Assembly (NCBI RefSeq): GCF_004337365.2
Contig: NZ_CP044016.1
Coordinates: forward strand, 1,054,001-1,118,000
Source of the DNA: Rhizosphaericola mali
GTDB taxonomy: Bacteria; Bacteroidota; Bacteroidia; Chitinophagales; Chitinophagaceae
Direction of reading: 5' to 3'
DNA: 64,000 nucleotides
Below, piece after piece: positions 1 to 64,000 of this stretch. Under the pieces are notes generated by a model. The model ran no database searches, had not been told where the DNA came from, and saw only the letters and a program-made list of their open reading frames with translations. Every line of letters starts with the position of its first letter. Positions within the stretch are counted from its first letter, which is position 1. Made by a program: the position numbers and the translations under genes.

Positions 1-14
1 TGTTGTAGAAAATT

Positions 15-662
15 ATGAATGATAATGATATTTATAAAATTATATCAGAAGAATTACTGAAGCAAAATTTTGAATTTACAAGATATTTTCTCGATAGATT
101 TACTCTAATCTATGAAAATGAGAAAATTAAAATTGAGCGAATAGATAGAGATGATGGCGAAAATATTTTTGTTTATGTACCAATCAAGAATGAGCCATTT
201 TATCTAAGATTTTGTTTAAATAAAAAACAACAAGATATTCATGATGTAGATACTGAGCCCGGTGTAAAGTTGTTTTTATGGCAAACTTCAGAGTTGCTGT
301 CTTTAAAAGAATTAGTATCTATAGATGAATTAAATCCAATAAAAACATGGAATTTGGGAGATAAACATCCTCGCTTTTCAGACTTATTAATGGATAACAG
401 TGGTATCAAATATGAACCTAATTCTGAACCAGATTCGTTAGAAGATAAAATTTCATTATTGTTGAATAATATTGAGAAATCACGGAATGTTGGTTTGTTT
501 TTTGAAAATGAAATAAGTTTTAATATACAATGTTTTATAGATTATTATTATGAGAACCAGCTATTAGGCAATTTCATATTGAGCAGAGGCATAGTAAAAA
601 AAATGATGCAATTTAATATTGAAATTGAATTTAATATTGCTGCATGGGGTAAATCTTTCTAA
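15..662 (+). CDS. Hypothetical protein, 215 aa
   Basis: I do not recognise this protein. It begins with ATG and ends at TAA, so it looks complete, although only 14 bases lie upstream and its operon context is cut off. It has no signal peptide or membrane segment, so it is probably cytoplasmic. It is rich in acidic and aromatic residues, with a short Trp-containing segment around residue 90 and a second half that looks helical. The size, acidity and lack of motifs would fit an immunity-type or other accessory protein, but nothing visible proves that. The next gene is trpE, more than 200 bases away behind its own leader, so there is no sign of a link with the trp operon. Confidence 0.6.
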   Translation: MNDNDIYKIISEELLKQNFEFTRYFLDRFTLIYENEKIKIERIDRDDGENIFVYVPIKNEPFYLRFCLNKKQQDIHDVDTEPGVKLFLWQTSELLSLKELVSIDELNPIKTWNLGDKHPRFSDLLMDNSGIKYEPNSEPDSLEDKISLLLNNIEKSRNVGLFFENEISFNIQCFIDYYYENQLLGNFILSRGIVKKMMQFNIEIEFNIAAWGKSF

Positions 663-668
663 TTATTT

Positions 669-700
669 TTTGTTCAATTCAAAATTCTTTCGCATATTCG
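669..700 (+). promoter_or_regulatory. Possible promoter of the trp operon
   Basis: A TTTG (669-672) and a TATTCG (695-700, an imperfect TAnnTTTG -7 element) lie 22 bases apart. This roughly fits the Bacteroidota -33/-7 promoter layout. Transcription from here would start near 708, about 20 bases before the leader peptide start at 729. The -7 match is weak and the assignment is tentative. Confidence 0.25.
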
Positions 701-728
701 CACAGCAATGAAGTTAAATAATGTAAAT

Positions 729-770
729 ATGATTTGGTGGTGGCATACAAACTCTTTTCGGGGCTTGTAG
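729..770 (+). CDS. trpL: trp leader peptide with three consecutive Trp codons
   Basis: A 13-codon reading frame, MIWWWHTNSFRGL, starts with ATG at 729 and stops with TAG at 768-770. Codons 3-5 (735-743) are three consecutive TGG Trp codons. The frame lies just upstream of the trpE terminator hairpin at 812-838. Trp is normally one of the rarest residues, so a run of three in a tiny frame directly before trpE is hard to explain by chance. The established model for such peptides is that a ribosome stalled on Trp codons in low charged tRNA-Trp chooses the fold of the downstream RNA. The expression of this peptide is inferred. Confidence 0.8.
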   Translation: MIWWWHTNSFRGL

Positions 771-838
771 CAGCATGCTATAATCAGTATTTATTTAAAA
801 ATAAACAAAATGCCTCGAATATAATTCGGGGCTTTTTT
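757..838 (+). promoter_or_regulatory. trp attenuator: mutually exclusive antiterminator and terminator
   Basis: The 8-base sequence TTCGGGGC occurs twice, at 757-764 inside the leader peptide frame and at 825-832 as the 3' arm of the terminator. Both copies can pair with GCCTCGAA at 812-819, with one G-T wobble, so only one pairing can exist at a time. The first copy begins 14 bases past the last Trp codon. A ribosome stalled on Trp codons would leave it free and allow the antiterminator. A ribosome reaching the stop at 768-770 would cover it and let the terminator form. A small hairpin (768-772 with 776-780) overlaps the stop codon. The pairings are visible in the sequence. The regulatory outcome is inferred from classical trp attenuation. 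Confidence 0.78.
812..838 (+). terminator. Intrinsic terminator of the trp leader
   Basis: A 9-bp stem (812-820 with 824-832) has a 3-base loop and one wobble pair, followed at once by six T residues (833-838). It sits between the Trp-rich leader peptide and the trpE start at 876, so it is an attenuator terminator and not the end of the preceding gene's transcript, though it could do both. Confidence 0.8.
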
Positions 839-875
839 ATTGCAATTAACTATTTTAAAATATTCAAATAAACCC

Positions 876-2288
876 ATGACAAGGATTGAAACAAACTGTA
901 CAAAAATGCTTTTTGATGTACAGACTCCGGTGGCTATTTATTTACGATTGAGAGATCAATTTCGCGACACCGTTTTATTGGAAGGTGCGGATTATCAATC
1001 TGCTGAGGACGCATTTTCACTTATTGGGATCAATGCGATCGGAGGTGTGGAAGTGACGGATGACGATACAATTGAGTTGAAATATCCGTTGAAAAAAACA
1101 CAGAAAATCAAAATTTCAGATGCGCAAAAAGTTACGGATATTCTTTGGAATTATATGAAAGGTTACGAGGTGACGACTTCCGAAGATGATTTTGTACGTC
1201 GTGCACAGGGTTTATTTGGATATGCGACTTATAATGCCGTTCATTTTTTTGATACCATTCAACTAAAATCTTATAACAAAGAACCTGAAAGAGAGATTCC
1301 ATTGATGCGCTATCGTTTGTATCAATATGTATTGGTAATCAATCATTTCAAGTCTGAAATGTATTTATGTGAAAACGTAATTAGCAGATTGGAAAGTAAT
1401 TTGGAGAAAGTACAAGCTTTGGTAGAAGGTCGCGATATTCCACAATATAAATTTCGTTTAAATGGTGGAGAAATTCCCAATGTAACGGATGCAGATTATA
1501 TCGAAATGGTAAAAAAAGGCATTCAGAGTTGCAAGCGTGGTGATGTATTTCAGATCGTTCCAAGCCGTAGATATGCACAGAAATTTGAAGGAGATGATTT
1601 TAATGTTTACCGCACTTTGCGTAGCGTCAATCCTTCTCCATATATGTTTTATTTTGACTACGGAAATTACAAATTATTCGGTTCGAGTCCAGAATCTCAA
1701 TTACTTATTCAAGATCAAACAGCCATTGTTCATCCGATTGCTGGAACTTATAAAAGAACGGGCAATTTGTTGGAAGACAAGAAATTAGGCGAATTATTAC
1801 AAAATGATCCCAAAGAAAAAGCCGAACATACGATGTTGGTTGATTTGGCTAGAAATGATTTGAGTAGAAACTGTACAGATGTAAAAGTCAATTATTTCAA
1901 AGAAGTGCATCATTTTTCTCATGTTTTGCATTTGGTGAGTGAGGTTGCGGGTTCTTTGGAAAAAGATACGAATCCATTCAAAGTTTTGGCAAATAATTTT
2001 CCTGCTGGAACCTTGAGTGGCGCTCCTAAATTCAAAGCGATGCAATTAATCGATGAAATTGAAGGGAATTCCAGAAGTTATTATGCCGGCACGATTGGAT
2101 TTGTGGGTTTCAATGGTAATTTCAAACACGCGATTATGATTCGCTCTATTTTGAGTAAATCCAATACATTGTATTATCAAGCGGGCGCTGGCGTTGTGGC
2201 AAAATCGATTCCCGAAAATGAATTGCAAGAGGTAAATAACAAATTAGGCGCATTGAAATTAGCGATTCAAAAAGCGGAGCAAGTTTAA
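876..2288 (+). CDS. trpE: Anthranilate synthase component I
   Basis: TrpE with TrpG converts chorismate and glutamine to anthranilate, the first committed step of tryptophan synthesis. The 470-residue protein has the N-terminal LLEGADY segment (34-40), related to the LLES tryptophan feedback site. It also has the chorismate-binding signatures GDVFQIVPSRR, FGSSPES, HPIAGTYKRTG, DLARNDL and FPAGTLSGAPK. I chose the ATG at 876. An in-frame TTG at 840 adds 12 residues, but it lies within two bases of the leader terminator's T tract, and family N-termini match the ATG. It is the first gene of the operon, under the leader attenuator. It should be inhibited by tryptophan, given the retained LLE motif. 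Confidence 0.96.
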   Translation: MTRIETNCTKMLFDVQTPVAIYLRLRDQFRDTVLLEGADYQSAEDAFSLIGINAIGGVEVTDDDTIELKYPLKKTQKIKISDAQKVTDILWNYMKGYEVTTSEDDFVRRAQGLFGYATYNAVHFFDTIQLKSYNKEPEREIPLMRYRLYQYVLVINHFKSEMYLCENVISRLESNLEKVQALVEGRDIPQYKFRLNGGEIPNVTDADYIEMVKKGIQSCKRGDVFQIVPSRRYAQKFEGDDFNVYRTLRSVNPSPYMFYFDYGNYKLFGSSPESQLLIQDQTAIVHPIAGTYKRTGNLLEDKKLGELLQNDPKEKAEHTMLVDLARNDLSRNCTDVKVNYFKEVHHFSHVLHLVSEVAGSLEKDTNPFKVLANNFPAGTLSGAPKFKAMQLIDEIEGNSRSYYAGTIGFVGFNGNFKHAIMIRSILSKSNTLYYQAGAGVVAKSIPENELQEVNNKLGALKLAIQKAEQV

Positions 2289-2294
2289 TTAATG

Positions 2295-2305
2295 ATAATT
2301 TATAA
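2295..2305 (+). repeat. 11-bp direct repeat, left copy, flanking the four-helix-bundle gene
   Basis: ATAATTTATAA occurs here and again at 2679-2689, just outside each end of the 2316-2675 gene. The repeat is A+T-only, so chance matching is possible, but its placement on both borders is notable. Confidence 0.5.
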
Positions 2306-2315
2306 ATGATGAATT

Positions 2316-2675
2316 ATGAATGCGAAAGAAAATCTTCTAAAGGAGAAAAGTTTTCAATTTGCCATTAGAATAGTCAAATTGTATCAGCATTTGAATACAT
2401 CATTTCATGAATTTATCTTAAGCAAACAATTGTTACGAAGTGGTACTGCTGTTGGTGCTTTAATTAGAGAAGCACAGAATGCAGAAAGTAAAGCAGATTT
2501 TATACATAAATTAGGAATTGCTCAGAAGGAATGTGATGAAACGCTTTATTGGTTGGAACTTTTAAAAGAAATTGCGTTTCTTACAGAAAAGGAATTTGAA
2601 AGTATTGCTATAAATGCAACAGAATTGTTGAAAATGTCACGAAGTGCAATTATTACGACAAAAAATAACTCATAA
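2316..2675 (+). CDS. Four helix bundle protein (23S rRNA IVS-encoded protein family)
   Basis: This 119-residue protein matches the small four-helix-bundle family first noted in 23S rRNA intervening sequences (TIGR02436-type). The recognisable parts are FAIRIVKLYQHL near the N-terminus, QLLRSGTAVGALIREAQNAES in the middle, and the Cys-Asp-Glu-Thr-containing helix with YWLELLKEI. The biochemical role of the family is unknown. Bacteroidota genomes often carry many copies, commonly as free-standing inserts between unrelated genes. Here it splits trpE from trpG, which are normally adjacent, and is flanked by an 11-bp direct repeat. It probably rides on the trp transcript. I see no reason to think it takes part in tryptophan synthesis. 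Confidence 0.85.
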   Translation: MNAKENLLKEKSFQFAIRIVKLYQHLNTSFHEFILSKQLLRSGTAVGALIREAQNAESKADFIHKLGIAQKECDETLYWLELLKEIAFLTEKEFESIAINATELLKMSRSAIITTKNNS

Positions 2676-2678
2676 CTT

Positions 2679-2689
2679 ATAATTTATAA
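2679..2689 (+). repeat. 11-bp direct repeat, right copy, flanking the four-helix-bundle gene
   Basis: This is the second copy of ATAATTTATAA (the first is at 2295-2305). It lies between the four-helix-bundle stop codon and the trpG start. Confidence 0.5.
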
Positions 2690-2695
2690 TTCGAT

Positions 2696-3265
2696 ATGAA
2701 AATATTGGTTTTTGATAATTACGATTCATTTACCTACAATTTGGTACAATTAATCGAGCGAATTATTGGGGAAAAAGTAGATGTTTTTCGCAATGATAAA
2801 ATCAGTTTGGATGAGGTAGAGAAATATGACAAAATCGTATTGTCTCCTGGTCCTGGCATTCCAGAAGAAGCGGGTTTACTTTTGCCTTTGATCAAAAGAT
2901 TTGCACCTACAAAATCAATTTTGGGTGTCTGTTTGGGCGAACAAGCAATTGGTGAAGCTTTTGGGGCGAAATTGACTAATTTATCCGAAGTATTTCACGG
3001 TATTGCAACCGATATCCAGAAAACAGAAGTAAAAGCGCCATTATTTGAAGGTTTACCAGATACATTTGAGGTGGGACGATATCATAGTTGGGTCGTAGAT
3101 AACGAAAATTTTCCTGAAAGTTTGGAAGTGACAACAAGAGATGCAGAAGGATTTATTATGGGATTGCAACATAAAACCTATGATGTTCAAGGTGTACAAT
3201 TTCATCCGGAAAGTATCTTGACGCCAGTTGGAGAAAAAATACTTAGAAATTGGCTTGATAAGTAA
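2696..3265 (+). CDS. trpG: Anthranilate synthase component II (glutamine amidotransferase)
   Basis: TrpG releases ammonia from glutamine for TrpE. The 189-residue class I amidotransferase has the oxyanion-strand motif SPGPG (50-54), the nucleophile Cys79 in GVCLGEQAIGE, and the His170/Glu172 pair in VQFHPES. The common His after CLG is Glu here (CLGEQ). A single trpG-type protein may also serve p-aminobenzoate synthesis, since no separate pabA is seen in this window. It is placed between trpE (plus the inserted four-helix-bundle gene) and trpD, all on the same strand, which supports the Trp rather than Pab assignment. Confidence 0.94.
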   Translation: MKILVFDNYDSFTYNLVQLIERIIGEKVDVFRNDKISLDEVEKYDKIVLSPGPGIPEEAGLLLPLIKRFAPTKSILGVCLGEQAIGEAFGAKLTNLSEVFHGIATDIQKTEVKAPLFEGLPDTFEVGRYHSWVVDNENFPESLEVTTRDAEGFIMGLQHKTYDVQGVQFHPESILTPVGEKILRNWLDK

Positions 3266-3321
3266 TTAATAGTTAATAGTTAATAGTTAATAGTTAATAG
3301 TTAATAATTAATAGTGAATAG
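3266..3321 (+). repeat. Tandem heptamer repeat TTAATAG, eight units
   Basis: Eight head-to-tail 7-bp units begin directly after the trpG stop codon. Units 1-5 and 7 are exact, unit 6 reads TTAATAA and unit 8 TGAATAG. It occupies most of the trpG-trpD gap. Such simple repeats can change length by slippage. Because 7 is not a multiple of 3 and the array is noncoding, length changes would only alter gene spacing and mRNA structure. Confidence 0.9.
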
Positions 3322-3354
3322 TTACAACTTAACACGCACATTTTACTTTTTACA

Positions 3355-4347
3355 ATGAAACAATTATTACAGTCTTTATTCAAATATAAAACTCTCTCTC
3401 GCGAAGAAGCAAAAGCTATTTTAATCGAAATTTCTCAAGGGAAATATTCGGATTTTGAGATTAGCTCTTTCATAACGGTATTTGCGATGCGCTCCATTAC
3501 GATTGCGGAGTTGCAAGGTTTTGTCGATGCATTATTGGAATTATCTGTTCCAGTTGATCTGGGTACACATGAGGTTTTGGATATTGTCGGAACGGGTGGA
3601 GATGGGAAAAATACCTTCAATATTTCCACTTTGGCGTGTTTTATTGTTGCCGGTGCAGGACAAAAAGTGGTTAAACAAGGAAATTATGGAGCTTCTTCTG
3701 TGAGTGGTTCGTCTAATGTCATTGAAAATATGGGATACAAATTCAAAAATGACAGCGAATTATTAAAAAAGGAATTAGCAGAAGCGAATATTTGTTTTTT
3801 ACATGCGCCCTTATTTCATCCTGCGTTGAAAGCTGTAGGAGCGATACGTAAGAGCTTAGGATTTCGTACATTTTTCAATTTGTTGGGTCCTTTGGTCAAT
3901 CCTGCTCGTCCAAAATTTCAATTGTTAGGCGTATATAATTTGGAAGCGGAGCGTTTGTATAATTACTTTTTACAAGAAAGTGGACGTCAATTTGCAGTTG
4001 TGCATAGTTTGGATGGTTATGATGAAGTTTCTCTTACAGGAGATTCAAAGGTAATTACCAATGCTGGAGAACGCATATTTACACCAGAAGCTTTGGGTAA
4101 AAGACAAGTTTTTCCTGAGGATATTTATGGCGGTGATACACCAGAAGCGGCTGCCGAAATTTTCAAAACGATTATTTCGGGTAAAGGATCTTGGTCGCAA
4201 AATGCGGTGGTTTTGGCAAATGCTGCTCTTGGTTTGCATTGCACGGGAAAATATGCAACGTATGAAGATGCGTATCAAGCTGCTGTTGTAAGTTTGGAAA
4301 GTGGCAAAGCTTTGAATGCATTAAATACTTTAATTGCATTACAATAA
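3355..4347 (+). CDS. trpD: Anthranilate phosphoribosyltransferase
   Basis: TrpD joins anthranilate to phosphoribosyl pyrophosphate to give phosphoribosyl-anthranilate. The 330-residue protein is full length for the family. It carries the PRPP-loop GTGGDG (79-84), NIST (89-92), the KQGN...SSVSGSS stretch (107-120) and the family signature FRTFFNLLGPLVNPA. The ATG at 3355 is used, and the start region LLQSLFKYKTLSREEA is typical. It is a free-standing transferase and not a TrpG-TrpD fusion. It follows the heptamer repeat and is followed 4 bases later by an acetyltransferase gene. Confidence 0.96.
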   Translation: MKQLLQSLFKYKTLSREEAKAILIEISQGKYSDFEISSFITVFAMRSITIAELQGFVDALLELSVPVDLGTHEVLDIVGTGGDGKNTFNISTLACFIVAGAGQKVVKQGNYGASSVSGSSNVIENMGYKFKNDSELLKKELAEANICFLHAPLFHPALKAVGAIRKSLGFRTFFNLLGPLVNPARPKFQLLGVYNLEAERLYNYFLQESGRQFAVVHSLDGYDEVSLTGDSKVITNAGERIFTPEALGKRQVFPEDIYGGDTPEAAAEIFKTIISGKGSWSQNAVVLANAALGLHCTGKYATYEDAYQAAVVSLESGKALNALNTLIALQ

Positions 4348-4351
4348 TTGC

Positions 4352-4777
4352 ATGGAAAATATTCGTTTGCAAGATGCTGCAGAGGAGGATTTCGAGCTTT
4401 TATATCAAATAAAAACAAGATCGATCCTGCCCTATGTAGACCAAATTTGGGGCTGGGAGGAAGCCGTACAAAAAGAGTTTCTACGAAATGAAACGCCAAT
4501 TTCGGAAGTTCAATTGATATTTTTCGAAGAAAAAGCTGTCGGTTTTGTACAATTGAAAATAAAAGAAAACGAAGTTTTTATTGGAAGTTTGTTTATTATG
4601 GACGATTTTCAAGGTTTGGGAATTGGTTCGTATATATTGGATAAATTAATCGCAGAATATTTCATTGTTAGATTGGAAGTCTTGAAGATCAATCACAGAG
4701 CGACAAAATTGTATCAGTCAAAAGGATTGAAAATTGTCGGAGAAAATGAATTGAAATATTTTATGCAAATAAATTGA
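4352..4777 (+). CDS. GNAT family N-acetyltransferase
   Basis: This 141-residue protein has the GNAT fold pattern: an N-terminal IRLQDAAEEDFELLYQI segment, a central strand pair (GFVQLKIKENEVFIGSLFIM), and the acetyl-CoA loop with FQGLGIGSYIL, a variant of Q/RxxGxG/A. The C-terminal RLEVLKINHRATKLYQSKGLK segment fits motif B. The ATG at 4352 is chosen over an in-frame TTG at 4334 because the latter overlaps trpD. The gene sits tightly between trpD (4-base gap) and trpC (2-base gap), so it is co-transcribed. The substrate is unknown. Nothing in the sequence ties it to a tryptophan intermediate. Confidence 0.88.
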   Translation: MENIRLQDAAEEDFELLYQIKTRSILPYVDQIWGWEEAVQKEFLRNETPISEVQLIFFEEKAVGFVQLKIKENEVFIGSLFIMDDFQGLGIGSYILDKLIAEYFIVRLEVLKINHRATKLYQSKGLKIVGENELKYFMQIN

Positions 4778-4779
4778 AT

Positions 4780-5577
4780 ATGAATATTTTAGATAAGATA
4801 GTTGCAGAAAAAGTTCAAGAGGTTGCATTACATAAAGCAGCAAAGTCGATCGATGATTTGACTAAAATGGAATTATTTGAAAGAAAAACATTTTCTCTAA
4901 AAGAGGCTATTTTGAATGGTGATAATTCCAAAATTATTGCAGAATACAAACGTCAATCTCCATCTAAAGGAATAATTAATGGAAGCGCAAAAGTCGAAGA
5001 GGTAACAAAAGCATATACTGAAAATGGTGCGGCTTGTTTGTCCGTTTTGACTGATTATCCATTTTTTGGTGGTACGATGGAAGATTTGGGCAAAGCCCGA
5101 TTTAATCAAATTCCTATTTTGCGAAAGGATTTTATGGTCGATTCATATCAAGTGTACGAAGCAAAAGCAATTGGCGCAGATGTGATTTTACTAATTGCAG
5201 CTTGTTTGACTCCACAAAAAGTAAAAGAATTGACCAATGTGGCACATGATTTAGGTTTAGAGGTTTTGTTGGAATTGTATACGGAAGATGAGTTGGATTG
5301 TTATTACGACGAAGTTGATTTGGTTGGTGTAAATAATAGAAATCTGAAAACATTTGAAGTAAATATTGAGAATTCTATTCGTCTTTTGAATAAATTACCG
5401 AAAGAAAAACCTGGAATTGCAGAAAGCGGTATTGATAATCCGCAAGTTGTAATGGAATTAAAAAATGCAGGTTTTAAAGGATTTTTGATGGGAGAGCATT
5501 TTATGAAAACCAACAATCCTGGACAGGCATTTGTTAATTATGTAAATGAATTAAAAAGCTTGGAAAATGCGCATTAA
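4780..5577 (+). CDS. trpC: Indole-3-glycerol phosphate synthase
   Basis: TrpC closes the indole ring, turning CdRP into indole-3-glycerol phosphate. The 265-residue TIM barrel has the catalytic Glu55/Lys57 in AEYKRQSPSKG, the second Lys in RKDFMVDSYQ, the VGVNNRNL strand and the IAESGI phosphate site. The ATG at 4780 is used. A TTG six bases upstream is also in frame but overlaps the previous stop. It is monofunctional: TrpF is encoded by the next gene, which overlaps it by 11 bases. Confidence 0.96.
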   Translation: MNILDKIVAEKVQEVALHKAAKSIDDLTKMELFERKTFSLKEAILNGDNSKIIAEYKRQSPSKGIINGSAKVEEVTKAYTENGAACLSVLTDYPFFGGTMEDLGKARFNQIPILRKDFMVDSYQVYEAKAIGADVILLIAACLTPQKVKELTNVAHDLGLEVLLELYTEDELDCYYDEVDLVGVNNRNLKTFEVNIENSIRLLNKLPKEKPGIAESGIDNPQVVMELKNAGFKGFLMGEHFMKTNNPGQAFVNYVNELKSLENAH

Positions 5578-6205
5578 GGTTTGTGGTTTGACGGATGTGA
5601 ATCAAGTAGCTCAATTGGATGAAATGGGAATGCAATTTGGTGGTTTTATATTTTATCCGAGATCGCCGAGGTATGTTTTCAATTCACTTTCAGCACAACA
5701 AATCAAAAAAATAAAAGGTAAAATAAATAAAGTTGGAGTATTTGTTAATGCACCACAAGAGGAAGTACTCAAAACGATCGATGATTGTGGTTTGTATGTG
5801 GCGCAATTGCATGGAGACGAAACACCTAAATATTGCGAACGAATTTCGGAATACATTACAGTCGTAAAAGCATTTCAAGTAAGTTCGCCAGAAGAAATTG
5901 AATGGCGAATACATGAATATCAAGATGTCGCTGATATGTTTTTGTTCGATACTCCAGGATTGGGATATGGAGGCACTGGAAAGAAATTTGATTGGAAAGG
6001 CTTAAAAAATTTAAATATAGGAAAACCATTTTTTCTTAGTGGAGGTATCGGTCCGGAAGATCATGAGCAAGTGAAAGAATTTATGGAATTTCCAATAGCA
6101 AAAGATTTATTTTCGTTAGATATTAATAGTCGTTTCGAAGTTGAACCAGGCGTAAAAGATTTGGAAAAAATTAAAACATTTGCTAACCATTTAAATTCTA
6201 AATAA
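5567..6205 (+). CDS. trpF: Phosphoribosylanthranilate isomerase
   Basis: TrpF catalyses the Amadori rearrangement of phosphoribosylanthranilate to CdRP. The 212-residue protein has the general base Cys6 in KVCGLT, the G-F-I-F-Y-P-R-S-PR strand, QLHGDE, the FLFDTPG segment carrying the general acid Asp, and FFLSGGIGPEDH. Its ATG lies inside the 3' end of trpC (11-base overlap), which suggests translational coupling. The next frame starts on the base after its stop codon. Confidence 0.95.
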   Translation: MRIKVCGLTDVNQVAQLDEMGMQFGGFIFYPRSPRYVFNSLSAQQIKKIKGKINKVGVFVNAPQEEVLKTIDDCGLYVAQLHGDETPKYCERISEYITVVKAFQVSSPEEIEWRIHEYQDVADMFLFDTPGLGYGGTGKKFDWKGLKNLNIGKPFFLSGGIGPEDHEQVKEFMEFPIAKDLFSLDINSRFEVEPGVKDLEKIKTFANHLNSK

Positions 6206-7195
6206 TTGAATACCAAACTACTTGCTTTGCTTATTTTCAGTTTTATATTAAACAGTCTTTTAGCCCAACGTCGTGTTGAGTCTATAAAAGATGATAAAAC
6301 TGCAATTAAATTTATTAAAAATTATTTTTATGATGATTATAATTACGATTGGAACAAATTTCATTTAATAAAAGGAGATGAGTGGACTGGGCTTTTTAAT
6401 ATTAGTAAGCATTTAGAAGATTCTTTAATTGCAAATCAAAAATATCTAGGTTGGGTAAAATTAGATATGAATGAGGACAAAAAAGAGGATTTAATTGTTA
6501 GCGGATATTTTTCTGATAAAGATATTCCTGAACCGGAATTTGGTTTATTTGTATTTCTATCCAGAAAAGATGGATATTATGATGTGCATGATTTGAAGTT
6601 CTCCGATCAGAAAACATATCCCTTATACATATCAGAAACAATTTTTATGGATAATAAAATTCCGATGATTAGGCTTATAGATTGGGCTCCTGATGCTATG
6701 AAATTGAACAATTTACCATTTGCTGTTGATACAGTCTTTCATTTTGATAAATATTTTATTAATTACAATTCTCACCCATTGGCGAATTGGGTTCAATCCG
6801 TGCAGATGGATATTAAAAATCAAGAAGGGATTCATACTAAGTTGTCTATTACTGACATGGATTCAGTTTCTATTGGAAAGATTAATTTAGAATATTTAAG
6901 GGGTAATAAATGGAATAAGATTATAGGAAAATTATATCCAGATATATACATAGGATTAGATCAATTGATTAATTATGGATTGACTACTTCCGATTTTGCT
7001 ATTAATGTAACAGGAAATTATATGGATGAAAATTATTTGTCAATTAAATTTTTAAACGGAAAAGCAGTCTCATTAAGTAACTTTACGACCCGGAATAGAT
7101 ATACATTTGATGCAATTTGTTCTTGGTTGATAGAATTAAATGGCTATGTACATTATCTACATGAGCAAAAAGAGAATAATAAAAATAAAAACTAA
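6206..7195 (+). CDS. Secreted protein of unknown function, paralog 1
   Basis: This 329-residue protein has a clear signal peptide (KLLALLIFSFILNSLLA, cleavage near residue 20), so it is probably periplasmic or surface-bound. I do not recognise the family. It is a paralog of the following gene. Shared features are a YF-D-D-WK/N-F-H segment near residues 40-53, the acidic loop DMNEDKKED (87-95) followed by LIVSG, and FVFLS. The loop looks like a DxNxDxKxD calcium loop of FG-GAP/VCBS-like proteins. The start must be TTG: it directly follows the trpF TAA in the same frame, and no ATG/GTG precedes the signal peptide. It lies in the middle of the trp operon, with no obvious metabolic reason. Confidence 0.82.
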   Translation: MNTKLLALLIFSFILNSLLAQRRVESIKDDKTAIKFIKNYFYDDYNYDWNKFHLIKGDEWTGLFNISKHLEDSLIANQKYLGWVKLDMNEDKKEDLIVSGYFSDKDIPEPEFGLFVFLSRKDGYYDVHDLKFSDQKTYPLYISETIFMDNKIPMIRLIDWAPDAMKLNNLPFAVDTVFHFDKYFINYNSHPLANWVQSVQMDIKNQEGIHTKLSITDMDSVSIGKINLEYLRGNKWNKIIGKLYPDIYIGLDQLINYGLTTSDFAINVTGNYMDENYLSIKFLNGKAVSLSNFTTRNRYTFDAICSWLIELNGYVHYLHEQKENNKNKN

Positions 7196-7200
7196 GTCGT

Positions 7201-8232
7201 ATGCGTAAGCTTTTAGTGATCATTTTCAGCTTTGCTAGTTCTATTGTTTTTGCACAAAAGCAAGTAGAAAAATTAGAAACAGATGAAGATGTTTTAAAAT
7301 TTGTAAAAGATTATTTCAAGGATGATAATGAACATAATTGGAAAGATTTTCATTTTGCCAATGGTACAGAATGGAAAAATGTTTACAACCTAAGTAAAAC
7401 AGTTTCTGATTCTATTCAAGCAAATATGCATTTTAGTAAATGGTTTACAGAAGATGTGAATCAAGATGGAAAATTAGATTTGATTGTAACTGGAGATATT
7501 TCTGATCCAAATGCCCCAGAATCAAACTTTACCTTATTGGTGTTCGTTTCTCAGAAGAATAGGTCTTACAATGTATACAATATGGAACATTCCGAAGAGG
7601 CAAACTTTCCCTTATATGCCAATGCAATTTTAATTGGGAAAAAAAGTATTCCTGGTTTACGTATTGTTAATTGGTCTCCAAATATCAATAGACCAAGTAA
7701 TGCTGAATATCCTTATTTTGTAGATTCTGTAGCTTTTTCCAATAATTATTTTCTGAATTATAATACGCATCCAGATGCATTGAGGATAAAGTCGATTACT
7801 TATACACAAGCAGGCTCTATTGGAAATTTATCCAAGTTAGTATTGTTAAATATGGATGAAAATAGACAAGCAACTTGGCGATGGACGAGTTATAATGGTA
7901 AAGATTCCTCTACGTTAAAAGGTCGAGTTACTGTGGATGTATATAGTAAGTTATTGGCGCTAATTAATTACACCAATTTTAGCCAATTACCGTCTCAATT
8001 ACTTTCCCAAAATAATGATGCTAGTGCAAATACAATATATTTTACAGTGGAGTATTCTAATGGCACGATTAAAAGATTAACGGATCGTAGTGGATTTACT
8101 TCTTACTCATTATCTGCGGTATATGGTTGGTGCGATGGATTAGTGGAAGATATTCAACAACAATTACAAGCACGACAAAATAATTACAACCAAATGAGTA
8201 GCTGGGGGATGGATGATGGTTGGGGATTTTAA
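7201..8232 (+). CDS. Secreted protein of unknown function, paralog 2
   Basis: This 343-residue protein has a signal peptide (KLLVIIFSFASSIVFA, cleavage near residue 18). It aligns along its length with the preceding protein. Matching segments include F-V-K-D-Y-F-K-D-D near 34-42, W-K-D-F-H at 47-51, the DVNQDGKLD loop (85-93) followed by LIVTG, VNWSPN, and the FLNYNTHPDALR region. The loop is a better calcium-type DxNxDGxxD motif than that of paralog 1. The C-terminus ends in a Gln/Asn/Trp-rich tail. It starts 5 bases after paralog 1 and ends before the trpB start, so it should be on the trp transcript. Its function is unknown. The pair arose by duplication. Confidence 0.85.
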   Translation: MRKLLVIIFSFASSIVFAQKQVEKLETDEDVLKFVKDYFKDDNEHNWKDFHFANGTEWKNVYNLSKTVSDSIQANMHFSKWFTEDVNQDGKLDLIVTGDISDPNAPESNFTLLVFVSQKNRSYNVYNMEHSEEANFPLYANAILIGKKSIPGLRIVNWSPNINRPSNAEYPYFVDSVAFSNNYFLNYNTHPDALRIKSITYTQAGSIGNLSKLVLLNMDENRQATWRWTSYNGKDSSTLKGRVTVDVYSKLLALINYTNFSQLPSQLLSQNNDASANTIYFTVEYSNGTIKRLTDRSGFTSYSLSAVYGWCDGLVEDIQQQLQARQNNYNQMSSWGMDDGWGF

Positions 8233-8260
8233 AAATTTTACAAGAACGAACAATTTATAT

Positions 8261-9457
8261 ATGGACATGAAGGAAATAGAAGTTGATCAAAACGGATATT
8301 ATGGAGAGTTTGGTGGTGCATTTGTACCAGAGATGTTGTATCCCAATGTAGAGGAATTGAAGGAAAATTATTTGAAAATAATTTCAGACGAAGGTTTTAA
8401 AAAGGAATTTGATAATTTATTAAAAGATTATGTTGGACGACCAACACCATTATATCACGCAAAAAGATTGAGCGAACAAATTGGTGCAAATATTTTTTTG
8501 AAAAGAGAGGATTTGAACCATACCGGTGCGCATAAAATCAACAACGCAATAGGTCAAGCTTTATTGGCAGAACGTCTAGGGAAAAAGAAAATCGTTGCAG
8601 AAACGGGCGCTGGACAGCATGGTGTTGCAACAGCGACGGTGTGCGCTCTGCGGAATTTGGAATGTATTGTTTTCATGGGTGCGTTGGATATTCAACGACA
8701 AGCCCCCAATGTCGCTCGTATGAAAATGCTTGGAGCGACAGTTGTGGCTGCCGAAAGTGGAAATAAAACTTTGAAAGATGCTACAAATGAAGCAATACGT
8801 TATTGGATTAATCATGCGCACGATACGCATTACATCATAGGAAGTGCAGTAGGTCCGCATCCTTATCCTGATATGGTGGCTCGTTTTCAAAGCGTAATTA
8901 GCGAAGAGGTTAGATGGCAGTTAAAAGAAAAAACAGGAAAAGAAACTCCTGATTATGCAGTGGCATGTGTTGGTGGTGGTAGTAATGCTGCAGGTACTTT
9001 TTATCATTTTTTGAATGAGGAAAATGTTCATTTAGTTGCAGTTGAGGCTGCTGGTTACGGAGTTGATTCTGGAGAGTCTGCAGCTACGACACAATTGGGA
9101 ACCGTTGGGGTATTGCATGGAAGTAAAAGTTTAGTTATGCAAACAAAAGATGGTCAGATTATTGAACCTTATAGCTTATCCGCGGGGTTGGATTATCCTG
9201 GAATTGGACCATTGCAAGCGCATTTATTCAAATCTGGACGTGGTACATTTTTAAATGCTACGGATGATGAGGCATTAGCAGCAGCATTTAATTTGACTAA
9301 AATTGAAGGAATTATTCCCGCTTTAGAATCTTCACATGCTTTAGCTGGTTTGAAAAAATTAAAATTAAAGCCTTCTGATAATGTGGTTGTTTGTTTGAGT
9401 GGAAGAGGAGATAAGGATATGGATAACTATTTAAAAGTTTTTGATAAATTTAATTAG
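8261..9457 (+). CDS. trpB: Tryptophan synthase beta subunit
   Basis: TrpB condenses indole with serine, using PLP, to make tryptophan. The 398-residue protein has the GEFGGAFVPEMLYP N-terminus, the PLP lysine Lys92 in HTGAHKINNA, the GAGQHGVATAT loop, and the glycine-rich phosphate cradle CVGGGSNAAG. I chose ATG 8261 (ATG 8267 is equally possible). A longer frame beginning at 8213 would overlap the upstream gene and add residues unlike the family. It is a TrpB1-type subunit, expected to pair with TrpA encoded 70 bases downstream. Confidence 0.96.
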   Translation: MDMKEIEVDQNGYYGEFGGAFVPEMLYPNVEELKENYLKIISDEGFKKEFDNLLKDYVGRPTPLYHAKRLSEQIGANIFLKREDLNHTGAHKINNAIGQALLAERLGKKKIVAETGAGQHGVATATVCALRNLECIVFMGALDIQRQAPNVARMKMLGATVVAAESGNKTLKDATNEAIRYWINHAHDTHYIIGSAVGPHPYPDMVARFQSVISEEVRWQLKEKTGKETPDYAVACVGGGSNAAGTFYHFLNEENVHLVAVEAAGYGVDSGESAATTQLGTVGVLHGSKSLVMQTKDGQIIEPYSLSAGLDYPGIGPLQAHLFKSGRGTFLNATDDEALAAAFNLTKIEGIIPALESSHALAGLKKLKLKPSDNVVVCLSGRGDKDMDNYLKVFDKFN

Positions 9458-9527
9458 TTGATTTTGAATCAATAATTTAAAAAATTATCCCTATTTTCCG
9501 TTTTTGGAATTTTTTAATTAGAATGTG

Positions 9528-10298
9528 ATGAGTAGAATTAAAGATACATTCAGTAATAATACTGATAGAAAAATATTAAACGTTTATTGTACAGCTGGAT
9601 ATCCTCAATTAAATAGCACCTTGGAAGTAATGGAAGCATTGCAAAAAGATGGTGCGGATATTATTGAATTGGGCATTCCTTATAGTGACCCATTGGCAGA
9701 TGGTGAAGTGATACAAAATAGTGGTGCTATTGCATTGGAAAATGGGATGACCATTGAAGTTTTATTTCAACAATTGGAAAATTTTAGAGATAAAATTCAT
9801 ATTCCAGTTATTTTAATGGGTTATTTGAATCCTGTATTACAATATGGATTTGAAGAATTTTGTAAAAAAGCATCCGAATTAGGTATTGATGGTTTGATTT
9901 TACCTGATTTACCTGAATATGAATTTGAAGCGAATTATCGCCAAATTGTGAAAAAATATCAGTTAGATTTCATTTTTTTGGTTACTCCTGAAACTTCCAT
10001 TGCAAGAATCAGACAATTAGATGAGTTGAGTACAGGATTTTTGTATGCTGTTTCTTCTTCATCGACTACTGGTTCGGATAAAAATTTTACGGATGTTGAG
10101 AAATATTTAGGCAAATTAGAAACCTTAGGATTGAAAAATCCAATCATGGTAGGATTTGGCATAAAAGATAAAGCAACATTTGAATCCGCCACCAAACATG
10201 CAGCAGGCGCCATCATCGGTACGGCTTATATCAAAGCATTAACCGCATCTGATGATATTGAAGAAGGCACGCACGCATTTTTGGAAACGATTAAATAA
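9528..10298 (+). CDS. trpA: Tryptophan synthase alpha subunit
   Basis: TrpA cleaves indole-3-glycerol phosphate to indole, which is channelled to TrpB. The 256-residue TIM barrel shows the catalytic Glu47 in IIELGIPYSDP, Asp58 in PLADGE, and the phosphate-binding GFGIKD and G-A-I-I-G-T-A segments. ATG 9528 is preferred over an in-frame GTG three bases earlier. The 70-base A+T-rich gap before it holds no convincing terminator. It is the last tryptophan gene of the operon and is followed 11 bases later by hisH. Confidence 0.96.
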   Translation: MSRIKDTFSNNTDRKILNVYCTAGYPQLNSTLEVMEALQKDGADIIELGIPYSDPLADGEVIQNSGAIALENGMTIEVLFQQLENFRDKIHIPVILMGYLNPVLQYGFEEFCKKASELGIDGLILPDLPEYEFEANYRQIVKKYQLDFIFLVTPETSIARIRQLDELSTGFLYAVSSSSTTGSDKNFTDVEKYLGKLETLGLKNPIMVGFGIKDKATFESATKHAAGAIIGTAYIKALTASDDIEEGTHAFLETIK

Positions 10299-10309
10299 GA
10301 ATTATTACA

Positions 10310-10912
10310 ATGAGCAGCAATATTGCTATCGTAAAATATAATGCAGGAAATATTCGATCTGTGTTATTTGCATTAGAACGAATAGGTGTTGAGGCGGAAG
10401 TTACAGACGATGCCAAAAAGCTTGAAAATGCGGATAAAGTGATTTTTCCTGGAGTGGGAGAGGCATCAACGGCGATGAATTATCTAAAAGAAAAGAATTT
10501 AGATATACTTATTAAAAACTTGAAACAACCCGTTTTAGGTATTTGTTTGGGTATGCAATTGATGTGTGCACATAGTGAGGAAAATGATACACCTTGTTTG
10601 GGCATTTTCGAAGAAAAAGTCAAAAAATTTGAACCGTTGGCTAGTTCTTCAGAAAAAGTTCCTTTGATTGGTTGGAATCAAATTCACAATTTAAAAACGC
10701 CGCTTTTTGAAGAGGTTAAGGATGATTCAGATTGTTACTTTGTGCATAGTTATTATGCAGCTTTGGGAGAATTCACAATTGCACAGACGGATTACGTGCA
10801 AAACTATAGCTCTGCATTGCACAGAGATAATTTTTATGGAACGCAATTTCACCCTGAAAAGAGTGCAAAAGTAGGCGAACAAATTTTGAAGAACTTTATT
10901 TTTAAAATTTAA
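10310..10912 (+). CDS. hisH: Imidazole glycerol phosphate synthase, glutaminase subunit
   Basis: HisH hydrolyses glutamine and feeds ammonia to HisF in histidine synthesis. The 200-residue class I amidotransferase has NAGNIRSV at the N-terminus, PGVGEA (47-52), the nucleophile Cys79 in GICLGMQL, the HisH-typical GWNQI, and His181/Glu183 in FHPEKS. These features separate it from TrpG/PabA. No other his gene lies in the window. Its position 11 bases after trpA suggests transcription with the trp genes, linking the two pathways that both consume PRPP. HisF must be encoded elsewhere. Confidence 0.92.
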   Translation: MSSNIAIVKYNAGNIRSVLFALERIGVEAEVTDDAKKLENADKVIFPGVGEASTAMNYLKEKNLDILIKNLKQPVLGICLGMQLMCAHSEENDTPCLGIFEEKVKKFEPLASSSEKVPLIGWNQIHNLKTPLFEEVKDDSDCYFVHSYYAALGEFTIAQTDYVQNYSSALHRDNFYGTQFHPEKSAKVGEQILKNFIFKI

Positions 10913-11011
10913 TCCAATCAAAATGTTGCAAAATTTGGCATAAAAACGCAAATGATGTTAATTTGTAATTCACAAACTAAGCTGATTTGTTTTTATAAGA
11001 ATTAAAAAATT

Positions 11012-11842
11012 ATGATGTCAAACAACGATTTGGTAAAAATTACGGAACAACCTTCTGAGTATAGACATTTAGAAAGTATGCCTATTGATCAAATCCTTTT
11101 CAATATCAATCAAGAAGATCAAAAAGTTCCTATTGCAGTTCATAAATCTTTACCACAAATAACGGAATTAATCGAGCACTTAGCAGACAAAATGTTAGCA
11201 GGTGGTCGATTATTTTATATTGGAGCAGGAACGAGCGGACGTTTAGGTATATTGGATGCAAGTGAATGTCCTCCGACTTACGGCGTTTCTCCAGATTTAG
11301 TAGTGGGTATTATTGCTGGAGGTGAGACTGCGATCTTGAAAGCTGTTGAGAATGCAGAAGATAGCCCGACGCAAGGTTGGGATGATTTATCTAAATATCA
11401 TATCACGGATAAAGATTTTGTTGTCGGTTTGGCAGCAAGCGGCACAACACCTTACGTTATAGAAGCTATGAAAAAATGTAGGGAAAATAACATACTAACA
11501 GGTTGTATTACTTGTAATTTGCATACACCTTTAGCGAAAGAAGTTGATTTTCCCATAGAAGTCATCGTAGGGCCTGAGTTTGTGACCGGAAGTACACGTA
11601 TGAAGAGTGGCACCGCACAGAAATTGGTATTGAATATGATTACTACCACTGTGATGATACAATTGGGACGAGTGGAGGATAATAAGATGGTCAATATGCA
11701 ATTAACGAATGAAAAATTAGTAGATCGTGGTACCAAAATGCTCATGCAAAAAATGCATATTACTGATTATGAGCAGGCTAGATCTTTACTTTTGAAATAT
11801 GGAAGCGTAAGAAATGCTTATGATAACCGAACTATTGCTTAG
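11012..11842 (+). CDS. murQ: N-acetylmuramic acid 6-phosphate etherase
   Basis: MurQ cleaves the lactyl ether of MurNAc 6-phosphate, giving GlcNAc 6-phosphate and lactate, in cell-wall recycling. The 276-residue SIS-domain protein has the sugar-phosphate loop GAGTSGRLG, the catalytic-Glu segment LDASECPPTYG, IAGGETAI, ASGTTPYV, and GPEFVTGSTRMKSGTAQK. Two consecutive ATGs allow a start at 11012 or 11015. No kinase or permease of the recycling pathway is adjacent, so its partner genes (for example murK or amgK types) must lie elsewhere. The 99-base upstream gap separates it from hisH, and it may have its own promoter. Confidence 0.94.
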   Translation: MMSNNDLVKITEQPSEYRHLESMPIDQILFNINQEDQKVPIAVHKSLPQITELIEHLADKMLAGGRLFYIGAGTSGRLGILDASECPPTYGVSPDLVVGIIAGGETAILKAVENAEDSPTQGWDDLSKYHITDKDFVVGLAASGTTPYVIEAMKKCRENNILTGCITCNLHTPLAKEVDFPIEVIVGPEFVTGSTRMKSGTAQKLVLNMITTTVMIQLGRVEDNKMVNMQLTNEKLVDRGTKMLMQKMHITDYEQARSLLLKYGSVRNAYDNRTIA

Positions 11843-11867
11843 TTTTGCATCCTAATTTTGATTAAAT

Positions 11868-12647
11868 ATGCCTTTCCAAAAAAAGAAAAGTCCTTCCTAT
11901 TTGCCTAAAAAAAATATGGTTGTTGGGAGAAATCCACTCGTTGAAGCATTAACAACTGGCGCTAATATTGATAAAATTTTAGTCGCAAGAAAAGCTTCCG
12001 GTGAAGCTATTGATCAAGTTAGAACTCTGGCTCGTGAAAAAAATATCCCTATCCAATATGTTCCCAATGAAAAATTGAATGGACTTACCAATATCAATCA
12101 TCAAGGAATTATCGCTTTCAAATCTGCAGTGATCTATCAAGATCTACAACAAGTAATTGATTGGGTTTTGTCCAAAGGAGAAACGCCTTTGTTTCTAATG
12201 TTGGATGGAGTTACTGATGTGAGAAATATTGGGGCGATGTCCAGAAGTGCACTTTGTTGTGGCGCTCAAGCCATTATTATACCAGATAAAGGTGTTGGAG
12301 CTTTAAATGAAGATGCTGTAAAAAGCAGTGCTGGCGCATTGGAACAAATACAAGTGTGCCGTGTGGACAGTCTTTTAAAAGCTTTGGATACCTTGCATTT
12401 GAATGGAATAAAAGTATACACTAGTGAAATGAATGCAAAGTCTAAAGTGTATGAATTGCCATTATCAGAACCAAGTTGTATTATCATGGGAAATGAAGAA
12501 AAGGGTGTACAATCTTACTTAACGAAAGCTGCAGATGATAAATTTACTATCCCGATGAAAGGAGATTTTGATTCTTTTAATGTATCCGTCGCTGCAGGAA
12601 TAATTTTGTATGAAGCGATGAAGCAAAGGCTATTAACATACGAATAA
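11868..12647 (+). CDS. rlmB: 23S rRNA 2'-O-ribose methyltransferase, RlmB/TrmH (SpoU) family
   Basis: The 259-residue protein combines an N-terminal substrate-binding domain (VVGRNPLVEAL, then IPIQYV...L...NHQG) with a C-terminal SPOUT knot. The three SpoU motifs are present: DVRNIGAMSRSA (motif 1), IIMGNEEKG (motif 2) and FNVSVAAGIILYE (motif 3). It most likely methylates a guanosine ribose in 23S rRNA, using S-adenosylmethionine. TrmH-family paralogs are hard to separate by eye, so the exact target nucleotide is not certain. A TAGTTTTG that matches the -7 consensus overlaps the murQ stop (11840-11847) and may give it a separate promoter. Confidence 0.85.
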   Translation: MPFQKKKSPSYLPKKNMVVGRNPLVEALTTGANIDKILVARKASGEAIDQVRTLAREKNIPIQYVPNEKLNGLTNINHQGIIAFKSAVIYQDLQQVIDWVLSKGETPLFLMLDGVTDVRNIGAMSRSALCCGAQAIIIPDKGVGALNEDAVKSSAGALEQIQVCRVDSLLKALDTLHLNGIKVYTSEMNAKSKVYELPLSEPSCIIMGNEEKGVQSYLTKAADDKFTIPMKGDFDSFNVSVAAGIILYEAMKQRLLTYE

Positions 12648-12730
12648 ATATAGCTGTATAATTTATTGAGATTTAATGAACAGGGTAAGATAGTTTTTCT
12701 TATTTTGCAGCACCTGTTATAAATGTGTGA

Positions 12731-14038
12731 ATGAAAAAATCCAATAGATTGACATTGTACATTATCATAGCGATGATACTCGGAGTAATTTTAGGGTATT
12801 TTGTTTATAGTAATGGACTACATAAAGTACAAGCTGCAAAAGCATTAAATGCTAATACTACTGTAACTGTAAAAGATTTTACAAAAGAGTTTTCTGATAA
12901 AATCCAACTACTTACAACGATTTTTTTGCGCTTAATCCAGATGATTATCGCGCCTTTAGTTTTTTGTACACTCTCAGTGGGCATTGCTAAATTAGGTGAT
13001 TTGAATGCGGTAGGTCGTATTGGAGGTCGTGCGATGATCTGGTTTCTATCTGCATCCTTGGTCAGTTTGGCCTTGGGAACTGTCCTTGTTAATGTCTTTC
13101 AACCTGGACATAGTATTAATGTATCTCTTTCTGATTTGAAAGATTCGCATGATATTGTAAGTAATACAACTGGATTTACCTTAAAAACTTTCATTGAGCA
13201 CGTTTTTCCCAAAAGTGTTATAGAATCTATGGCACACAATGAAATACTCCAGATTGTAGTATTTTCTATTTTCTTTGGTGTTGCCATTGCTGCTGTCGGA
13301 GAGGTGGGTAAACCGTTAATAAAAGCATTAGATTCCGCTTCACATGTCATTTTAAAAATGGTGGGTTATGTGATGAATTTTGCGCCCATCGGCGTATTGG
13401 GCTCTATTGCTGCAGTAATAGCTACAAATGGGTTGTCTGTCTTTATTTTTTATGGAAAATATCTGATGTATTTCGCTATTGCAATTATTTGTTTGTGGGC
13501 GATATTACTATTAGTAGGCTATTTATTTTTGAAAAATAAATTACCAAAATTATTACGCCATATTTTTCAACCAATTGTAGTTGCTTTTACAACTACAAGT
13601 AGTGAAGCCGTTTTTCCAAAATTAACACAAGAATTGGAACGTTTTGGATGTAGTAGTAAAATTGTTTCATTTGTTTTACCATTAGGTTACTCCTTTAATT
13701 TAGATGGTAGTATGATAAATATGACATTTGCAAGTATGGCAATTGCCCAAGCTTATGGCATAAAATTAGATATAGGAACACAACTTACAATGATGTTGGT
13801 TTTGATGGTGACAAGTAAAGGGATGGCGGGTGTACCCAGAGCGTCTTTAGTTGTCGTTGCTGCAATTTGTGGTATGTTTAAAATTCCACCGGAAGGTATC
13901 GCGCTTATATTGCCCATTGATCATTTTTGTGATATGTTGCGTACCACAACAAATGTGTTGGGCAATGCTTTAGCTACAAGTGTAGTGAGTAAAATGGAAG
14001 GAGATTTAAAAGATACTCCAAATTTGAATTTAGAATAA
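12731..14038 (+). CDS. Dicarboxylate/amino acid:cation symporter (DAACS family)
   Basis: This 435-residue inner-membrane transporter of the DctA/GltP family has about eight transmembrane helices and two re-entrant loops. Diagnostic segments are FLRLIQMIIAPLVFCTL, the serine-rich loop TTTSSEAVFPKL, the cation-site helix GYSFNLDGSMINMTFASMA, MVTSKGMAGVPRAS, and DHFCDMLRTTTNVLGNALA. It is expected to import acidic amino acids or C4-dicarboxylates with Na+ or H+. The substrate cannot be read from the sequence. The loop reads TTSSEAVFP rather than the usual S-S-S-S form. It is followed 10 bases later by a DedA gene on the same strand. Confidence 0.92.
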   Translation: MKKSNRLTLYIIIAMILGVILGYFVYSNGLHKVQAAKALNANTTVTVKDFTKEFSDKIQLLTTIFLRLIQMIIAPLVFCTLSVGIAKLGDLNAVGRIGGRAMIWFLSASLVSLALGTVLVNVFQPGHSINVSLSDLKDSHDIVSNTTGFTLKTFIEHVFPKSVIESMAHNEILQIVVFSIFFGVAIAAVGEVGKPLIKALDSASHVILKMVGYVMNFAPIGVLGSIAAVIATNGLSVFIFYGKYLMYFAIAIICLWAILLLVGYLFLKNKLPKLLRHIFQPIVVAFTTTSSEAVFPKLTQELERFGCSSKIVSFVLPLGYSFNLDGSMINMTFASMAIAQAYGIKLDIGTQLTMMLVLMVTSKGMAGVPRASLVVVAAICGMFKIPPEGIALILPIDHFCDMLRTTTNVLGNALATSVVSKMEGDLKDTPNLNLE

Positions 14039-14048
14039 AAAATTGATA

Positions 14049-14723
14049 ATGAATATTTTGTTGAGTTTTGATTGGATGCAATTGCTCCAGCCACAATTTT
14101 ATATTGAACATGGAGGCTTTTGGTTAATCATGTTTATCATATTTGCAGAAACAGGTTTATTTATAGGATTTTTCTTACCTGGAGATTCTTTACTTTTTGT
14201 TGCCGGAATATATAGTCAAAAACTTGTAGAATCTTTATATAAGACAAATTCAGATTTTTTGAATTTGATGATTATTATTTTATTGATAACGTTAGCTGGG
14301 TTTATCGGAAATGAAGTTGGTTATTTTATCGGTCGTAGAAGTGGTAAATTTCTATTTAATAAGAAAGATACATGGTATTTTAAACAAAAGCACCTTTTGC
14401 AAGCAAAAGAATTTTATGATAAACATGGAGGTGGGGCAATTATTTTTGCCCGGTTTTTACCGATTGTTAGAACTTTTGCTCCTATTATAGCTGGAATTGT
14501 AGGAATGCCTAAATCTAAATTTTTGGTATTTAATTTGATTGGTTGTTTGGCATGGGTATTTTTAATGGTAGCAGGTGGCCATTATCTCTATCGTTTCTTT
14601 TTGGAAAATTATCATTTTGATTTAACTAAACACCTGGAAGTTATTGTATTGATATTAGTTTTAATTACAACGGCTCCAGTCATCTTTAAAATGTTAAAAA
14701 AGACTCCAAATAAGGTTCATTAA
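14049..14723 (+). CDS. DedA family membrane protein
   Basis: This 224-residue integral membrane protein has the DedA/VTT domain: ETGLFIGFFLPGDSLLFVAG, then GNEVGYFIGRRSGKFLF, and the conserved FARFLPIVRTFAPIIAGIVGM with the functionally important arginines. Family members are required for membrane homeostasis, and some act as undecaprenyl-phosphate or phosphatidyl-ethanolamine flippases. That makes its position just before the polysaccharide locus suggestive, since the locus uses undecaprenyl phosphate. The ATG at 14049 is used, and an upstream TTG would add only two residues. Confidence 0.92.
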   Translation: MNILLSFDWMQLLQPQFYIEHGGFWLIMFIIFAETGLFIGFFLPGDSLLFVAGIYSQKLVESLYKTNSDFLNLMIIILLITLAGFIGNEVGYFIGRRSGKFLFNKKDTWYFKQKHLLQAKEFYDKHGGGAIIFARFLPIVRTFAPIIAGIVGMPKSKFLVFNLIGCLAWVFLMVAGGHYLYRFFLENYHFDLTKHLEVIVLILVLITTAPVIFKMLKKTPNKVH

Positions 14724-14783
14724 TTAGAATTTATTTTTGATATTATTTAAAACAAATGTTAAATTTGAAAAAAAGTTTAGTGC

Positions 14784-14815
14784 TTGTCAAATGATTAGAA
14801 ATGCTTCTATATTTT
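14784..14815 (+). promoter_or_regulatory. Possible promoter of the polysaccharide locus
   Basis: TTG (14784-14786) and TATATTTT (14808-14815, one mismatch to TAnnTTTG) lie 21 bases apart, about 20 bases upstream of the first gene of the cluster. It is the best promoter-like site in the 111-base gap after the DedA gene. Confidence 0.3.
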
Positions 14816-14834
14816 AACAGACTAAATAATTTAT

Positions 14835-16271
14835 ATGATACTAAGCATAAATAAAAACATAGTGATGAAGGATAGAAAAACTGAATTGTCTGCCTTCGTT
14901 TTGAGGCTTAGTGATTTTTTTATACTTAATTTGAGTTTTCTCATTGGTATATTGCTTACTTATATTATAAAATCGACTTTGCCTAAGTTGAGTTTATTAG
15001 ATATTTTAGTATATAATATTTTGTGGTTATTTTTTTCCTCTATTTTCAAATTGTATAGTTTTTCTACTTTACGTAATACGGTAATTATATTGAGGCAAAC
15101 CTTTAAAGTAGTATTGTCCCACTTTGTACTGTTTGCATTTTATTTTTTATTTGTTTACTATTTCTATAGTGAAAAACGCATGTGGTTTTTAATAGGAAAC
15201 ATAGCATCACTTTTGATTTTTGTAACTATTAGTCGCATATATCTTACTTATTTGATGGAATTTGTGGCTGATAAAGCCAATTTGAATCGCAACTGCGCTA
15301 TCATTGGTAAAAATTCACTAGGTAATTCATTGCAGCATTTTTTTGGAGAAAATGAACATTTATATACATTTAAACGCTTTTTGGATGATGACTTAAATTC
15401 AATGGTAAATGCAAATGCATCGCAAGTTTCTGGTGCCTCCATATTAGAATTTGTTAATACATTACAATTGCAAGGTATTGACGAAGTGTATTCCACAGTT
15501 CCAATTACGCCTTTAATGTCTAAAATTTATACGGCAGCTGAGAATAATTGTATCAAATTACATTTTGTTAGTAAAAGTGAATTGTCAGGATCTTCCTTGT
15601 CAGTAAGACATATTGATAATATTTCAAGCAGTGATTTTAAAGTCTACAGCCTTCGCAATGAACCGTTAAATTCTTTAAGAAATAGAATTAAGAAAAGAGC
15701 TTTTGATTTTGCATTTAGCTCATTTGTAATTCTGTTTATACTTTCATGGTTATACCCTATAATTGGATTAATTATAAAATTATCCTCTCCTGGACCTATT
15801 TTATTTAAACAAGAACGTTCTGGAAAAGATAATAAACCTTTCTATTGCTACAAGTTTAGAAGTATGAAGGTTAATAAAGACTCGGATAGTATGCAAGCGA
15901 CCAAAAATGATTCACGTCTTACAAAATTTGGCGCTTTTATGCGGAAAACAAGTTTAGATGAACTTCCTCAATTTTTTAATGTATGGAAAGGCGAAATGAG
16001 TATTGTGGGACCAAGACCACATATGTTAAAACATACAGATCAATATAAAACTCTAATTGACAAGTATCTTGTGCGCCAATTTTTGAAACCAGGAATTACT
16101 GGTTGGGCGCAGGTAAATGGGTTTAGGGGAGAAACTAAAGAACTAATTTTAATGGAGAAAAGAGTAGAGCATGATATTTGGTATATGGAAAATTGGTCTT
16201 TAATGTTGGATGTACGTATCGTATTTATGACAGTGATAAATGTAGCAAAAGGGGAACCTGAAGCTTATTAA
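14835..16271 (+). CDS. Undecaprenyl-phosphate sugar phosphotransferase (WcaJ/WbaP-like priming enzyme)
   Basis: This enzyme transfers a sugar 1-phosphate from a nucleotide sugar to undecaprenyl phosphate and so starts each repeat unit. The 478-residue protein has four N-terminal membrane helices (about residues 20-140), a central nucleotide-binding-like domain, a further helix near 295-315, and a C-terminal bacterial sugar transferase domain. That domain is marked by KRAFDFAFSS, SPGPILFKQERSG, FYCYKFRSM, TSLDELPQFFNVWKGEMSIVGPRP and KPGITGWAQVNG. It is the first gene of the polysaccharide cluster. Glucose and galactose phosphate are both possible substrates. ATG 14835 is used, and ATG 14865 would remove ten residues. 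Confidence 0.92.
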   Translation: MILSINKNIVMKDRKTELSAFVLRLSDFFILNLSFLIGILLTYIIKSTLPKLSLLDILVYNILWLFFSSIFKLYSFSTLRNTVIILRQTFKVVLSHFVLFAFYFLFVYYFYSEKRMWFLIGNIASLLIFVTISRIYLTYLMEFVADKANLNRNCAIIGKNSLGNSLQHFFGENEHLYTFKRFLDDDLNSMVNANASQVSGASILEFVNTLQLQGIDEVYSTVPITPLMSKIYTAAENNCIKLHFVSKSELSGSSLSVRHIDNISSSDFKVYSLRNEPLNSLRNRIKKRAFDFAFSSFVILFILSWLYPIIGLIIKLSSPGPILFKQERSGKDNKPFYCYKFRSMKVNKDSDSMQATKNDSRLTKFGAFMRKTSLDELPQFFNVWKGEMSIVGPRPHMLKHTDQYKTLIDKYLVRQFLKPGITGWAQVNGFRGETKELILMEKRVEHDIWYMENWSLMLDVRIVFMTVINVAKGEPEAY

Positions 16272-16292
16272 TTTTATACTAAAAAAAATTGA

Positions 16293-17291
16293 ATGAATTC
16301 AGTAACTCATGTTGTATTAACTGGAGGGGTAGGAAGTAGATTATGGCCATTATCCAGAAAGTCTAGACCTAAGCAATACATACCCCTATTTGAGGGAAAG
16401 TCTTTATTTCAACTTTGTGTACTTAGAAATAATCTAATTTGTAATGATCTTTTGATTGTTGGTAATGAAAGTAATAGAGATTTATCCGTACAAAATCTAA
16501 AGGAAATTCATCAAGATAATTTTAATGAAATTGTAGAAGTTACGCCAAGAAACACTTCTGCTGCCATTGCTTTTGCTGCATTTTCCTTAGGAAATGAGGC
16601 AGTTATGTTAGTCACACCTTCGGATCAAGTGGTGACTGGTGAGAAAGAATATGAACGTTCGATTTTGGAAGCAATCTCATTAGCAAAAGAAAATTACCTT
16701 GTAACATTTGGAATTAAGCCATCTCGACCAGAAACGGGATATGGATATATTGAATTTCAAGACAATGATGTTGTTAGTTTTAGAGAAAAACCTGATAAAA
16801 AAAAGGCGGAAGATTACGTCAAAAGTGGAAGGTATCTTTGGAATAGTGGAATGTTCTGTTTCAAAGCGGATATTTTCCTTGAGGAATTGAAAATGTATGA
16901 ACCTGAAATCTATAATTTTTCAAAAAATGCTTTTGAGAATATTTTAGAAAATAAACTTAATTTAGAGGATTCTAATTTAATTCCATCAAAGAGTGTTGAT
17001 TATGCTGTTATGGAAAGGTCTAAAAAGATTAAGGTTGTAAGTGCGGATTTTGGTTGGAGTGATTTAGGTTCCTTCGATTCATTATGGGAATATTTTGATG
17101 CACATGATGATGGTCCAACTAGACAAAATTTAGTTTTAGGTACAAATAAACATGTAGAATTTTTAGGTGTAGATAATATCGTTTTTGTTGAAACTGATGA
17201 TGCTATTTTGATTTTACCAAGGAGTATGAGTCAGGATGTAAAGAATGTCTATGAACGGCTTGAGAGGGAAAAACCTGAATTGTTGAAATAA
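16293..17291 (+). CDS. Mannose-1-phosphate guanylyltransferase
   Basis: This 332-residue nucleotidyltransferase makes GDP-mannose from mannose 1-phosphate and GTP. The signature GGVGSRLWPLSRKSRPKQY fills the N-terminus. Later segments are VTPSDQ, FGIKPSRPETGYGYI, FREKPD, YLWNSGMF and VSADFGWSDLGSFDSLWE, all typical of ManC/AlgA-type enzymes. It lacks the C-terminal phosphomannose isomerase domain of bifunctional ManC, so mannose 6-phosphate must come from another gene. It points to mannose, or a mannose-derived sugar such as fucose, in the polymer. A strong terminator hairpin follows. Confidence 0.93.
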   Translation: MNSVTHVVLTGGVGSRLWPLSRKSRPKQYIPLFEGKSLFQLCVLRNNLICNDLLIVGNESNRDLSVQNLKEIHQDNFNEIVEVTPRNTSAAIAFAAFSLGNEAVMLVTPSDQVVTGEKEYERSILEAISLAKENYLVTFGIKPSRPETGYGYIEFQDNDVVSFREKPDKKKAEDYVKSGRYLWNSGMFCFKADIFLEELKMYEPEIYNFSKNAFENILENKLNLEDSNLIPSKSVDYAVMERSKKIKVVSADFGWSDLGSFDSLWEYFDAHDDGPTRQNLVLGTNKHVEFLGVDNIVFVETDDAILILPRSMSQDVKNVYERLEREKPELLK

Positions 17292-17297
17292 TTAAGT

Positions 17298-17328
17298 AAA
17301 CTTCCAATATAAAATATTGGAAGTTTTT
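17298..17328 (+). terminator. Hairpin terminator inside the polysaccharide cluster
   Basis: A perfect 13-bp stem (17298-17310 with 17314-17326) has a 3-base loop, and its 3' arm ends in a run of five T residues (17324-17328). It lies between the mannose guanylyltransferase and the UDP-sugar decarboxylase, which are both plus-strand genes. It could set a lower level of transcription for the downstream genes, or end a first transcript. Confidence 0.8.
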
Positions 17329-17348
17329 ATTTAAAGTCAAATATCCAA

Positions 17349-18281
17349 ATGAGAAAACGTATTTTAATTACAGGTGCCGCCGGATTTTTAGGATCACATT
17401 TATGTGATAGATTTATCCAATTAGATTACCATGTAATAGCAATTGATAATTTAATTACAGGTGAGATTAGAAATATAGAACACCTTTTTCCCTTAGATAA
17501 TTTTGAATTTTACAACCACGATGTTTGTAATTATATTCATATTCCTGGTGATTTAGACTATATTCTCCATTTTGCTTCTCCTGCTAGTCCTCCTGATTAT
17601 CTAAAAGTCCCCATTCAAACATTAAAAGTTAGCTCATTAGGTATACATAATTGTTTAGGTTTGGCAAAAAACAAAAAAGCTACAATTTTAATAGCTTCTA
17701 CAAGTGAGATTTATGGAGACCCCTTAGTTCATCCTCAAACGGAGGATTATTGGGGTAATGTTAATCCAATCGGTCCTCGTGGTGTTTATGATGAAGCAAA
17801 AAGATTCCAAGAAGCAATGACGATGGCATATCATAAATATCATGGAGTTTCAGTACGTATTGCACGAATCTTTAATACTTATGGACCCAAAATGAGATTA
17901 AATGATGGTCGAGCATTGCCAACATTTATAAGACAGATTATAAATAATGAACCCTTGACGGTATATGGAGATGGTTCACAGACAAGGTCTTTTTGTTATG
18001 TTGATGATACAATCGAAGGAATATATCAATTATTAATTAGCAATTATTGTTTGCCTATTAATCTCGGAAATCCAGATGAAATTTCAATAATTGAATTTGC
18101 AAATAGGTTAATTGATATTTCAGGGAAAAATTCAGAATTAAAATTTGAAAAGCTACCAATTGATGATCCAAAGAGGCGTCAACCTAGTATCGAATTGGCT
18201 AAGAAAAAATTAAATTGGTTACCTAAGATCCAACTTTCTGAGGGATTGAAAAGAACACTAGCTTATTTTATGGCTCCTTAA
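17349..18281 (+). CDS. UDP-glucuronate decarboxylase (UDP-xylose synthase)-type SDR enzyme
   Basis: This 310-residue extended SDR protein has the NAD-binding [14 protein letters not shown] at the N-terminus, [12 protein letters not shown], the catalytic [22 protein letters not shown] region with Y...K in [22 protein letters not shown], and [16 protein letters not shown]. The ASPASPPDY and [13 protein letters not shown] segments are characteristic of UXS, which converts UDP-glucuronate to UDP-xylose. A closely related dTDP- or UDP-sugar epimerase is less likely. No UDP-glucose dehydrogenase is in the window, so UDP-glucuronate must be supplied from elsewhere. The gene lies 22 bases after the terminator hairpin. 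Confidence 0.88.
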
Positions 18282-18527
18282 TATATTTTTTAAGAAAAAT
18301 GTTCGATGATTGCAATTAATTTATTAAAAAAGCGTTTCATAGACGTTGAATGATCTAAATTTGAAACATAACTTAAAAAAGATTTTAGCTTTTAATTTCA
18401 AACACCTTCTAATTAAAGTCTAAAATTTAGTTAATTATGAGAAATACTTTACATTTGGAAAATTAAATTTCTATTAATTAGATGCACTATAATATATTTT
18501 AAATTTAATAGAATAAAATACCTTTAG

Positions 18528-19325
18528 ATGAAAATTAGCTTAACCTGCTTGATGTTAGCCTTTGTTATTTGCTTAATAGGTTGTACATCGTATAAAAAAA
18601 TACCTTACTTTCAAAATATTCCAGATAGTTCTTATGTATATCATAATGGAGAGACAATTGATGGGGTAAATAAAGAATCTATCACGATAAAACCTGATGA
18701 TATTTTGGCGATTAAAATTCTATTGAAAGATGGATCTGACGCATTAATGCCTCAAAATACAATTAATCCCACCCCTACACCGATAGGAAATAATGCTAAT
18801 CAGAGTAAAAATATATACAGGGTTAACGAGGCTGGATTTATCCAAATTCCTATTATTGGTAATGTTGAGGTAACCAATTTGACTTTGTCAGAGATCCGAA
18901 AAAAAATTGGGGATCTCGCAATGATAACTATGAAAAATCCTATTGTTCAAGTGGAGTTAGATAACTTTACGATTACCGTACTTGGAGAAGTCAATAAACC
19001 AGGCACTTACACGATTGTCAATAAGGATAAATGTACTATAGTTGATGTTTTAGGATTAGCAGGAGATCTTAATATAGGAGGAAAAAGAAATAATATTATG
19101 CTTATTAGAGATTTAGGGAATGGTAAAAAGAAAATTGGTCGCTTTAATCTTCAAAGTACTGATATATTTAATTCTCCTTTTTACAATTTACAACAGAATG
19201 ATGTTGTATATATAGAACCTACAAAATTCAGAGCATCTGCAGAATCCTTCCAAAAAATAAGTTTTGTAGCTGGATTTGCTGCAATTTTATCAGTATTAGT
19301 TTCAGTTATCGCTTTATCCAAATAA
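18528..19325 (+). CDS. Polysaccharide export lipoprotein (Wza/BexD-like)
   Basis: This 265-residue outer-membrane export protein starts with a lipoprotein signal peptide, with the lipobox LIGC and acylated Cys19. The poly_export domain follows (IKPDDILAIKI), then an SLBB domain (TVLGEVNKPGTYTIVNKDKCTIVDVLGLAGDL), and a C-terminal hydrophobic helix (VAGFAAILSVLVSVIAL) that could cross the outer membrane as in Wza. Together with the next gene it forms the export machine. The 246-base gap upstream (18282-18527) is very A+T-rich and contains no clear gene or terminator. It probably contains a promoter. Confidence 0.92.
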   Translation: MKISLTCLMLAFVICLIGCTSYKKIPYFQNIPDSSYVYHNGETIDGVNKESITIKPDDILAIKILLKDGSDALMPQNTINPTPTPIGNNANQSKNIYRVNEAGFIQIPIIGNVEVTNLTLSEIRKKIGDLAMITMKNPIVQVELDNFTITVLGEVNKPGTYTIVNKDKCTIVDVLGLAGDLNIGGKRNNIMLIRDLGNGKKKIGRFNLQSTDIFNSPFYNLQQNDVVYIEPTKFRASAESFQKISFVAGFAAILSVLVSVIALSK

Positions 19326-19356
19326 GCCTGCCCTTTATTATAAGTTTTATTAACAC

Positions 19357-21726
19357 ATGCAAGATTTCGAAATTCAACCCAAAAAAGATAGCGGAATAAA
19401 TCCATTAAAGAGTATAATTGCAATCGCAAAACGATTTTGGATCGTGATACTAGCCTCAATACTATTGTGCCTTGGTTTAACAACATTATATTTAAAATCA
19501 ACGCCAACAATTTATGACACACATGCACAAATAATTATAGATGATGATAAAAATTCATCTTCTGGTGGAGGAACTGTCGGGTCTAGTGGATCTTCAGATA
19601 TAAGTTTGGCTAGCTTTTTTTCTGGACCTAAGAATGTGGATAATGAATTAGGCGTTTTAAAAAGTACAAAAATAGTTGGACGAACAGTAAAGGATCTTCA
19701 ATTAAATATCAGTTTTTTCCAAAAACAAAAAATGTTAAAAAGGCAGCTTTTTGGAGCGGATGAACTGCCTTTTAATTTTAAATTTATTTCATTTAATGAT
19801 TTGGCATTAAAAGGTAAAAGTGTAAAATATATTGCTACAATTCAGCGAGATGGAATTTCATTGTTTAATGAATTTGAAGAAAAGACGTTTAAAATTCCTT
19901 TTAATAATATTAAAACAATACCTGAAGGTACCGTTTATTGTGGTCCAACAAACTTATTGAATGAGTTTATTGGAAAAGAACTGATTATAAATATTAGTAA
20001 TTATCAGGATGCTATAATAATGTTTAAACATTTATTGCAAGCTTCCATTCCAGATAAAAATACTAGTATTATAGAAATGTCCATAAATACAAGTAATTCC
20101 AATTTAGCTGAATTGTATTTGAATACATTTATAAAAAACTATTTGGAGTTTAATATTACATCCAAAAAACAATCTGCGGATAGTACAATTGCATTTGTAA
20201 ATAGTAGAATTGGCAGCATAAGCAACGAATTATCTTCTGTAGAAAAAAATATTCAAAATTTTAAGCAATCTAATACGATTGCAGATTTACCGACTCAAGC
20301 TTCTTCTTTAGTTACTAATACTGGAGTTGCAAATCAAGAATTATTAAATCAAAATATACAACTGAGTATTCTTAATGAATTACTTGCCTATATGAGAAAA
20401 AATGAATCGCATCCGCGTGCGGTTCCCGCCTCTCTCACTGTAAACTCAACATCTTTAAATGCTATAATAACAAACTATAACGCATTGTTGATGGCTAGAG
20501 AAAAACTAGTGGAAAACTATCAAGTTGAGAGTGATAACATACAGAATATAGACAAACAAATTGTACTACTTCGAAATGATATGATCTCCAATATGGAGAC
20601 TATAAAGAAAACATTAGAAATTCAAGTGAATGGCGTAGGAAATGCTGTTTCTAATTTTGAGTCACAATTAAGGAAAGTCCCTAATCAAGAACGTGTTTAT
20701 CTTGATTTATCTAGGCGACAAAATGTTGAACAAGAGTTATATGTCTTTTTGCTACAACAAAAGGAACAAGCCTATCTTGCAAAATCTGCAACTCAACCAG
20801 GCGCGAAAGTTTTAGAAGATCCTACAACGGATAACATACCTGTTTTTCCAAATAAAACCATTCTTTTAGGTTTTGCCTTTATTTTAGGATTGGTTTTGCC
20901 TTTTATTATATTTTATATAGTTGAATTTGTACGTACGAGAATTGCAACAAAAGAAGATATTAAACACTTTACAACTATACCTATCGTTGGAGAAATCGGC
21001 GTAGTGAAGCAAAATGATAATACTTCTGGTGTAATAGAACTAAATAATAGTAGAGATTTAGTAGCAGAGCAATTTAGAATAATGAGAACAAATATTCAAT
21101 ATTTGTTTAATCAAAATCAAAAAGCTAAGACGTTATTACTCACCTCAAGTGCATCAGGAGAAGGTAAATCTTTTATCGCGACAAATTTGGCTCAATTTCT
21201 AGCGGTATCTGGTAAAAAAGTGGCCTTATTGGAGTTAGATTTGCGTAAGCCCTCTATTTCGAAAAAATTAAATATTTTAAGTCAAAAGGGTATTAGTGAC
21301 CTAGCAATAGGGAATGCTTCTTATGACGAGATAAAGGTCAACGCAAATATTTTAAAAGGTGTAACTTTTTTTCCTTCAGGACATATACCTCCAAATCCAT
21401 CGGAATTATTATTAACTGAAAATATCGTTAATTTCTTCGACAATCTAAAGTCTGAATTCGATTATATAATTGTAGATACGGCTCCAATAATTGTAACTGA
21501 TGCTCAGATTCTTTCTAAATTTACAGATGTTAATTTATTTGTTGTGAGGATGAATTATACTAGAAAAGATCAATTAAAAGAAATTGAAGAGCTTTATCAG
21601 GATAAGAAAATTAGTAAATTTAATTTAATAGTGAATGCTATTGACTATAATAAATATAGCAGCTATGGCTCTGCTGGATCGTATGGTAATAGTAAATATT
21701 ACTCTAATTATGTAAATGGTAATTAA
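19357..21726 (+). CDS. Polysaccharide co-polymerase and BY-kinase (Wzc-like)
   Basis: This 789-residue inner-membrane protein controls chain length and export. It has an N-terminal Wzz domain with a helix at about 25-48, a long coiled-coil periplasmic region, the GNVR/PNQERVYLDLSR segment, and a second helix around 507-530 (ILLGFAFILGLVLPFIIFYIV). A cytoplasmic tyrosine kinase domain follows. Walker A is SASGEGKS (598-605), Walker A' is LLELDLRKPS, and Walker B is FDYIIVDTAP. The last 27 residues carry seven tyrosines, the usual autophosphorylation cluster. The kinase is fused to the co-polymerase in one chain, as in Gram-negative Wzc. It follows the Wza-like gene by 31 bases. Confidence 0.94.
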   Translation: MQDFEIQPKKDSGINPLKSIIAIAKRFWIVILASILLCLGLTTLYLKSTPTIYDTHAQIIIDDDKNSSSGGGTVGSSGSSDISLASFFSGPKNVDNELGVLKSTKIVGRTVKDLQLNISFFQKQKMLKRQLFGADELPFNFKFISFNDLALKGKSVKYIATIQRDGISLFNEFEEKTFKIPFNNIKTIPEGTVYCGPTNLLNEFIGKELIINISNYQDAIIMFKHLLQASIPDKNTSIIEMSINTSNSNLAELYLNTFIKNYLEFNITSKKQSADSTIAFVNSRIGSISNELSSVEKNIQNFKQSNTIADLPTQASSLVTNTGVANQELLNQNIQLSILNELLAYMRKNESHPRAVPASLTVNSTSLNAIITNYNALLMAREKLVENYQVESDNIQNIDKQIVLLRNDMISNMETIKKTLEIQVNGVGNAVSNFESQLRKVPNQERVYLDLSRRQNVEQELYVFLLQQKEQAYLAKSATQPGAKVLEDPTTDNIPVFPNKTILLGFAFILGLVLPFIIFYIVEFVRTRIATKEDIKHFTTIPIVGEIGVVKQNDNTSGVIELNNSRDLVAEQFRIMRTNIQYLFNQNQKAKTLLLTSSASGEGKSFIATNLAQFLAVSGKKVALLELDLRKPSISKKLNILSQKGISDLAIGNASYDEIKVNANILKGVTFFPSGHIPPNPSELLLTENIVNFFDNLKSEFDYIIVDTAPIIVTDAQILSKFTDVNLFVVRMNYTRKDQLKEIEELYQDKKISKFNLIVNAIDYNKYSSYGSAGSYGNSKYYSNYVNGN

Positions 21727-21744
21727 TCAAGAATTACATTTTGT

Positions 21745-23037
21745 ATTGTTATAAACCCTTTTACAATTAATATACCTAAAAATAAAGTTTCTTATTTCCT
21801 GAAATTATCAGGAGCAACATTTATCATTCAGAGTATAATACAATTACTTGGGATGATAAGTGGTTTTATAATTGTCCGTCAATTAACAGTAAATGAATAC
21901 GCATTTTATACTATTGCAAACACTTTTTTAGGAGCAATGACCTTATTATCAGATTGTGGCGTTAACACAAGTGTCTATGCTTTAGGTGCACAAAATTGGC
22001 AAAATAAAAAGAAAATGGGAATTATACTCCATAGAGGATTACAATTAAGAAATCATTTTGCAATCTATACCTTGGTTTTTACAGTTCCAGTTTTGATATA
22101 TTTACTTTATCAACAACATGCATCTAATTTATCTATTTTTCTTATTATATTATCAATAATACCATCATTTTATGCCGGTTTAAGTGATGCAATATTTGAG
22201 GTAGTTCCAAAGTTAAATCAAGAACTAAAGATTTTACAAAAAAATCAAACTCTAGTCGCTTTATTGAGGTTATGTTTGGTATTTTTATCTGCGTTTATTT
22301 TTCCATTTACTTGTGTTATTTTGTTGGCTAATGGATTACCTAGAATTTTAGGTAATATTAAGCTGAAAAAAATTGCTTTAAAAAATGCGGAAATATCTAA
22401 TATTCAGGATACGGAAGTGAATAAGGAAACAACTCGTATAATCAAACGAACGGCTCCTAGTACTATTTATTTTGTATTCTCTAGTCAAGTTTCGCTATTT
22501 ATATTATCATTTTTAGGTAAGACTACAAGTATTGCCCAATTAGGTGCCTTGGGGCGTTTTTCTGTTATATTTACTGTATTTACCACGTTTGTAAATATGG
22601 TCTTTATTCCGAGGTTTGCTCGTTCTGAGAATAATAGAAGTCTTTTATTAAAAAAATCGCATTTTATATTATTGTTATCTTTAATTGGTAGTATTAGTGT
22701 TGGATTTGTGTTGTATATATTCAGAAGTTTTGTATTGCGTTTTCTAGGTGCTAATTATCAAAATTTGGATTATTCCTTTTTGCTAATTATTATACAGGGT
22801 ATAATTACAGTATTATCTAGTAATGCATATGAATTCAATTTAAGGAAGGGGTGGGTGATTCATCCCTTATTGGATATATTGATTAGTCTAGTACCTACGG
22901 TAATATTTGCTATTTTAATACCTTTAAATACATTGCCTAATGTTATATTGTACGGAATATTAAATTCATTGGTGTATTTCTTAAGTCATTATTTTGCTTT
23001 TATAGTACAATTATTTCAAAAGGCCGATAAGTATTAA
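21745..23037 (+). CDS. Polysaccharide flippase (Wzx-like), non-ATG start
   Basis: This multi-pass membrane protein of the oligosaccharide flippase (MOP) family should move lipid-linked repeat units across the inner membrane. It has about 12 helices, and the segment VRQLTVNEYAFYTIANTFLG is typical. The first ATG in frame is at 21853, but the frame stays open back to 21727. The upstream codons encode KVSYFLKLSGATFIIQSIIQ, which looks like the family's conserved first helix. Only non-ATG starts exist there: ATT 21745, ATA 21751, ATT 21766, ATA 21772 and CTG 21799. I give the ATT at 21745 (430 aa). The true start lies somewhere in 21745-21799. Confidence 0.82.
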   Translation: MVINPFTINIPKNKVSYFLKLSGATFIIQSIIQLLGMISGFIIVRQLTVNEYAFYTIANTFLGAMTLLSDCGVNTSVYALGAQNWQNKKKMGIILHRGLQLRNHFAIYTLVFTVPVLIYLLYQQHASNLSIFLIILSIIPSFYAGLSDAIFEVVPKLNQELKILQKNQTLVALLRLCLVFLSAFIFPFTCVILLANGLPRILGNIKLKKIALKNAEISNIQDTEVNKETTRIIKRTAPSTIYFVFSSQVSLFILSFLGKTTSIAQLGALGRFSVIFTVFTTFVNMVFIPRFARSENNRSLLLKKSHFILLLSLIGSISVGFVLYIFRSFVLRFLGANYQNLDYSFLLIIIQGIITVLSSNAYEFNLRKGWVIHPLLDILISLVPTVIFAILIPLNTLPNVILYGILNSLVYFLSHYFAFIVQLFQKADKY

Positions 23038-23067
23038 TTGAGGTTTACGATATTATTTTATTTATAA

Positions 23068-24111
23068 ATGAATAAAAAGATAAAATTATTAATAATAGGA
23101 TCATCGCAAGGTGTATATGGTGGAATTGAAGCATTTATGCTTGCAATAGCGGATGCTGCTGCTCAATGGTCTGAATTTGAAATAAGTTTATGTTACAAAT
23201 TGGTTGATGGATATGCTTGGAATACTGAATTAAAAGATATGCTACATGATAAATCGTACAAAGTTTATTTTGTTGAGAAAGCGTCTAGTGAATTATTTTC
23301 TCTAATTAAAGAGGCCGATGTACTGCATATTCAGAATATGCCACCTGATATAGTAATTCCAGCATTTATTAGAAGAAAAAAGATATTTCTGACCATTCAT
23401 AATCGTAAAATGAGTGGTAACTATTTACGTTACAAAATTTGGACTTTTTGTAGCCAATTGGCTACGGAGCGATGGTATAATTCTTCATTTGTTCATCAAT
23501 CTTGGGAAGGTACCCAGTTGAAAAAAAATAGTGAAGTCATTCCCACCGTTTGTGCGTTACCTCAAATTACATCAGAAATTACAAATCGCAGTGGTTTCTT
23601 ATTTGTTGGTAGGTGGATTGAAAATAAAGGAATTGAAGAGATTATAGAGGCTTATAGTATGCTAACATTAGCAGATAGAAAAAAGTTTCCTTTAACGATA
23701 TTAGGAACTGGCAGATTGAAAAATAAAATTGATGTTTTGATTGAGCTAGTTGGGTTAAAAGGGGAAATTATTCTTCCTGGTTTTGTTACAGATGAAGAAA
23801 AGGCAAATTATTTTTCCCTAAGTAAATGGCTACTTGCTCCCGCTAATACAAATGAAGATCTAGGATTGACTCCAATTGAAGCGAGAAATATATCCTTGCC
23901 AGCAATTGTTTCTAGAGATGGAGGATTACCTGAAGCTGCAGGTCCTGCTGCGGTATTGGTCACTCCTGGCGATGTACATGACTTATATGAAAAAATGACA
24001 ATGGTCATAAATATGTCTGAGGAAGAGTACTTACAACGAGCAAAATTGGCAAAAGAGTCTTTAAAATATTTTCTAAAACCAATGGAATATTATCGTTCTA
24101 AATTTCAATAA
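23068..24111 (+). CDS. Glycosyltransferase family 4 protein
   Basis: This 347-residue GT-B glycosyltransferase has the N-terminal loop IGSSQGVYGGIEAFML and a C-terminal GT4 donor site: FVGRWIENKGIEEIIEAYS, then TNEDLGLTPIEARN, with Glu residues in the E-x7-E arrangement, and SRDGGLPEAAG. It should add one sugar to the growing lipid-linked repeat unit at the cytoplasmic face. Donor and acceptor cannot be read from the sequence. It is 30 bases downstream of the flippase gene and only 6 bases before the next gene. Confidence 0.88.
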   Translation: MNKKIKLLIIGSSQGVYGGIEAFMLAIADAAAQWSEFEISLCYKLVDGYAWNTELKDMLHDKSYKVYFVEKASSELFSLIKEADVLHIQNMPPDIVIPAFIRRKKIFLTIHNRKMSGNYLRYKIWTFCSQLATERWYNSSFVHQSWEGTQLKKNSEVIPTVCALPQITSEITNRSGFLFVGRWIENKGIEEIIEAYSMLTLADRKKFPLTILGTGRLKNKIDVLIELVGLKGEIILPGFVTDEEKANYFSLSKWLLAPANTNEDLGLTPIEARNISLPAIVSRDGGLPEAAGPAAVLVTPGDVHDLYEKMTMVINMSEEEYLQRAKLAKESLKYFLKPMEYYRSKFQ

Positions 24112-24117
24112 TGAATC

Positions 24118-25212
24118 ATGCCTAACGCTAAAAAACTTATAGTTATAATTCCTAATTTACCCCCGATCGTATGCGGTATAGGTAATTATGCAATTAAGCT
24201 ATCGCGCCAATTGCTAAAAATTGGAATGTATGATGAGATTGTAGTTGGAGGCAATCAAGCACCTACAGACAATAAGCTTAAATTAGAAAATATTGAATTA
24301 AGACAATGGGCTGAGGTTTTAAAAAATGATAGAGATAATGCAGATGTATTTCTCAATTTTGCACCGACAGCCTATAGTAAATTTGGATTACCTCTTCAAT
24401 TATTAAATGACCTAAATATATATAAAAAGCATAATCCCAATGCTCAGATTAGTACTATTTTTCATGAAACTTGGATGGATAATTCAGGACTTAAAATTCA
24501 TCATAAATTAAAAAATTTTTTTACAAAATATACTGCGACAAAATGTGTGGATTTGTCTAATAATGTTTCTGTAATAACAGATGAACAATTTGGACGAATT
24601 AAGAACATTGCGAATAATAAAAATATAACTGTACAAAAAATTGCCCCTAATATTGAGCCAGACTTGAATCTGGACGTACTTAATATTGCACGTGAGAAAG
24701 GGCTTTTTATTAATTTCGGACTAGCACACACACGTCTTTGGACTTTAGAAAAAAATAAGGAATTAATTCGAAAAATGGTGGATGCTAGTTTGGTGTCCAA
24801 AATTATTGGAATTGGTCCAGTGGGTAATAATTATGCAGTCGAAGAAATAAATTTAGCTAAAGAGATTTCTTCTAAACTGGAATACATACAAAAAGGCGCA
24901 TTAGATGCAAGTGATGTAAGCGCATTCATGCTAAAAGCTGAGGGAGGATTTATAGGACAGTCGGTGGATAGTTTATCAAAATCAAGCAGTTTTTGGGCTT
25001 TTGCAGCGCATGCTATTCCTGTTATATCCCCAGCCATAGTGGATGATCGTGAGAATTTAAAGCAGCTGCTTTTTTTTAAAAATGAATTATTGGCGGACAT
25101 TTCTCTCTTTGAAATTTCGAAAAAAGAACGTGCAGAAAATTTGTACAAAATGTACAAAAACAGTCATTCATGGGAAATTATTGCAGCAGATTTTAAAAAA
25201 TGGGTAAATTAA
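24118..25212 (+). CDS. Probable GT-B glycosyltransferase
   Basis: This 364-residue protein starts like a GT-B glycosyltransferase (LIVIIPNLPPIVCGIGNYAIKLSRQL) and carries STIFHETWM in the middle. The C-terminal half is less typical and lacks an obvious E-x7-E motif, so the family assignment is weaker than for its neighbours. The segment GGFIGQSVDSLSKSSSFWAFAAHAIPVIS may take the donor-site position. It is packed between two GT4 genes, 6 bases after one and 4 bases before the other, which supports a role in building the repeat unit. Confidence 0.65.
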   Translation: MPNAKKLIVIIPNLPPIVCGIGNYAIKLSRQLLKIGMYDEIVVGGNQAPTDNKLKLENIELRQWAEVLKNDRDNADVFLNFAPTAYSKFGLPLQLLNDLNIYKKHNPNAQISTIFHETWMDNSGLKIHHKLKNFFTKYTATKCVDLSNNVSVITDEQFGRIKNIANNKNITVQKIAPNIEPDLNLDVLNIAREKGLFINFGLAHTRLWTLEKNKELIRKMVDASLVSKIIGIGPVGNNYAVEEINLAKEISSKLEYIQKGALDASDVSAFMLKAEGGFIGQSVDSLSKSSSFWAFAAHAIPVISPAIVDDRENLKQLLFFKNELLADISLFEISKKERAENLYKMYKNSHSWEIIAADFKKWVN

Positions 25213-25216
25213 GTGC

Positions 25217-26449
25217 ATGTCAATTGTAGTATCACATCCAACTGGAAATCAAAATGTACGTGCTTTGTTGGCCGCATTGGAGAGAAATAATTTATTGAAT
25301 AAATATTTTACAACTGTAGGTTTTAGTGAAAATACTTCTCTTATCAAATTTTTGGGCCCGTTAAAAAATGAAGCCATTAAGAGACTCTATTCAGAAAATA
25401 TTTATCAAAAAACAGAAACTTTTCCATGGTTAGAACTAGGGCGCATATTTGCGAATAAAGCTCATTTGCCTTATTTGACTCAACATGAAAATGGAATTTT
25501 TTCTGTTGACCATATTTATAAAAATATTGATAATCATACCGCAAAATTTTTAGCTAAAAGATCTCTCCATATACAAGGAATATACTCTTACGAAGATTGT
25601 GCGTTTAACTCTTTTAAAGTTGCTAAAGAGCATGGTATGTCTTGTTACTATGAATTGCCTATTGCCTATTGGGCTACAGCGAAATCATTGTTGACGAAAG
25701 AAGCGGATAGGTTGCCTGAGTGGGCAATCACTTTAGGAGGTGGAATTGCGGATAGTGAGGAGAAATTAAATAGGAAATCAACGGAATTAAATTTAGCAGA
25801 TAAAATAATCGTTCCTAGTAAATTTGTGAAAGACTCTTTACCAAAAGAAATTGATTTGCAAAAGGTAATTATGTCTCCTTTTGGATCTCCAAGTATTAAT
25901 CCTCAACTGAAATTGCCAAGTCTGTCTGAATTGAAGACTAGAAAATTAAAAGTGCTTTTTGTAGGGGGTATGGGGCAACGTAAAGGTTTAGGAGATTTAT
26001 TTAATGCTATGAAAACTTTGAATGGAGAAAACGTTGAATTAATCGTTTTAGGTTCGCCTCTAGTTGATTTAGAATTTTATAAAAAACAATATCCTTCATT
26101 TATATATGCTGGGCTAAAACCACACGCAGAAGTATTACAATTGATGTCAGAGTGTGATGTATTTTGTTTGCCTTCCATTGTGGAAGGACGTGCATTAGTT
26201 TTACAAGAAGCAATGAGTCAAGGTTTACCATTGATTATTACGCCTAATACAGGTGGCGAGGATTTGATAGAAGAAGGTAAAACTGGATTTTTAGTGAATT
26301 GTGGAGATCATAACAAGATCGCCGAAAAAATTCAATGGTTAAGTGAACATAAGGAGGAATTGTTGGAAATGAAATATAATGCAATTAAAAAAGCGACATT
26401 GTATTCTTGGGAAGGTTATGGCGATTTAATTGTCAATGGTTTAAATTAG
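25217..26449 (+). CDS. Glycosyltransferase family 4 protein
   Basis: This 410-residue GT-B protein has the acceptor domain start IVVSHPTGNQNVRALLAALE, a hinge segment ADKIIVPSKFVKDSL, then the GT4 donor domain with FVGGMGQRKGLGDLFNAM, CLPSIVEGRALVLQEAMSQGLPLIITPNTGGEDLIEEG (E-x7-E). It is expected to act in the cytoplasm on the undecaprenyl-linked oligosaccharide. The sugar specificity is unknown. It is close-packed with its neighbours, 4 and 6 bases away. Confidence 0.88.
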   Translation: MSIVVSHPTGNQNVRALLAALERNNLLNKYFTTVGFSENTSLIKFLGPLKNEAIKRLYSENIYQKTETFPWLELGRIFANKAHLPYLTQHENGIFSVDHIYKNIDNHTAKFLAKRSLHIQGIYSYEDCAFNSFKVAKEHGMSCYYELPIAYWATAKSLLTKEADRLPEWAITLGGGIADSEEKLNRKSTELNLADKIIVPSKFVKDSLPKEIDLQKVIMSPFGSPSINPQLKLPSLSELKTRKLKVLFVGGMGQRKGLGDLFNAMKTLNGENVELIVLGSPLVDLEFYKKQYPSFIYAGLKPHAEVLQLMSECDVFCLPSIVEGRALVLQEAMSQGLPLIITPNTGGEDLIEEGKTGFLVNCGDHNKIAEKIQWLSEHKEELLEMKYNAIKKATLYSWEGYGDLIVNGLN

Positions 26450-26455
26450 TAATGA

Positions 26456-27748
26456 ATGTTTTCTGATCTAAAAATATATTTCAAACAGTGCAGTATAGAC
26501 AAAAAATTAGTTTGGCTATATTTTTTCTTGTTAATTTTTGAAGGTGCGTTAAGGAAGTGGGTATTACCATTTCTTGCGACACCCTTATTAATTGTAAGAG
26601 ATCCGATCGCAATTTATATTATCTATCTTTCTTTCAAAAAGCATTATTTTCCTTGGAATGGTTATGTTTTAGCCGCGTTCTTATATACAGGGATAGCCAT
26701 AGGTACTACTTTGTTTCTTGGACATCATAATATTTGGGTGGCACTCTATGGGGCGCGTATCAGTTTATTTCATTTTCCACTGATCTTTTTGATCGGAAAG
26801 ATATTCAATAAAAATGATGTTATTCAATTAGGAAAAGTTACATTGTTACTAAGTATTGGAATGATTCTTTTGGTTGGTATTCAATATTTTTCGCCACAAT
26901 CAGCTTGGGTAAATAAAGGTATTGGGGATGAATCTGAGGGGTCTGGTTTTAGTGGAGCCAATGGATTTTTTAGAGTTCCAGGTACATTTTCATTTACCAA
27001 TGGATTGACATTGTTTTTTGGACTTGTTGCTGTATTTGTATTATATTTTTGGATGTCTGGTATACGAGTATTAATCCCCAAATTCTTATTATATTTAGGA
27101 ACGGGTAGTTTATTACTAGCAATACCATTGGTAATGAGTCGAGGATTAATCGCCTCCATACTTATAATCATATTATTGTCTATGCCGATTGCGATGTATA
27201 ATCGAAAATATTTGATTCAAATAATCGTATTACTAGCCTCCACAACTGTCGCATTTATTTTATGTTATAATATTCCTTTCGTAAAGACCGCCGCGGATTC
27301 TTTTTTAATCAGATTTACAAGTGCCAGTGAAGCAGAAGGTGGTGTTAAAGGTACTTTTCTAAATCGAGCTATTGGAGGTATCGTGGCAGGCGTCAAGGCG
27401 GATCCTAATCATTTTTGGGGACAAGGTTTAGGTATGGGTACCAATGCGGGTGCAAAAATATTGACGGGGAATGCCGGTGATTTTTTAATTTCAGAAACCG
27501 AATGGGGACGTATTGTCGGAGAGTCTGGTATATTGCTAGGAATGGTTTTTATTGGTGCTAGATTAATACTGAGTATACAATTGTTTTTTAAATCTTTACA
27601 AGTGCTAAAAGTGGGAAATATTTTACCTATATTAATATTTGGAAATGTAGGAATGACCATAATACAAGCCCAATATGCACAGCCTACAGCGTTAGGATTT
27701 TCAATTTTAGGTGCAGGTCTATTATTGGCAAGTTTAAATGATGCTTAA
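26456..27748 (+). CDS. O-antigen ligase/polymerase-like membrane protein (putative Wzy)
   Basis: This 430-residue protein has about 10-12 transmembrane helices and a large periplasmic loop in the C-terminal half (about residues 285-350, with FTSASEAEGGVKGTFLNR and HFWGQGLGMGTNAGAK). This is the layout of Wzy polymerases and O-antigen ligases. The cluster also has a flippase, a Wzc-like co-polymerase and a Wza-like exporter, and no other polymerase is present. A Wzy role, joining flipped repeat units in the periplasm, is therefore the best inference. Sequence similarity between Wzy proteins is always low, so confirmation would need structure comparison. Confidence 0.8.
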   Translation: MFSDLKIYFKQCSIDKKLVWLYFFLLIFEGALRKWVLPFLATPLLIVRDPIAIYIIYLSFKKHYFPWNGYVLAAFLYTGIAIGTTLFLGHHNIWVALYGARISLFHFPLIFLIGKIFNKNDVIQLGKVTLLLSIGMILLVGIQYFSPQSAWVNKGIGDESEGSGFSGANGFFRVPGTFSFTNGLTLFFGLVAVFVLYFWMSGIRVLIPKFLLYLGTGSLLLAIPLVMSRGLIASILIIILLSMPIAMYNRKYLIQIIVLLASTTVAFILCYNIPFVKTAADSFLIRFTSASEAEGGVKGTFLNRAIGGIVAGVKADPNHFWGQGLGMGTNAGAKILTGNAGDFLISETEWGRIVGESGILLGMVFIGARLILSIQLFFKSLQVLKVGNILPILIFGNVGMTIIQAQYAQPTALGFSILGAGLLLASLNDA

Positions 27749-27751
27749 AAC

Positions 27752-28738
27752 ATGAAGATTACTTATTTTTTTAGAAATATTAAATGTGGCTACTCCATCC
27801 AGCACGTTTTTGATTCAGTTATACCTGAGATTGCACAGACGAATGAAATTGAAATTATTCATGTTCCATCTCCTAATAGCATGCCTTGGGATGTAGTTAA
27901 AAATGCAGTATTCACATTTAAAAATAAAAATAAGAATGGAATTAATCATATAACTGGGCATATTCATGACAGTATTTTAGGATTATGGAAATGTAAGACT
28001 GTCGTGACATTTCACGATCTGGTATTTATTGATAATGTAAAAAATCCAATTAAGCGTTTTTATAAATGGCTATTTTGGTTGTATCTACCAGTGAAATTAG
28101 CAGATAAAATAACTTGTATTTCAACCCAAACAAAAAACAATGTTTTGAAGTATGTAAAGACAAATAAGCTTTCTGTTATCTATAATCCGATAGATCCTGC
28201 ATATAAATATTCACCTAAAAAGTTTAATAAAGAGAAGCCTGTAATTTTACATATAGGCACTGGGTGGAATAAAAATCTATTGATTACTATTGATAGTTTA
28301 AAAGATATTTCATGTCATTTACGGATTGTAGGTTTGCTCGATCAAGAACAGATTAACTATTTGAAAATATCCAATATTAACTATTCAAATGTTTTGGATT
28401 TAACTGATCAAGAAATTCAAAATGAATATATTAATTGCGATATAGTAAGTTTTGTTTCAATTTATGAAGGATTCGGTATGCCTATTATCGAAGGACAAAT
28501 GATAGGTCGGCCAGTTGTGACATCTAATATAGAGCCCTTATTAGAAGTTGGCGATAATGCCGCACTATTCGTAGATCCTAAAAATGTGGATGAAATTAAA
28601 GGTGCATTTATAAAAATTATTCAAGACGATACATTTCGCGAAAATTTAATAGTAAAAGGTCAAGAAAATGTCCGTCGCTTTGATCCAAAAATAATCGCCT
28701 CTCAGTATAATGATTTGTATAAACAAATGCTTCAATAA
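27752..28738 (+). CDS. Glycosyltransferase family 4 protein
   Basis: This 328-residue GT-B transferase has FRNIKCGYSIQHVF in the N-terminal domain, a VVTFHDLVF strand and the ADKITCISTQTKNNV hinge. The donor site is VSIYEGFGMPIIEGQMIGRPVVTSNIEPLLEVGDNAA, where the E-x7-E glutamates flank GFGMPII. It should add a sugar to the repeat unit. Its stop codon shares one base with the next start (TAATG), a sign of translational coupling. Confidence 0.88.
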   Translation: MKITYFFRNIKCGYSIQHVFDSVIPEIAQTNEIEIIHVPSPNSMPWDVVKNAVFTFKNKNKNGINHITGHIHDSILGLWKCKTVVTFHDLVFIDNVKNPIKRFYKWLFWLYLPVKLADKITCISTQTKNNVLKYVKTNKLSVIYNPIDPAYKYSPKKFNKEKPVILHIGTGWNKNLLITIDSLKDISCHLRIVGLLDQEQINYLKISNINYSNVLDLTDQEIQNEYINCDIVSFVSIYEGFGMPIIEGQMIGRPVVTSNIEPLLEVGDNAALFVDPKNVDEIKGAFIKIIQDDTFRENLIVKGQENVRRFDPKIIASQYNDLYKQMLQ

Positions 28739-29883
28739 TGAACATATTGCATTCCATATCATCCATGTCTCCTAAAGCTGGTGGCGTAAGTCAAGCATTA
28801 AGAAACTTAATCCCCAATTTAATACAATTAGGATGTCAAAACGAAGTTGTATGTTTTGATTCTTCCGGGGAGGTGTATGGTGTTAAGGACGATTTTCTTG
28901 TTCATAAAATTGGACCTTCAAAAACCCCCTATGCATATGTTGCTCAATATCAAAGTTGGTTAAAACAAAATATTGATAAGTTTGATGTTGTCATCATACA
29001 CGGTTTATGGCTATATAATAGTTATGGCACCTATCTTTTCCTAAAAAACATTCCTAATATTAAGCTGTATGTCATGCCACATGGAATGCTAGACCCATAT
29101 TTTCAAAAAACGGCTGATCGTAAATTAAAAGCTTTCAGAAATGAAATTATTTGGTCAATGTTAGAGAAAAAAGTGATCAATAATGCTACTGGTGTGCTGT
29201 TTACTTGTGAACGAGAAATGGACTTAGCAAATGAAACATTTAAGAATTATCACCCTAGAAAGAAAATTAATGTTGGCATGGGGGTCGCTAAGCCACCTGT
29301 ATTTAAACAAGAAATGCAGGATGAATTTTTGAAAATTGCCCAATTAAAAAAAGACGAACCTTATTGGCTATTTTTAAGCAGGATAGATATCAAAAAAGGT
29401 ATTGATCTTTTGCTACAAGCATATAAAAAATTATCACAAAATAATAGTAATTTACCAAAATTAGTAGTTGCTGGTCCGATTGAAAGTTCATATGCACAAG
29501 ACTTGATTCAAACGTATGGCGGGGAAAAAAATATTTTATTTACTGGAATGTTACTAGGAAATGCTAAATGGGGAGCTATATACGCTGCCGCAGTTTTTAT
29601 ATTACCGAGTCATCAAGAAAATTTTGGTATAGCTGTGGTGGAAGCAATGGCTTGTGCTATACCTGTTGCTATTACCAATCAGGTCAATATTTACCCTGAA
29701 ATAGAAAAAGCAAATGCGGGATTTATTTTTAATGATAATGAAGCTGGACTTGAATTAGTTTTAAATAAATTGATTAATGTTTCCCAAGAAGAACTAACAA
29801 CTATAGGTAATAATGCGTTGCAATGTTATGATGACTTATATACACCATTAGATGCAGCACATAATTTTATGAATAAAATTTAA
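28738..29883 (+). CDS. Glycosyltransferase family 4 protein
   Basis: This 381-residue GT-B transferase has the acceptor loop SMSPKAGGVSQALRNL at the N-terminus, YVMPHGMLDPY in the middle, and the donor domain FLSRIDIKKGIDLLLQAYKKL, then LPSHQENFGIAVVEAMACAIPVAIT with E-x7-E glutamates. The PHGMLD segment is common in colanic-acid-type and related exopolysaccharide transferases. It overlaps the previous gene by one base and lies 3 bases before the acetyltransferase gene. Confidence 0.88.
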   Translation: MNILHSISSMSPKAGGVSQALRNLIPNLIQLGCQNEVVCFDSSGEVYGVKDDFLVHKIGPSKTPYAYVAQYQSWLKQNIDKFDVVIIHGLWLYNSYGTYLFLKNIPNIKLYVMPHGMLDPYFQKTADRKLKAFRNEIIWSMLEKKVINNATGVLFTCEREMDLANETFKNYHPRKKINVGMGVAKPPVFKQEMQDEFLKIAQLKKDEPYWLFLSRIDIKKGIDLLLQAYKKLSQNNSNLPKLVVAGPIESSYAQDLIQTYGGEKNILFTGMLLGNAKWGAIYAAAVFILPSHQENFGIAVVEAMACAIPVAITNQVNIYPEIEKANAGFIFNDNEAGLELVLNKLINVSQEELTTIGNNALQCYDDLYTPLDAAHNFMNKI

Positions 29884-29886
29884 GTT

Positions 29887-30438
29887 ATGACTGAGGTAAA
29901 TAAAGATACCTATACCGGAGCTTCATTTTCTATAAATAATAGGATTAAAAGGGTTGTTTGGAACAGTGTATATACATTATTATTTCGTTATTCTCCTAGG
30001 CCTTTCCATAGTTGGAGAGCTTTCCTTTTAAAATTATTCGGGGCTACAGTTGGAAAAAATGTTCACGTATATCCGGCTGTCAAAATTTGGGCACCATGGA
30101 ATTTAATTTTAAATGATGAATGTGGTATAGGTAATGGTGCTCAGATTTACAATCAAGGGCAAATTACACTCGGATATCGGTCAATTATTTCACAAGGAGT
30201 TTATTTATGTGCGGGTACTCACGATTATACGAAACGCGGCCATCCATTAGTCACAGCACCTATTGTTGTTGGCGCTCATGCGTGGGTTGCTGCAGAGGCT
30301 TTTGTGCATCCAGGTGTTACGATTGGAGAAGGTGCAGTTGTCGGGGCTCGTTCTGTGGTAGTAAAAGATATACCGAAATGGATGGTATGTGCTGGTAATC
30401 CATGTAAGCCATTAAAAGAGCGTTTATTTGTTGATTAA
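29887..30438 (+). CDS. WcaF-like acetyltransferase, hexapeptide-repeat family
   Basis: This 183-residue protein has the left-handed beta-helix pattern of hexapeptide acyltransferases: ATVGKNVHVYP, IGNGAQIYNQGQI, ISQGVYLCAGTHDY, IVVGAHAWVAAEAFVHPGVTIGEGAVVGARSVVVKD. The C-terminus KWMVCAGNPCKPLKER is typical. The catalytic His is probably in GTHDY. It resembles colanic acid acetyltransferase WcaF, including the N-terminal RPFHSWRAFLLKLFGA helix. It likely O-acetylates a sugar of the repeat unit. Confidence 0.88.
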   Translation: MTEVNKDTYTGASFSINNRIKRVVWNSVYTLLFRYSPRPFHSWRAFLLKLFGATVGKNVHVYPAVKIWAPWNLILNDECGIGNGAQIYNQGQITLGYRSIISQGVYLCAGTHDYTKRGHPLVTAPIVVGAHAWVAAEAFVHPGVTIGEGAVVGARSVVVKDIPKWMVCAGNPCKPLKERLFVD

Positions 30439-30448
30439 ATTTTGATAA

Positions 30449-31351
30449 ATGTTAGATATTTCAACTATAATATTAACGTATAACGAAGAACTGCATATTG
30501 AAAGATGTGTACGTAACGCATTGAAATTTTCAAAAAATGTGTTTATTGTAGATTCTTTTTCTACAGATAATACTAAACAAATTGCAGAGCATTTAGGTGC
30601 GAAAGTGATTCAGAATAAATGGGAAAATAATCATGCTCGTCAATTTAATTATGGATTAAAAAACTTGCCTATCGATACTAAATGGGTTTTTCGTCTTGAT
30701 GCTGATGAATATCTGTCAGATGCGTTGATTGCGGAAATGCATGAAAAACTTCCTAAATTGTCTATTGATGTAACAGGCGTCGTTATGGAACGAAAAATGA
30801 TTTTTCTTGGGCGGCAAATTAATAAAGGAAATGTAAAATGGAATATGTTGCGTTTGTTCCAATTTAATAAAGGTGAATGTGAAGATCGGTGGATGGATGA
30901 ACATATTGTCTTAAAAGAAGGACGATCAATACTTTTTGATAATTGCTTTTACGATGATAATCAAAATTCATTAGGGTGGTGGATTCAAAAACATGACAAT
31001 TATAGTATCCGCGAGGCGATAGAATTGTTGAATGTAGACATCGACATATTACCAGAGGCTTCTTCAAACATATCTGGTGCTATGTCTGAGGATGCAGCTG
31101 AAAAAAGAAAGAAAAAAGAGAAATATAACAGAATGCCTCTTTTTTGGAGAAGTTTTTATTATTTTATTTATCGCTATTTTTTCAAATTGGGATTTATAGA
31201 GGGAAAAGAAGGATTTTTGTGGCACTTTTTTCAAGGTTGGTGGTATCGTACTTTAGTGGATGCAAAAATTTTTGAAATAAAAAAGAATTGCGGAACCGAT
31301 AAAACAAAAATCATAGATTACTTGAATAAAAAGTATCATATTTATATTTAA
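30449..31351 (+). CDS. Glycosyltransferase family 2 protein (WaaE/KdtX-like)
   Basis: This 300-residue GT-A transferase begins with STIILTYNEELHIERCVRNAL, has VFIVDSFSTDNT, and carries the metal-binding FRLDADEYL (D-x-D). The C-terminal FWRSFYYFIYRYFFKLGFIEGKEG segment is amphipathic and likely membrane-associated, as in the WaaE group. It should transfer a sugar with inversion. The neighbouring genes are on the same strand, 10 bases before and 44 bases after. Confidence 0.88.
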   Translation: MLDISTIILTYNEELHIERCVRNALKFSKNVFIVDSFSTDNTKQIAEHLGAKVIQNKWENNHARQFNYGLKNLPIDTKWVFRLDADEYLSDALIAEMHEKLPKLSIDVTGVVMERKMIFLGRQINKGNVKWNMLRLFQFNKGECEDRWMDEHIVLKEGRSILFDNCFYDDNQNSLGWWIQKHDNYSIREAIELLNVDIDILPEASSNISGAMSEDAAEKRKKKEKYNRMPLFWRSFYYFIYRYFFKLGFIEGKEGFLWHFFQGWWYRTLVDAKIFEIKKNCGTDKTKIIDYLNKKYHIYI

Positions 31352-31375
31352 AATTGGCGTCACCAATTCATTTTT
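31352..31375 (+). terminator. Weak hairpin after the GT2 gene
   Basis: A 6-bp stem (31352-31357 with 31363-31368), a 5-base loop and a five-T run (31371-31375) lie in the 44-base gap between two glycosyltransferase genes. The stem is short and A+T-rich at its base, so it may only attenuate. Confidence 0.35.
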
Positions 31376-31395
31376 AAATTATAAGAAAATAGAGC

Positions 31396-32337
31396 GTGAA
31401 AGAGGTTAAAATTTCAATTGGCATTCCAACATATAACAGATTAAATTTTTTAAAACTTGCATTAGATTCTTGTTTAAATCAATCATTGACACCATATGAA
31501 ATAATTATTGGTGATGATTCAAGCAATGATGAAACAGAAGATTACATAACTAACCTTAATTGTAATATTAAAATTGTATACGTGCACAATCGGCCAGGTT
31601 TAGGTCAGGGTAAAAATATCAATAAAATAGTTGCTCAAATAGATACAGTCTCGCATAAATTTTTGCTTTTACATGATGATGATTTATTAGAACCCAACGC
31701 TTTATTAGATCTATTTTCTGCCGTGGAGCATGAAACTTCTCCTTGTGTTTCGTTTGGAAAGCAATTCATAATGGAAGAAAATGGCTCAAAGGATATGGAG
31801 CACACCGAATATTATAATAATCTATATGGGCGAACATTAGAAAAGCTGCAACATCCATTTTCCTCAGTTGAGTCCGCATTATTTCAGCAATTTCCCAATA
31901 ATGGCTATTTGATGGATAATATATTTTTTAAAACAGAACCGTATATCTATCCTGAAAACGAAAAAAAAATTGGAGGGGCTGTTGATTTTGATTTTGGGGT
32001 AAGGCTAGCTCAAATGGAATACAAATTCATATTTGTAAACAAGTATATATCAGATTACCGATTGACGGCAGTATCTCTATTGCGTAATGGCAATGATGGG
32101 AGTAATTATGCTTATTCAGTAGTGAAAAAAATTCCGAAAAGCAAAGAACTTAATGAAAATACAAGATCTGTTTGTCTGGATCGTTTTGTAAGACAAGCCA
32201 TTGTGAGGGCTGTCAGAGATGGAAATTCTAAAGAAGCAATAAGTTTGTTTTTTGATGGTCCACATAGAAAATATATATTTACATTGGGTGGTTTAAAGCG
32301 GGCTATGTTAGTAATAAAATCTTTTATTTTTCATTAA
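31396..32337 (+). CDS. Glycosyltransferase family 2 protein
   Basis: This 313-residue GT-A transferase starts with GTG. It has the N-terminal SIGIPTYNRLNFLKLALDSCLNQS, IIIGDDSSNDET, VYVHNRPGLG and the D-x-D site FLLLHDDDLLEPNA. It is the last plus-strand gene of this block. Its last 14 bases overlap the 3' end of the convergent gene at 32324-33307. Substrate unknown. Confidence 0.87.
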   Translation: MKEVKISIGIPTYNRLNFLKLALDSCLNQSLTPYEIIIGDDSSNDETEDYITNLNCNIKIVYVHNRPGLGQGKNINKIVAQIDTVSHKFLLLHDDDLLEPNALLDLFSAVEHETSPCVSFGKQFIMEENGSKDMEHTEYYNNLYGRTLEKLQHPFSSVESALFQQFPNNGYLMDNIFFKTEPYIYPENEKKIGGAVDFDFGVRLAQMEYKFIFVNKYISDYRLTAVSLLRNGNDGSNYAYSVVKKIPKSKELNENTRSVCLDRFVRQAIVRAVRDGNSKEAISLFFDGPHRKYIFTLGGLKRAMLVIKSFIFH

Positions 32338-33307
32338 ATAATTTTTCAACTTGAGCAAGTTTCATTTCTAATAACTTAGCTTTTTTATCCATCGAGCCAA
32401 ATGATAGTACTATTCTATGATTTTTAATGGCCATACCTCCACAAAATTCAACACTTTGACGTTTCTCTAAGAAAAATGATTTTGATATTTTCTTAATTTG
32501 TAAGTCCTTGGAGAATTTGATAAATTTATGAATATAAAATTTACCTCCATGTTTGGCATAATTACGCTTATGTATCACAGCTAAATAACCATCTTCATAT
32601 TGTACTAATTGTGAAGAACCGCTGAATCTTTCTAATTCATTAAAGATAGGGTATTCATTGGCGTGTATAAATTCTAATGTGTTGATATTAAATATCTTTA
32701 GGGGATGTAAACTATAAATTACAGCCATTTCAGTTTCTAAGTTTGTTGTAACTACAGGCATCCAATTTTTTTCAGTGGAATTAAGATTGTTAGCGGTGAT
32801 ATATTTAATAATTTTATGAATTTTACCTTCGAGTTGACCTAAAATCATAGTATTAACCTTTAATTCTAGGTTACAAGTTGTACTTAAAATATAGGTGTTA
32901 TTGCCGTGCTTAAATATACGACCATCCTCAAAGCCACTTTGAACAAGTTGTGCTGATATATTGGTTAATTCTGGAGATACTTCGAATGAGGATTGAATAG
33001 CAAAATTATTATCAAAATTAATTTTCCAAATTTTGTTAATAAGATTTGGCCCATGTACAGTCCAGTTTCTTCCAAATTTATCGATCGTGGTATTATGAAT
33101 TCGAATAATTACTTTCCAACCATTTTCGGTACTTAATATAGATGGATTACATAATGTTAGGTTTTCTGGTAGTGTTACTTTTAAATCAATTACAGATAAT
33201 CGAAACATATTTTTTAAAACCGGAAATTTTATTAATTCTATCTTATATGATATATATTTTAATATGTTTATCGAATGTTTAAACAAATAAGTAGGAGTAA
33301 GTTTCAT
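32324..33307 (-). CDS. Beta-propeller glycoside-enzyme-like protein (GH43/GH130-like)
   Basis: This 327-residue protein is the only minus-strand gene of the polysaccharide cluster. It has no signal peptide. Short repeated blade-like segments suggest a five-bladed propeller as in GH43, GH32/68 and GH130 enzymes: NPSILSTENGW, FEDGRIFKHGNNTYIL, KNWMPVV, FSGSSQLVQYEDGYLAVIHKR, and VEFCGGMAIKNHRIVLSFGSMD. The order of FEDGR, KNWMP, GSSQ and GG reminds me of GH130 phosphorylases and related mannosyl enzymes, but this is a pattern-level call. As a cytoplasmic protein in a mannose-linked cluster it could be a transferase or phosphorylase. It overlaps the convergent GT2 gene by 14 bases. Confidence 0.6.
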   Translation of the reverse strand: MKLTPTYLFKHSINILKYISYKIELIKFPVLKNMFRLSVIDLKVTLPENLTLCNPSILSTENGWKVIIRIHNTTIDKFGRNWTVHGPNLINKIWKINFDNNFAIQSSFEVSPELTNISAQLVQSGFEDGRIFKHGNNTYILSTTCNLELKVNTMILGQLEGKIHKIIKYITANNLNSTEKNWMPVVTTNLETEMAVIYSLHPLKIFNINTLEFIHANEYPIFNELERFSGSSQLVQYEDGYLAVIHKRNYAKHGGKFYIHKFIKFSKDLQIKKISKSFFLEKRQSVEFCGGMAIKNHRIVLSFGSMDKKAKLLEMKLAQVEKLFNEK

Positions 33308-33561
33308 TTTGCAGCATTTGGTTTTTTAACAGTATTGCCAATAGAACGATACTTTCTATAATTTAGTTTGTTTTATATTTATTAGTATGTATTAATATAT
33401 GATTATTGTCAATTTCTCAATAAATATTAATATAAAAGTGTAAAAAAAACAATTTATTTGTATTTGCATCGTTAAGAGTGTCAACCCTGATATAATTAAA
33501 CGGCTTAAGAAACATCAACAATTATGAAAGTAATTGTAATCATTTATTACATTTTTGGATC

Positions 33562-34797
33562 ATGCGAATTTTAATCTATGGAATTAATTTTACACCAGAA
33601 CTAACCGGTATTGGAAAATATACTGGAGAGATGGTGGATTGGCTAAATGAAAGAGGACACTTTATTAAGATCATTACAGCCAAGCCTTATTATCCTCAAT
33701 GGAAAGTAAATGAGGAATATAAAAAAGGATATTGGAAGTCTGAAAAAAAAATGAATATCATGGTGAACAGAGTTCCTATGTATGTTCCTTCAAAACCAGA
33801 TTCCGTTAAACGTATTTTGCATGAATTATCTTTTCAGACTAATTCTCTTCCATATTGGCTTGGTACTTTTTTTCAAAAAAAATATGATGTAGTTATTTGC
33901 ATCACTCCAGCTTTTCATTTAGGCTTTTTGCCATTGATTTATTGCAAATTACGTAGAAGTAAATTTTGGACACATATTCAGGATTTGCAAGTTGATGCAG
34001 CCAAAGAGTTGAAAATGATTAACAATGAAGTGGTTTTAAATGTTATGTTTGGACTTGAAAATTTTCTATTAAGAAATAGCGATATAATCTCCTCTATTAG
34101 TAAAGGAATGATAGATAAGATTAAAAAGAAAAATATTCAAGATACTCCAGTCTTAAATTTTCCTAATTGGGTAGATAATAAAGTTATATATCCAATCTCT
34201 AAAGAAAATTCTTTACGTAGTAAACTTGGATTTTCCCAAGAGGATATAATACTCTTGTATTCAGGCAATCTGGGAGAAAAGCAAGGGTTAGAAATTATGG
34301 TACATGTTGCGTCTCGTTTTTCTTTGGATGAAAAAATTAATTTCGTTATTTGTGGTTCTGGAGGTAATAAACATCAACTTGAGGCATTAGCCAAAGAGGC
34401 TGAATTGAAAAATTTATTTTTCTTTCCCTTACAACCTTATGAAGATCTTTCAAAATTACTTGCCATCGCAGATGTTCATTTAATTTTACAGAAAAAATCA
34501 GCATCAGATCTAGTAATGCCATCTAAATTAACGGGTATATTAGCTTGTGGTGGTTTAGCTATAGTTTCTGCGGTAGAAAATACCTCTCTTTACGATGTCA
34601 TATTTGAAAACAATTTAGGTATTTTAATAGAACCTGAGTCTGTGGACGCATTAGAAAATGGCATTAGGCAAGCGCTTGAACAATCCAATGAAAAACTAAA
34701 ACAAAATGCCTTAGATTATGCGAGAAAATATCTAGACAAAGATGCAATACTTACACAGTTTGAGTCTGATCTACAAATTGTTTCTGGAAAAAAATAA
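33562..34797 (+). CDS. WcaI-like glycosyltransferase family 4 protein
   Basis: This 411-residue GT-B transferase resembles the colanic acid transferase WcaI. The N-terminus YGINFTPELTGIGKYTGEMVDWL is nearly diagnostic, followed by ITAKPYYPQW, the HIQDLQVDAA strand and VLNFPNWVD. The donor region is YSGNLGEKQGLE..., with PSKLTGILACGG. After the 254-base gap at 33308-33561, which contains no clear gene, it starts a second plus-strand block that continues to two Wzi-like genes. The gap should hold its promoter. Confidence 0.9.
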   Translation: MRILIYGINFTPELTGIGKYTGEMVDWLNERGHFIKIITAKPYYPQWKVNEEYKKGYWKSEKKMNIMVNRVPMYVPSKPDSVKRILHELSFQTNSLPYWLGTFFQKKYDVVICITPAFHLGFLPLIYCKLRRSKFWTHIQDLQVDAAKELKMINNEVVLNVMFGLENFLLRNSDIISSISKGMIDKIKKKNIQDTPVLNFPNWVDNKVIYPISKENSLRSKLGFSQEDIILLYSGNLGEKQGLEIMVHVASRFSLDEKINFVICGSGGNKHQLEALAKEAELKNLFFFPLQPYEDLSKLLAIADVHLILQKKSASDLVMPSKLTGILACGGLAIVSAVENTSLYDVIFENNLGILIEPESVDALENGIRQALEQSNEKLKQNALDYARKYLDKDAILTQFESDLQIVSGKK

Positions 34798-34809
34798 GCA
34801 TCTTGGTCT

Positions 34810-34817
34810 TATTTTTG
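34810..34817 (+). promoter_or_regulatory. Possible -7 element upstream of the Wzi-like genes
   Basis: TATTTTTG matches the Bacteroidota TAnnTTTG element, 63 bases upstream of the first Wzi-like start and just downstream of the WcaI-like stop. No good -33 TTTG is visible at the right spacing, so the call is tentative. Confidence 0.3.
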
Positions 34818-34879
34818 CGTTTAGCTAACAAATATTTTTATCTTCGTTTATAATTTATTCACACCATATTGTGCTTATT

Positions 34880-36595
34880 ATGCAAATACGCAAAGTATTG
34901 CCCTTTTTATTATTTGCTTTTTGTTTTCATAAAAAGGTTCATGCTCAGAGTGACTTTATTCCCTTAGGAGATCCTCAAGAGGCATTTATCAAAAGAATGG
35001 AAATTAAATTTAGAAATGAACCTCAATTACAATTTTCCACTGTTAGGCCTTATAGTCGTCAAAGAATTACGGAAGCGTATTTACGAATTGATTCACTAGA
35101 TCGTACTGGATCAATTGATGGTTTGCTTACAGATGTAGATCGGGCAGATTTACAGCAATATCTTACTGTTAATGCCACTTGGAGTCCTGAAAATAAATAT
35201 CAAGTAAATCAATCAAACAAGACATTTTTTAAAACTCCTGCACATTTATTTGAATCCTATTCTGATAAGTTTGGAATTGTAGTAGATCCTATGTTGACTT
35301 TCCAATATGGAAAGAATAAATCCATGTCTACATATCAAAATTCTTTGGGATTAAGTATGCATGGAAATATTGGTTCGCATTTTGGCTTTTTTGGTTCATA
35401 CACTGGTAATATTGAAAAAGATCCTGGTTATGTACAAGATTTTATCCAAGCATATCAGGCCGTTCCTGGCATTGGATATTATAACAATGGTAAAAATGGT
35501 CGTATCAATTATAATTATTGGACAGGTGGTATTACAACTAATGTAGGCAAACACATTGATTTCGAACTTGCCTATGACAAATTTTTCATTGGAGATGGAT
35601 ATCGATCTTTATATCTAAGTGATTTTAGTGCGCCATATTTGTTTTTGAAAATGCATTTTCAAACAGGACGATTTGAATATACGACAGCTATTGCAAGGAC
35701 TTATGCGCCTTACGGGATTGTTGCAAATGGTTTAGATGATCAAAATCGACCTTCAAATTATATGGTTTTTCATTATTTCAATTTTCAACCATGGAGATGG
35801 TTAAAACTGGGATTCTTTGAAAATAATATGTTTAACAATGAAAAAAATGGAGGAATTCAATTGGGAATGTTGAATCCATTTATTTTCAATAGAGCTATGT
35901 CACAAAATGTTGGTAATAGTGGCAAGTCTAGTATTGGACTAGATTTGAAAGCCAATGTAACTTCTAACGTGCAACTTTATGGTACGATTTTGATTAATGA
36001 ATTTGTAGCAAAAGAAGTGTTCAATTATGGTTCTGGAGATTGGCGTAACAAACATGGAATTCAGTTCGGTGCGAAATATACGGACGCATTTAATGTGAAA
36101 AATTTAGATTTATTAGGGGAATATAATTGGGTAAGACCATTTACCTATACGGATAAATGGAATGTCAATAACTATGTGCACTACAATATGCCGTTAGCAG
36201 ATCCGTTAGGTGCCAACTTTCATGAATTAATAGGTGTCGCAAATTATCATCCTATTCCAAAATTATTTTTTACCGCCAAAATTATTGGTTATAAAAAAGG
36301 GTTAGATACCACAGCAGAATTTGGAACAAGTACACAACCTCTTAACGGTGGCGATTTATTGCGCCCATATACTGATGCACATGCAGCAAATGGTTATGTA
36401 AAAGTGGGTGATGGTATTCCTTTAAATGGATTGTTTGGATCTTTTCAAGCGTCTTATGAAATACTTCCTAATTTATTCTTTGATGGCAATATAACGTTCA
36501 GAAAAGCGGATATTCAAGGTATGCCCAAAAATCATACGAACTATTTTTCGTTTGGTATTCGCTGGAATATGGCAAGGCGAAATTTTGAATTTTAG
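34880..36595 (+). CDS. Capsule assembly Wzi family outer-membrane protein, copy 1
   Basis: This 571-residue protein has a signal peptide (VLPFLLFAFCFHKKVHA, cleavage before QSDF). The mature part is a beta-barrel rich in aromatic and glycine residues, with no other membrane helices. It belongs to the Wzi-type capsule assembly family. Wzi is an outer-membrane lectin that holds nascent capsule at the cell surface. Typical segments are FFGSYTGNIEKDPGY, GDGYRSLYLSDFSAPYLFLK and YNMPLADPLGANFHE. The final residues (FSFGIRWNMARRNFEF) end in Phe, as expected for BAM-inserted barrels. ATG 34880 is preferred to GTG 34871. Confidence 0.88.
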   Translation: MQIRKVLPFLLFAFCFHKKVHAQSDFIPLGDPQEAFIKRMEIKFRNEPQLQFSTVRPYSRQRITEAYLRIDSLDRTGSIDGLLTDVDRADLQQYLTVNATWSPENKYQVNQSNKTFFKTPAHLFESYSDKFGIVVDPMLTFQYGKNKSMSTYQNSLGLSMHGNIGSHFGFFGSYTGNIEKDPGYVQDFIQAYQAVPGIGYYNNGKNGRINYNYWTGGITTNVGKHIDFELAYDKFFIGDGYRSLYLSDFSAPYLFLKMHFQTGRFEYTTAIARTYAPYGIVANGLDDQNRPSNYMVFHYFNFQPWRWLKLGFFENNMFNNEKNGGIQLGMLNPFIFNRAMSQNVGNSGKSSIGLDLKANVTSNVQLYGTILINEFVAKEVFNYGSGDWRNKHGIQFGAKYTDAFNVKNLDLLGEYNWVRPFTYTDKWNVNNYVHYNMPLADPLGANFHELIGVANYHPIPKLFFTAKIIGYKKGLDTTAEFGTSTQPLNGGDLLRPYTDAHAANGYVKVGDGIPLNGLFGSFQASYEILPNLFFDGNITFRKADIQGMPKNHTNYFSFGIRWNMARRNFEF

Positions 36596-36631
36596 TTAAA
36601 ATATAATCCCATTCGTTTTAAATATAATTTG

Positions 36632-38422
36632 ATGAGAATACATCACAATAATAATACAGGTATTTTTATTTATTTCTTAATTACATTGGTCAGTATCGTG
36701 TTTTTTAGTAATAAATTATATGCCCAATCTGATTTTGTAGAGTTTGGTGATAAGCAATATAATTTATTGGAACGTATCAAGGTAAAATTGAAAAATGATC
36801 CAATTTTAAGTTTTACTACGGTTAAAGAAGTGAGTCGTCAACAATTAACCGAAGCAGTTGAAGCTGTATATTTAAATGATCAACAAGGTAAATATGGTAA
36901 TCTTTTTACGGATATGGATCGTTGGGATATGCGTAATTTATTACGAACAAATAGAGATTATACGCAAAATTTTAAAGACTCCTTTGAGGTAAGAAAACCC
37001 ATTTTAAACTTCTTCTATCCAACTGAGGCACATTTAGCAGATATTCAGGGAAAAGAAAAATCTTATGTCATTGTAGATCCAATGCTGAATCTTTCCATGG
37101 GAAAATCATTGGAAGATCTGAATTCTCAATATTATACTACTAGTCCGGCTAATCAAAAATTATTTCAAAATACGAGAGGTTTGAGATTACGCGGTATGAT
37201 TGATGGGAAAATTGGTTTTTACACCATATTTACAGAAAACCAAGAACGCGATCCCTATTATGTACAACAAGTAGTCAATCCATATCCTAATAAATCAATC
37301 ATCGGTTTGCCTGGTGCAAATTTTTATAAAGCATTTGATGGTCATGCTGGAGCTTTTGACTATTTTAATGTTAGAGGTGGTGTTTCTTTTAGTGTATCTA
37401 AGAAAGTGGATTTTCAATTAGCATTTGATCAATTTCAAATAGGAGACGGTTACAGAAGTTTGTTTATTTCTAATTATGGTGCACCATTTTTTTATTTAAG
37501 GATGAATGCTAAATTAGGGAATAAGGTAACCTTAACCTCGGTAGGCGCTCAGACCATAGCGCCATTTTCAAATAATCCAGCAAGTGGTGTTAATGCAAGA
37601 GATAGTACTCGCCCAAGAAGTTACATGGTATTTCATTACTTGGATTGGCAAGCAACTGATTGGTTAAAAGTTGGCGCATTTGAAAATACGATGATTAATG
37701 GCGCTATCAAAGCTACAGATCCAACTGCAATCATTGGAACAGATCCTACGCAAGGTCCCATATCTACCTCAGAAAAAGGTACAACAACAAGATCTCGAGT
37801 TGGTATTGACGCAAGAGTCATTCCAGTAAAAGATGTAGAAGTATATGGACAATGGTTAATTGATGGCTTGACTAAAGTTGCATCTTCTAATTGGAAAGAT
37901 AGGAACGCATTTCAATTGGGTGCGAAATATATGGACGCATTCGCTATTCCTAATTTGAATTTGCAAGCGGAAACCAATATCGTACGCCCTTATGCATATT
38001 CATCCAATTATGTCGAGAATAATTATACGCAATATAATATGCCATTAGCGCATCCCTTAGGAGCAAATTTTAGAGAATATATTGGTTTGATTTCCTACCG
38101 TCCGATCAATAAATTGTATTTGAATGCAAAAGCAATTATGTATACAAAAGGTTTGGATGAAATTGGATATAATTATGGGGGCAATTTGCTTTTTCCAATG
38201 AGTTATAATCGCCCAAGTGACAAAATCTCTATTGGTGATGGAGATAGAGCAAAAGTAAAATTATTTGCCTTCAACGCTTCCTACGAATTGATTCAAAATT
38301 TATTTATAGATGCCAATTACTCAATTAGAGATTTCAAATCTGATGTAAATGGTACCAATAATATCAAATTTTATTCCATTGGTTTGAGATGGAATATGGC
38401 GAGAAGAGATTTTGATTTCTAA
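36632..38422 (+). CDS. Capsule assembly Wzi family outer-membrane protein, copy 2
   Basis: This 596-residue tandem paralog of the preceding protein has a signal peptide (FIYFLITLVSIVFFSNKLYA, cleavage before QSDF). Shared blocks include RIKVKLKNDP, GDGYRSLFISNYGAPFFYLR, HYLDWQATDWLKVGAFEN, YNMPLAHPLGANFRE and the closing FYSIGLRWNMARRDFDF. A Gly/Thr-rich insert near residues 357-387 is not in copy 1. It ends the polysaccharide region, followed by a strong terminator. ATG 36632 is used, directly after an in-frame TTG. Two copies could bind different parts of one polymer or different polymers. Confidence 0.88.
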   Translation: MRIHHNNNTGIFIYFLITLVSIVFFSNKLYAQSDFVEFGDKQYNLLERIKVKLKNDPILSFTTVKEVSRQQLTEAVEAVYLNDQQGKYGNLFTDMDRWDMRNLLRTNRDYTQNFKDSFEVRKPILNFFYPTEAHLADIQGKEKSYVIVDPMLNLSMGKSLEDLNSQYYTTSPANQKLFQNTRGLRLRGMIDGKIGFYTIFTENQERDPYYVQQVVNPYPNKSIIGLPGANFYKAFDGHAGAFDYFNVRGGVSFSVSKKVDFQLAFDQFQIGDGYRSLFISNYGAPFFYLRMNAKLGNKVTLTSVGAQTIAPFSNNPASGVNARDSTRPRSYMVFHYLDWQATDWLKVGAFENTMINGAIKATDPTAIIGTDPTQGPISTSEKGTTTRSRVGIDARVIPVKDVEVYGQWLIDGLTKVASSNWKDRNAFQLGAKYMDAFAIPNLNLQAETNIVRPYAYSSNYVENNYTQYNMPLAHPLGANFREYIGLISYRPINKLYLNAKAIMYTKGLDEIGYNYGGNLLFPMSYNRPSDKISIGDGDRAKVKLFAFNASYELIQNLFIDANYSIRDFKSDVNGTNNIKFYSIGLRWNMARRDFDF

Positions 38423-38439
38423 TTCTATATTTATCTTAT

Positions 38440-38478
38440 AAAAAATGTCACAAGTATATTTGCTTGTGACATTTTTTT
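38440..38478 (+). terminator. Strong terminator ending the polysaccharide region
   Basis: A perfect 15-bp stem (38440-38454 with 38463-38477) has an 8-base loop and ends in seven T residues. It stands between the second Wzi-like gene and the M23 peptidase gene, both on the plus strand. A-runs on the 5' side would also allow termination on the minus strand. Confidence 0.9.
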
Positions 38479-38529
38479 ATTGTTCGATTTTGATTATTAT
38501 TCGACTTTTGTGAACATAAATTTGAAGTT

Positions 38530-40251
38530 TTGAAATTACACTTATCTAAATATTTACTGTTATCACTTTGTATCGGAGGTTTTAGTACAAATCAAATAAA
38601 AGCTCAATCTAATGATTTTGGAAATATACCTTATCAAAATCCATTAAATATCCCAATTCAATTGGCTGCGAATTTTGGGGAGATTCGTACTAATCATTAT
38701 CACATGGGATTGGATATACGCACACAACAAAGGGAAAATTTGCCTGTTGTTTCTGTTGCAGATGGATATATCAGTCGTGTGTACATTTCTCCTTATGGTT
38801 ATGGCAATATGTTGATGGTGACGCATCCCAATGGTTACACAACATTATATGGTCATTTGAACAGTTATATGCCAGATTTGGCGGCTTATGTGACTGGTAA
38901 GCAATACAAGGATAAAAGCTGGCAACAAGATTTTACTTTGCCACCTAGCGCTTTTCCCGTAAAAAAAGGTCAACAAATTGCGTTGAGTGGCAATACTGGT
39001 GGTTCACAAGGTCCACATGTGCATTTTGAAGTGAGAGATACCAAAACGGGAATGCATTATAATCCTATGCTAAAAGGATTTACGGTTCCTGATAATATTC
39101 CTCCCAATATTCAAGCTTTTTATTGGTATGACAAAAGATATAGTGCTTATCAATCGGGGCCAAACACAATTGGTATATTGGGTGGCAATGGTCAATATAA
39201 GGCGAAAACTGTATTAAAAGTTGGAACTCCTTTGATTGGATTTGGATTACGAGCGGAGGATAAAACAAGTAATTCGCCATTTTATTTTGGTATTTACAAA
39301 GCGCAATTAATTGCGGATGGCAAACAAATATTCCAATTTACATTAAATGATTTTGATAACGAACAATCTCGTTATGTAAATGCGGGTATTGATTACAAAC
39401 GTAAAATGTCCGGTGGTGGTAATATTCAATATTTATACAAATTGCCTGGTAATCAATTAAATATATTTGGCGGTACTGTCAATAATGGAATTCTTTCGCT
39501 ATCAGATACTAACGTTCATCATATTATCGTAAACGTTTTTGATGCCGAGGGACATGAGACAAATTTGAATTTGGAGGTGCAATTTGATCCTGAAATGCAT
39601 ACGGATGAAAATATAGTTACAAGTGATAAAATGATCGAGCCCAATCGTCCTGGTAGATTTTCTACGCCACATGCAGATTTTATTTATTCGGAAAAAGCAT
39701 TTTATGATATTTTACCTTTTCAGATGAAAGAAGCTGCGTCAACAAATACTGCGCAATTATCTTCTACAATTCAGGTGGAGTCGGGTTTGATTCCCATACA
39801 TGATTTTTATACGATTGGCGTTGCTTTCAATAATGGTGTACCAGATAATTTCAAACAAAATTCTTTACTGAAATTATTAAGTAAAAATGCCGTGTATTAT
39901 GCAAAAGGACAAATTTCGGGTAATCGTTTGATTGGAAAATTTAATCGTTTGGGTAATGTGAGTATTGTTTTGGATACAATTGCGCCAAAAATTATTCCTA
40001 TAAATTTTAAAAATCAGACAGTTATTAGTTCCAATAGTCAATTAAGATTTCGCGTAACGGACAATTATGGAGAGTTGGATAGTGTAGAAGGTTTCGTTGA
40101 TGGAGATTGGTTGTTATTTGTCCAGAGAAGTAATACATTTACGTACAAAGTCGATGATCATTTCCCTATGGGAGAACATTTATTGAAGATCCGTGTTAAA
40201 GATTTGGCGGGAAATGTTAAGGAAGAAACGTATTCTATTATTAGAAAATAA
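38530..40251 (+). CDS. Secreted M23 family metallopeptidase
   Basis: This 573-residue protein has a signal peptide (YLLLSLCIGGFSTNQIKA) and an N-terminal LytM/M23 domain. The zinc ligands are visible as His58 and Asp62 in HMGLD and His165 in the HVH motif of GPHVHFEVRD (His163-His165). M23 enzymes cut peptidoglycan cross-bridges in the periplasm. Beyond residue 200 it has a long region with beta-sandwich-like repeats, ending in a segment (ITDNYGELDSVEGFVDGDW) like domains of Bacteroidota M23 proteins. The start must be TTG at 38530, because no ATG or GTG precedes the signal peptide in frame. It is followed 6 bases later by bcp. Confidence 0.88.
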   Translation: MKLHLSKYLLLSLCIGGFSTNQIKAQSNDFGNIPYQNPLNIPIQLAANFGEIRTNHYHMGLDIRTQQRENLPVVSVADGYISRVYISPYGYGNMLMVTHPNGYTTLYGHLNSYMPDLAAYVTGKQYKDKSWQQDFTLPPSAFPVKKGQQIALSGNTGGSQGPHVHFEVRDTKTGMHYNPMLKGFTVPDNIPPNIQAFYWYDKRYSAYQSGPNTIGILGGNGQYKAKTVLKVGTPLIGFGLRAEDKTSNSPFYFGIYKAQLIADGKQIFQFTLNDFDNEQSRYVNAGIDYKRKMSGGGNIQYLYKLPGNQLNIFGGTVNNGILSLSDTNVHHIIVNVFDAEGHETNLNLEVQFDPEMHTDENIVTSDKMIEPNRPGRFSTPHADFIYSEKAFYDILPFQMKEAASTNTAQLSSTIQVESGLIPIHDFYTIGVAFNNGVPDNFKQNSLLKLLSKNAVYYAKGQISGNRLIGKFNRLGNVSIVLDTIAPKIIPINFKNQTVISSNSQLRFRVTDNYGELDSVEGFVDGDWLLFVQRSNTFTYKVDDHFPMGEHLLKIRVKDLAGNVKEETYSIIRK

Positions 40252-40257
40252 ACAACA

Positions 40258-40725
40258 ATGTTAAATGGTTTAAAAGTAGGAGATAAAGCACCTATATTTG
40301 AGGGATTGGATCAAAATGGAAAGAAAATTTCCCTAAAAGATTACAAGGGCAAAAAAGTAGTTTTATATTTTTATCCGAAAGACAACACACCTGGATGCAC
40401 AGCAGAAGCTTGTAACTTGAGAGATAACAATACTTTGTTGGCGGAAAAAGGTTATCAAGTAGTGGGCGTTAGTATTGATTCGGTGGAAAGTCACAAAAAA
40501 TTTGAAACAAAATTTGAATTACCTTTTCCATTAATTGCAGATATCGATAAAAAAATCGTGGAGCAATATGGTGTCTGGGGCGAAAAGAAATTTATGGGTA
40601 GAACTTTTGATGGTACGCATCGTACGACTTTTTTAATAGATGAAAAAGGTATTATTGCGCATATCATTGATAAGCCTAAAACAAAAGATCATTATAATCA
40701 AATAATAGAAACATGGGAAAAATAA
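40258..40725 (+). CDS. bcp: Thioredoxin-dependent thiol peroxidase (bacterioferritin comigratory protein)
   Basis: Bcp is a peroxiredoxin that reduces hydroperoxides with thioredoxin as donor. The 155-residue protein has the peroxidatic Cys47 in KDNTPGCTAEAC and the nearby Cys52, the atypical 2-Cys arrangement. It also has the FYPKD strand and VVGVSIDS. It has no signal peptide, so it acts in the cytoplasm. It starts 6 bases after the M23 gene. Its 3' end overlaps the tpx start by 13 bases. Confidence 0.94.
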   Translation: MLNGLKVGDKAPIFEGLDQNGKKISLKDYKGKKVVLYFYPKDNTPGCTAEACNLRDNNTLLAEKGYQVVGVSIDSVESHKKFETKFELPFPLIADIDKKIVEQYGVWGEKKFMGRTFDGTHRTTFLIDEKGIIAHIIDKPKTKDHYNQIIETWEK

Positions 40726-41312
40726 TAAAAAGTATGACAGGCGTTGCAATGGCAATGTCTCTATTTTTTGCCCAAAAATCATTTGCCCAAAATAATAGTT
40801 TAAATACCGTAAAAATGAGTCAAATTACATTGAAAGGTTCGCCTATTCACACCGTAGGTACATTACCTCAAGTAGGAAGTGAAGCGCCAGATTTTACTTT
40901 AGTTGATGTAAATCTAGCAGATGAAAAATTGGATAAATACAAAGGAAAAAATGTTATTTTAAATATTTTTCCGAGTGTAAACACGGGAGTTTGCGCTGCT
41001 TCTGTAAGAAATTTTAATAAAGATGCTGCTGGTCTTACCAATACGGTTGTATTGTGTATTTCCAAAGATTTACCTTTTGCACAATCCCAATTTTGTGGAG
41101 CAGAAGGCATTGAAAATGTCGTAATGCTTTCTGATTTCAGAAATGATTTTGGACATTTATATGGCGTGCAAATGGCAGATGGTCCTTTGAAAGGATTGTT
41201 GAGTCGCGCAGTAGTTGTTTTAAATCCAGAAGGAAAAGTTGTTTATGAAGAACAAGTTCCTGAAATTGCACAAGAACCAAATTATACAGCAGCTTTAGCC
41301 GCAGTGAAATAG
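40713..41312 (+). CDS. tpx: Thiol peroxidase with apparent signal peptide
   Basis: Tpx is a peroxiredoxin. Residues from Met35 on (MSQITLKGSPIHTVG) line up with the start of E. coli Tpx. The peroxidatic Cys94 in NTGVCAASVRNF and resolving Cys128 in QSQFCGAEG match the known pair. In the usual DTxVC motif the Asp is Asn here. The 26 residues upstream form a convincing signal peptide (KIIKSMTGVAMAMSLFFAQKSFA), so I start at 40713 (199 aa) and expect a periplasmic enzyme. Initiation at ATG 40815 would give a conventional cytoplasmic-length protein. The 13-base overlap with bcp suggests translational coupling of two peroxidases. Confidence 0.9.
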   Translation: MGKIIKSMTGVAMAMSLFFAQKSFAQNNSLNTVKMSQITLKGSPIHTVGTLPQVGSEAPDFTLVDVNLADEKLDKYKGKNVILNIFPSVNTGVCAASVRNFNKDAAGLTNTVVLCISKDLPFAQSQFCGAEGIENVVMLSDFRNDFGHLYGVQMADGPLKGLLSRAVVVLNPEGKVVYEEQVPEIAQEPNYTAALAAVK

Positions 41313-41331
41313 GGGTTTTATTTTGTAGATA

Positions 41332-41374
41332 ATATAAAAAAGTGATTTTCAATTTGAAAATCACTTTTTTATAT
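41332..41374. terminator. Bidirectional terminator between convergent genes
   Basis: A long, perfectly complementary hairpin (41332-41352 with 41354-41374) has an A-run on its left and a T-run on its right. It lies between tpx (plus strand) and the T9SS protein gene (minus strand), and should stop transcripts from both sides. Confidence 0.88.
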
Positions 41375-41442
41375 TAAAATTAAAATCAAGTATTTGTCAA
41401 ATAATGAAACCTGGTTAAATCTTTGGATTAGGGAATCGCATT

Positions 41443-43017
41443 CTATTTTGATTTGATTATTTTAAAGGTCCCAATTTTATTAGACTTGCTGTCAGTAAGA
41501 TTTATTAACAAAATTCCGCTATTTGCATTGGTAACAGAAATGTTGGCTGGAATAGAATTAGTGATACCACTTGAAATAATTTTTCCTGAAAGATCTATGA
41601 CTCTATATGTGGTTCCTATTGGAATTTGGTCAATATAAACTCTATCGGTTGTAGGATTTGGATATATTTTTATATTAGTATTATTGTTATCAATATTGAG
41701 CGAAATGATTTTTCCCGTGGAGGATTTTCCATCTAGATCATACTGTATAAGTTTATAGTAGTTAATACCTCTGAAAGGTTGGTTGTCTATATAACTATAA
41801 GTATGCCCACTGCCGTTACCATTTGCATAAAAACTAGGAACCGACTTTAGAATATTCCAATTAACGCCATCTTGGCTTTTCATAATATCAAATTGTTTGT
41901 TATTTATCTCGTTGCTTGTTGTCCAGGATAGATCAATATTTCCATTATTATAAATCCCTGATAACTCATTGGTATACTGAACCGGCAATGCCAATGCGGA
42001 ATAATCCCTCGAGATTTCGTAAACATTAAAAGTTTGTAATAAGCCAACTACATTGCTATTGCTGATTACTTTTACTTGATTAAATGCACCTGTAGATTGC
42101 ACATTAATCCACCCTTTATTTGTGCTGCCTGATAGTAGTTGAAGTGCTAATAAATTAGCAGCACTAGTTGCTGTGCTTTGTACTAATGTTCCGTCATTTA
42201 ATAGTTGTATAGTTACTGGTCCATTTAATAAAGACAAACTTAATACTGCTGCGGGGTTTTCAACTAAGACATGCGCATAAGAATTTGTAGGATATAGCCC
42301 GGAAAAAATTCCTGTTAACTGTTGTTGTGCAGCAACATTAGCTGTTGCATACAAAGTCGCTGCGGTAGATTGATTACCATCCATACAATTATAAGGATTT
42401 GCAACCACAGACAGTCCACTAGCTGCGTTTAATAAAGTTGTAGTTTCTGTACCATATAAAACATCTATTGGTGATGTTGATAATGTGCTAGTTGTGGATG
42501 ATTTTTCGTAATATGATCCATAAATATTTGCAGATACTGCAACGCCAACGGTGGATCCCAAACTCAACTGTACACTTTTGATAGGGATACTGGTCAATGC
42601 AGAATAGTCATAAACATTTTCACCACCAAGTAGTCCAACTACAGTTACGTCACTTGTTGTAAATACTTCCTTATTATTAACATCATATGCAGATATTATA
42701 ACATACCCAGCAATATTGATTAGTGAAGCTAAGGTACTATATTTTAAATGAAGTGTTGAGTTTGCCGGTACTGGATCTGTAAATGTTAATGTTTGTTGAT
42801 AGCCTCCCGCGACAAGTGATAATCCAATAGATATAGTACTTGAGGTCAGGCTACTGTTATCAATTGCATTATTTGCATTTGCAATTCCTCCTAATCCTAA
42901 TCCCCAAGTTGAATTGGTTTGACTAGACGCATATACTCTTTCAACAGGGCCCGTAATTTGTGAAAATGTAGTGGCACATAGAAATAGAGACATAATTAAT
43001 GTGTAAACGTGTTTCAT
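41443..43017 (-). CDS. Secreted surface protein with C-terminal T9SS type A sorting domain
   Basis: This 524-residue protein has a signal peptide (YTLIMSLFLCATTFS). It has two beta-rich domains of about 150 residues that look like distant repeats of each other: AIDNSSLTSST early on and CMDGNQSTAATLYATANV later, each followed by alternating hydrophobic strands. A third domain has DIMKSQDGVNWNILKSV...Y, typical before T9SS tails. The C-terminus (IKIYPNPTTDRVYIDQ, DLSGKIISSG, GTFKIIK) is a type A sorting domain, so the protein is exported by type IX secretion and attached to or shed from the surface. It has no enzymatic motif. An adhesin or carbohydrate-binding role is a guess. Confidence 0.88.
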   Translation of the reverse strand: MKHVYTLIMSLFLCATTFSQITGPVERVYASSQTNSTWGLGLGGIANANNAIDNSSLTSSTISIGLSLVAGGYQQTLTFTDPVPANSTLHLKYSTLASLINIAGYVIISAYDVNNKEVFTTSDVTVVGLLGGENVYDYSALTSIPIKSVQLSLGSTVGVAVSANIYGSYYEKSSTTSTLSTSPIDVLYGTETTTLLNAASGLSVVANPYNCMDGNQSTAATLYATANVAAQQQLTGIFSGLYPTNSYAHVLVENPAAVLSLSLLNGPVTIQLLNDGTLVQSTATSAANLLALQLLSGSTNKGWINVQSTGAFNQVKVISNSNVVGLLQTFNVYEISRDYSALALPVQYTNELSGIYNNGNIDLSWTTSNEINNKQFDIMKSQDGVNWNILKSVPSFYANGNGSGHTYSYIDNQPFRGINYYKLIQYDLDGKSSTGKIISLNIDNNNTNIKIYPNPTTDRVYIDQIPIGTTYRVIDLSGKIISSGITNSIPANISVTNANSGILLINLTDSKSNKIGTFKIIKSK

Positions 43018-43400
43018 AAAATATAGATTTAGTGATAGATAACATTAATGGCCCGTTTTGGCAATAGAAGTGATATGGGTAATCCAAGGGCAGATTAACC
43101 GTATTAAATATGTTTTTATTAAAATTTAGAATAGATATATTATATCTTCCGTAAAGTTATTTTAATTGCTAAAAAGAAAATATCAATATTGTATCAAATG
43201 ATATAAATATTGTTTCATATTATTGGGGAATTGGGGCTTAATCTTGGGGGTAGAATAATCAATTTTATAACTATTATAGAGTTTCTCTAATTCGAGATCA
43301 AAAGCATTGATTGTCAAATCCTCGTAAAGGTTTAATTTGAAAATTTTTCTACCCTTTTAATTATTATCTTTGTATTCATTTTTATTCTGAAGTTAAGGTG
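43018..43400. other. 383-base intergenic region between divergent genes
   Basis: No reading frame in this A+T-rich region looks like a gene. It separates the minus-strand T9SS protein gene from the plus-strand flavin reductase gene, so it must hold both promoters. The plus-strand -7 element is at 43365-43372. Two 12-base direct repeats AATATTGTnTCA (43185-43196 and 43206-43217) are spaced 21 bases apart, two helical turns, and could be an operator. Confidence 0.6.
43365..43372 (+). promoter_or_regulatory. -7 promoter element of the flavin reductase gene
   Basis: TATCTTTG fits TAnnTTTG exactly, 28 bases before the ATG at 43401. A TTTG at 43336-43339 is the nearest -33 candidate, but its 25-base spacing is longer than usual. 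Confidence 0.5.
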
Positions 43401-43982
43401 ATGAAAGTATTGGTTTTTAATGGCGTAGGAGCAGAAGGTAAAAATGGAATCTCAACAGCAGGTCGAATCTCTAATTTTATATCTAAAGAATTTGAAAAGA
43501 AAGGATATCAAGTTCAGATATTTGATGTCGCTAGTTCTGGTATTCCATTATTAGATACTGAGTTGGTAAGCATTCCAGATGCAGTTATCAATATGGCAGA
43601 GGCTTTTCAAGCTGCTGATTTGCATATTTGGTTGGCGCCAATGTATCATGGAAGCATGCCGGGAGCTATGAAAAATTGCCTAGACTGGTTAGAAATTACC
43701 AGTAAAAATCCCATTCCTTATTTGACGAATAAATTGGTTGGTTTGATTTGTTGGGCGGACGGTGCACAAGCGATGATGGGTATTAATTCTATGGATAATG
43801 TAGCCAAATCATTACGTGCTTGGGTTTTACCATATAGTATTCCGATTGTAAAAAATGATCTTTTTGTGGAACAATCTTGCAGTTTTTCTACTATTTATCA
43901 ACATAAATTTGAGAAAATGGTAACCTTAATGCATGATGCAAAGCAATTTATACATTTGGAACGAATGCCAATTGTCAATTAA
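43401..43982 (+). CDS. NAD(P)H-dependent FMN reductase-type oxidoreductase
   Basis: This 193-residue flavodoxin-fold protein starts with VLVFNGVGAEGKNGISTAGRI, a strand and phosphate loop for FMN. It contains APMYHGSMPGAMKNCLDWLEI, the signature of the NADPH-dependent FMN reductase family (ArsH/WrbA-like relatives). It should use NAD(P)H to reduce a flavin, quinone, azo compound or metal. The physiological substrate is unknown. ATG 43401 is used, after an in-frame GTG. It lies 62 bases before the SUF genes and may be a separate unit, given the promoter element at 43988. Confidence 0.85.
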   Translation: MKVLVFNGVGAEGKNGISTAGRISNFISKEFEKKGYQVQIFDVASSGIPLLDTELVSIPDAVINMAEAFQAADLHIWLAPMYHGSMPGAMKNCLDWLEITSKNPIPYLTNKLVGLICWADGAQAMMGINSMDNVAKSLRAWVLPYSIPIVKNDLFVEQSCSFSTIYQHKFEKMVTLMHDAKQFIHLERMPIVN

Positions 43983-43987
43983 TGTTT

Positions 43988-43995
43988 TAACTTTG
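43988..43995 (+). promoter_or_regulatory. -7 promoter element of the SUF operon
   Basis: TAACTTTG fits the TAnnTTTG consensus. It lies just after the flavin reductase stop codon and 49 bases before the sufA-like start. A TTTG exists at 43955-43958, with a 29-base spacing that is longer than usual. Confidence 0.45.
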
Positions 43996-44044
43996 TATTT
44001 TTAAGATAGGAAATTAGTTTTTTAAAGAAAAGTGAAGGTCGATT

Positions 44045-44392
44045 ATGGAAAATGTAGTAGATAGCGCAATCACCGTATCAGAATCTGCGAAAGAATTTAT
44101 CGGTCAATTGATACAAGATCAAAAGAAACCTGCAGATTCATTTGTACGAGTGGGTGTAAAAGGTGGCGGATGTTCTGGTTTGACATATCAGATGGATTTT
44201 GATACAGAAATGAAACCAACGGATCAAGTATTTGAAGATAAAGGAGTTAAAATCGTAGTGGATATGAAAAGTCTTTTATATCTATACGGAACACAATTGG
44301 ATTTTTCAGGTGGTTTAAACGGAAAAGGATTGCATTTCAACAATCCAAATGCTACACGTACTTGTAGCTGTGGGGAAAGTTTTGCCGTGTAA
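44045..44392 (+). CDS. sufA: Iron-sulfur cluster assembly A-type carrier (SufA/IscA/HesB-like)
   Basis: A-type carriers accept Fe-S clusters from the scaffold and deliver them to target proteins. The 115-residue protein has the three invariant cysteines: Cys43 in GGGCSGLTYQM, and Cys107 and Cys109 in TRTCSCGESF. It is the first gene of the SUF operon here, 43 bases before sufB. ErpA or IscA-type naming is equally defensible. The SUF context supports SufA. Confidence 0.92.
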   Translation: MENVVDSAITVSESAKEFIGQLIQDQKKPADSFVRVGVKGGGCSGLTYQMDFDTEMKPTDQVFEDKGVKIVVDMKSLLYLYGTQLDFSGGLNGKGLHFNNPNATRTCSCGESFAV

Positions 44393-44435
44393 ATATTTTT
44401 ATAAGTAGCAGCGAGATGCTGATATAAAATTTGAA

Positions 44436-45884
44436 ATGAGTAACAATAACGACGATATATTAGAAAAACTGGCCACACAAGACTATGAATATGGTTTTGT
44501 GACAGATATCGATATGGATATCGCCAAAGCTGGTCTAGACGAAAACACCATTCGCTTTATTTCTGAAAAGAAAAATGAGCCAGAATGGATGTTGGAATGG
44601 AGATTAAAAGGTTATCGTGCTTTTTTGAAAGCACAAATGCCCTCTTGGCAATATTTTGAAATGCCGCCAATTGATTTTCAAAAAATCTCTTACTATGCGG
44701 CACCAAAAAAGAAAAAGAAATACGAAAGTTTGGATGAAGTTGATCCTGAATTGTTGGAGACTTTCGCTAAACTAGGGATTCCTTTAAATGAACAGAAACA
44801 ATTAGCGGGTGTTGCTGTGGATGCGGTTTTTGATAGCGTATCCGTGGCTACAACATACAAAAAGCAATTGAATGAATTAGGAATTATCTTTTGCTCCATC
44901 AGTGAAGCATTACAGGAGCATCCTGATTTAGTACGCAAATATTTAGGTTCAGTAGTTCCTCATTCAGATAATATTTTCAGTGCATTAAATGCTGCGGTAT
45001 TTTCAGATGGTTCATTTGTATATATTCCAAAGGGGGTAAGATGTCCGATGGAATTATCTACTTATTTCCGTATTAATTCTGAAAATACAGGTCAATTTGA
45101 ACGTACCTTAATTATCGCTGATGAAGGTAGTTATGTAAGTTATTTAGAGGGGTGTACAGCTCCGCAACGTGATGAAAATCAATTACATGCGGCGGTTGTT
45201 GAAATGGTTGCTTTAGATAATGCGGAGATTAAATATAGCACGGTTCAAAACTGGTATCCTGGTGACAAAGATGGTAAAGGTGGTATCTATAACTTTGTTA
45301 CAAAACGTGGTGCTTGTCGTGGAGTCAATTCTAAAATATCTTGGACACAAGTAGAAACAGGTTCTGCCATTACTTGGAAATATCCTAGCGTAATTTTGCA
45401 AGGAGATAATTCCAATGGTGAGTTTTATTCTGTTGCTGTAACAAAGAACAAACAAATAGCGGATACTGGAACGAAGATGATCCATATCGGAAAAAATACA
45501 CGCAGTCGTATTATTTCCAAAGGTATTTCTGCTGGCAATGGTCAAAATAGTTATCGTGGTCTTGTTTCTTTGGGAGCGAAAGCGGATTATGCACGTAATT
45601 TCACGCAATGTGATTCTTTATTAATTGGAGACAGATGCGGTGCGCATACATTTCCATATATTGATTCAAAAAATCCGACAGCTAAATTGGAACACGAAGC
45701 AACTACTTCCAAAATAGGTGAAGATCAAATATTCTATTTGAATCAAAGAGGTATCGATACCGAACAAGCTGTAGCATTGATTGTCAATGGTTATGCTCGT
45801 GAAGTCTTGGATAATTTGCCCATGGAATTTGCCGTTGAGGCGCAAAAATTACTGTCCTTGACATTAGAAGGAAGTGTAGGTTAG
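44436..45884 (+). CDS. sufB: Fe-S cluster assembly protein SufB
   Basis: SufB is the core scaffold of the SufBC2D complex, where sulfur and iron assemble into clusters. The 482-residue protein has the SufB-type N-terminus ([17 protein letters not shown]), [25 protein letters not shown] with its cysteine, [10 protein letters not shown], and the C-terminal [21 protein letters not shown]. SufB-specific features separate it from its paralog SufD encoded downstream. It is a cytoplasmic protein of full family length. Confidence 0.95.
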
Positions 45885-45905
45885 AATTAAAAATTATTTA
45901 TAAAA

Positions 45906-45921
45906 GCGAATTTTTATTCGC
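45906..45921 (+). other. Small hairpin between sufB and sufC
   Basis: A 6-bp stem (GCGAAT at 45906-45911 with ATTCGC at 45916-45921) and a 4-base loop lie in the 68-base gap. There is no T-run after it, so it is not a normal terminator. It may shield the mRNA from exonuclease. Confidence 0.4.
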
Positions 45922-45952
45922 ATCAAATACAACATAGTTAAATAGCGATTAG

Positions 45953-46711
45953 ATGTTAAGTATAAGAAATTTACATGCTAAAGTAGGAGATAAGGAAATC
46001 TTGAAGGGCATCAACTTAGAAATTGGTGCTGGTGAGGTACACGCTATCATGGGACCTAATGGTTCTGGTAAAAGCTCTCTAGCTTCTGTATTGGCAGGAA
46101 AAGAGGATTACGAAGTAACAGATGGTGAGGTTATTTTCAATGGTAAAAATCTATTGGATATGGCTCCCGAAATCCGCGCTCGTGAAGGTGTGTTTTTAGC
46201 ATTTCAATACCCTATAGAAATACCTGGTGTATCCAATATTAACTTTTTGAAAACTGCTGTGAACGATGTTCGCGAACATCGTGGTCTGGCTCCATTGACT
46301 CCTAAAGAGTTTTTGCAATTGACAAGAGACAAACAAAAACTAGTAGAATTTGACGCCAAATTGGTGAATCGTTCTTTGAATGAAGGATTTTCTGGTGGTG
46401 AAAAAAAGAGAAACGAAATATTGCAATTAGCGATGCTAGATCCAATGTTGTCCATTTTGGATGAAACCGATTCTGGTTTGGATATTGATGCTTTGCGTAT
46501 TGTTTCTAACGGTGTAAACAAATTACGTAGTGAAAAGAATGCATTTGTCATGATTACGCACTACCAAAGATTGTTGAATTATATTGTTCCTGATTTTGTA
46601 CACGTATTATGGAATGGTCGTATCGTAAAAACGGGAACGAAAGAATTAGCTTTAGAATTAGAAGAAAAAGGCTATGACTGGTTAAAGAAACAAACTGCCG
46701 AAGTGGAATAA
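45953..46711 (+). CDS. sufC: Fe-S cluster assembly ATPase SufC
   Basis: SufC is the ABC-type ATPase of the SufBC2D complex. Its ATP hydrolysis drives the shape change needed for cluster assembly. The 252-residue protein has Walker A GPNGSGKSS (34-42), the signature motif FSGGEKKRNEILQ, Walker B LSILDETDSGLDID and the switch His in MITHYQR. It has no membrane partner domain, as expected. It lies between sufB and sufD. Confidence 0.95.
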   Translation: MLSIRNLHAKVGDKEILKGINLEIGAGEVHAIMGPNGSGKSSLASVLAGKEDYEVTDGEVIFNGKNLLDMAPEIRAREGVFLAFQYPIEIPGVSNINFLKTAVNDVREHRGLAPLTPKEFLQLTRDKQKLVEFDAKLVNRSLNEGFSGGEKKRNEILQLAMLDPMLSILDETDSGLDIDALRIVSNGVNKLRSEKNAFVMITHYQRLLNYIVPDFVHVLWNGRIVKTGTKELALELEEKGYDWLKKQTAEVE

Positions 46712-46786
46712 TCGCTTCGTTTTCATTTATTTAGTTTGTTTCATGATCTATTTATCCGAATACGGAAATAGAAAATTATTTTAATT

Positions 46787-48118
46787 ATGTCTAATCAAAT
46801 AGCTACAGCAAATATTTTTGATCAATTAGTTGAATCTTTCAACTTACAATCCAAAGATGGATCTGCGCTTGCTGCATTGCAGGAAAAAGCGTTAGACGCA
46901 TTTAAGGAAAATGGTTTTCCAACTATCAAAAATGAATATTGGCGTTTTACCAATGTCAAACCATTTTTGAATGACAATTTTCAATTCAATGATGCTTTTG
47001 TCTCCATTGAAAAAGATAACTTGGAAACCATCATTTCTGACAATGCTATTCCTAATTTGGATGCTTATAAATTAGTTTTGGTAAATGGAGCTATCAATTT
47101 TGAATTATCCATTTTACCTGATAGCAACAACGTAACTATCCAACCTGTTTCGGCTGCAAAAAATACAGAATTTTTTGTAAATGCTATCAATAACAGAATG
47201 GATGTTAAAGATGCAAAAGATGCATTTGTTGCCATCAATACTGCTCTTTTCCAAGATGGTTTTTGTATCGAAGTAAAAAGTGGTTTTACTTTGGATAAAC
47301 CTATCCATATTTTTCAGATATTTCAAGCAAATGCCAATGTATTTATCCAACCAAGAAACTTGGTAGTGGTAAATAAAAGTGCCAATATTGAAATTATTGA
47401 GACTGGAGTTTGTTTAGGTGAAAATGTATATTTTATCAATAGTGTTTCTGATTTACAAATAGCAGAAAATGCTTTATTAGTACATTCTATCGTTCAAGAT
47501 GGAAAAACGACAGAACGCTATATCAACAATACGCAAGTATCCCAACAAAGAGATAGTCGTTACGAAAATTATATTTACAGTATTCCTGAGGCTCAACTTA
47601 TCAGAAATAATCTGAATGTGGAATTGGAAAGTCAGAATACAGAGACGCACATGTATGGATTGTATCTTTCTGGTAAAGGACAAGTGATTGATAATCATTC
47701 ATTAGTAGATCATTTGAATCCCAATTGCCAAAGTAATCAATTGTACAAAGGGGTGATGATTGAAGGTGGACGAGCTGTATTTAATGGCCGGATTTATGTT
47801 CATGAAGATGCACAGAAAACCAATGCATTTCAATCCAATAATAACATGTTATTTTCTGATGAATCTGTAATTAATTCCAAACCGCAATTGGAAATTTATG
47901 CAGATGATGTGAAATGTAGTCATGGTACAACAATTGGTCAATATGATAAAGATGCATTGTTTTATTTGCAAGCACGTGGATTGGCAGAGTCGCAAGCAAG
48001 AGCGATGTTGGTAAATGCGTTTGCAAATGATGTAACGAGCAAAATTCCGAATGAAGCTTTACGTGAATATGTAGAAGAAAAAGTAAGCTATATAATTAGC
48101 AATGCAGAAGTAAAATAG
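46787..48118 (+). CDS. sufD: Fe-S cluster assembly protein SufD
   Basis: SufD pairs with SufB in the scaffold complex and is thought to aid iron entry. The 443-residue protein has the SufD-type N-terminal helical part (TIKNEYWRFTNVKPFL) and the beta-helical core ending in DDVKCSHGTTIGQYDKDALFYLQARGL, with the conserved Cys-Ser-His. The closing LREYVEEKVSYI matches the SufB/SufD C-terminal helix. It is less conserved than SufB, as usual. Confidence 0.93.
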   Translation: MSNQIATANIFDQLVESFNLQSKDGSALAALQEKALDAFKENGFPTIKNEYWRFTNVKPFLNDNFQFNDAFVSIEKDNLETIISDNAIPNLDAYKLVLVNGAINFELSILPDSNNVTIQPVSAAKNTEFFVNAINNRMDVKDAKDAFVAINTALFQDGFCIEVKSGFTLDKPIHIFQIFQANANVFIQPRNLVVVNKSANIEIIETGVCLGENVYFINSVSDLQIAENALLVHSIVQDGKTTERYINNTQVSQQRDSRYENYIYSIPEAQLIRNNLNVELESQNTETHMYGLYLSGKGQVIDNHSLVDHLNPNCQSNQLYKGVMIEGGRAVFNGRIYVHEDAQKTNAFQSNNNMLFSDESVINSKPQLEIYADDVKCSHGTTIGQYDKDALFYLQARGLAESQARAMLVNAFANDVTSKIPNEALREYVEEKVSYIISNAEVK

Positions 48119-48163
48119 ACAATAGCGCGCGAAGGATTTTAAGAAGGGTAGAAGCACAACATT

Positions 48164-49396
48164 ATGATTGAAACAAAATTAGACATACAAAAGATAAGGA
48201 AGGAATTTCCCATACTAGACCAAAAGGTATATAATAAACCTTTAGTTTATTTGGATAATGCTGCGACAACGCAAAAACCTAAACTTGTCTTAGATGCTTT
48301 GGAAGAATATTATACCACGATCAACAGCAATGTACATCGTGGCGTACATATTTTGAGCCAAAGAGCAACGGAAGCTTACGAAGTTTCTAGGAAAAAAATC
48401 GCTGCATTTATCAATGCAAAACATGATTATGAAGTGATTTTTACAAAAGGAACGACAGATAGTTTGAATCTGGTTGCCAATTGTTTCGGTCGTAAATTTT
48501 TGAAACCTGGCGATTCTGTGCTTGTTTCTGCAATGGAACATCACAGTAATATTGTTCCTTGGCAAATCACATGTGAAGAACATGGAGCGCAATTGAAAGT
48601 GATTCCTATTTTGGAAAATGGAGAGTTGGATTTAGTAAAATTGGACGAACTTTTAGATGATCCAACGTTGAAATTTCTTTCTTTGACCTATGTTTCTAAT
48701 ACTTTGGGAACTGTAAATCCCGTAAAAGAAATCATTGAAAAGGCACATGTAAAAGACATACCTGTGATGTTAGATGTTGCGCAAGCAATTCAACACATGC
48801 CATTGGATGTACAAGATTTGGATGTAGAGTTTGTTGCATTTTCTGGTCATAAAATGTATGGTCCTACTGGGATCGGATGTCTTTATGGAAAAGAAGAATG
48901 GTTAAATAAATTACCTCCTTATCAAGGTGGTGGTGATATGATCAAAGAAGTAACATTTGCAAAAACGATTTATAACGATCTACCTTTCAAATTTGAAGCA
49001 GGAACTCCTGATATTTCTGGTGCGATTGTATTGGGGTATGCTGTTGATTTTTTGGAACAAATTGGAATTGAACAAATCCAAGAAGCGGAGCATGAACTGA
49101 TGACGTATGCATTAGGACAACTTTCTGCTATTCCTGATTTGAAATTTATAGGCGAAGCGAAAAATCGTACTGGTGGCATTTCTTTTTTGGTGGGAAATAT
49201 TCATCCATTTGATTTAGGTGAAATTTTAGACAAACAAGGAATTGCAGTTCGTACGGGACACCATTGTTGTCAACCATTGATGGGTATTTATCATATTCCA
49301 GGTACCGTGAGAGCTTCATTTGCCATATATAATACAAAAGAAGAAATTGATCAATTGGCAGTGGGTATCGAAAAAGCTGCTGCAATTTTAAAATAG
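48164..49396 (+). CDS. sufS: Cysteine desulfurase SufS
   Basis: SufS takes sulfur from cysteine, using PLP, and passes it to SufE. The 410-residue class V aminotransferase-fold protein has VYLDNAATTQKPK, NVHRGVHILSQRAT, AMEHHSNIVPWQ, the PLP lysine in AFSGHKMYGPTG, and the catalytic Cys368 in RTGHHCCQPLM. The second Cys (369) replaces the usual Ala, a common variant. It is a group II desulfurase with a short Cys loop, which fits the presence of sufE next to it. Confidence 0.95.
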   Translation: MIETKLDIQKIRKEFPILDQKVYNKPLVYLDNAATTQKPKLVLDALEEYYTTINSNVHRGVHILSQRATEAYEVSRKKIAAFINAKHDYEVIFTKGTTDSLNLVANCFGRKFLKPGDSVLVSAMEHHSNIVPWQITCEEHGAQLKVIPILENGELDLVKLDELLDDPTLKFLSLTYVSNTLGTVNPVKEIIEKAHVKDIPVMLDVAQAIQHMPLDVQDLDVEFVAFSGHKMYGPTGIGCLYGKEEWLNKLPPYQGGGDMIKEVTFAKTIYNDLPFKFEAGTPDISGAIVLGYAVDFLEQIGIEQIQEAEHELMTYALGQLSAIPDLKFIGEAKNRTGGISFLVGNIHPFDLGEILDKQGIAVRTGHHCCQPLMGIYHIPGTVRASFAIYNTKEEIDQLAVGIEKAAAILK

Positions 49397-49407
49397 GATT
49401 TAATAAG

Positions 49408-49833
49408 ATGACAATCGAAGAACAACAGCAAGAAATTATTGAAGATTTTGAATTCTTGACTGATTGGATGGACAAATACGAAATGATTATTCAGTTAGGT
49501 AAAGAATTACCACTGATTGATGAAAAATATAAAACGGAAGATTATAAAATTAAAGGTTGTCAGTCTCAAGTGTGGGTACATGCAGATTACAATAATGGCG
49601 TAATTGATTTCACTGCAGACAGCGATGCAATCATTACAAAAGGATTGATTAGCATGATTATCAAAGTTTATTCAGGTCATACACCTGCGGAGATTTTGGA
49701 TAATAATCTACATTTTATTGATGAGATTGGACTTCATAGCCATTTGTCTCCAACAAGATCTAATGGATTGTCTTCCATGGTAAAACAAATAAAAGAATAT
49801 GCTTTCGCTCTTCAAAAATTGGAACAAAAGTAA
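49408..49833 (+). CDS. sufE: Sulfur acceptor protein SufE
   Basis: SufE accepts persulfide sulfur from SufS and carries it to SufB. The 141-residue protein has the acceptor Cys51 in IKGCQSQVWV, the same position as in E. coli SufE. It also has the typical N-terminal DFEFLTDWMDKYEMIIQLGKELP and the HLSPTRSNGLSSMVKQIKEYA helix. It starts 11 bases after sufS. Its end overlaps a possible upstream start (49799) of the next gene. Confidence 0.95.
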   Translation: MTIEEQQQEIIEDFEFLTDWMDKYEMIIQLGKELPLIDEKYKTEDYKIKGCQSQVWVHADYNNGVIDFTADSDAIITKGLISMIIKVYSGHTPAEILDNNLHFIDEIGLHSHLSPTRSNGLSSMVKQIKEYAFALQKLEQK

Positions 49834-49897
49834 GGATGATCCAAAGTCTAAATGCTCTTCTCAACCGAAAAGCAAACAAGATGATGGTGTGTCAAAT

Positions 49898-49904
49898 AAG
49901 GAGG
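49898..49904 (+). promoter_or_regulatory. Shine-Dalgarno site AAGGAGG before the DUF59 gene
   Basis: AAGGAGG lies 5 bases before ATG 49910. It is the clearest ribosome binding site I saw in the window and supports that ATG over the longer start at 49799. Confidence 0.6.
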
Positions 49905-49909
49905 TAGTT

Positions 49910-50326
49910 ATGTCAGAAGAATCAATGGAAAATAAGGCTTCGGAAGAAATTAAGAATGAAACGCAAGAACCTTTGGATAGTTTGGGTGAACAAATCGAAG
50001 ATGATATTTTGAATAATAATGGATTGACCATTCGAGATAAAATTGAATTGGCACTTCATACTGTTTACGATCCTGAAATTCCAGTAAATATTATGGAATT
50101 GGGGTTGGTGTACAAGATTGAGATTAAGGAAAATAATGTCATTTTTGTAACGATGACATTAACAGCTCCAGGTTGTCCAGTTGCAGGAGATATTCTTTTA
50201 GAAGTGGAGGATAAAATCAAGGCTATTGAAGGCGTAACAGAAGTACACGTACAATTGACTTTTGAGCCACAATGGACAAAGGATATGATGTCTGAAGAAG
50301 CTAAACTAGAATTAGGATTTCTCTAA
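49910..50326 (+). CDS. DUF59 domain protein (SufT/MIP18-like Fe-S assembly factor)
   Basis: This 138-residue protein has an acidic N-terminal stretch, then a DUF59 domain with RDKIELALHTVYDPEIPVNIMELGLVYKI and the Cys-containing TLTAPGCPVAGDILLEV. DUF59 proteins such as SufT help mature Fe-S proteins. It is the last SUF gene here. A longer frame begins at ATG 49799, overlapping sufE by 35 bases, and adds 37 Lys/Ser-rich residues. I chose 49910 because of the AAGGAGG site just before it. Confidence 0.88.
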   Translation: MSEESMENKASEEIKNETQEPLDSLGEQIEDDILNNNGLTIRDKIELALHTVYDPEIPVNIMELGLVYKIEIKENNVIFVTMTLTAPGCPVAGDILLEVEDKIKAIEGVTEVHVQLTFEPQWTKDMMSEEAKLELGFL

Positions 50327-50350
50327 ATTGTAAAATTGTAAATTTTCATT

Positions 50351-50809
50351 TTGTATAAGACTGTACTCATTTTATTTTTAGTGTGTTTTGCGTGCTATTT
50401 GCCATTTAGCAGAAGACCTGATTTTGTTGATGGAAAGTATACAGAAGGTGTGGTAGTGGATTCTTTGAATATCAAAACCAATCAGCATTTCCCTAGAGTA
50501 AAATATGAGTATAGCTTGCATCAATACCAAACTTTTGATCCTGCATATGTTTTGAATAAATATACTAGAGGTCAAAAAGTAAAAGTGATATACGAGGACG
50601 CACATCCTGAAAAAGCTTCTGTTTATCGTATGTGGGGCTATTGGGTTCGATGGAAGGAGATATTAGCTTGTATAGTGATTTATATATTATTACTTCAATT
50701 ATCTATTGCAATAACAAGCAATCCATCACAAGAGCGTCTGGATGATATCGAGGCAGAAGAGAAAGCACCGAAGATTAGAAAACCAAGATATGATGGCAAT
50801 ACTTTCTAA
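50351..50809 (+). CDS. Small membrane protein, DUF3592-like
   Basis: This 152-residue protein has an N-terminal membrane helix (TVLILFLVCFACYLPF), an extracytoplasmic beta-rich part (GKYTEGVVVDSLN...FPRVKYEYSL...GQKVKVIYEDAHPEKASVY), and a second helix (ILACIVIYILLLQLSIAI). The VKVIYEDAHPEKASVYR segment is typical of DUF3592, whose role is unknown. TTG at 50351 is the only start before the first helix. It trails the SUF genes by 24 bases and may be co-transcribed. A terminator overlaps its stop codon. Confidence 0.78.
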   Translation: MYKTVLILFLVCFACYLPFSRRPDFVDGKYTEGVVVDSLNIKTNQHFPRVKYEYSLHQYQTFDPAYVLNKYTRGQKVKVIYEDAHPEKASVYRMWGYWVRWKEILACIVIYILLLQLSIAITSNPSQERLDDIEAEEKAPKIRKPRYDGNTF

Positions 50810-50823
50810 GTATTGCTTTTTTT
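50796..50823 (+). terminator. Terminator after the SUF operon block
   Basis: A 9-bp stem (50796-50804 with 50808-50816), a 3-base loop and seven T residues form an intrinsic terminator that overlaps the stop codon of the DUF3592-like gene (50807-50809). Confidence 0.88.
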
Positions 50824-50848
50824 ATGTAAGTGGTTCATTTGTAGTGTA

Positions 50849-50879
50849 TTTGTAGGGGTATTTTATCCAAATTCTTTTG
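50849..50879 (+). promoter_or_regulatory. Promoter of the GH30 gene
   Basis: TTTG (50849-50852) and TTCTTTTG (50872-50879, one mismatch to TAnnTTTG) are separated by exactly 19 bases, the usual Bacteroidota spacing. Transcription would begin near 50886, leaving a leader of about 50 bases before ATG 50937. Confidence 0.5.
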
Positions 50880-50936
50880 CTAAAATCCAATGAAATATCC
50901 GTTCTTTGTTTCGATTGTTTAACGATAAATAGAAAT

Positions 50937-52388
50937 ATGAATTTGAAAAATTACAAATACTTTTTAAGTATTGGATTGCTGTCGATTGCACACTTTAACA
51001 CAATAGAAGCACAGAAAACAAAGACGCCAATTTCTTATTGGACGGTTGCCGGAACGGACACGCTTTTGAAAAAAGTTCCTATCAATTATAGTTCTGAAAC
51101 GATTGATCAACCAAAAGAAGTGGATGCATTTGTTTTTATTGATTCGAAACATCAATTTCAACAATTAATTGGCTTTGGTGGAGCTATTACGGACGCATCT
51201 GCGGAAGTATTTGCTAAATTATCCAAACCGCAACAAGTGGAATTTCTCAAAGCATATTATGGAAAGAATGATGATGGACTAAACTATGATGTCGTTCGTA
51301 CCAATATAGCAAGTTGTGATTTCTCGAGTGACACATATAATTATGTACAGGAAAATGACAAAGATTTAAAAACATTTTCTATTGCACATGACGAGAAATA
51401 TCGTATTCCTCTTTTGCAACAAGCAGCACAATACATCGGCAAAGATCAAATGAAATTATTTGTTAGTCCTTGGAGTCCTCCAGCTTGGATGAAGGATAAT
51501 AACAGCGTTGTAAAAGGCGGTCATTTATTGAAAGAATATTATGGCGCTTGGGCCAATTATTTTGTCAAATATATTCAAGCATTAGAATCTCGTAATCTTC
51601 CAGTATGGGGCTTGACGGTTCAAAATGAGCCAATGGCTGTACAAACTTGGGAATCTTGCCAATTCTCTGCTGAAATGGAAAGGGATTTTATCAAAAATAA
51701 TCTTGGACCCACTCTTTGGAAAAATGGAATGAAAGATAAAAAAATGATTGTCTGGGATCATAATCGTGATTTGATTTATCAATATGCATCAACAATTTTG
51801 AATGATCCAGAAGCTGCGAAATATGTTTGGGGTACTGGGATTCATTGGTATGAAACTTGGAATTCTAAAGTGCAATTATTTCAAAATGAAGTAGCGGTGA
51901 AACAATCTTTCCCTGATAAACATTTGATATTCACAGAAGGTTGTTTGGAAAAATTTGATTATTCCAAAATCATGGATAAAAAATTAGGCGAATTGTATGG
52001 AAATAATATTTTAAATGATTTGAATAGCGGGGTAGAAGCGTGGACCGATTGGAATATCTTGTTAGATCAAAATGGTGGGCCTAATCATGTCGGTAACTAT
52101 TGTTTTGCGCCAGTTATCGCAGATTTGGATAAAAAAGAAGTCGTTTATACTTTGGCGTATTATTATATTGGGCAATTTTCCAAATATATCAAACCTGGTG
52201 CTAAGCGCATCGCTACTTCCACCAATGTAGCAAAACTAGGAGTTACATCTTTTCAAAATATTGATGGAAGCATTGCAACGATAGTTTTAAACCAAAGTGA
52301 TGAAACGCTTAAATATAAATTACTTTTAAATAAAAAAGTAGTTGAGGTGACTAGTTCTCCGCATTCTATTGGTACGATATTACTTTAA
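50937..52388 (+). CDS. Secreted glycoside hydrolase family 30 protein
   Basis: This 483-residue protein has a signal peptide (KYFLSIGLLSIAHFNTIEA) and a GH30 (beta/alpha)8 barrel with side beta-domain. Diagnostic segments are QLIGFGGAITDASAEVF, FVSPWSPPAWMKDN, the acid/base Glu231 in VWGLTVQNEPMAVQTWESC, HWYETW, and the nucleophile Glu334 in LIFTEGC. GH30 includes glucosylceramidases and beta-1,6-glucanases. The sequence suggests subfamily 1 or 3, but the substrate is not certain. ATG 50937 is chosen. An in-frame TTG at 50877 lies within the promoter -7 element. The C-terminus is a beta-sandwich (KLLLNKKVVEVTSSPHSIGTILL). Confidence 0.92.
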   Translation: MNLKNYKYFLSIGLLSIAHFNTIEAQKTKTPISYWTVAGTDTLLKKVPINYSSETIDQPKEVDAFVFIDSKHQFQQLIGFGGAITDASAEVFAKLSKPQQVEFLKAYYGKNDDGLNYDVVRTNIASCDFSSDTYNYVQENDKDLKTFSIAHDEKYRIPLLQQAAQYIGKDQMKLFVSPWSPPAWMKDNNSVVKGGHLLKEYYGAWANYFVKYIQALESRNLPVWGLTVQNEPMAVQTWESCQFSAEMERDFIKNNLGPTLWKNGMKDKKMIVWDHNRDLIYQYASTILNDPEAAKYVWGTGIHWYETWNSKVQLFQNEVAVKQSFPDKHLIFTEGCLEKFDYSKIMDKKLGELYGNNILNDLNSGVEAWTDWNILLDQNGGPNHVGNYCFAPVIADLDKKEVVYTLAYYYIGQFSKYIKPGAKRIATSTNVAKLGVTSFQNIDGSIATIVLNQSDETLKYKLLLNKKVVEVTSSPHSIGTILL

Positions 52389-52416
52389 AAAAAGCGACTC
52401 TAAAGTCGCTTTTTTA
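52388..52416. terminator. Bidirectional terminator between GH30 and the repeat protein gene
   Basis: A stem of GCGACT (52395-52400) with AGTCGC (52405-52410) is extended by an A-run at 52388-52394 and six T residues at 52411-52416. The flanking genes converge, so it works for both. Confidence 0.88.
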
Positions 52417-52417
52417 T

Positions 52418-53068
52418 TTATCTAACTTGTATTGATGAATTGTCTTTTTGTAATTTGGTGACGATCTTCACCAATATTAAATCAGTCAATCCACTAAGAT
52501 TAGAATCAATGTTTAAATTATTTACATCACCAACTGCATTGTTTAAATTATACTCCACAGTTTGATCTCCAATTTTGGAAATTCGATCATCTAGTTTATA
52601 TTCAATATTCAAATCCCCAATTTTTCTAATACGGTTTTCTAAATCATAATTTATCTGATTAGAGCCAATTTGACAAATTTGTTCATTCATATCGTATAGA
52701 ATTTCCAAATCTCCTATTTTAGTAACTTGATCGTCTGGGTTGTATTCAACAACTTCATTCCCAATTTCGTTTATACGATTTTCAGAATCATAGCCAATTG
52801 GTGCGGTTCCTATTTGAATAATTTGATCATCAGTATTGTATAAAACACGAAGATTTCCAACTTTATCAACTCTGTCTTTTGAATTATAATTAATGTCTAA
52901 ATTTCCAATTTTATCAATTCTACTTTGTAAATTATACTCAATATTTAGATTTTGAATAGAATATAGATTTTGTATTAGAAAATATTTTAGTGTATTATTT
53001 AAAGTCGTTTGTGCTGATGTTTCCGTCTGAATGAATAGCAAACAAATGCTGATATATAGATATTTCAT
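52418..53068 (-). CDS. Secreted protein with nine tandem 16-residue repeats
   Basis: This 216-residue protein has a signal peptide (YLYISICLLFIQTETSA) and then nine head-to-tail repeats of 16 residues at about residues 40-183, plus a degenerate tenth. The repeat is roughly (N/D)L-x-I-x-Y-N-x-x-D-R-I-x-K-I-G. The invariant positions are the Tyr, an Asp/Asn-rich turn, a branched residue, and the final Ile-Gly. This predicts two short strands per unit and a repetitive beta structure. I recall similar IG-x-Y-D repeats in uncharacterised Bacteroidota periplasmic proteins and a loose likeness to YD/Rhs repeats. No function is known to me. The C-terminal 30 residues have no T9SS domain. Confidence 0.82.
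   Translation of the reverse strand: MKYLYISICLLFIQTETSAQTTLNNTLKYFLIQNLYSIQNLNIEYNLQSRIDKIGNLDINYNSKDRVDKVGNLRVLYNTDDQIIQIGTAPIGYDSENRINEIGNEVVEYNPDDQVTKIGDLEILYDMNEQICQIGSNQINYDLENRIRKIGDLNIEYKLDDRISKIGDQTVEYNLNNAVGDVNNLNIDSNLSGLTDLILVKIVTKLQKDNSSIQVR
52520..52951 (-). repeat. Nine tandem 48-bp coding repeats
   Basis: These encode nine 16-residue units of the repeat protein. The units share the protein pattern but differ at many DNA positions, so the array looks old and selected for protein structure. Confidence 0.75.
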
Positions 53069-53171
53069 AGTATGTTGTTATAATTAATTCTATAATGAAT
53101 TGACTTATAATATTCGTATAAAGTTTAATGAATTATTTTATAAATAATTCAAAATAACAATATCATAACGC

Positions 53172-53208
53172 AAAGAGGAACTTTTCAATGATTAAAAAGT
53201 TCCTCTTT
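53172..53208 (-). terminator. Terminator of the glgA-glgC operon
   Basis: A perfect 14-bp stem (53172-53185 with 53195-53208) and a 9-base loop lie just past the glgC stop codon on the minus strand. The T-run on that strand is short (three T), so termination may be less than complete. Confidence 0.75.
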
Positions 53209-53227
53209 TATATAGAATTATAATTTA

Positions 53228-54514
53228 CTATTGAATAATAGTGCCTTCTGGAATAAAAGCATTCTTCTTAATAACGACAATACCATCTTTAACCATGTAT
53301 TCTGGAGTGTCTGTATTTTCCAAACCTTCATGCCCACGTATAATTACATTATTGCCGATATGGGCATTTTTGTCGATTAAAGCATTCTCAATATGGCAAT
53401 TATCTCCAATCCCAAGTGCTGGAACACCGCGGTCTTTTTCCTCTACAATTTCTTCTAATGTTTCATAATAATCGCATCCCATAATGTAAGAGGTCTTAAT
53501 GACGCTACCAAATCCAATACGGGAACGAATGCCTATAATACTGTGTTCAATTCGTTCACATAGAAGTATACTTCCTTCGGCTATGATGGCATGATCCAAA
53601 TAACTATTAGAGATCTTGGCCGCAGGCAACATACGTGGTCTGGTATAAATTGTCTGCGCACTATCGTATAAATCTATTTCGGGAATATCTGCAGTCAAAC
53701 CTATGTTTGCTTCAAAAAATGAAGGAATATTTCCGATATCTGTCCAGTAACCATTATATTGATAACTAATAACTTTTTTATTTTCAATCGCTAATGGAAT
53801 TATTTCTTTACCGAAATCAGTCGCAGCTGGATTTTCAGCTAATAAATCTTGTATAGCATTTTTACTGAAAATGTAGATACCCATGGATGCTAAGAAATTG
53901 CGACCTTTTGATTGCATCTCTAGACCTGTATCACTTACCCAATCAGCATGTAAATCTTTCTTTGGTTTTTCAATAAAAGAAGTGATTGTACTTTCTTCAT
54001 TTATTTTCATAATACCAAAGTCTTCTGCTTCATCACTCGTTACCGGAATTGTAGCAATACTGATGTCTGCATTTTTTTCCACATGATTTTGAATCATTTC
54101 CGCAAAATCAATTTTGTATAATTGATCACCGCTTAAAATCAATAAGTAATCGAAATTATGATTTCGGATATGTTTGTAGGATTGTCTCACAGCATCTGCC
54201 GTTCCTTGATACCATGAGTCGCCCTCAGGTGTTTGCTCAGCTGCCAAAATATCGGTAAAGCCATTACTGAAAGCACCAAATTGATAAGTATTTTTAATAT
54301 GGCGATTTAATGAAGCGGAATTGTATTGCGTCAAAACAAACATACGGTCTATACCTGAATTTAAGCAATTGCTAATGGGGATATCAACTAATCTATATTT
54401 CCCTGCAATGGGCACTGCTGGTTTAGAGCGATTTGCTGTCAATGGATATAATCTTGTACCCGCTCCTCCTCCTAAAATAACGGCAACAACTTCGTTAGAT
54501 AATAATTTAATCAT
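53228..54514 (-). CDS. glgC: Glucose-1-phosphate adenylyltransferase
   Basis: GlgC makes ADP-glucose, the donor for glycogen. The 428-residue protein has the nucleotidyltransferase signature VILGGGAGTRLYPLTANRSKPAVPIAGKYRL in the first 40 residues, ILSGDQLYK, SMGIYIF, YWTDIGNIPSFFEANI, and a C-terminal left-handed beta-helix (IIGIRSRIGFGSVIKTSYIMG, DKNAHIGNNVIIRGHEG) used for allosteric control. It lies 24 bases downstream of glgA on the same strand, so the two form an operon. Confidence 0.95.
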   Translation of the reverse strand: MIKLLSNEVVAVILGGGAGTRLYPLTANRSKPAVPIAGKYRLVDIPISNCLNSGIDRMFVLTQYNSASLNRHIKNTYQFGAFSNGFTDILAAEQTPEGDSWYQGTADAVRQSYKHIRNHNFDYLLILSGDQLYKIDFAEMIQNHVEKNADISIATIPVTSDEAEDFGIMKINEESTITSFIEKPKKDLHADWVSDTGLEMQSKGRNFLASMGIYIFSKNAIQDLLAENPAATDFGKEIIPLAIENKKVISYQYNGYWTDIGNIPSFFEANIGLTADIPEIDLYDSAQTIYTRPRMLPAAKISNSYLDHAIIAEGSILLCERIEHSIIGIRSRIGFGSVIKTSYIMGCDYYETLEEIVEEKDRGVPALGIGDNCHIENALIDKNAHIGNNVIIRGHEGLENTDTPEYMVKDGIVVIKKNAFIPEGTIIQ

Positions 54515-54538
54515 TTTATTTAGGTGTATTTTAAAGTG

Positions 54539-55951
54539 TTAAAAACAAGATCTATAAAGATCTAAATATTGAGTTACTGTTTTATTCCAACTATGATCAA
54601 TTTGCATACCTGCTTCGATCATTTTATCCATGATTTTTGGGTTATGTGATATTTCCATAGCTCTTCCAATCGAATATATAATTTCTTCTGAAGTTGCATT
54701 ATTAAAGCAAATACCCCAGCCTCCATCTCCAACGTCTTTAACTGTATCTTTAAGCCCTCCTGTACGCCTAACAATTGGAATGGTCCCATAGCGCATGGAA
54801 TACATTTGATTTAATCCACAAGGCTCTACTCTGCTTGGCATTAATAAGAAATCTGCTGAAGCATATAATTGATGGCTTAGCGCTTCATTATATCCTATAT
54901 CTGCATGATAAAATGAAGGGAAAAGACTATTGATACTTCTCAATTGATTTTCAGTTTCTTTTTCTCCACTTCCTAAAATGATGAAAGATATCCGTCCTTT
55001 TAGTAAATAAAGGGAAGATAAAATTGCATCAGGTAGTAAATCTGCAGCCTTTTCTCCAACTAATCTCCCAATAAATGCAAATAATGGCTTACTTCCATCA
55101 ATTCCAAATTGTTTACAAATTGCTTCTTTATTTTTTTCTTTACCAGCTTTATAATTTTGTACATTATAATGATGAGAAATGTAATTATCTGTATTTGGAT
55201 TCCATAACTGGTCATCAATTCCATTCAATATACCAGAACATTTACCTTTCTCATACTCAAATAAATCTTCGAGTCCATTGCTATTGTATATTAATTCATG
55301 TAGATAGCCATCACTAACTGTATTTACCTTCCATGAATTCTTAATAGCAGTTGCTAATGGATTGATATCATTTTTCCATTCAATTAAGCCTCCAACAGTA
55401 GGATCAAATGCTGGAATCCAATCAACTTGATTCCATCCAAATTGCCCCTGATATTGTGCGTTATGTATCGTCAATATACTCGGAATATTACTCAAATTTT
55501 GATAGGCATAACAATGCTTCATCATAAATGAAATCATACCTGTGTGATAATCGTGGCAGTGGATGACATCAGGTTTGTCTTCCCAATGACTTAACCAATG
55601 CACTACGGCTATCTGAAAAGATAAAAATCTATATGTATCATCACTATAACCATATACTTTTTCTCTATCTAAAACTCCATTAATGTCTAATAAATACAAA
55701 TCAAAACCAAGACTATTGTGTTTTTCTTTTATAACCGTGAATTCAAAAGCATGGTTACCAATGGATGCATTACCTTGATAGGCATTTTCCCATTCATGAT
55801 TATACAAAAATGGCGTTTTGTACATGGGCATTATCAACTTGGCGTCTTCACCGGCTAGGTTTTGATATTTAGGTAAAGCTCCTGCTACGTCTCCTAATCC
55901 TCCAACTTTTGCAACGGGATAACATTCTGCCGTAACATGGACAATCTTCAT
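54539..55951 (-). CDS. glgA: Glycogen synthase (ADP-glucose, GT5)
   Basis: GlgA extends alpha-1,4-glucan from ADP-glucose. The 470-residue GT-B protein has the ADP-glucose site KVGGLGD with Lys15, HNAQYQGQFG, NGIDDQLWNPNTD, GRLVGEKAADLL, and SRVEPCGLNQMYSMRYGTIPIVRRTGGLKDTV. The ATG at 55951 is used. An in-frame TTG 27 bases upstream adds nine residues not seen in the family. It is divergent from the glucokinase gene, separated by 266 bases of A+T-rich sequence holding both promoters. Confidence 0.95.
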   Translation of the reverse strand: MKIVHVTAECYPVAKVGGLGDVAGALPKYQNLAGEDAKLIMPMYKTPFLYNHEWENAYQGNASIGNHAFEFTVIKEKHNSLGFDLYLLDINGVLDREKVYGYSDDTYRFLSFQIAVVHWLSHWEDKPDVIHCHDYHTGMISFMMKHCYAYQNLSNIPSILTIHNAQYQGQFGWNQVDWIPAFDPTVGGLIEWKNDINPLATAIKNSWKVNTVSDGYLHELIYNSNGLEDLFEYEKGKCSGILNGIDDQLWNPNTDNYISHHYNVQNYKAGKEKNKEAICKQFGIDGSKPLFAFIGRLVGEKAADLLPDAILSSLYLLKGRISFIILGSGEKETENQLRSINSLFPSFYHADIGYNEALSHQLYASADFLLMPSRVEPCGLNQMYSMRYGTIPIVRRTGGLKDTVKDVGDGGWGICFNNATSEEIIYSIGRAMEISHNPKIMDKMIEAGMQIDHSWNKTVTQYLDLYRSCF

Positions 55952-56177
55952 AAATTTTTCTTTATATGTACTCAACAACCTTTAATTGCTAAAAGTAATG
56001 AAAAAAGAATCAGAGATATTAGTATAAATAAAAAATTAAGAATATTTTTTTATTTATAGTTCGATATTTATATTTGATTAACTAACAGTAGTCTATCAAA
56101 TTTTAACTGTTTTTTTTATAATTTTTCTATTTTTTTCTTTTAATCGAGATTTATTCAAAAAATCAAATTGAGTAGTT

Positions 56178-56185
56178 TATATTTG
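56178..56185 (+). promoter_or_regulatory. -7 promoter element of the glucokinase gene
   Basis: TATATTTG fits TAnnTTTG exactly, 32 bases before the ATG at 56218. The same octamer occurs at 56069-56076. No TTTG at a proper -33 distance is evident. Confidence 0.45.
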
Positions 56186-56217
56186 ACAACTTTTTAAAAA
56201 AATTAATTAAGTTAAAT

Positions 56218-57192
56218 ATGTCTGTACCTGTTTCACAAAAATTAGCTATCGGGATTGATATAGGTGGCACGAATAGTGTCTTTGGAATTGTAGATCATAG
56301 AGGTGTGATTACATACAGAGGAGCAATAAGTACAAAAAAATATACTGATATCAATGAATATTTGGATGCATTGTATGATGCGATTGCGCCGATTATAGAG
56401 CAAGTGGGAGGTCGGGATTATATTCATGGCATCGGAATCGGAGCACCAAATGGAAACTATTACAATGGCTCTATTGAATATGCACCGAATCTTCCATGGA
56501 AAGGATTTATCCCCTTAGCAGAGTTAGTGCAAAAACGTTTTGGCATTTCTGCAGCACTTACTAATGATGCCAATGCTGCAGCGGTAGGTGAGATGACTTA
56601 TGGTGCTGCTATCGGTATGAAAGATTTTATCATGATTACTTTGGGAACAGGTGTAGGTAGCGGTATCGTTATTGATGGCAAAGTAGTATATGGCCATGAC
56701 GGTTTCGCAGGCGAATTAGGACATACGATTACCATTCCTGGTGGTAGAAAGCACTGGTCAACGGGAGCAGAAGGTTCACTTGAAACTTATGCCTCTGCAA
56801 CAGGTGTTAGGTTAACGGCATTGGAATTTTTGGCTAAATATCCTGAAAAAAATAGTTTGTTAGCGCATTATTCACCAGAAGAAATTGATAGTCGTTTGAT
56901 CTACGACTGTGCGATTCAAGGAGATATATTAGCTAAAGAGGTTTTTGAATATACTGGTAAAATTCTCGGTTTGGCATTAGCTAATTTTGTTATGTTTTCT
57001 TCTCCGGAAGCGATTGTTTTATTTGGTGGTTTGATGAAATCAGGTGATTATATTTTGAATCCTACTAAAGAGCACATGGAAAAACATTTACTTCCTATTT
57101 TCCAAAATAAGGTGAAAATTATTAAGAGCGAATTGAATGAATCTGATGCCGCAATCTTGGGTGCAAGTGCATTGGTATGGGAATTGAAATAA
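56218..57192 (+). CDS. ROK family glucokinase-like protein lacking zinc cysteines
   Basis: ROK kinases phosphorylate glucose or related sugars with ATP. The 324-residue protein has the ATP loop IGIDIGGTNS, GAPNG, catalytic Asp117 in LTNDANAAAVGE, TLGTGVGSG, GHDGFAGELGHT with Glu166/His169, and a C-terminal LFGGLMKSGD. The usual zinc motif CxCGxxGCxE is replaced: the three Cys positions are Trp180, Thr182 and Ser187, while Gly183, Gly186 and Glu189 stay. It may keep its fold without zinc. The position beside glgA/glgC suggests glucose supply for glycogen. It is divergent from that operon. Confidence 0.88.
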   Translation: MSVPVSQKLAIGIDIGGTNSVFGIVDHRGVITYRGAISTKKYTDINEYLDALYDAIAPIIEQVGGRDYIHGIGIGAPNGNYYNGSIEYAPNLPWKGFIPLAELVQKRFGISAALTNDANAAAVGEMTYGAAIGMKDFIMITLGTGVGSGIVIDGKVVYGHDGFAGELGHTITIPGGRKHWSTGAEGSLETYASATGVRLTALEFLAKYPEKNSLLAHYSPEEIDSRLIYDCAIQGDILAKEVFEYTGKILGLALANFVMFSSPEAIVLFGGLMKSGDYILNPTKEHMEKHLLPIFQNKVKIIKSELNESDAAILGASALVWELK

Positions 57193-57212
57193 GCGATTGA
57201 TATTTATTTTAT

Positions 57213-57260
57213 ACAAAAGAAAGCTCCGGTTTAGATTTTCTAATCGGAGCTTTCTTTTGT
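57213..57260 (+). terminator. Terminator after the glucokinase gene
   Basis: A long stem (57213-57231 with 57242-57260, one wobble pair) and a 10-base loop are followed by T-rich sequence. A TAATTTTG matching the -7 consensus starts at the last stem base (57260-57267), 5 bases before the sbcD ATG, so sbcD mRNA could have almost no leader. Confidence 0.85.
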
Positions 57261-57271
57261 AATTTTGTTAT

Positions 57272-58477
57272 ATGCGTATTTTACACACGGGTGATTGGCA
57301 TTTAGGCAAAAAATTGGGCAATTTTAACCGAATTGAGGAGCAAAGGCAAGTTTTAGATGAAATTGTACAAATTGCCGATTCGGAAAATATTGATGTTGTT
57401 TTAGTAGCAGGAGATTTGTTTGATAGTTTTAATCCAACCGTGGAAGCAACCGAATTGCTGTATTTTACCTTAAAAAAATTAACGAATAACGGCACTCGAC
57501 CCGTTATTGCAATTGCCGGTAATCATGATAGTCCTGATAGGATAGAGGCTCCTGATCCATTGGCAAAGGCTTGCGGAATTATTTTTGCCGGATATCCTCA
57601 TTCAGAAATCAGTGGTATGGCAGATGAGGTAAAATTTCAAATTACAAACACATCGCCAGGATTTATAGAAATAAAACTTTCAAATTATAGTTATCCTTTA
57701 CGTCTCATATTAACTCCTTATGCAAATGAATTCCGGCTAAAAACTTATTTGGGATCGGAAAATGAGGATGCTCATTTGAATGAAATTTTACATACACAAT
57801 GGCAAAATTTGGCAGATAAATATTGTGATGAAAATGGTGTAAATATTTTATTGGCGCATTTATTTGTGATGCAAAAAGACACAACTCCTCCAGAAGAACC
57901 AGAGGATGAACGACCGATCAATATTGGAACTGCAGCTGCGATTTTTTCCGAAAATATTCCTTCCCAAATTCAATATACGGCACTTGGACATTTGCATCGT
58001 GGACATACCGTGAAAGGTGCTGTCGGGATGGTTAATTATTCCGGTTCGCCATTGTCCTATTCCTTTGCAGAAGCTGGTCAGCAGAAATTTGTGCGCATTT
58101 TGGATATCGAGCCCAATATACCTGTAAGAGTCAAAGATGTTGCTTTGCATTCTGGTCGCATTTTGCATCGTAAAAAATTTGATGATGTGTCATTAGCGGT
58201 TCAATGGTTAAGAGAGAATACAAATACTTTGGTCGAGTTAACTATCCAAAGTGAAACTTATTTGACTGCAGAAAATAGAAAAGCCTTAAATACGGCGCAC
58301 GATGGAATAATAATGATCATTCCCGAAATTACGAGTGAAAATGCTTCACCATCGCAACGACAAAATATTAATCTGAATGAAGATATTACGGAGTTATTCA
58401 AACAATATTTTTATTCCAAAAAAGGCCAAACTCCCTCAGACGAACTATTAGAATTATTTAAAGAAATCAAGCACTAG
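57272..58477 (+). CDS. sbcD: Exonuclease SbcCD, nuclease subunit D
   Basis: SbcD is the Mre11-like nuclease that cuts DNA hairpins and protein-blocked ends together with SbcC. The 401-residue protein has the metallophosphoesterase motifs: HTGDWHLGKKLG, VLVAGDLFDSFNP, IAIAGNHDSPDR, ILLAHLFV and YTALGHLHRGH. The capping domain follows (residues about 280-400). It overlaps the terminator region of the previous gene closely (11 bases) and is 6 bases before sbcC, so the two genes are co-transcribed. Confidence 0.95.
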   Translation: MRILHTGDWHLGKKLGNFNRIEEQRQVLDEIVQIADSENIDVVLVAGDLFDSFNPTVEATELLYFTLKKLTNNGTRPVIAIAGNHDSPDRIEAPDPLAKACGIIFAGYPHSEISGMADEVKFQITNTSPGFIEIKLSNYSYPLRLILTPYANEFRLKTYLGSENEDAHLNEILHTQWQNLADKYCDENGVNILLAHLFVMQKDTTPPEEPEDERPINIGTAAAIFSENIPSQIQYTALGHLHRGHTVKGAVGMVNYSGSPLSYSFAEAGQQKFVRILDIEPNIPVRVKDVALHSGRILHRKKFDDVSLAVQWLRENTNTLVELTIQSETYLTAENRKALNTAHDGIIMIIPEITSENASPSQRQNINLNEDITELFKQYFYSKKGQTPSDELLELFKEIKH

Positions 58478-58483
58478 TCGACG

Positions 58484-61400
58484 ATGTTACCCAAAAAACT
58501 CTCTATTCAAGGCCTTTATTCCTATCAAAATAAAGAGGAAATTGATTTTGAAAATCTCACTTCGGCTGGACTTTTCGGAATCTTTGGTGCAGTTGGCAGT
58601 GGCAAATCTTCGATTTTAGAGGCGATTGGTTTTGCATTGTATGGTCAGACAGAGCGATTAGGCCTGAAAGATACACGTGCCTACAATATGATGAATCTTA
58701 AATCCAATACATTGTCCATTGTATTTGATTTTGAAAATTATGATGGGAGATTGTACAGGTTTGAAGCAAAAGCGCGACGTAATAGTAAGCGATTTGAAGA
58801 TGTTGGTACGATTGAGCGCAATGCTTTTCTTTGGGAAAATGATCAGTGGACGCCTTTGCCATCGGCGGATGCGGCGCAATATATTCATCTGAGTTATGAA
58901 AATTTTCGTCGTACGGTTATTATTCCACAAGGAAAATTTCAGGAATTTTTGCAATTGACTGCAGGAGAAAGAACAAAGATGCTTTTGGATATTTTTCAAT
59001 TGGAAAGATTTGATTTGAGTGATAATATTGGCAAAATATTGAATGAAAATAAACATCAATTGGATATTAAAAATGGTGCTTTATCTCAATATGAAAATAA
59101 AAATCCGGAACAATTAGTTGAATTAAAACAACAATCAGCACAAGTTCAAACTGAAATTTCGACTTTTTCCGAACTTCAAAAAACAAAAGAAATTCAAGTT
59201 AAAGAACTTGTTGATTTGGCGAAAATATTTGACGCTTTACACGCTACGCAAAAGGAATACGAAAGTTTGCAAGCGCAATCGTCTGATTTCGATACTAGGA
59301 AACAAAATTTGCAAGTATACGAAACCGCTAAATTAGAATTTGAAAGTTTGATTTCTAATAGGGGAAATATTGCCAACAAAATACAAGAACGTCAAAAACT
59401 GATTTCACAATTACAACTTGATTTTACCAATATTCAATCCGAAAATAAAGATTTAACAGCAGCATTTGTTCCCATTCAAAAAGCAAATGATGCTTTAGAG
59501 GAACAAAGATCGCTTTTGCATGAATATGATTTTGCCTTCAGTATTCTAAAAAATGAAAAAGAAATTGAACTTCAAAAAAGCCGCCAAATAAAAGGTCAAA
59601 AATTTGTAGATGATAAAGATGTAGCACTTCAAGCATACGAAAAATCTATCAAAGAGCTGGAAGTACAGATTTCTTTATTAGAAAAAGATGCGGATAATTT
59701 GGATATTTATTTTCAAATACAAAATTGGTGGGAAACTAGAAATTCAGTTGAAAAAGAATTGGATTTTTTGACTAAGAAATCCGAAAAAATTAAAAGCGAA
59801 CTACTCAAAAATGAATTAGAATTTGAAAAATTAGGCTATAAAGTTTCCGATTGGCAAGAACAAATCTTTGCTAAAAAACAAGCTTTGGAAATTCAGATTA
59901 CGGAAAATCAACAGCAAGCGAATCAAATAGCTGTCCGTACTGAATTACAAACCTTTGCGACGAATTTGGAAGATGGAATTCCTTGTCCGCTGTGTGGAGC
60001 AATGCATCATCCTGATGTCTTGAAAGCGGAGAATATATCCAAACACTCACAAGTAATTAATCAGCAAGCCGAAACATTAAATATGCAAATGAATGAATTG
60101 AAATCAATTGAAAATCAATTGAATCAATTATTTATTGCCTATAAATCACAAGAAAACCTACTCACACAAAATACACTTGAAATACAAGACAAAAAGGAAA
60201 ATTTAGCCAAGCATTTGACCAAATTTAGTTGGGATAAATTTGATAATGATGATATCGCCGCATTCCAATTATCTTTCGAAAAAGTAAAATCGGCAAGTGA
60301 TAATTTGAAAAAATTGCGAGTTAATTGGAATACTGAAAAATTAAATTTTCAAAAATTACAAGACGAAAAACATAAATATGCGCTTGCTTTAGTTGAAATA
60401 GAACAGAAAATTGAAAATTTGAGAATTCAAATAATTCAAGATTCTTCGCATCTGCAACAACTAAAATTGGACGATTTCGCTCAAAAAGATTTGGATGAAT
60501 TAAATGCTGAAAAAGTAAATTTAAGTAAACAGATAACAAAAGTTGTCGCAGATTTTAAGCTTTATTCGGAAAGGATAAAAGCAAATGAAACTGTACTTAC
60601 AAAGGCGGAAAGTTCGCTTATCAGTCAAAAGCAAGAATTAACTCAAAATGAAAAAGAACGGACGGACGTGGAATTCTCTCTTCATGAGAAATTGAAACAA
60701 AGCACATTTGAAAATTTGGAGGAAGTTATTGCTATTTTGGATACCGCGATTGATATTACAAAAGAACGAACCATAATTGAAGCGTTTAATAAGCAGTTGC
60801 ATGCGTTGGCTACACAAATGGCAACCTTCCATGAACAAGTAAAAGGTAAGGATTTCAATGCGAATGATTTGGAAAAAGCACAATTGGAATTGGCTGAATT
60901 AAATCAAAAAATAACCGAACTACAGAAACAAAATGGCAATCTTTCTGGGCAAATAAAGCAATTAACAGAAGACCTACAAACTAAGGATACACTTGGTAAA
61001 GAAGTCAATTCCTTGCAACTGAGACAGGAAAATATTTATACTTTATTCAACTTATTTAAAGGACAAGGTTTTGTCAATTATATTTCCTCTGTGTATTTGC
61101 AGCAATTGTGTCAATCAGCCAATAATCGTTTTTATCAATTGACAAACAATCACTTACAATTGGATCTCAATGATAAAAATGAATTTATCGTCATTGATTA
61201 TATGAACGAAGGCAAATATCGAAGTGTCAAAACGCTTTCCGGTGGACAGACTTTTCAAGCGGCACTTTGTTTGGCTTTGGCTTTAGCGGATAGCGTACAA
61301 GCGAATAAATCAGATCAGCAAAATTTCTTCTTTTTGGATGAAGGTTTTGGATCTTTGGATAAAAACAGTTTGAATATTGTATTTGAAACCTTGAAATCAT

Positions 61401-61528
61401 TACGAAAAGAGCATCGAATTGTCGGTGTAATTTCCCATGTAGAGGAGTTGCAGCAAGAAATTCCCATTTCCCTTTTTGTCAAAAATGATCCCGAAACAGG
61501 AAGTTATTTGACATTTAACAATGATTAA
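58484..61528 (+). CDS. sbcC: Exonuclease SbcCD, ATPase subunit C
   Basis: SbcC is the Rad50-like SMC-type ATPase that ties to SbcD. The 1014-residue protein has N-terminal Walker A GAVGSGKSS (35-43), then a coiled coil broken by the zinc hook CPLC (Cys501, Cys504) that joins two molecules. After the second coiled-coil half come the C-terminal signature KTLSGGQTFQAALCLALALA and Walker B FFFLDEGFGSLD. The hook lies near the middle, as expected. The 207-base gap after it (61529-61735) holds no clear gene. Confidence 0.95.
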   Translation: MLPKKLSIQGLYSYQNKEEIDFENLTSAGLFGIFGAVGSGKSSILEAIGFALYGQTERLGLKDTRAYNMMNLKSNTLSIVFDFENYDGRLYRFEAKARRNSKRFEDVGTIERNAFLWENDQWTPLPSADAAQYIHLSYENFRRTVIIPQGKFQEFLQLTAGERTKMLLDIFQLERFDLSDNIGKILNENKHQLDIKNGALSQYENKNPEQLVELKQQSAQVQTEISTFSELQKTKEIQVKELVDLAKIFDALHATQKEYESLQAQSSDFDTRKQNLQVYETAKLEFESLISNRGNIANKIQERQKLISQLQLDFTNIQSENKDLTAAFVPIQKANDALEEQRSLLHEYDFAFSILKNEKEIELQKSRQIKGQKFVDDKDVALQAYEKSIKELEVQISLLEKDADNLDIYFQIQNWWETRNSVEKELDFLTKKSEKIKSELLKNELEFEKLGYKVSDWQEQIFAKKQALEIQITENQQQANQIAVRTELQTFATNLEDGIPCPLCGAMHHPDVLKAENISKHSQVINQQAETLNMQMNELKSIENQLNQLFIAYKSQENLLTQNTLEIQDKKENLAKHLTKFSWDKFDNDDIAAFQLSFEKVKSASDNLKKLRVNWNTEKLNFQKLQDEKHKYALALVEIEQKIENLRIQIIQDSSHLQQLKLDDFAQKDLDELNAEKVNLSKQITKVVADFKLYSERIKANETVLTKAESSLISQKQELTQNEKERTDVEFSLHEKLKQSTFENLEEVIAILDTAIDITKERTIIEAFNKQLHALATQMATFHEQVKGKDFNANDLEKAQLELAELNQKITELQKQNGNLSGQIKQLTEDLQTKDTLGKEVNSLQLRQENIYTLFNLFKGQGFVNYISSVYLQQLCQSANNRFYQLTNNHLQLDLNDKNEFIVIDYMNEGKYRSVKTLSGGQTFQAALCLALALADSVQANKSDQQNFFFLDEGFGSLDKNSLNIVFETLKSLRKEHRIVGVISHVEELQQEIPISLFVKNDPETGSYLTFNND

Positions 61529-61735
61529 TAAAATTTTAATAAAAAAGGCTTTTGTTTTTCATTATTTTTCAATAAAAGGGAAATTTTTGTGTAACTTCGT
61601 TTCCCCTAAATTTATGGGACACAAATCAATCGTTAAAAGAGAGAAATAAAATCTAGTAATCGCAGATTTTAGTAAAATTTGAATTATCTTTAAAGACGGT
61701 TTCAAATTCAATTAAAAGGTTTATATCCTCCAAAA

Positions 61736-64000
61736 ATGGCAACAAGTGTAAAAAAAGTAAAAGCCGGCGAAGATATTGCGGCTGTAGAAGAAGTAATGGA
61801 AAAAATGCCAAAAAAGAAGCAAAGTATTTCTACTACGAAGAAGAGCTCTAAACAACATAATCACGATATACTGGGAAAGCTAGAAGCTCATTTTGGTTTC
61901 AAAGTTTTTAAAGGCAAACAAGAAGATGCCATTAATAGTTTGTTGAATGGTAACGATACTTTTGTAATAATGCCCACTGGTGGCGGAAAGAGTCTTTGTT
62001 ATCAATTGCCGGCACTAATCTTAGAAGGTTGTGCTATAGTAGTAAGTCCTTTAATTGCTTTGATGAAGAATCAGGTAGATCTTATCAGAGGTTATAGTGA
62101 AAATGACAATGTCGCTCACTTTTTAAATTCTTCTCTCAATAAAGGTCAAATTAAACAGGTAAAAGACGATTTGCTGTCTGGAAAAACTAAATTACTGTAT
62201 GTCGCTCCAGAGACATTGACCAAGCAAGAAAATTTAGATTTTTTCAGAGATTTGAAATTGTCTTTTTTCGCCGTAGATGAGGCACACTGTATTTCTGAAT
62301 GGGGACATGATTTTCGTCCAGAATATCGCCGATTACGTGAGATGATGGAGATTATCAATCCAGATTTGCCTGTAATCGCTTTAACAGCAACAGCAACACC
62401 GAAAGTGCAAAGTGATATTGTTAAAAATCTTGGTTTACGTAGTCCAAATATTTTCATTTCTTCTTTTAATAGATCCAATTTGTACTATGAAGTAGTACCC
62501 AAATTGAAGAAAGATCAAACTATAAAAAGCATTGTTCGCTTTATTTCCCAAAACAAAGGGAAAAGTGGCATTATTTATACGTTAAATAGAAAAACAACGG
62601 AAGAATTAGCTGCATTATTGGTGGCTAATAATATCAAGGCTGTCGCTTATCATGCTGGCTTGGATGCCAAAGTAAGAGCGGATCGTCAAGATCAATTTTT
62701 AAATGAAGATGTGCAAGTAATTATTGCGACCATCGCATTTGGAATGGGTATTGACAAGCCGGATATTCGTTTTGTAATCCACTTTAATATTCCAAAATCT
62801 ATTGAGAACTATTATCAAGAAACGGGTAGAGCCGGACGTGATGGATTGGAAGGAAAATGTATTTTGTATTATTCTCATAAGGATGTTTCTAAATTGGAAC
62901 ATTTGATGCGAGATAAACCACTTAGCGAAAGAGAAGTCGGTGCACAATTAATTTCTGAGACATTGGCATTTGCAGAGACTTCTGTATGTCGTCGTAAGGT
63001 GTTAATGCATTACTTCGGAGAAGATTGGAATACTGAAAATTGTGGCAATTGTGACAACTGTACACATACTAAAGAAAAAATTGAAGCGAAAGAGGATGTC
63101 GTTAAAGTCTTGAAAGTTATTAACGCTTTAGATGAAAGATTTGCAACTGATTATGTTTTGAATATTTTGAAGGGAAAAGCAACGCCGCAAATTACCATGT
63201 ACAAACATGAGAAGCTTGCTATTTTCGGAATAGGAAAAGATAAAGATGAATTGTTCTGGACGAGTTTGATCAGTCAGATGCTTTTAAATGATCTTTTGAG
63301 AAAAGATATTGAAGAATATGGTTTATTGAAATTGACTGAAAAAGGAGAGAAGTTCTTAAAGAAACCGACAAGCTTTGAAATTGTTTTGAACAATCAATTT
63401 GAAGAGTCGGAAGATGATGAGGAAGATGGCACAGGCAATGCCGGTGCGGCAACGGACGAGCGACTTTTTGAAATGTTGAAAGAATTGAGGCAAAAAGAAG
63501 GTAAGCGTAAAAATCTACCTCCATTTGTAATTTTCTTAGAAAGTTCTTTGCAAGATATGGCGACCATGTATCCATCTACAACTGCAGAATTGGAAAAATG
63601 TCAAGGCGTAGGTAAAGGAAAAGCATTGAAATATGGTAAGCCATTTATCAACTTGATTGCGCAATATGTTGAAGATAATAATATCGAAAAACCAGATGAT
63701 TTTGTTGTAAAGAGTGTTGCTAACAAGAGCAACAACAAAATTTACATCATCCAAAATGTAGATAAACGTATCCCATTGGAAACCATCGCTAAAAATAAAG
63801 ATATGCGTATCGATGCTTTATTGGAAGAAATGGAAACTATCGCGGCAAGTGGTACAAGATTGAATCTAAACTATGCTATAGACGATATGTTAGATGAGTA
63901 CGAACAGGAAGAAATTATTGATTATTTCAAAGGATGTGAGACGTCATCTTTGCAAGTTGCACAAGAGGAAATGTCGGATAGCAATTACAATTGGGAACAA
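61736..64000 (+). CDS. recQ: ATP-dependent DNA helicase RecQ (3' end beyond window)
   Basis: RecQ unwinds DNA 3' to 5' in recombination and fork repair. The frame is open from ATG 61736 to the last base (755 codons), so the protein is partial here. It has a Lys-rich 35-residue N-terminal extension, Walker A PTGGGKS, DEAHCISEWGHDFRPEY, ALTATATP, the QETGRAGRDG motif, and the zinc-binding cluster from CRRKVLMHYFG to CGNCDNC. An RQC winged helix follows, then an HRDC domain (LPPFVIFLESSLQDMATMYP). Downstream is an extra region (IYIIQNVDKRIPLETIAKNKDMRID) like the C-terminal helix-turn-helix part of long Bacteroidota RecQ. Confidence 0.95.
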   Translation, partial: MATSVKKVKAGEDIAAVEEVMEKMPKKKQSISTTKKSSKQHNHDILGKLEAHFGFKVFKGKQEDAINSLLNGNDTFVIMPTGGGKSLCYQLPALILEGCAIVVSPLIALMKNQVDLIRGYSENDNVAHFLNSSLNKGQIKQVKDDLLSGKTKLLYVAPETLTKQENLDFFRDLKLSFFAVDEAHCISEWGHDFRPEYRRLREMMEIINPDLPVIALTATATPKVQSDIVKNLGLRSPNIFISSFNRSNLYYEVVPKLKKDQTIKSIVRFISQNKGKSGIIYTLNRKTTEELAALLVANNIKAVAYHAGLDAKVRADRQDQFLNEDVQVIIATIAFGMGIDKPDIRFVIHFNIPKSIENYYQETGRAGRDGLEGKCILYYSHKDVSKLEHLMRDKPLSEREVGAQLISETLAFAETSVCRRKVLMHYFGEDWNTENCGNCDNCTHTKEKIEAKEDVVKVLKVINALDERFATDYVLNILKGKATPQITMYKHEKLAIFGIGKDKDELFWTSLISQMLLNDLLRKDIEEYGLLKLTEKGEKFLKKPTSFEIVLNNQFEESEDDEEDGTGNAGAATDERLFEMLKELRQKEGKRKNLPPFVIFLESSLQDMATMYPSTTAELEKCQGVGKGKALKYGKPFINLIAQYVEDNNIEKPDDFVVKSVANKSNNKIYIIQNVDKRIPLETIAKNKDMRIDALLEEMETIAASGTRLNLNYAIDDMLDEYEQEEIIDYFKGCETSSLQVAQEEMSDSNYNWEQ

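Follow-up and report, generated by a model that had tools for sequence, protein, structure and literature searches.

A probable ribosome-mediated tryptophan attenuator ahead of trpE in Rhizosphaericola mali and its Chitinophagaceae relatives

The trp operon and its leader region

We analysed a stretch of 64,000 nucleotides from the genome of Rhizosphaericola mali (contig NZ_CP044016.1, positions 1,054,001 to 1,118,000; hereafter the window), in which a trp operon with unrelated genes inserted follows a short leader region (Table 1). A gene for a four-helix-bundle protein of the 23S rRNA intervening-sequence protein family (PF05635) lies between trpE and trpG (2316-2675), a GNAT acetyltransferase gene between trpD and trpC (4334-4777), and genes for two similar proteins of unassigned function, with a weak CarG-like match below cut-off, between trpF and trpB (6206-8232). 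The trpA-like frame is followed by a hisH-like glutamine amidotransferase frame (10310-10912), named from its sequence only.

Table 1. Features of the trp leader region and of the operon behind it, in window coordinates.
Feature	Coordinates	Strand	Details
Predicted Bacteroidota sigma-A promoter	669..700	+	TTTG 669-672, 20-base spacer, CATATTCG 693-700; consensus TAnnTTTG
Leader peptide gene	708..770	+	MKLNNVNMIWWWHTNSFRGL; 20 codons + TAG (768-770); start, Trp run and in-frame stop kept in 87 relatives
Three Trp codons, TGG-TGG-TGG (putative sensing site)	735..743	+	3 in 75/86 relatives, 2 in 10, 4 in 1
Segment 1	744..755	+	CATACAAACTCT; can pair with segment 2 (anti-antiterminator); clearer in relatives than in the window
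Segment 2, putative antiterminator strand in the last leader codons	757..766	+	TTCGGGGCTT; 10-base copy of terminator 3' arm region
Small hairpin spanning the stop codon and beyond	768..783	+	TAGCAGCATGCTA here, TGGCATTGCCA in many relatives; from a fold of 751-822 and aligned relatives
Segment 3, terminator 5' arm	812..820	+	GCCTCGAAT; partner is segment 2 or segment 4, from folds and pair counts
Segment 4, terminator 3' arm and U-run	824..838	+	ATTCGGGGC + TTTTTT; terminator helix pairing
trpE, putatively regulated gene	876..2288	+	TIGR00564, E 2.4e-116
Remaining trp operon: trpG, trpD, trpC, trpF, trpB, trpA-like frame	2696..10298	+	unrelated genes inserted
trpA-like frame	9525-10298	+	recognised from sequence only

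An earlier note on this DNA had described a frame with TGG-TGG-TGG, followed by a terminator, ahead of trpE, and these elements lie exactly where it placed them (ATG 729, Trp codons 735-743). Its count of 13 codons from ATG 729 has to be revised, as the open frame starts seven codons earlier, at ATG 708, and the peptide has 20 residues. At the position of the earlier-noted start, two codons 5' of the Trp run, an ATG is present in only 5 of the 87 relatives. Judged across these relatives, ATG 729 is internal and unconserved, and the conserved start is an ATG 7-11 codons 5' of the Trp run. The 8-mer TTCGGGGC occurs at 757-764 and again at 825-832, and both copies can pair with GCCTCGAA at 812-819, coordinates that again proved exact. 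The shared strand is in fact 10 bases long, TTCGGGGCTT; only 0.1% of random 24-mers from the window share at least 9 bases with the arm. The terminator is the sole terminator-like site detected on the + strand within 600-10500.

Where a relative has a promoter-type box, the distance from it to the leader start is 4-9 bases in 76 of 83 cases, and 7 bases in 49. In the Flavobacterium psychrophilum transcriptome, TAnnTTTG is found at -12 to -5 (PMC9723704), and if this spacing applies to the window the transcript would start near 705, about 3 bases 5' of the start codon. The predicted promoter ends 7 bases before the start codon, and the leader message therefore probably has almost no 5' UTR. This would be unusual, since short or absent 5' UTRs are rare in both species for which we have counts: only about 3.7% of 5' UTRs in Bacteroides thetaiotaomicron are shorter than 10 bases (PMC7366714), and 5.5% of F. 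psychrophilum messages are leaderless (PMC9723704). Bacteroidota are also without classical Shine-Dalgarno sequences (PMC7366714). A sigma-70 promoter scan was set aside as uninformative in this phylum.

Conservation of the leader across Chitinophagaceae

We then compared the upstream regions of 90 Chitinophagaceae trpE genes, later additions to the sample being mainly one per genus. In 88 of these 90 regions a leader lies ahead of trpE, with a short frame carrying 2-4 consecutive Trp codons. Of the two exceptions, L153 retains one Trp codon in a short stretch resembling a leader, together with a terminator, and L164 has neither such a stretch nor a terminator. A strict start filter, which removed one region that does carry a leader (L030), was passed by 87 leaders, and a terminator was detected by script in 86 of them.

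The first Trp codon is codon 8-12 of the leader, mostly the tenth. An open ATG 7-12 codons upstream is present in frame 0 in 87/87 relatives and in 0 and 0 in the other two frames, a result due in part to selection of the set. In the peptide frame, the first stop lies 21-30 nt past the Trp run in 77/87 relatives; the other two frames give 3 and 5. Some genera have the G-run of segment 2 in a shifted frame (HTNSFRGL, HTNSSGVL, HTTLRGL) and the stop shifts along with it, so that in 63 of 75 relatives the stop codon ends either 7 (51 cases) or 8 bases (12 cases) past the G-run, depending on the frame of the latter. The distance from the last Trp codon to the G-run is exactly 16 bases in 48 of the 75 and 13-17 bases in 73. 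Since the stop moves with the frame of the G-run, the constant features are the RNA strand, its spacing from the Trp codons and its nearness to an in-frame stop, and not the encoded residues.

Across the family, the Trp codons, the frame, the spacing, the antiterminator strand and the terminator are all retained while the sequences co-vary, and this conservation excludes chance as the origin of the arrangement. In particular, the Trp codons and the two 8-mers, on whose conservation in close relatives the earlier note had staked its reading, are kept in nearly all of the trpE upstream regions of the family.

Alternative helices

In 65 aligned leaders, pairing in the terminator helix reaches 96.6%, and double-change cells number 58, compared with 17.4 in shuffles. 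In the same leaders the antiterminator helix between segments 2 and 3 (2:3) is 76.9% paired, compared with at most 59% when the strands are slid, with 31 double-change cells against 18.8; the aligned and permuted sequences are related by kinship, and these and the other conservation and pairing counts are not independent events. Covariation in 2:3 is modest within the family because its GGGG:CCCC core hardly varies, and much of the support for this helix therefore comes from outside the alignment. Leader ends pair with the terminator arm of their own genome at a mean of -14.7 kcal/mol, whereas permuted arms give -13.04 (sd 0.25), with none of 5000 permutations equalling the real value; shuffled leaders pair with the arm far more weakly, at -7.9 kcal/mol. 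In the divergent loci L162, L163, L165 and L166, other sequences follow the same pairing logic.

A further helix, between segments 1 and 2 (1:2), is 87.7% paired in the 65 aligned leaders, versus 32-54% when slid. Segment 1 also shows a synonymous bias: Asn is encoded by AAC in 56 of 59 cases, compared with 28% in trpE genes, and Thr by ACA in 55 of 60, compared with 32%. The design had been described as minimal. It is so in that the peptide-coding RNA doubles as the antiterminator strand, but less so than claimed, because in relatives the antiterminator strand has a further possible partner, the strand at 744-755.

Proposed mechanism and fold models

With a short frame rich in the amino acid of the pathway, and with mutually exclusive antiterminator and terminator helices, the element shows sequence features of the attenuator class, and the family-wide conservation of Trp codons, strands and geometry supports the original proposal of a Trp attenuator before trpE. 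We conclude that the trp operon is very probably controlled by ribosome-mediated transcription attenuation at this element. The aligned sequences themselves display the peptide with its frame and conservation, as well as the alternative helices and their spacing; we infer where transcription starts, that ribosome and polymerase are coupled and that the element responds to tryptophan.

Transcription would start a few bases 5' of ATG 708, with a ribosome trailing the RNA polymerase; transcription-translation coupling is here assumed for Bacteroidota. When charged tRNA-Trp is plentiful, the ribosome would reach the stop codon and cover segment 2, so that the terminator helix between segments 3 and 4 (3:4) would form before trpE. 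When charged tRNA-Trp is scarce, the ribosome would stall on the Trp codons and cover segment 1, leaving segment 2 free. The stalled ribosome would then allow 2:3 to pair before segment 4 is made, and the polymerase would enter trpE.

We computed the outcome with fold models in which the edge of the ribosome is assumed to lie 12 bases downstream of the first nucleotide of the codon in the A site. With this assumed footprint, the proposition that a stall frees the antiterminator strand and a ribosome at the stop covers it holds in 74 of 75 relatives and in the window. With the ribosome at the first or last Trp codon, the probability of 2:3 averages 0.97-0.99 in the 75 relatives and reaches 1.0 in the window. 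A ribosome at the stop codon covers segment 2, and terminator formation then has a probability of 0.95. With no ribosome the relatives are split between 1:2 (42/75) and 2:3 (28/75), and the window is predicted to favour 2:3 (0.80) over 1:2 (0.19), so that read-through would be expected of a message that is not translated, in the absence of other factors. The full-length RNA at equilibrium favours the terminator in all states (0.87-0.95), and control must therefore be kinetic, with the antiterminator winning kinetically, as in E. coli.

Other explanations of the terminator

Systems of the TRAP and T-box kinds also act through a terminator ahead of trpE, and the terminator seen here would then be the output of a TRAP-like tryptophan-binding protein or a T-box-like tRNA-binding leader, with the short frame incidental. 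The window, however, has no T-box or other Rfam match at cut-off; moreover, the Trp codons, start and in-frame stop are kept in 87 relatives, with the frame held even when segment 2 shifts frame, and analogous leaders bear His, Ile/Val or Phe codons before the matching genes. We consider such control very unlikely. A similarly low probability attaches to a TnaC-like device, in which the nascent peptide would sense free tryptophan and arrest the ribosome at the stop, the codons not serving to sense charged tRNA-Trp. A ribosome arrested at the stop would likewise cover segment 2, so that termination would be favoured when tryptophan is high, and the residues after the Trp codons are indeed conserved, reading HTNS.RGL in many genomes. 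The C-terminal residues vary, however, with the frame of segment 2, as in the three variants given above; the strong preference for one synonym past the Trp run (AAC and ACA) points to a constraint on the RNA and not on the peptide, and in this genome the leaders ahead of other operons contain runs of the amino acid that belongs to the operon in question.

Least probable of all, in our estimation, is a constitutive terminator, or one that serves the gene upstream, trpE being transcribed from a promoter elsewhere. The upstream frame 15-662 ends 150 bases before the terminator, which could also end the transcript of this frame; against this, in most relatives a Bacteroidota-type promoter immediately precedes the leader start with nearly constant spacing, and the leader-terminator pair is kept though the sequence further upstream differs among them.

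Relation to known leader families

The earlier note had raised the Rfam family Bacteroid-trp (RF01692; Weinberg et al. 2010, PMC2864571) as a candidate. On this point the evidence is divided: the architecture is held in common, but the Rfam model gives the window 31.8 bits, under the cut-off of 49. RF01692 is nevertheless the top Rfam family by bits in the window, and its alignment sets the start codon at 708 with the Trp codons in register. No Rfam family matched the window at cut-off, and RF01692 searches found no match in 41 genomes (the window and relatives) at E 0.001 or in the leaders of 20 relatives at E up to 1. Below threshold, Phe_leader, MicC, isrD and other families matched, but these hits derive from the terminator and were rejected.

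In RF01692 loci, as in the window, a leader frame that contains Trp codons precedes trp genes (trpE, and trpB in one locus) and is followed by a terminator; the loci share the peptide plan M..NN.WWW.., a nearby promoter box and a complementary strand ending the leader frame. They differ in that their leader strand, CGTCGTGA, extends over the stop and matches the terminator loop and 3' half, whereas in the window the leader strand is a copy of the 3' arm and its partner is the 5' arm. RF01692 loci also have more sequence between promoter box and start, about 15 bases by eye. Three relatives (L135, L155 and L159) have GCTGTG in the leader and ACACAGCGGGC in the terminator, and their leader strand apparently competes with the 5' arm for pairing with the 3' arm, like that of RF01692 loci.

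A covariance model built solely from the window's family (R1) matched 129 of 296 sampled Bacteroidota genomes, many of the weaker matches being bare terminators, while RF01692 matched 29 of the 296, mostly in one family. The better R1 matches are WWW leaders that precede trpE, or trpD in one family, and RF01692 loci are among them (G315:C32, G277:C15 and G431:C1, E ~1e-8). The WWW leaders before trpD and not trpE (L232, L238 and L248) all belong to that family, where the switch seems to have moved with operon rearrangement. Second copies in the genome were sought with R1 and dismissed: there is one real match (E 4.4e-24), and the next, from 1.8e-4, look like terminators without a Trp leader. 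Most likely, the window element and RF01692 are branches of one leader, or at least share the same design in the same place. We read the window element as an unmodelled branch of a phylum-wide leader of which Rfam covers only part.

The E. coli-type trpL (Trp_leader, RF00513) is similar in its Trp codons, its alternative 2:3 and 3:4 helices and a probable 1:2 helix. The window scores 21.6 bits against the RF00513 cut-off of 41, and some relatives come near it (38.5 of 41 bits in L115). Unlike RF00513, the window has its antiterminator strand within the peptide frame, and its 5' UTR is predicted to be near-absent. In this last respect it resembles the leaderless trpL of Sinorhizobium meliloti and Streptomyces, members of other phyla, in which, as generally described, the leader message of a Trp attenuator has hardly any 5' UTR or none.

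Leaders of the same design before his, ilv and phe genes

Further leaders were located via the genes that they precede. In the same genome, MNTNIHIHHHDFSFR lies before hisG, MNKSFINTIISVSQIIIIVVVIIIPLFKGGGII before ilvD and MNLAGNSFGFFYFFYFTQSGSGKYC before the prephenate dehydratase gene. Behind each of them stands a terminator, the 5' arm of which matches a strand in the terminal part of the leader frame. In 15 His leaders, strand and arm pair at -12.2, compared with -7.7 when shuffled; the stop codon often lies within the strand, as GGTAAGCC or GGTAGGCC, and GGTA[AG]GCC is found in many. Peptides with HIHHH and similar runs precede hisG in 15 of 17 genomes searched (L200-L215), about 160 bases before the hisG match in L215 (G000:C1), and the distance from the TTTG box to the ATG of His leaders is as short as 4 bases.

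The ilv and phe cases come from inspection of a few sequences. An Ile/Val-rich leader, IIIIVVVIII, is present in L255 and in L261, 268 bases before the ilvD match in the latter, and the leader end GGAGGTGG pairs with the terminator arm CCGCCTCC (L261; L255). In L275, 164 bases before a prephenate dehydratase match, a Phe/Tyr-rich leader, FGFFYFFYF, contains GGATCGGGT, an exact copy of the terminator 3' arm; similar Phe/Tyr peptides are found in L269, L270, L272, L274, L276 and L277. None of the trp, his, ilv and phe leader loci tried matched Rfam at cut-off.

Discussion

Strong clues to leader-peptide attenuation before amino-acid operons were reported for F. psychrophilum (PMC9723704), and the idea is thus not new for the phylum. 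In the open-access papers searched we found no earlier description of the anatomy and family spread of the leader, and nothing relevant on attenuation in Chitinophaga relatives. Rfam apparently has a gap here: R1 matches 129 of 296 genomes, in part by bare terminators, compared with 29 matched by RF01692, and the leaders checked before his, ilv and phe genes go unrecognised.

We lean towards the view that Bacteroidota carry widespread and largely unmodelled near-leaderless attenuators (Trp, His, Ile/Val and Phe), in which the last leader codons serve as the antiterminator strand. If this is true, ribosomes would load at the extreme 5' end of these messages without Shine-Dalgarno pairing and would trail the polymerase closely enough to decide termination. 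Because ribosome-mediated attenuation needs a ribosome close behind the polymerase, these conserved switches would allow a direct test of coupling and of start-codon recognition in Bacteroidota, where classical Shine-Dalgarno sequences are not used.
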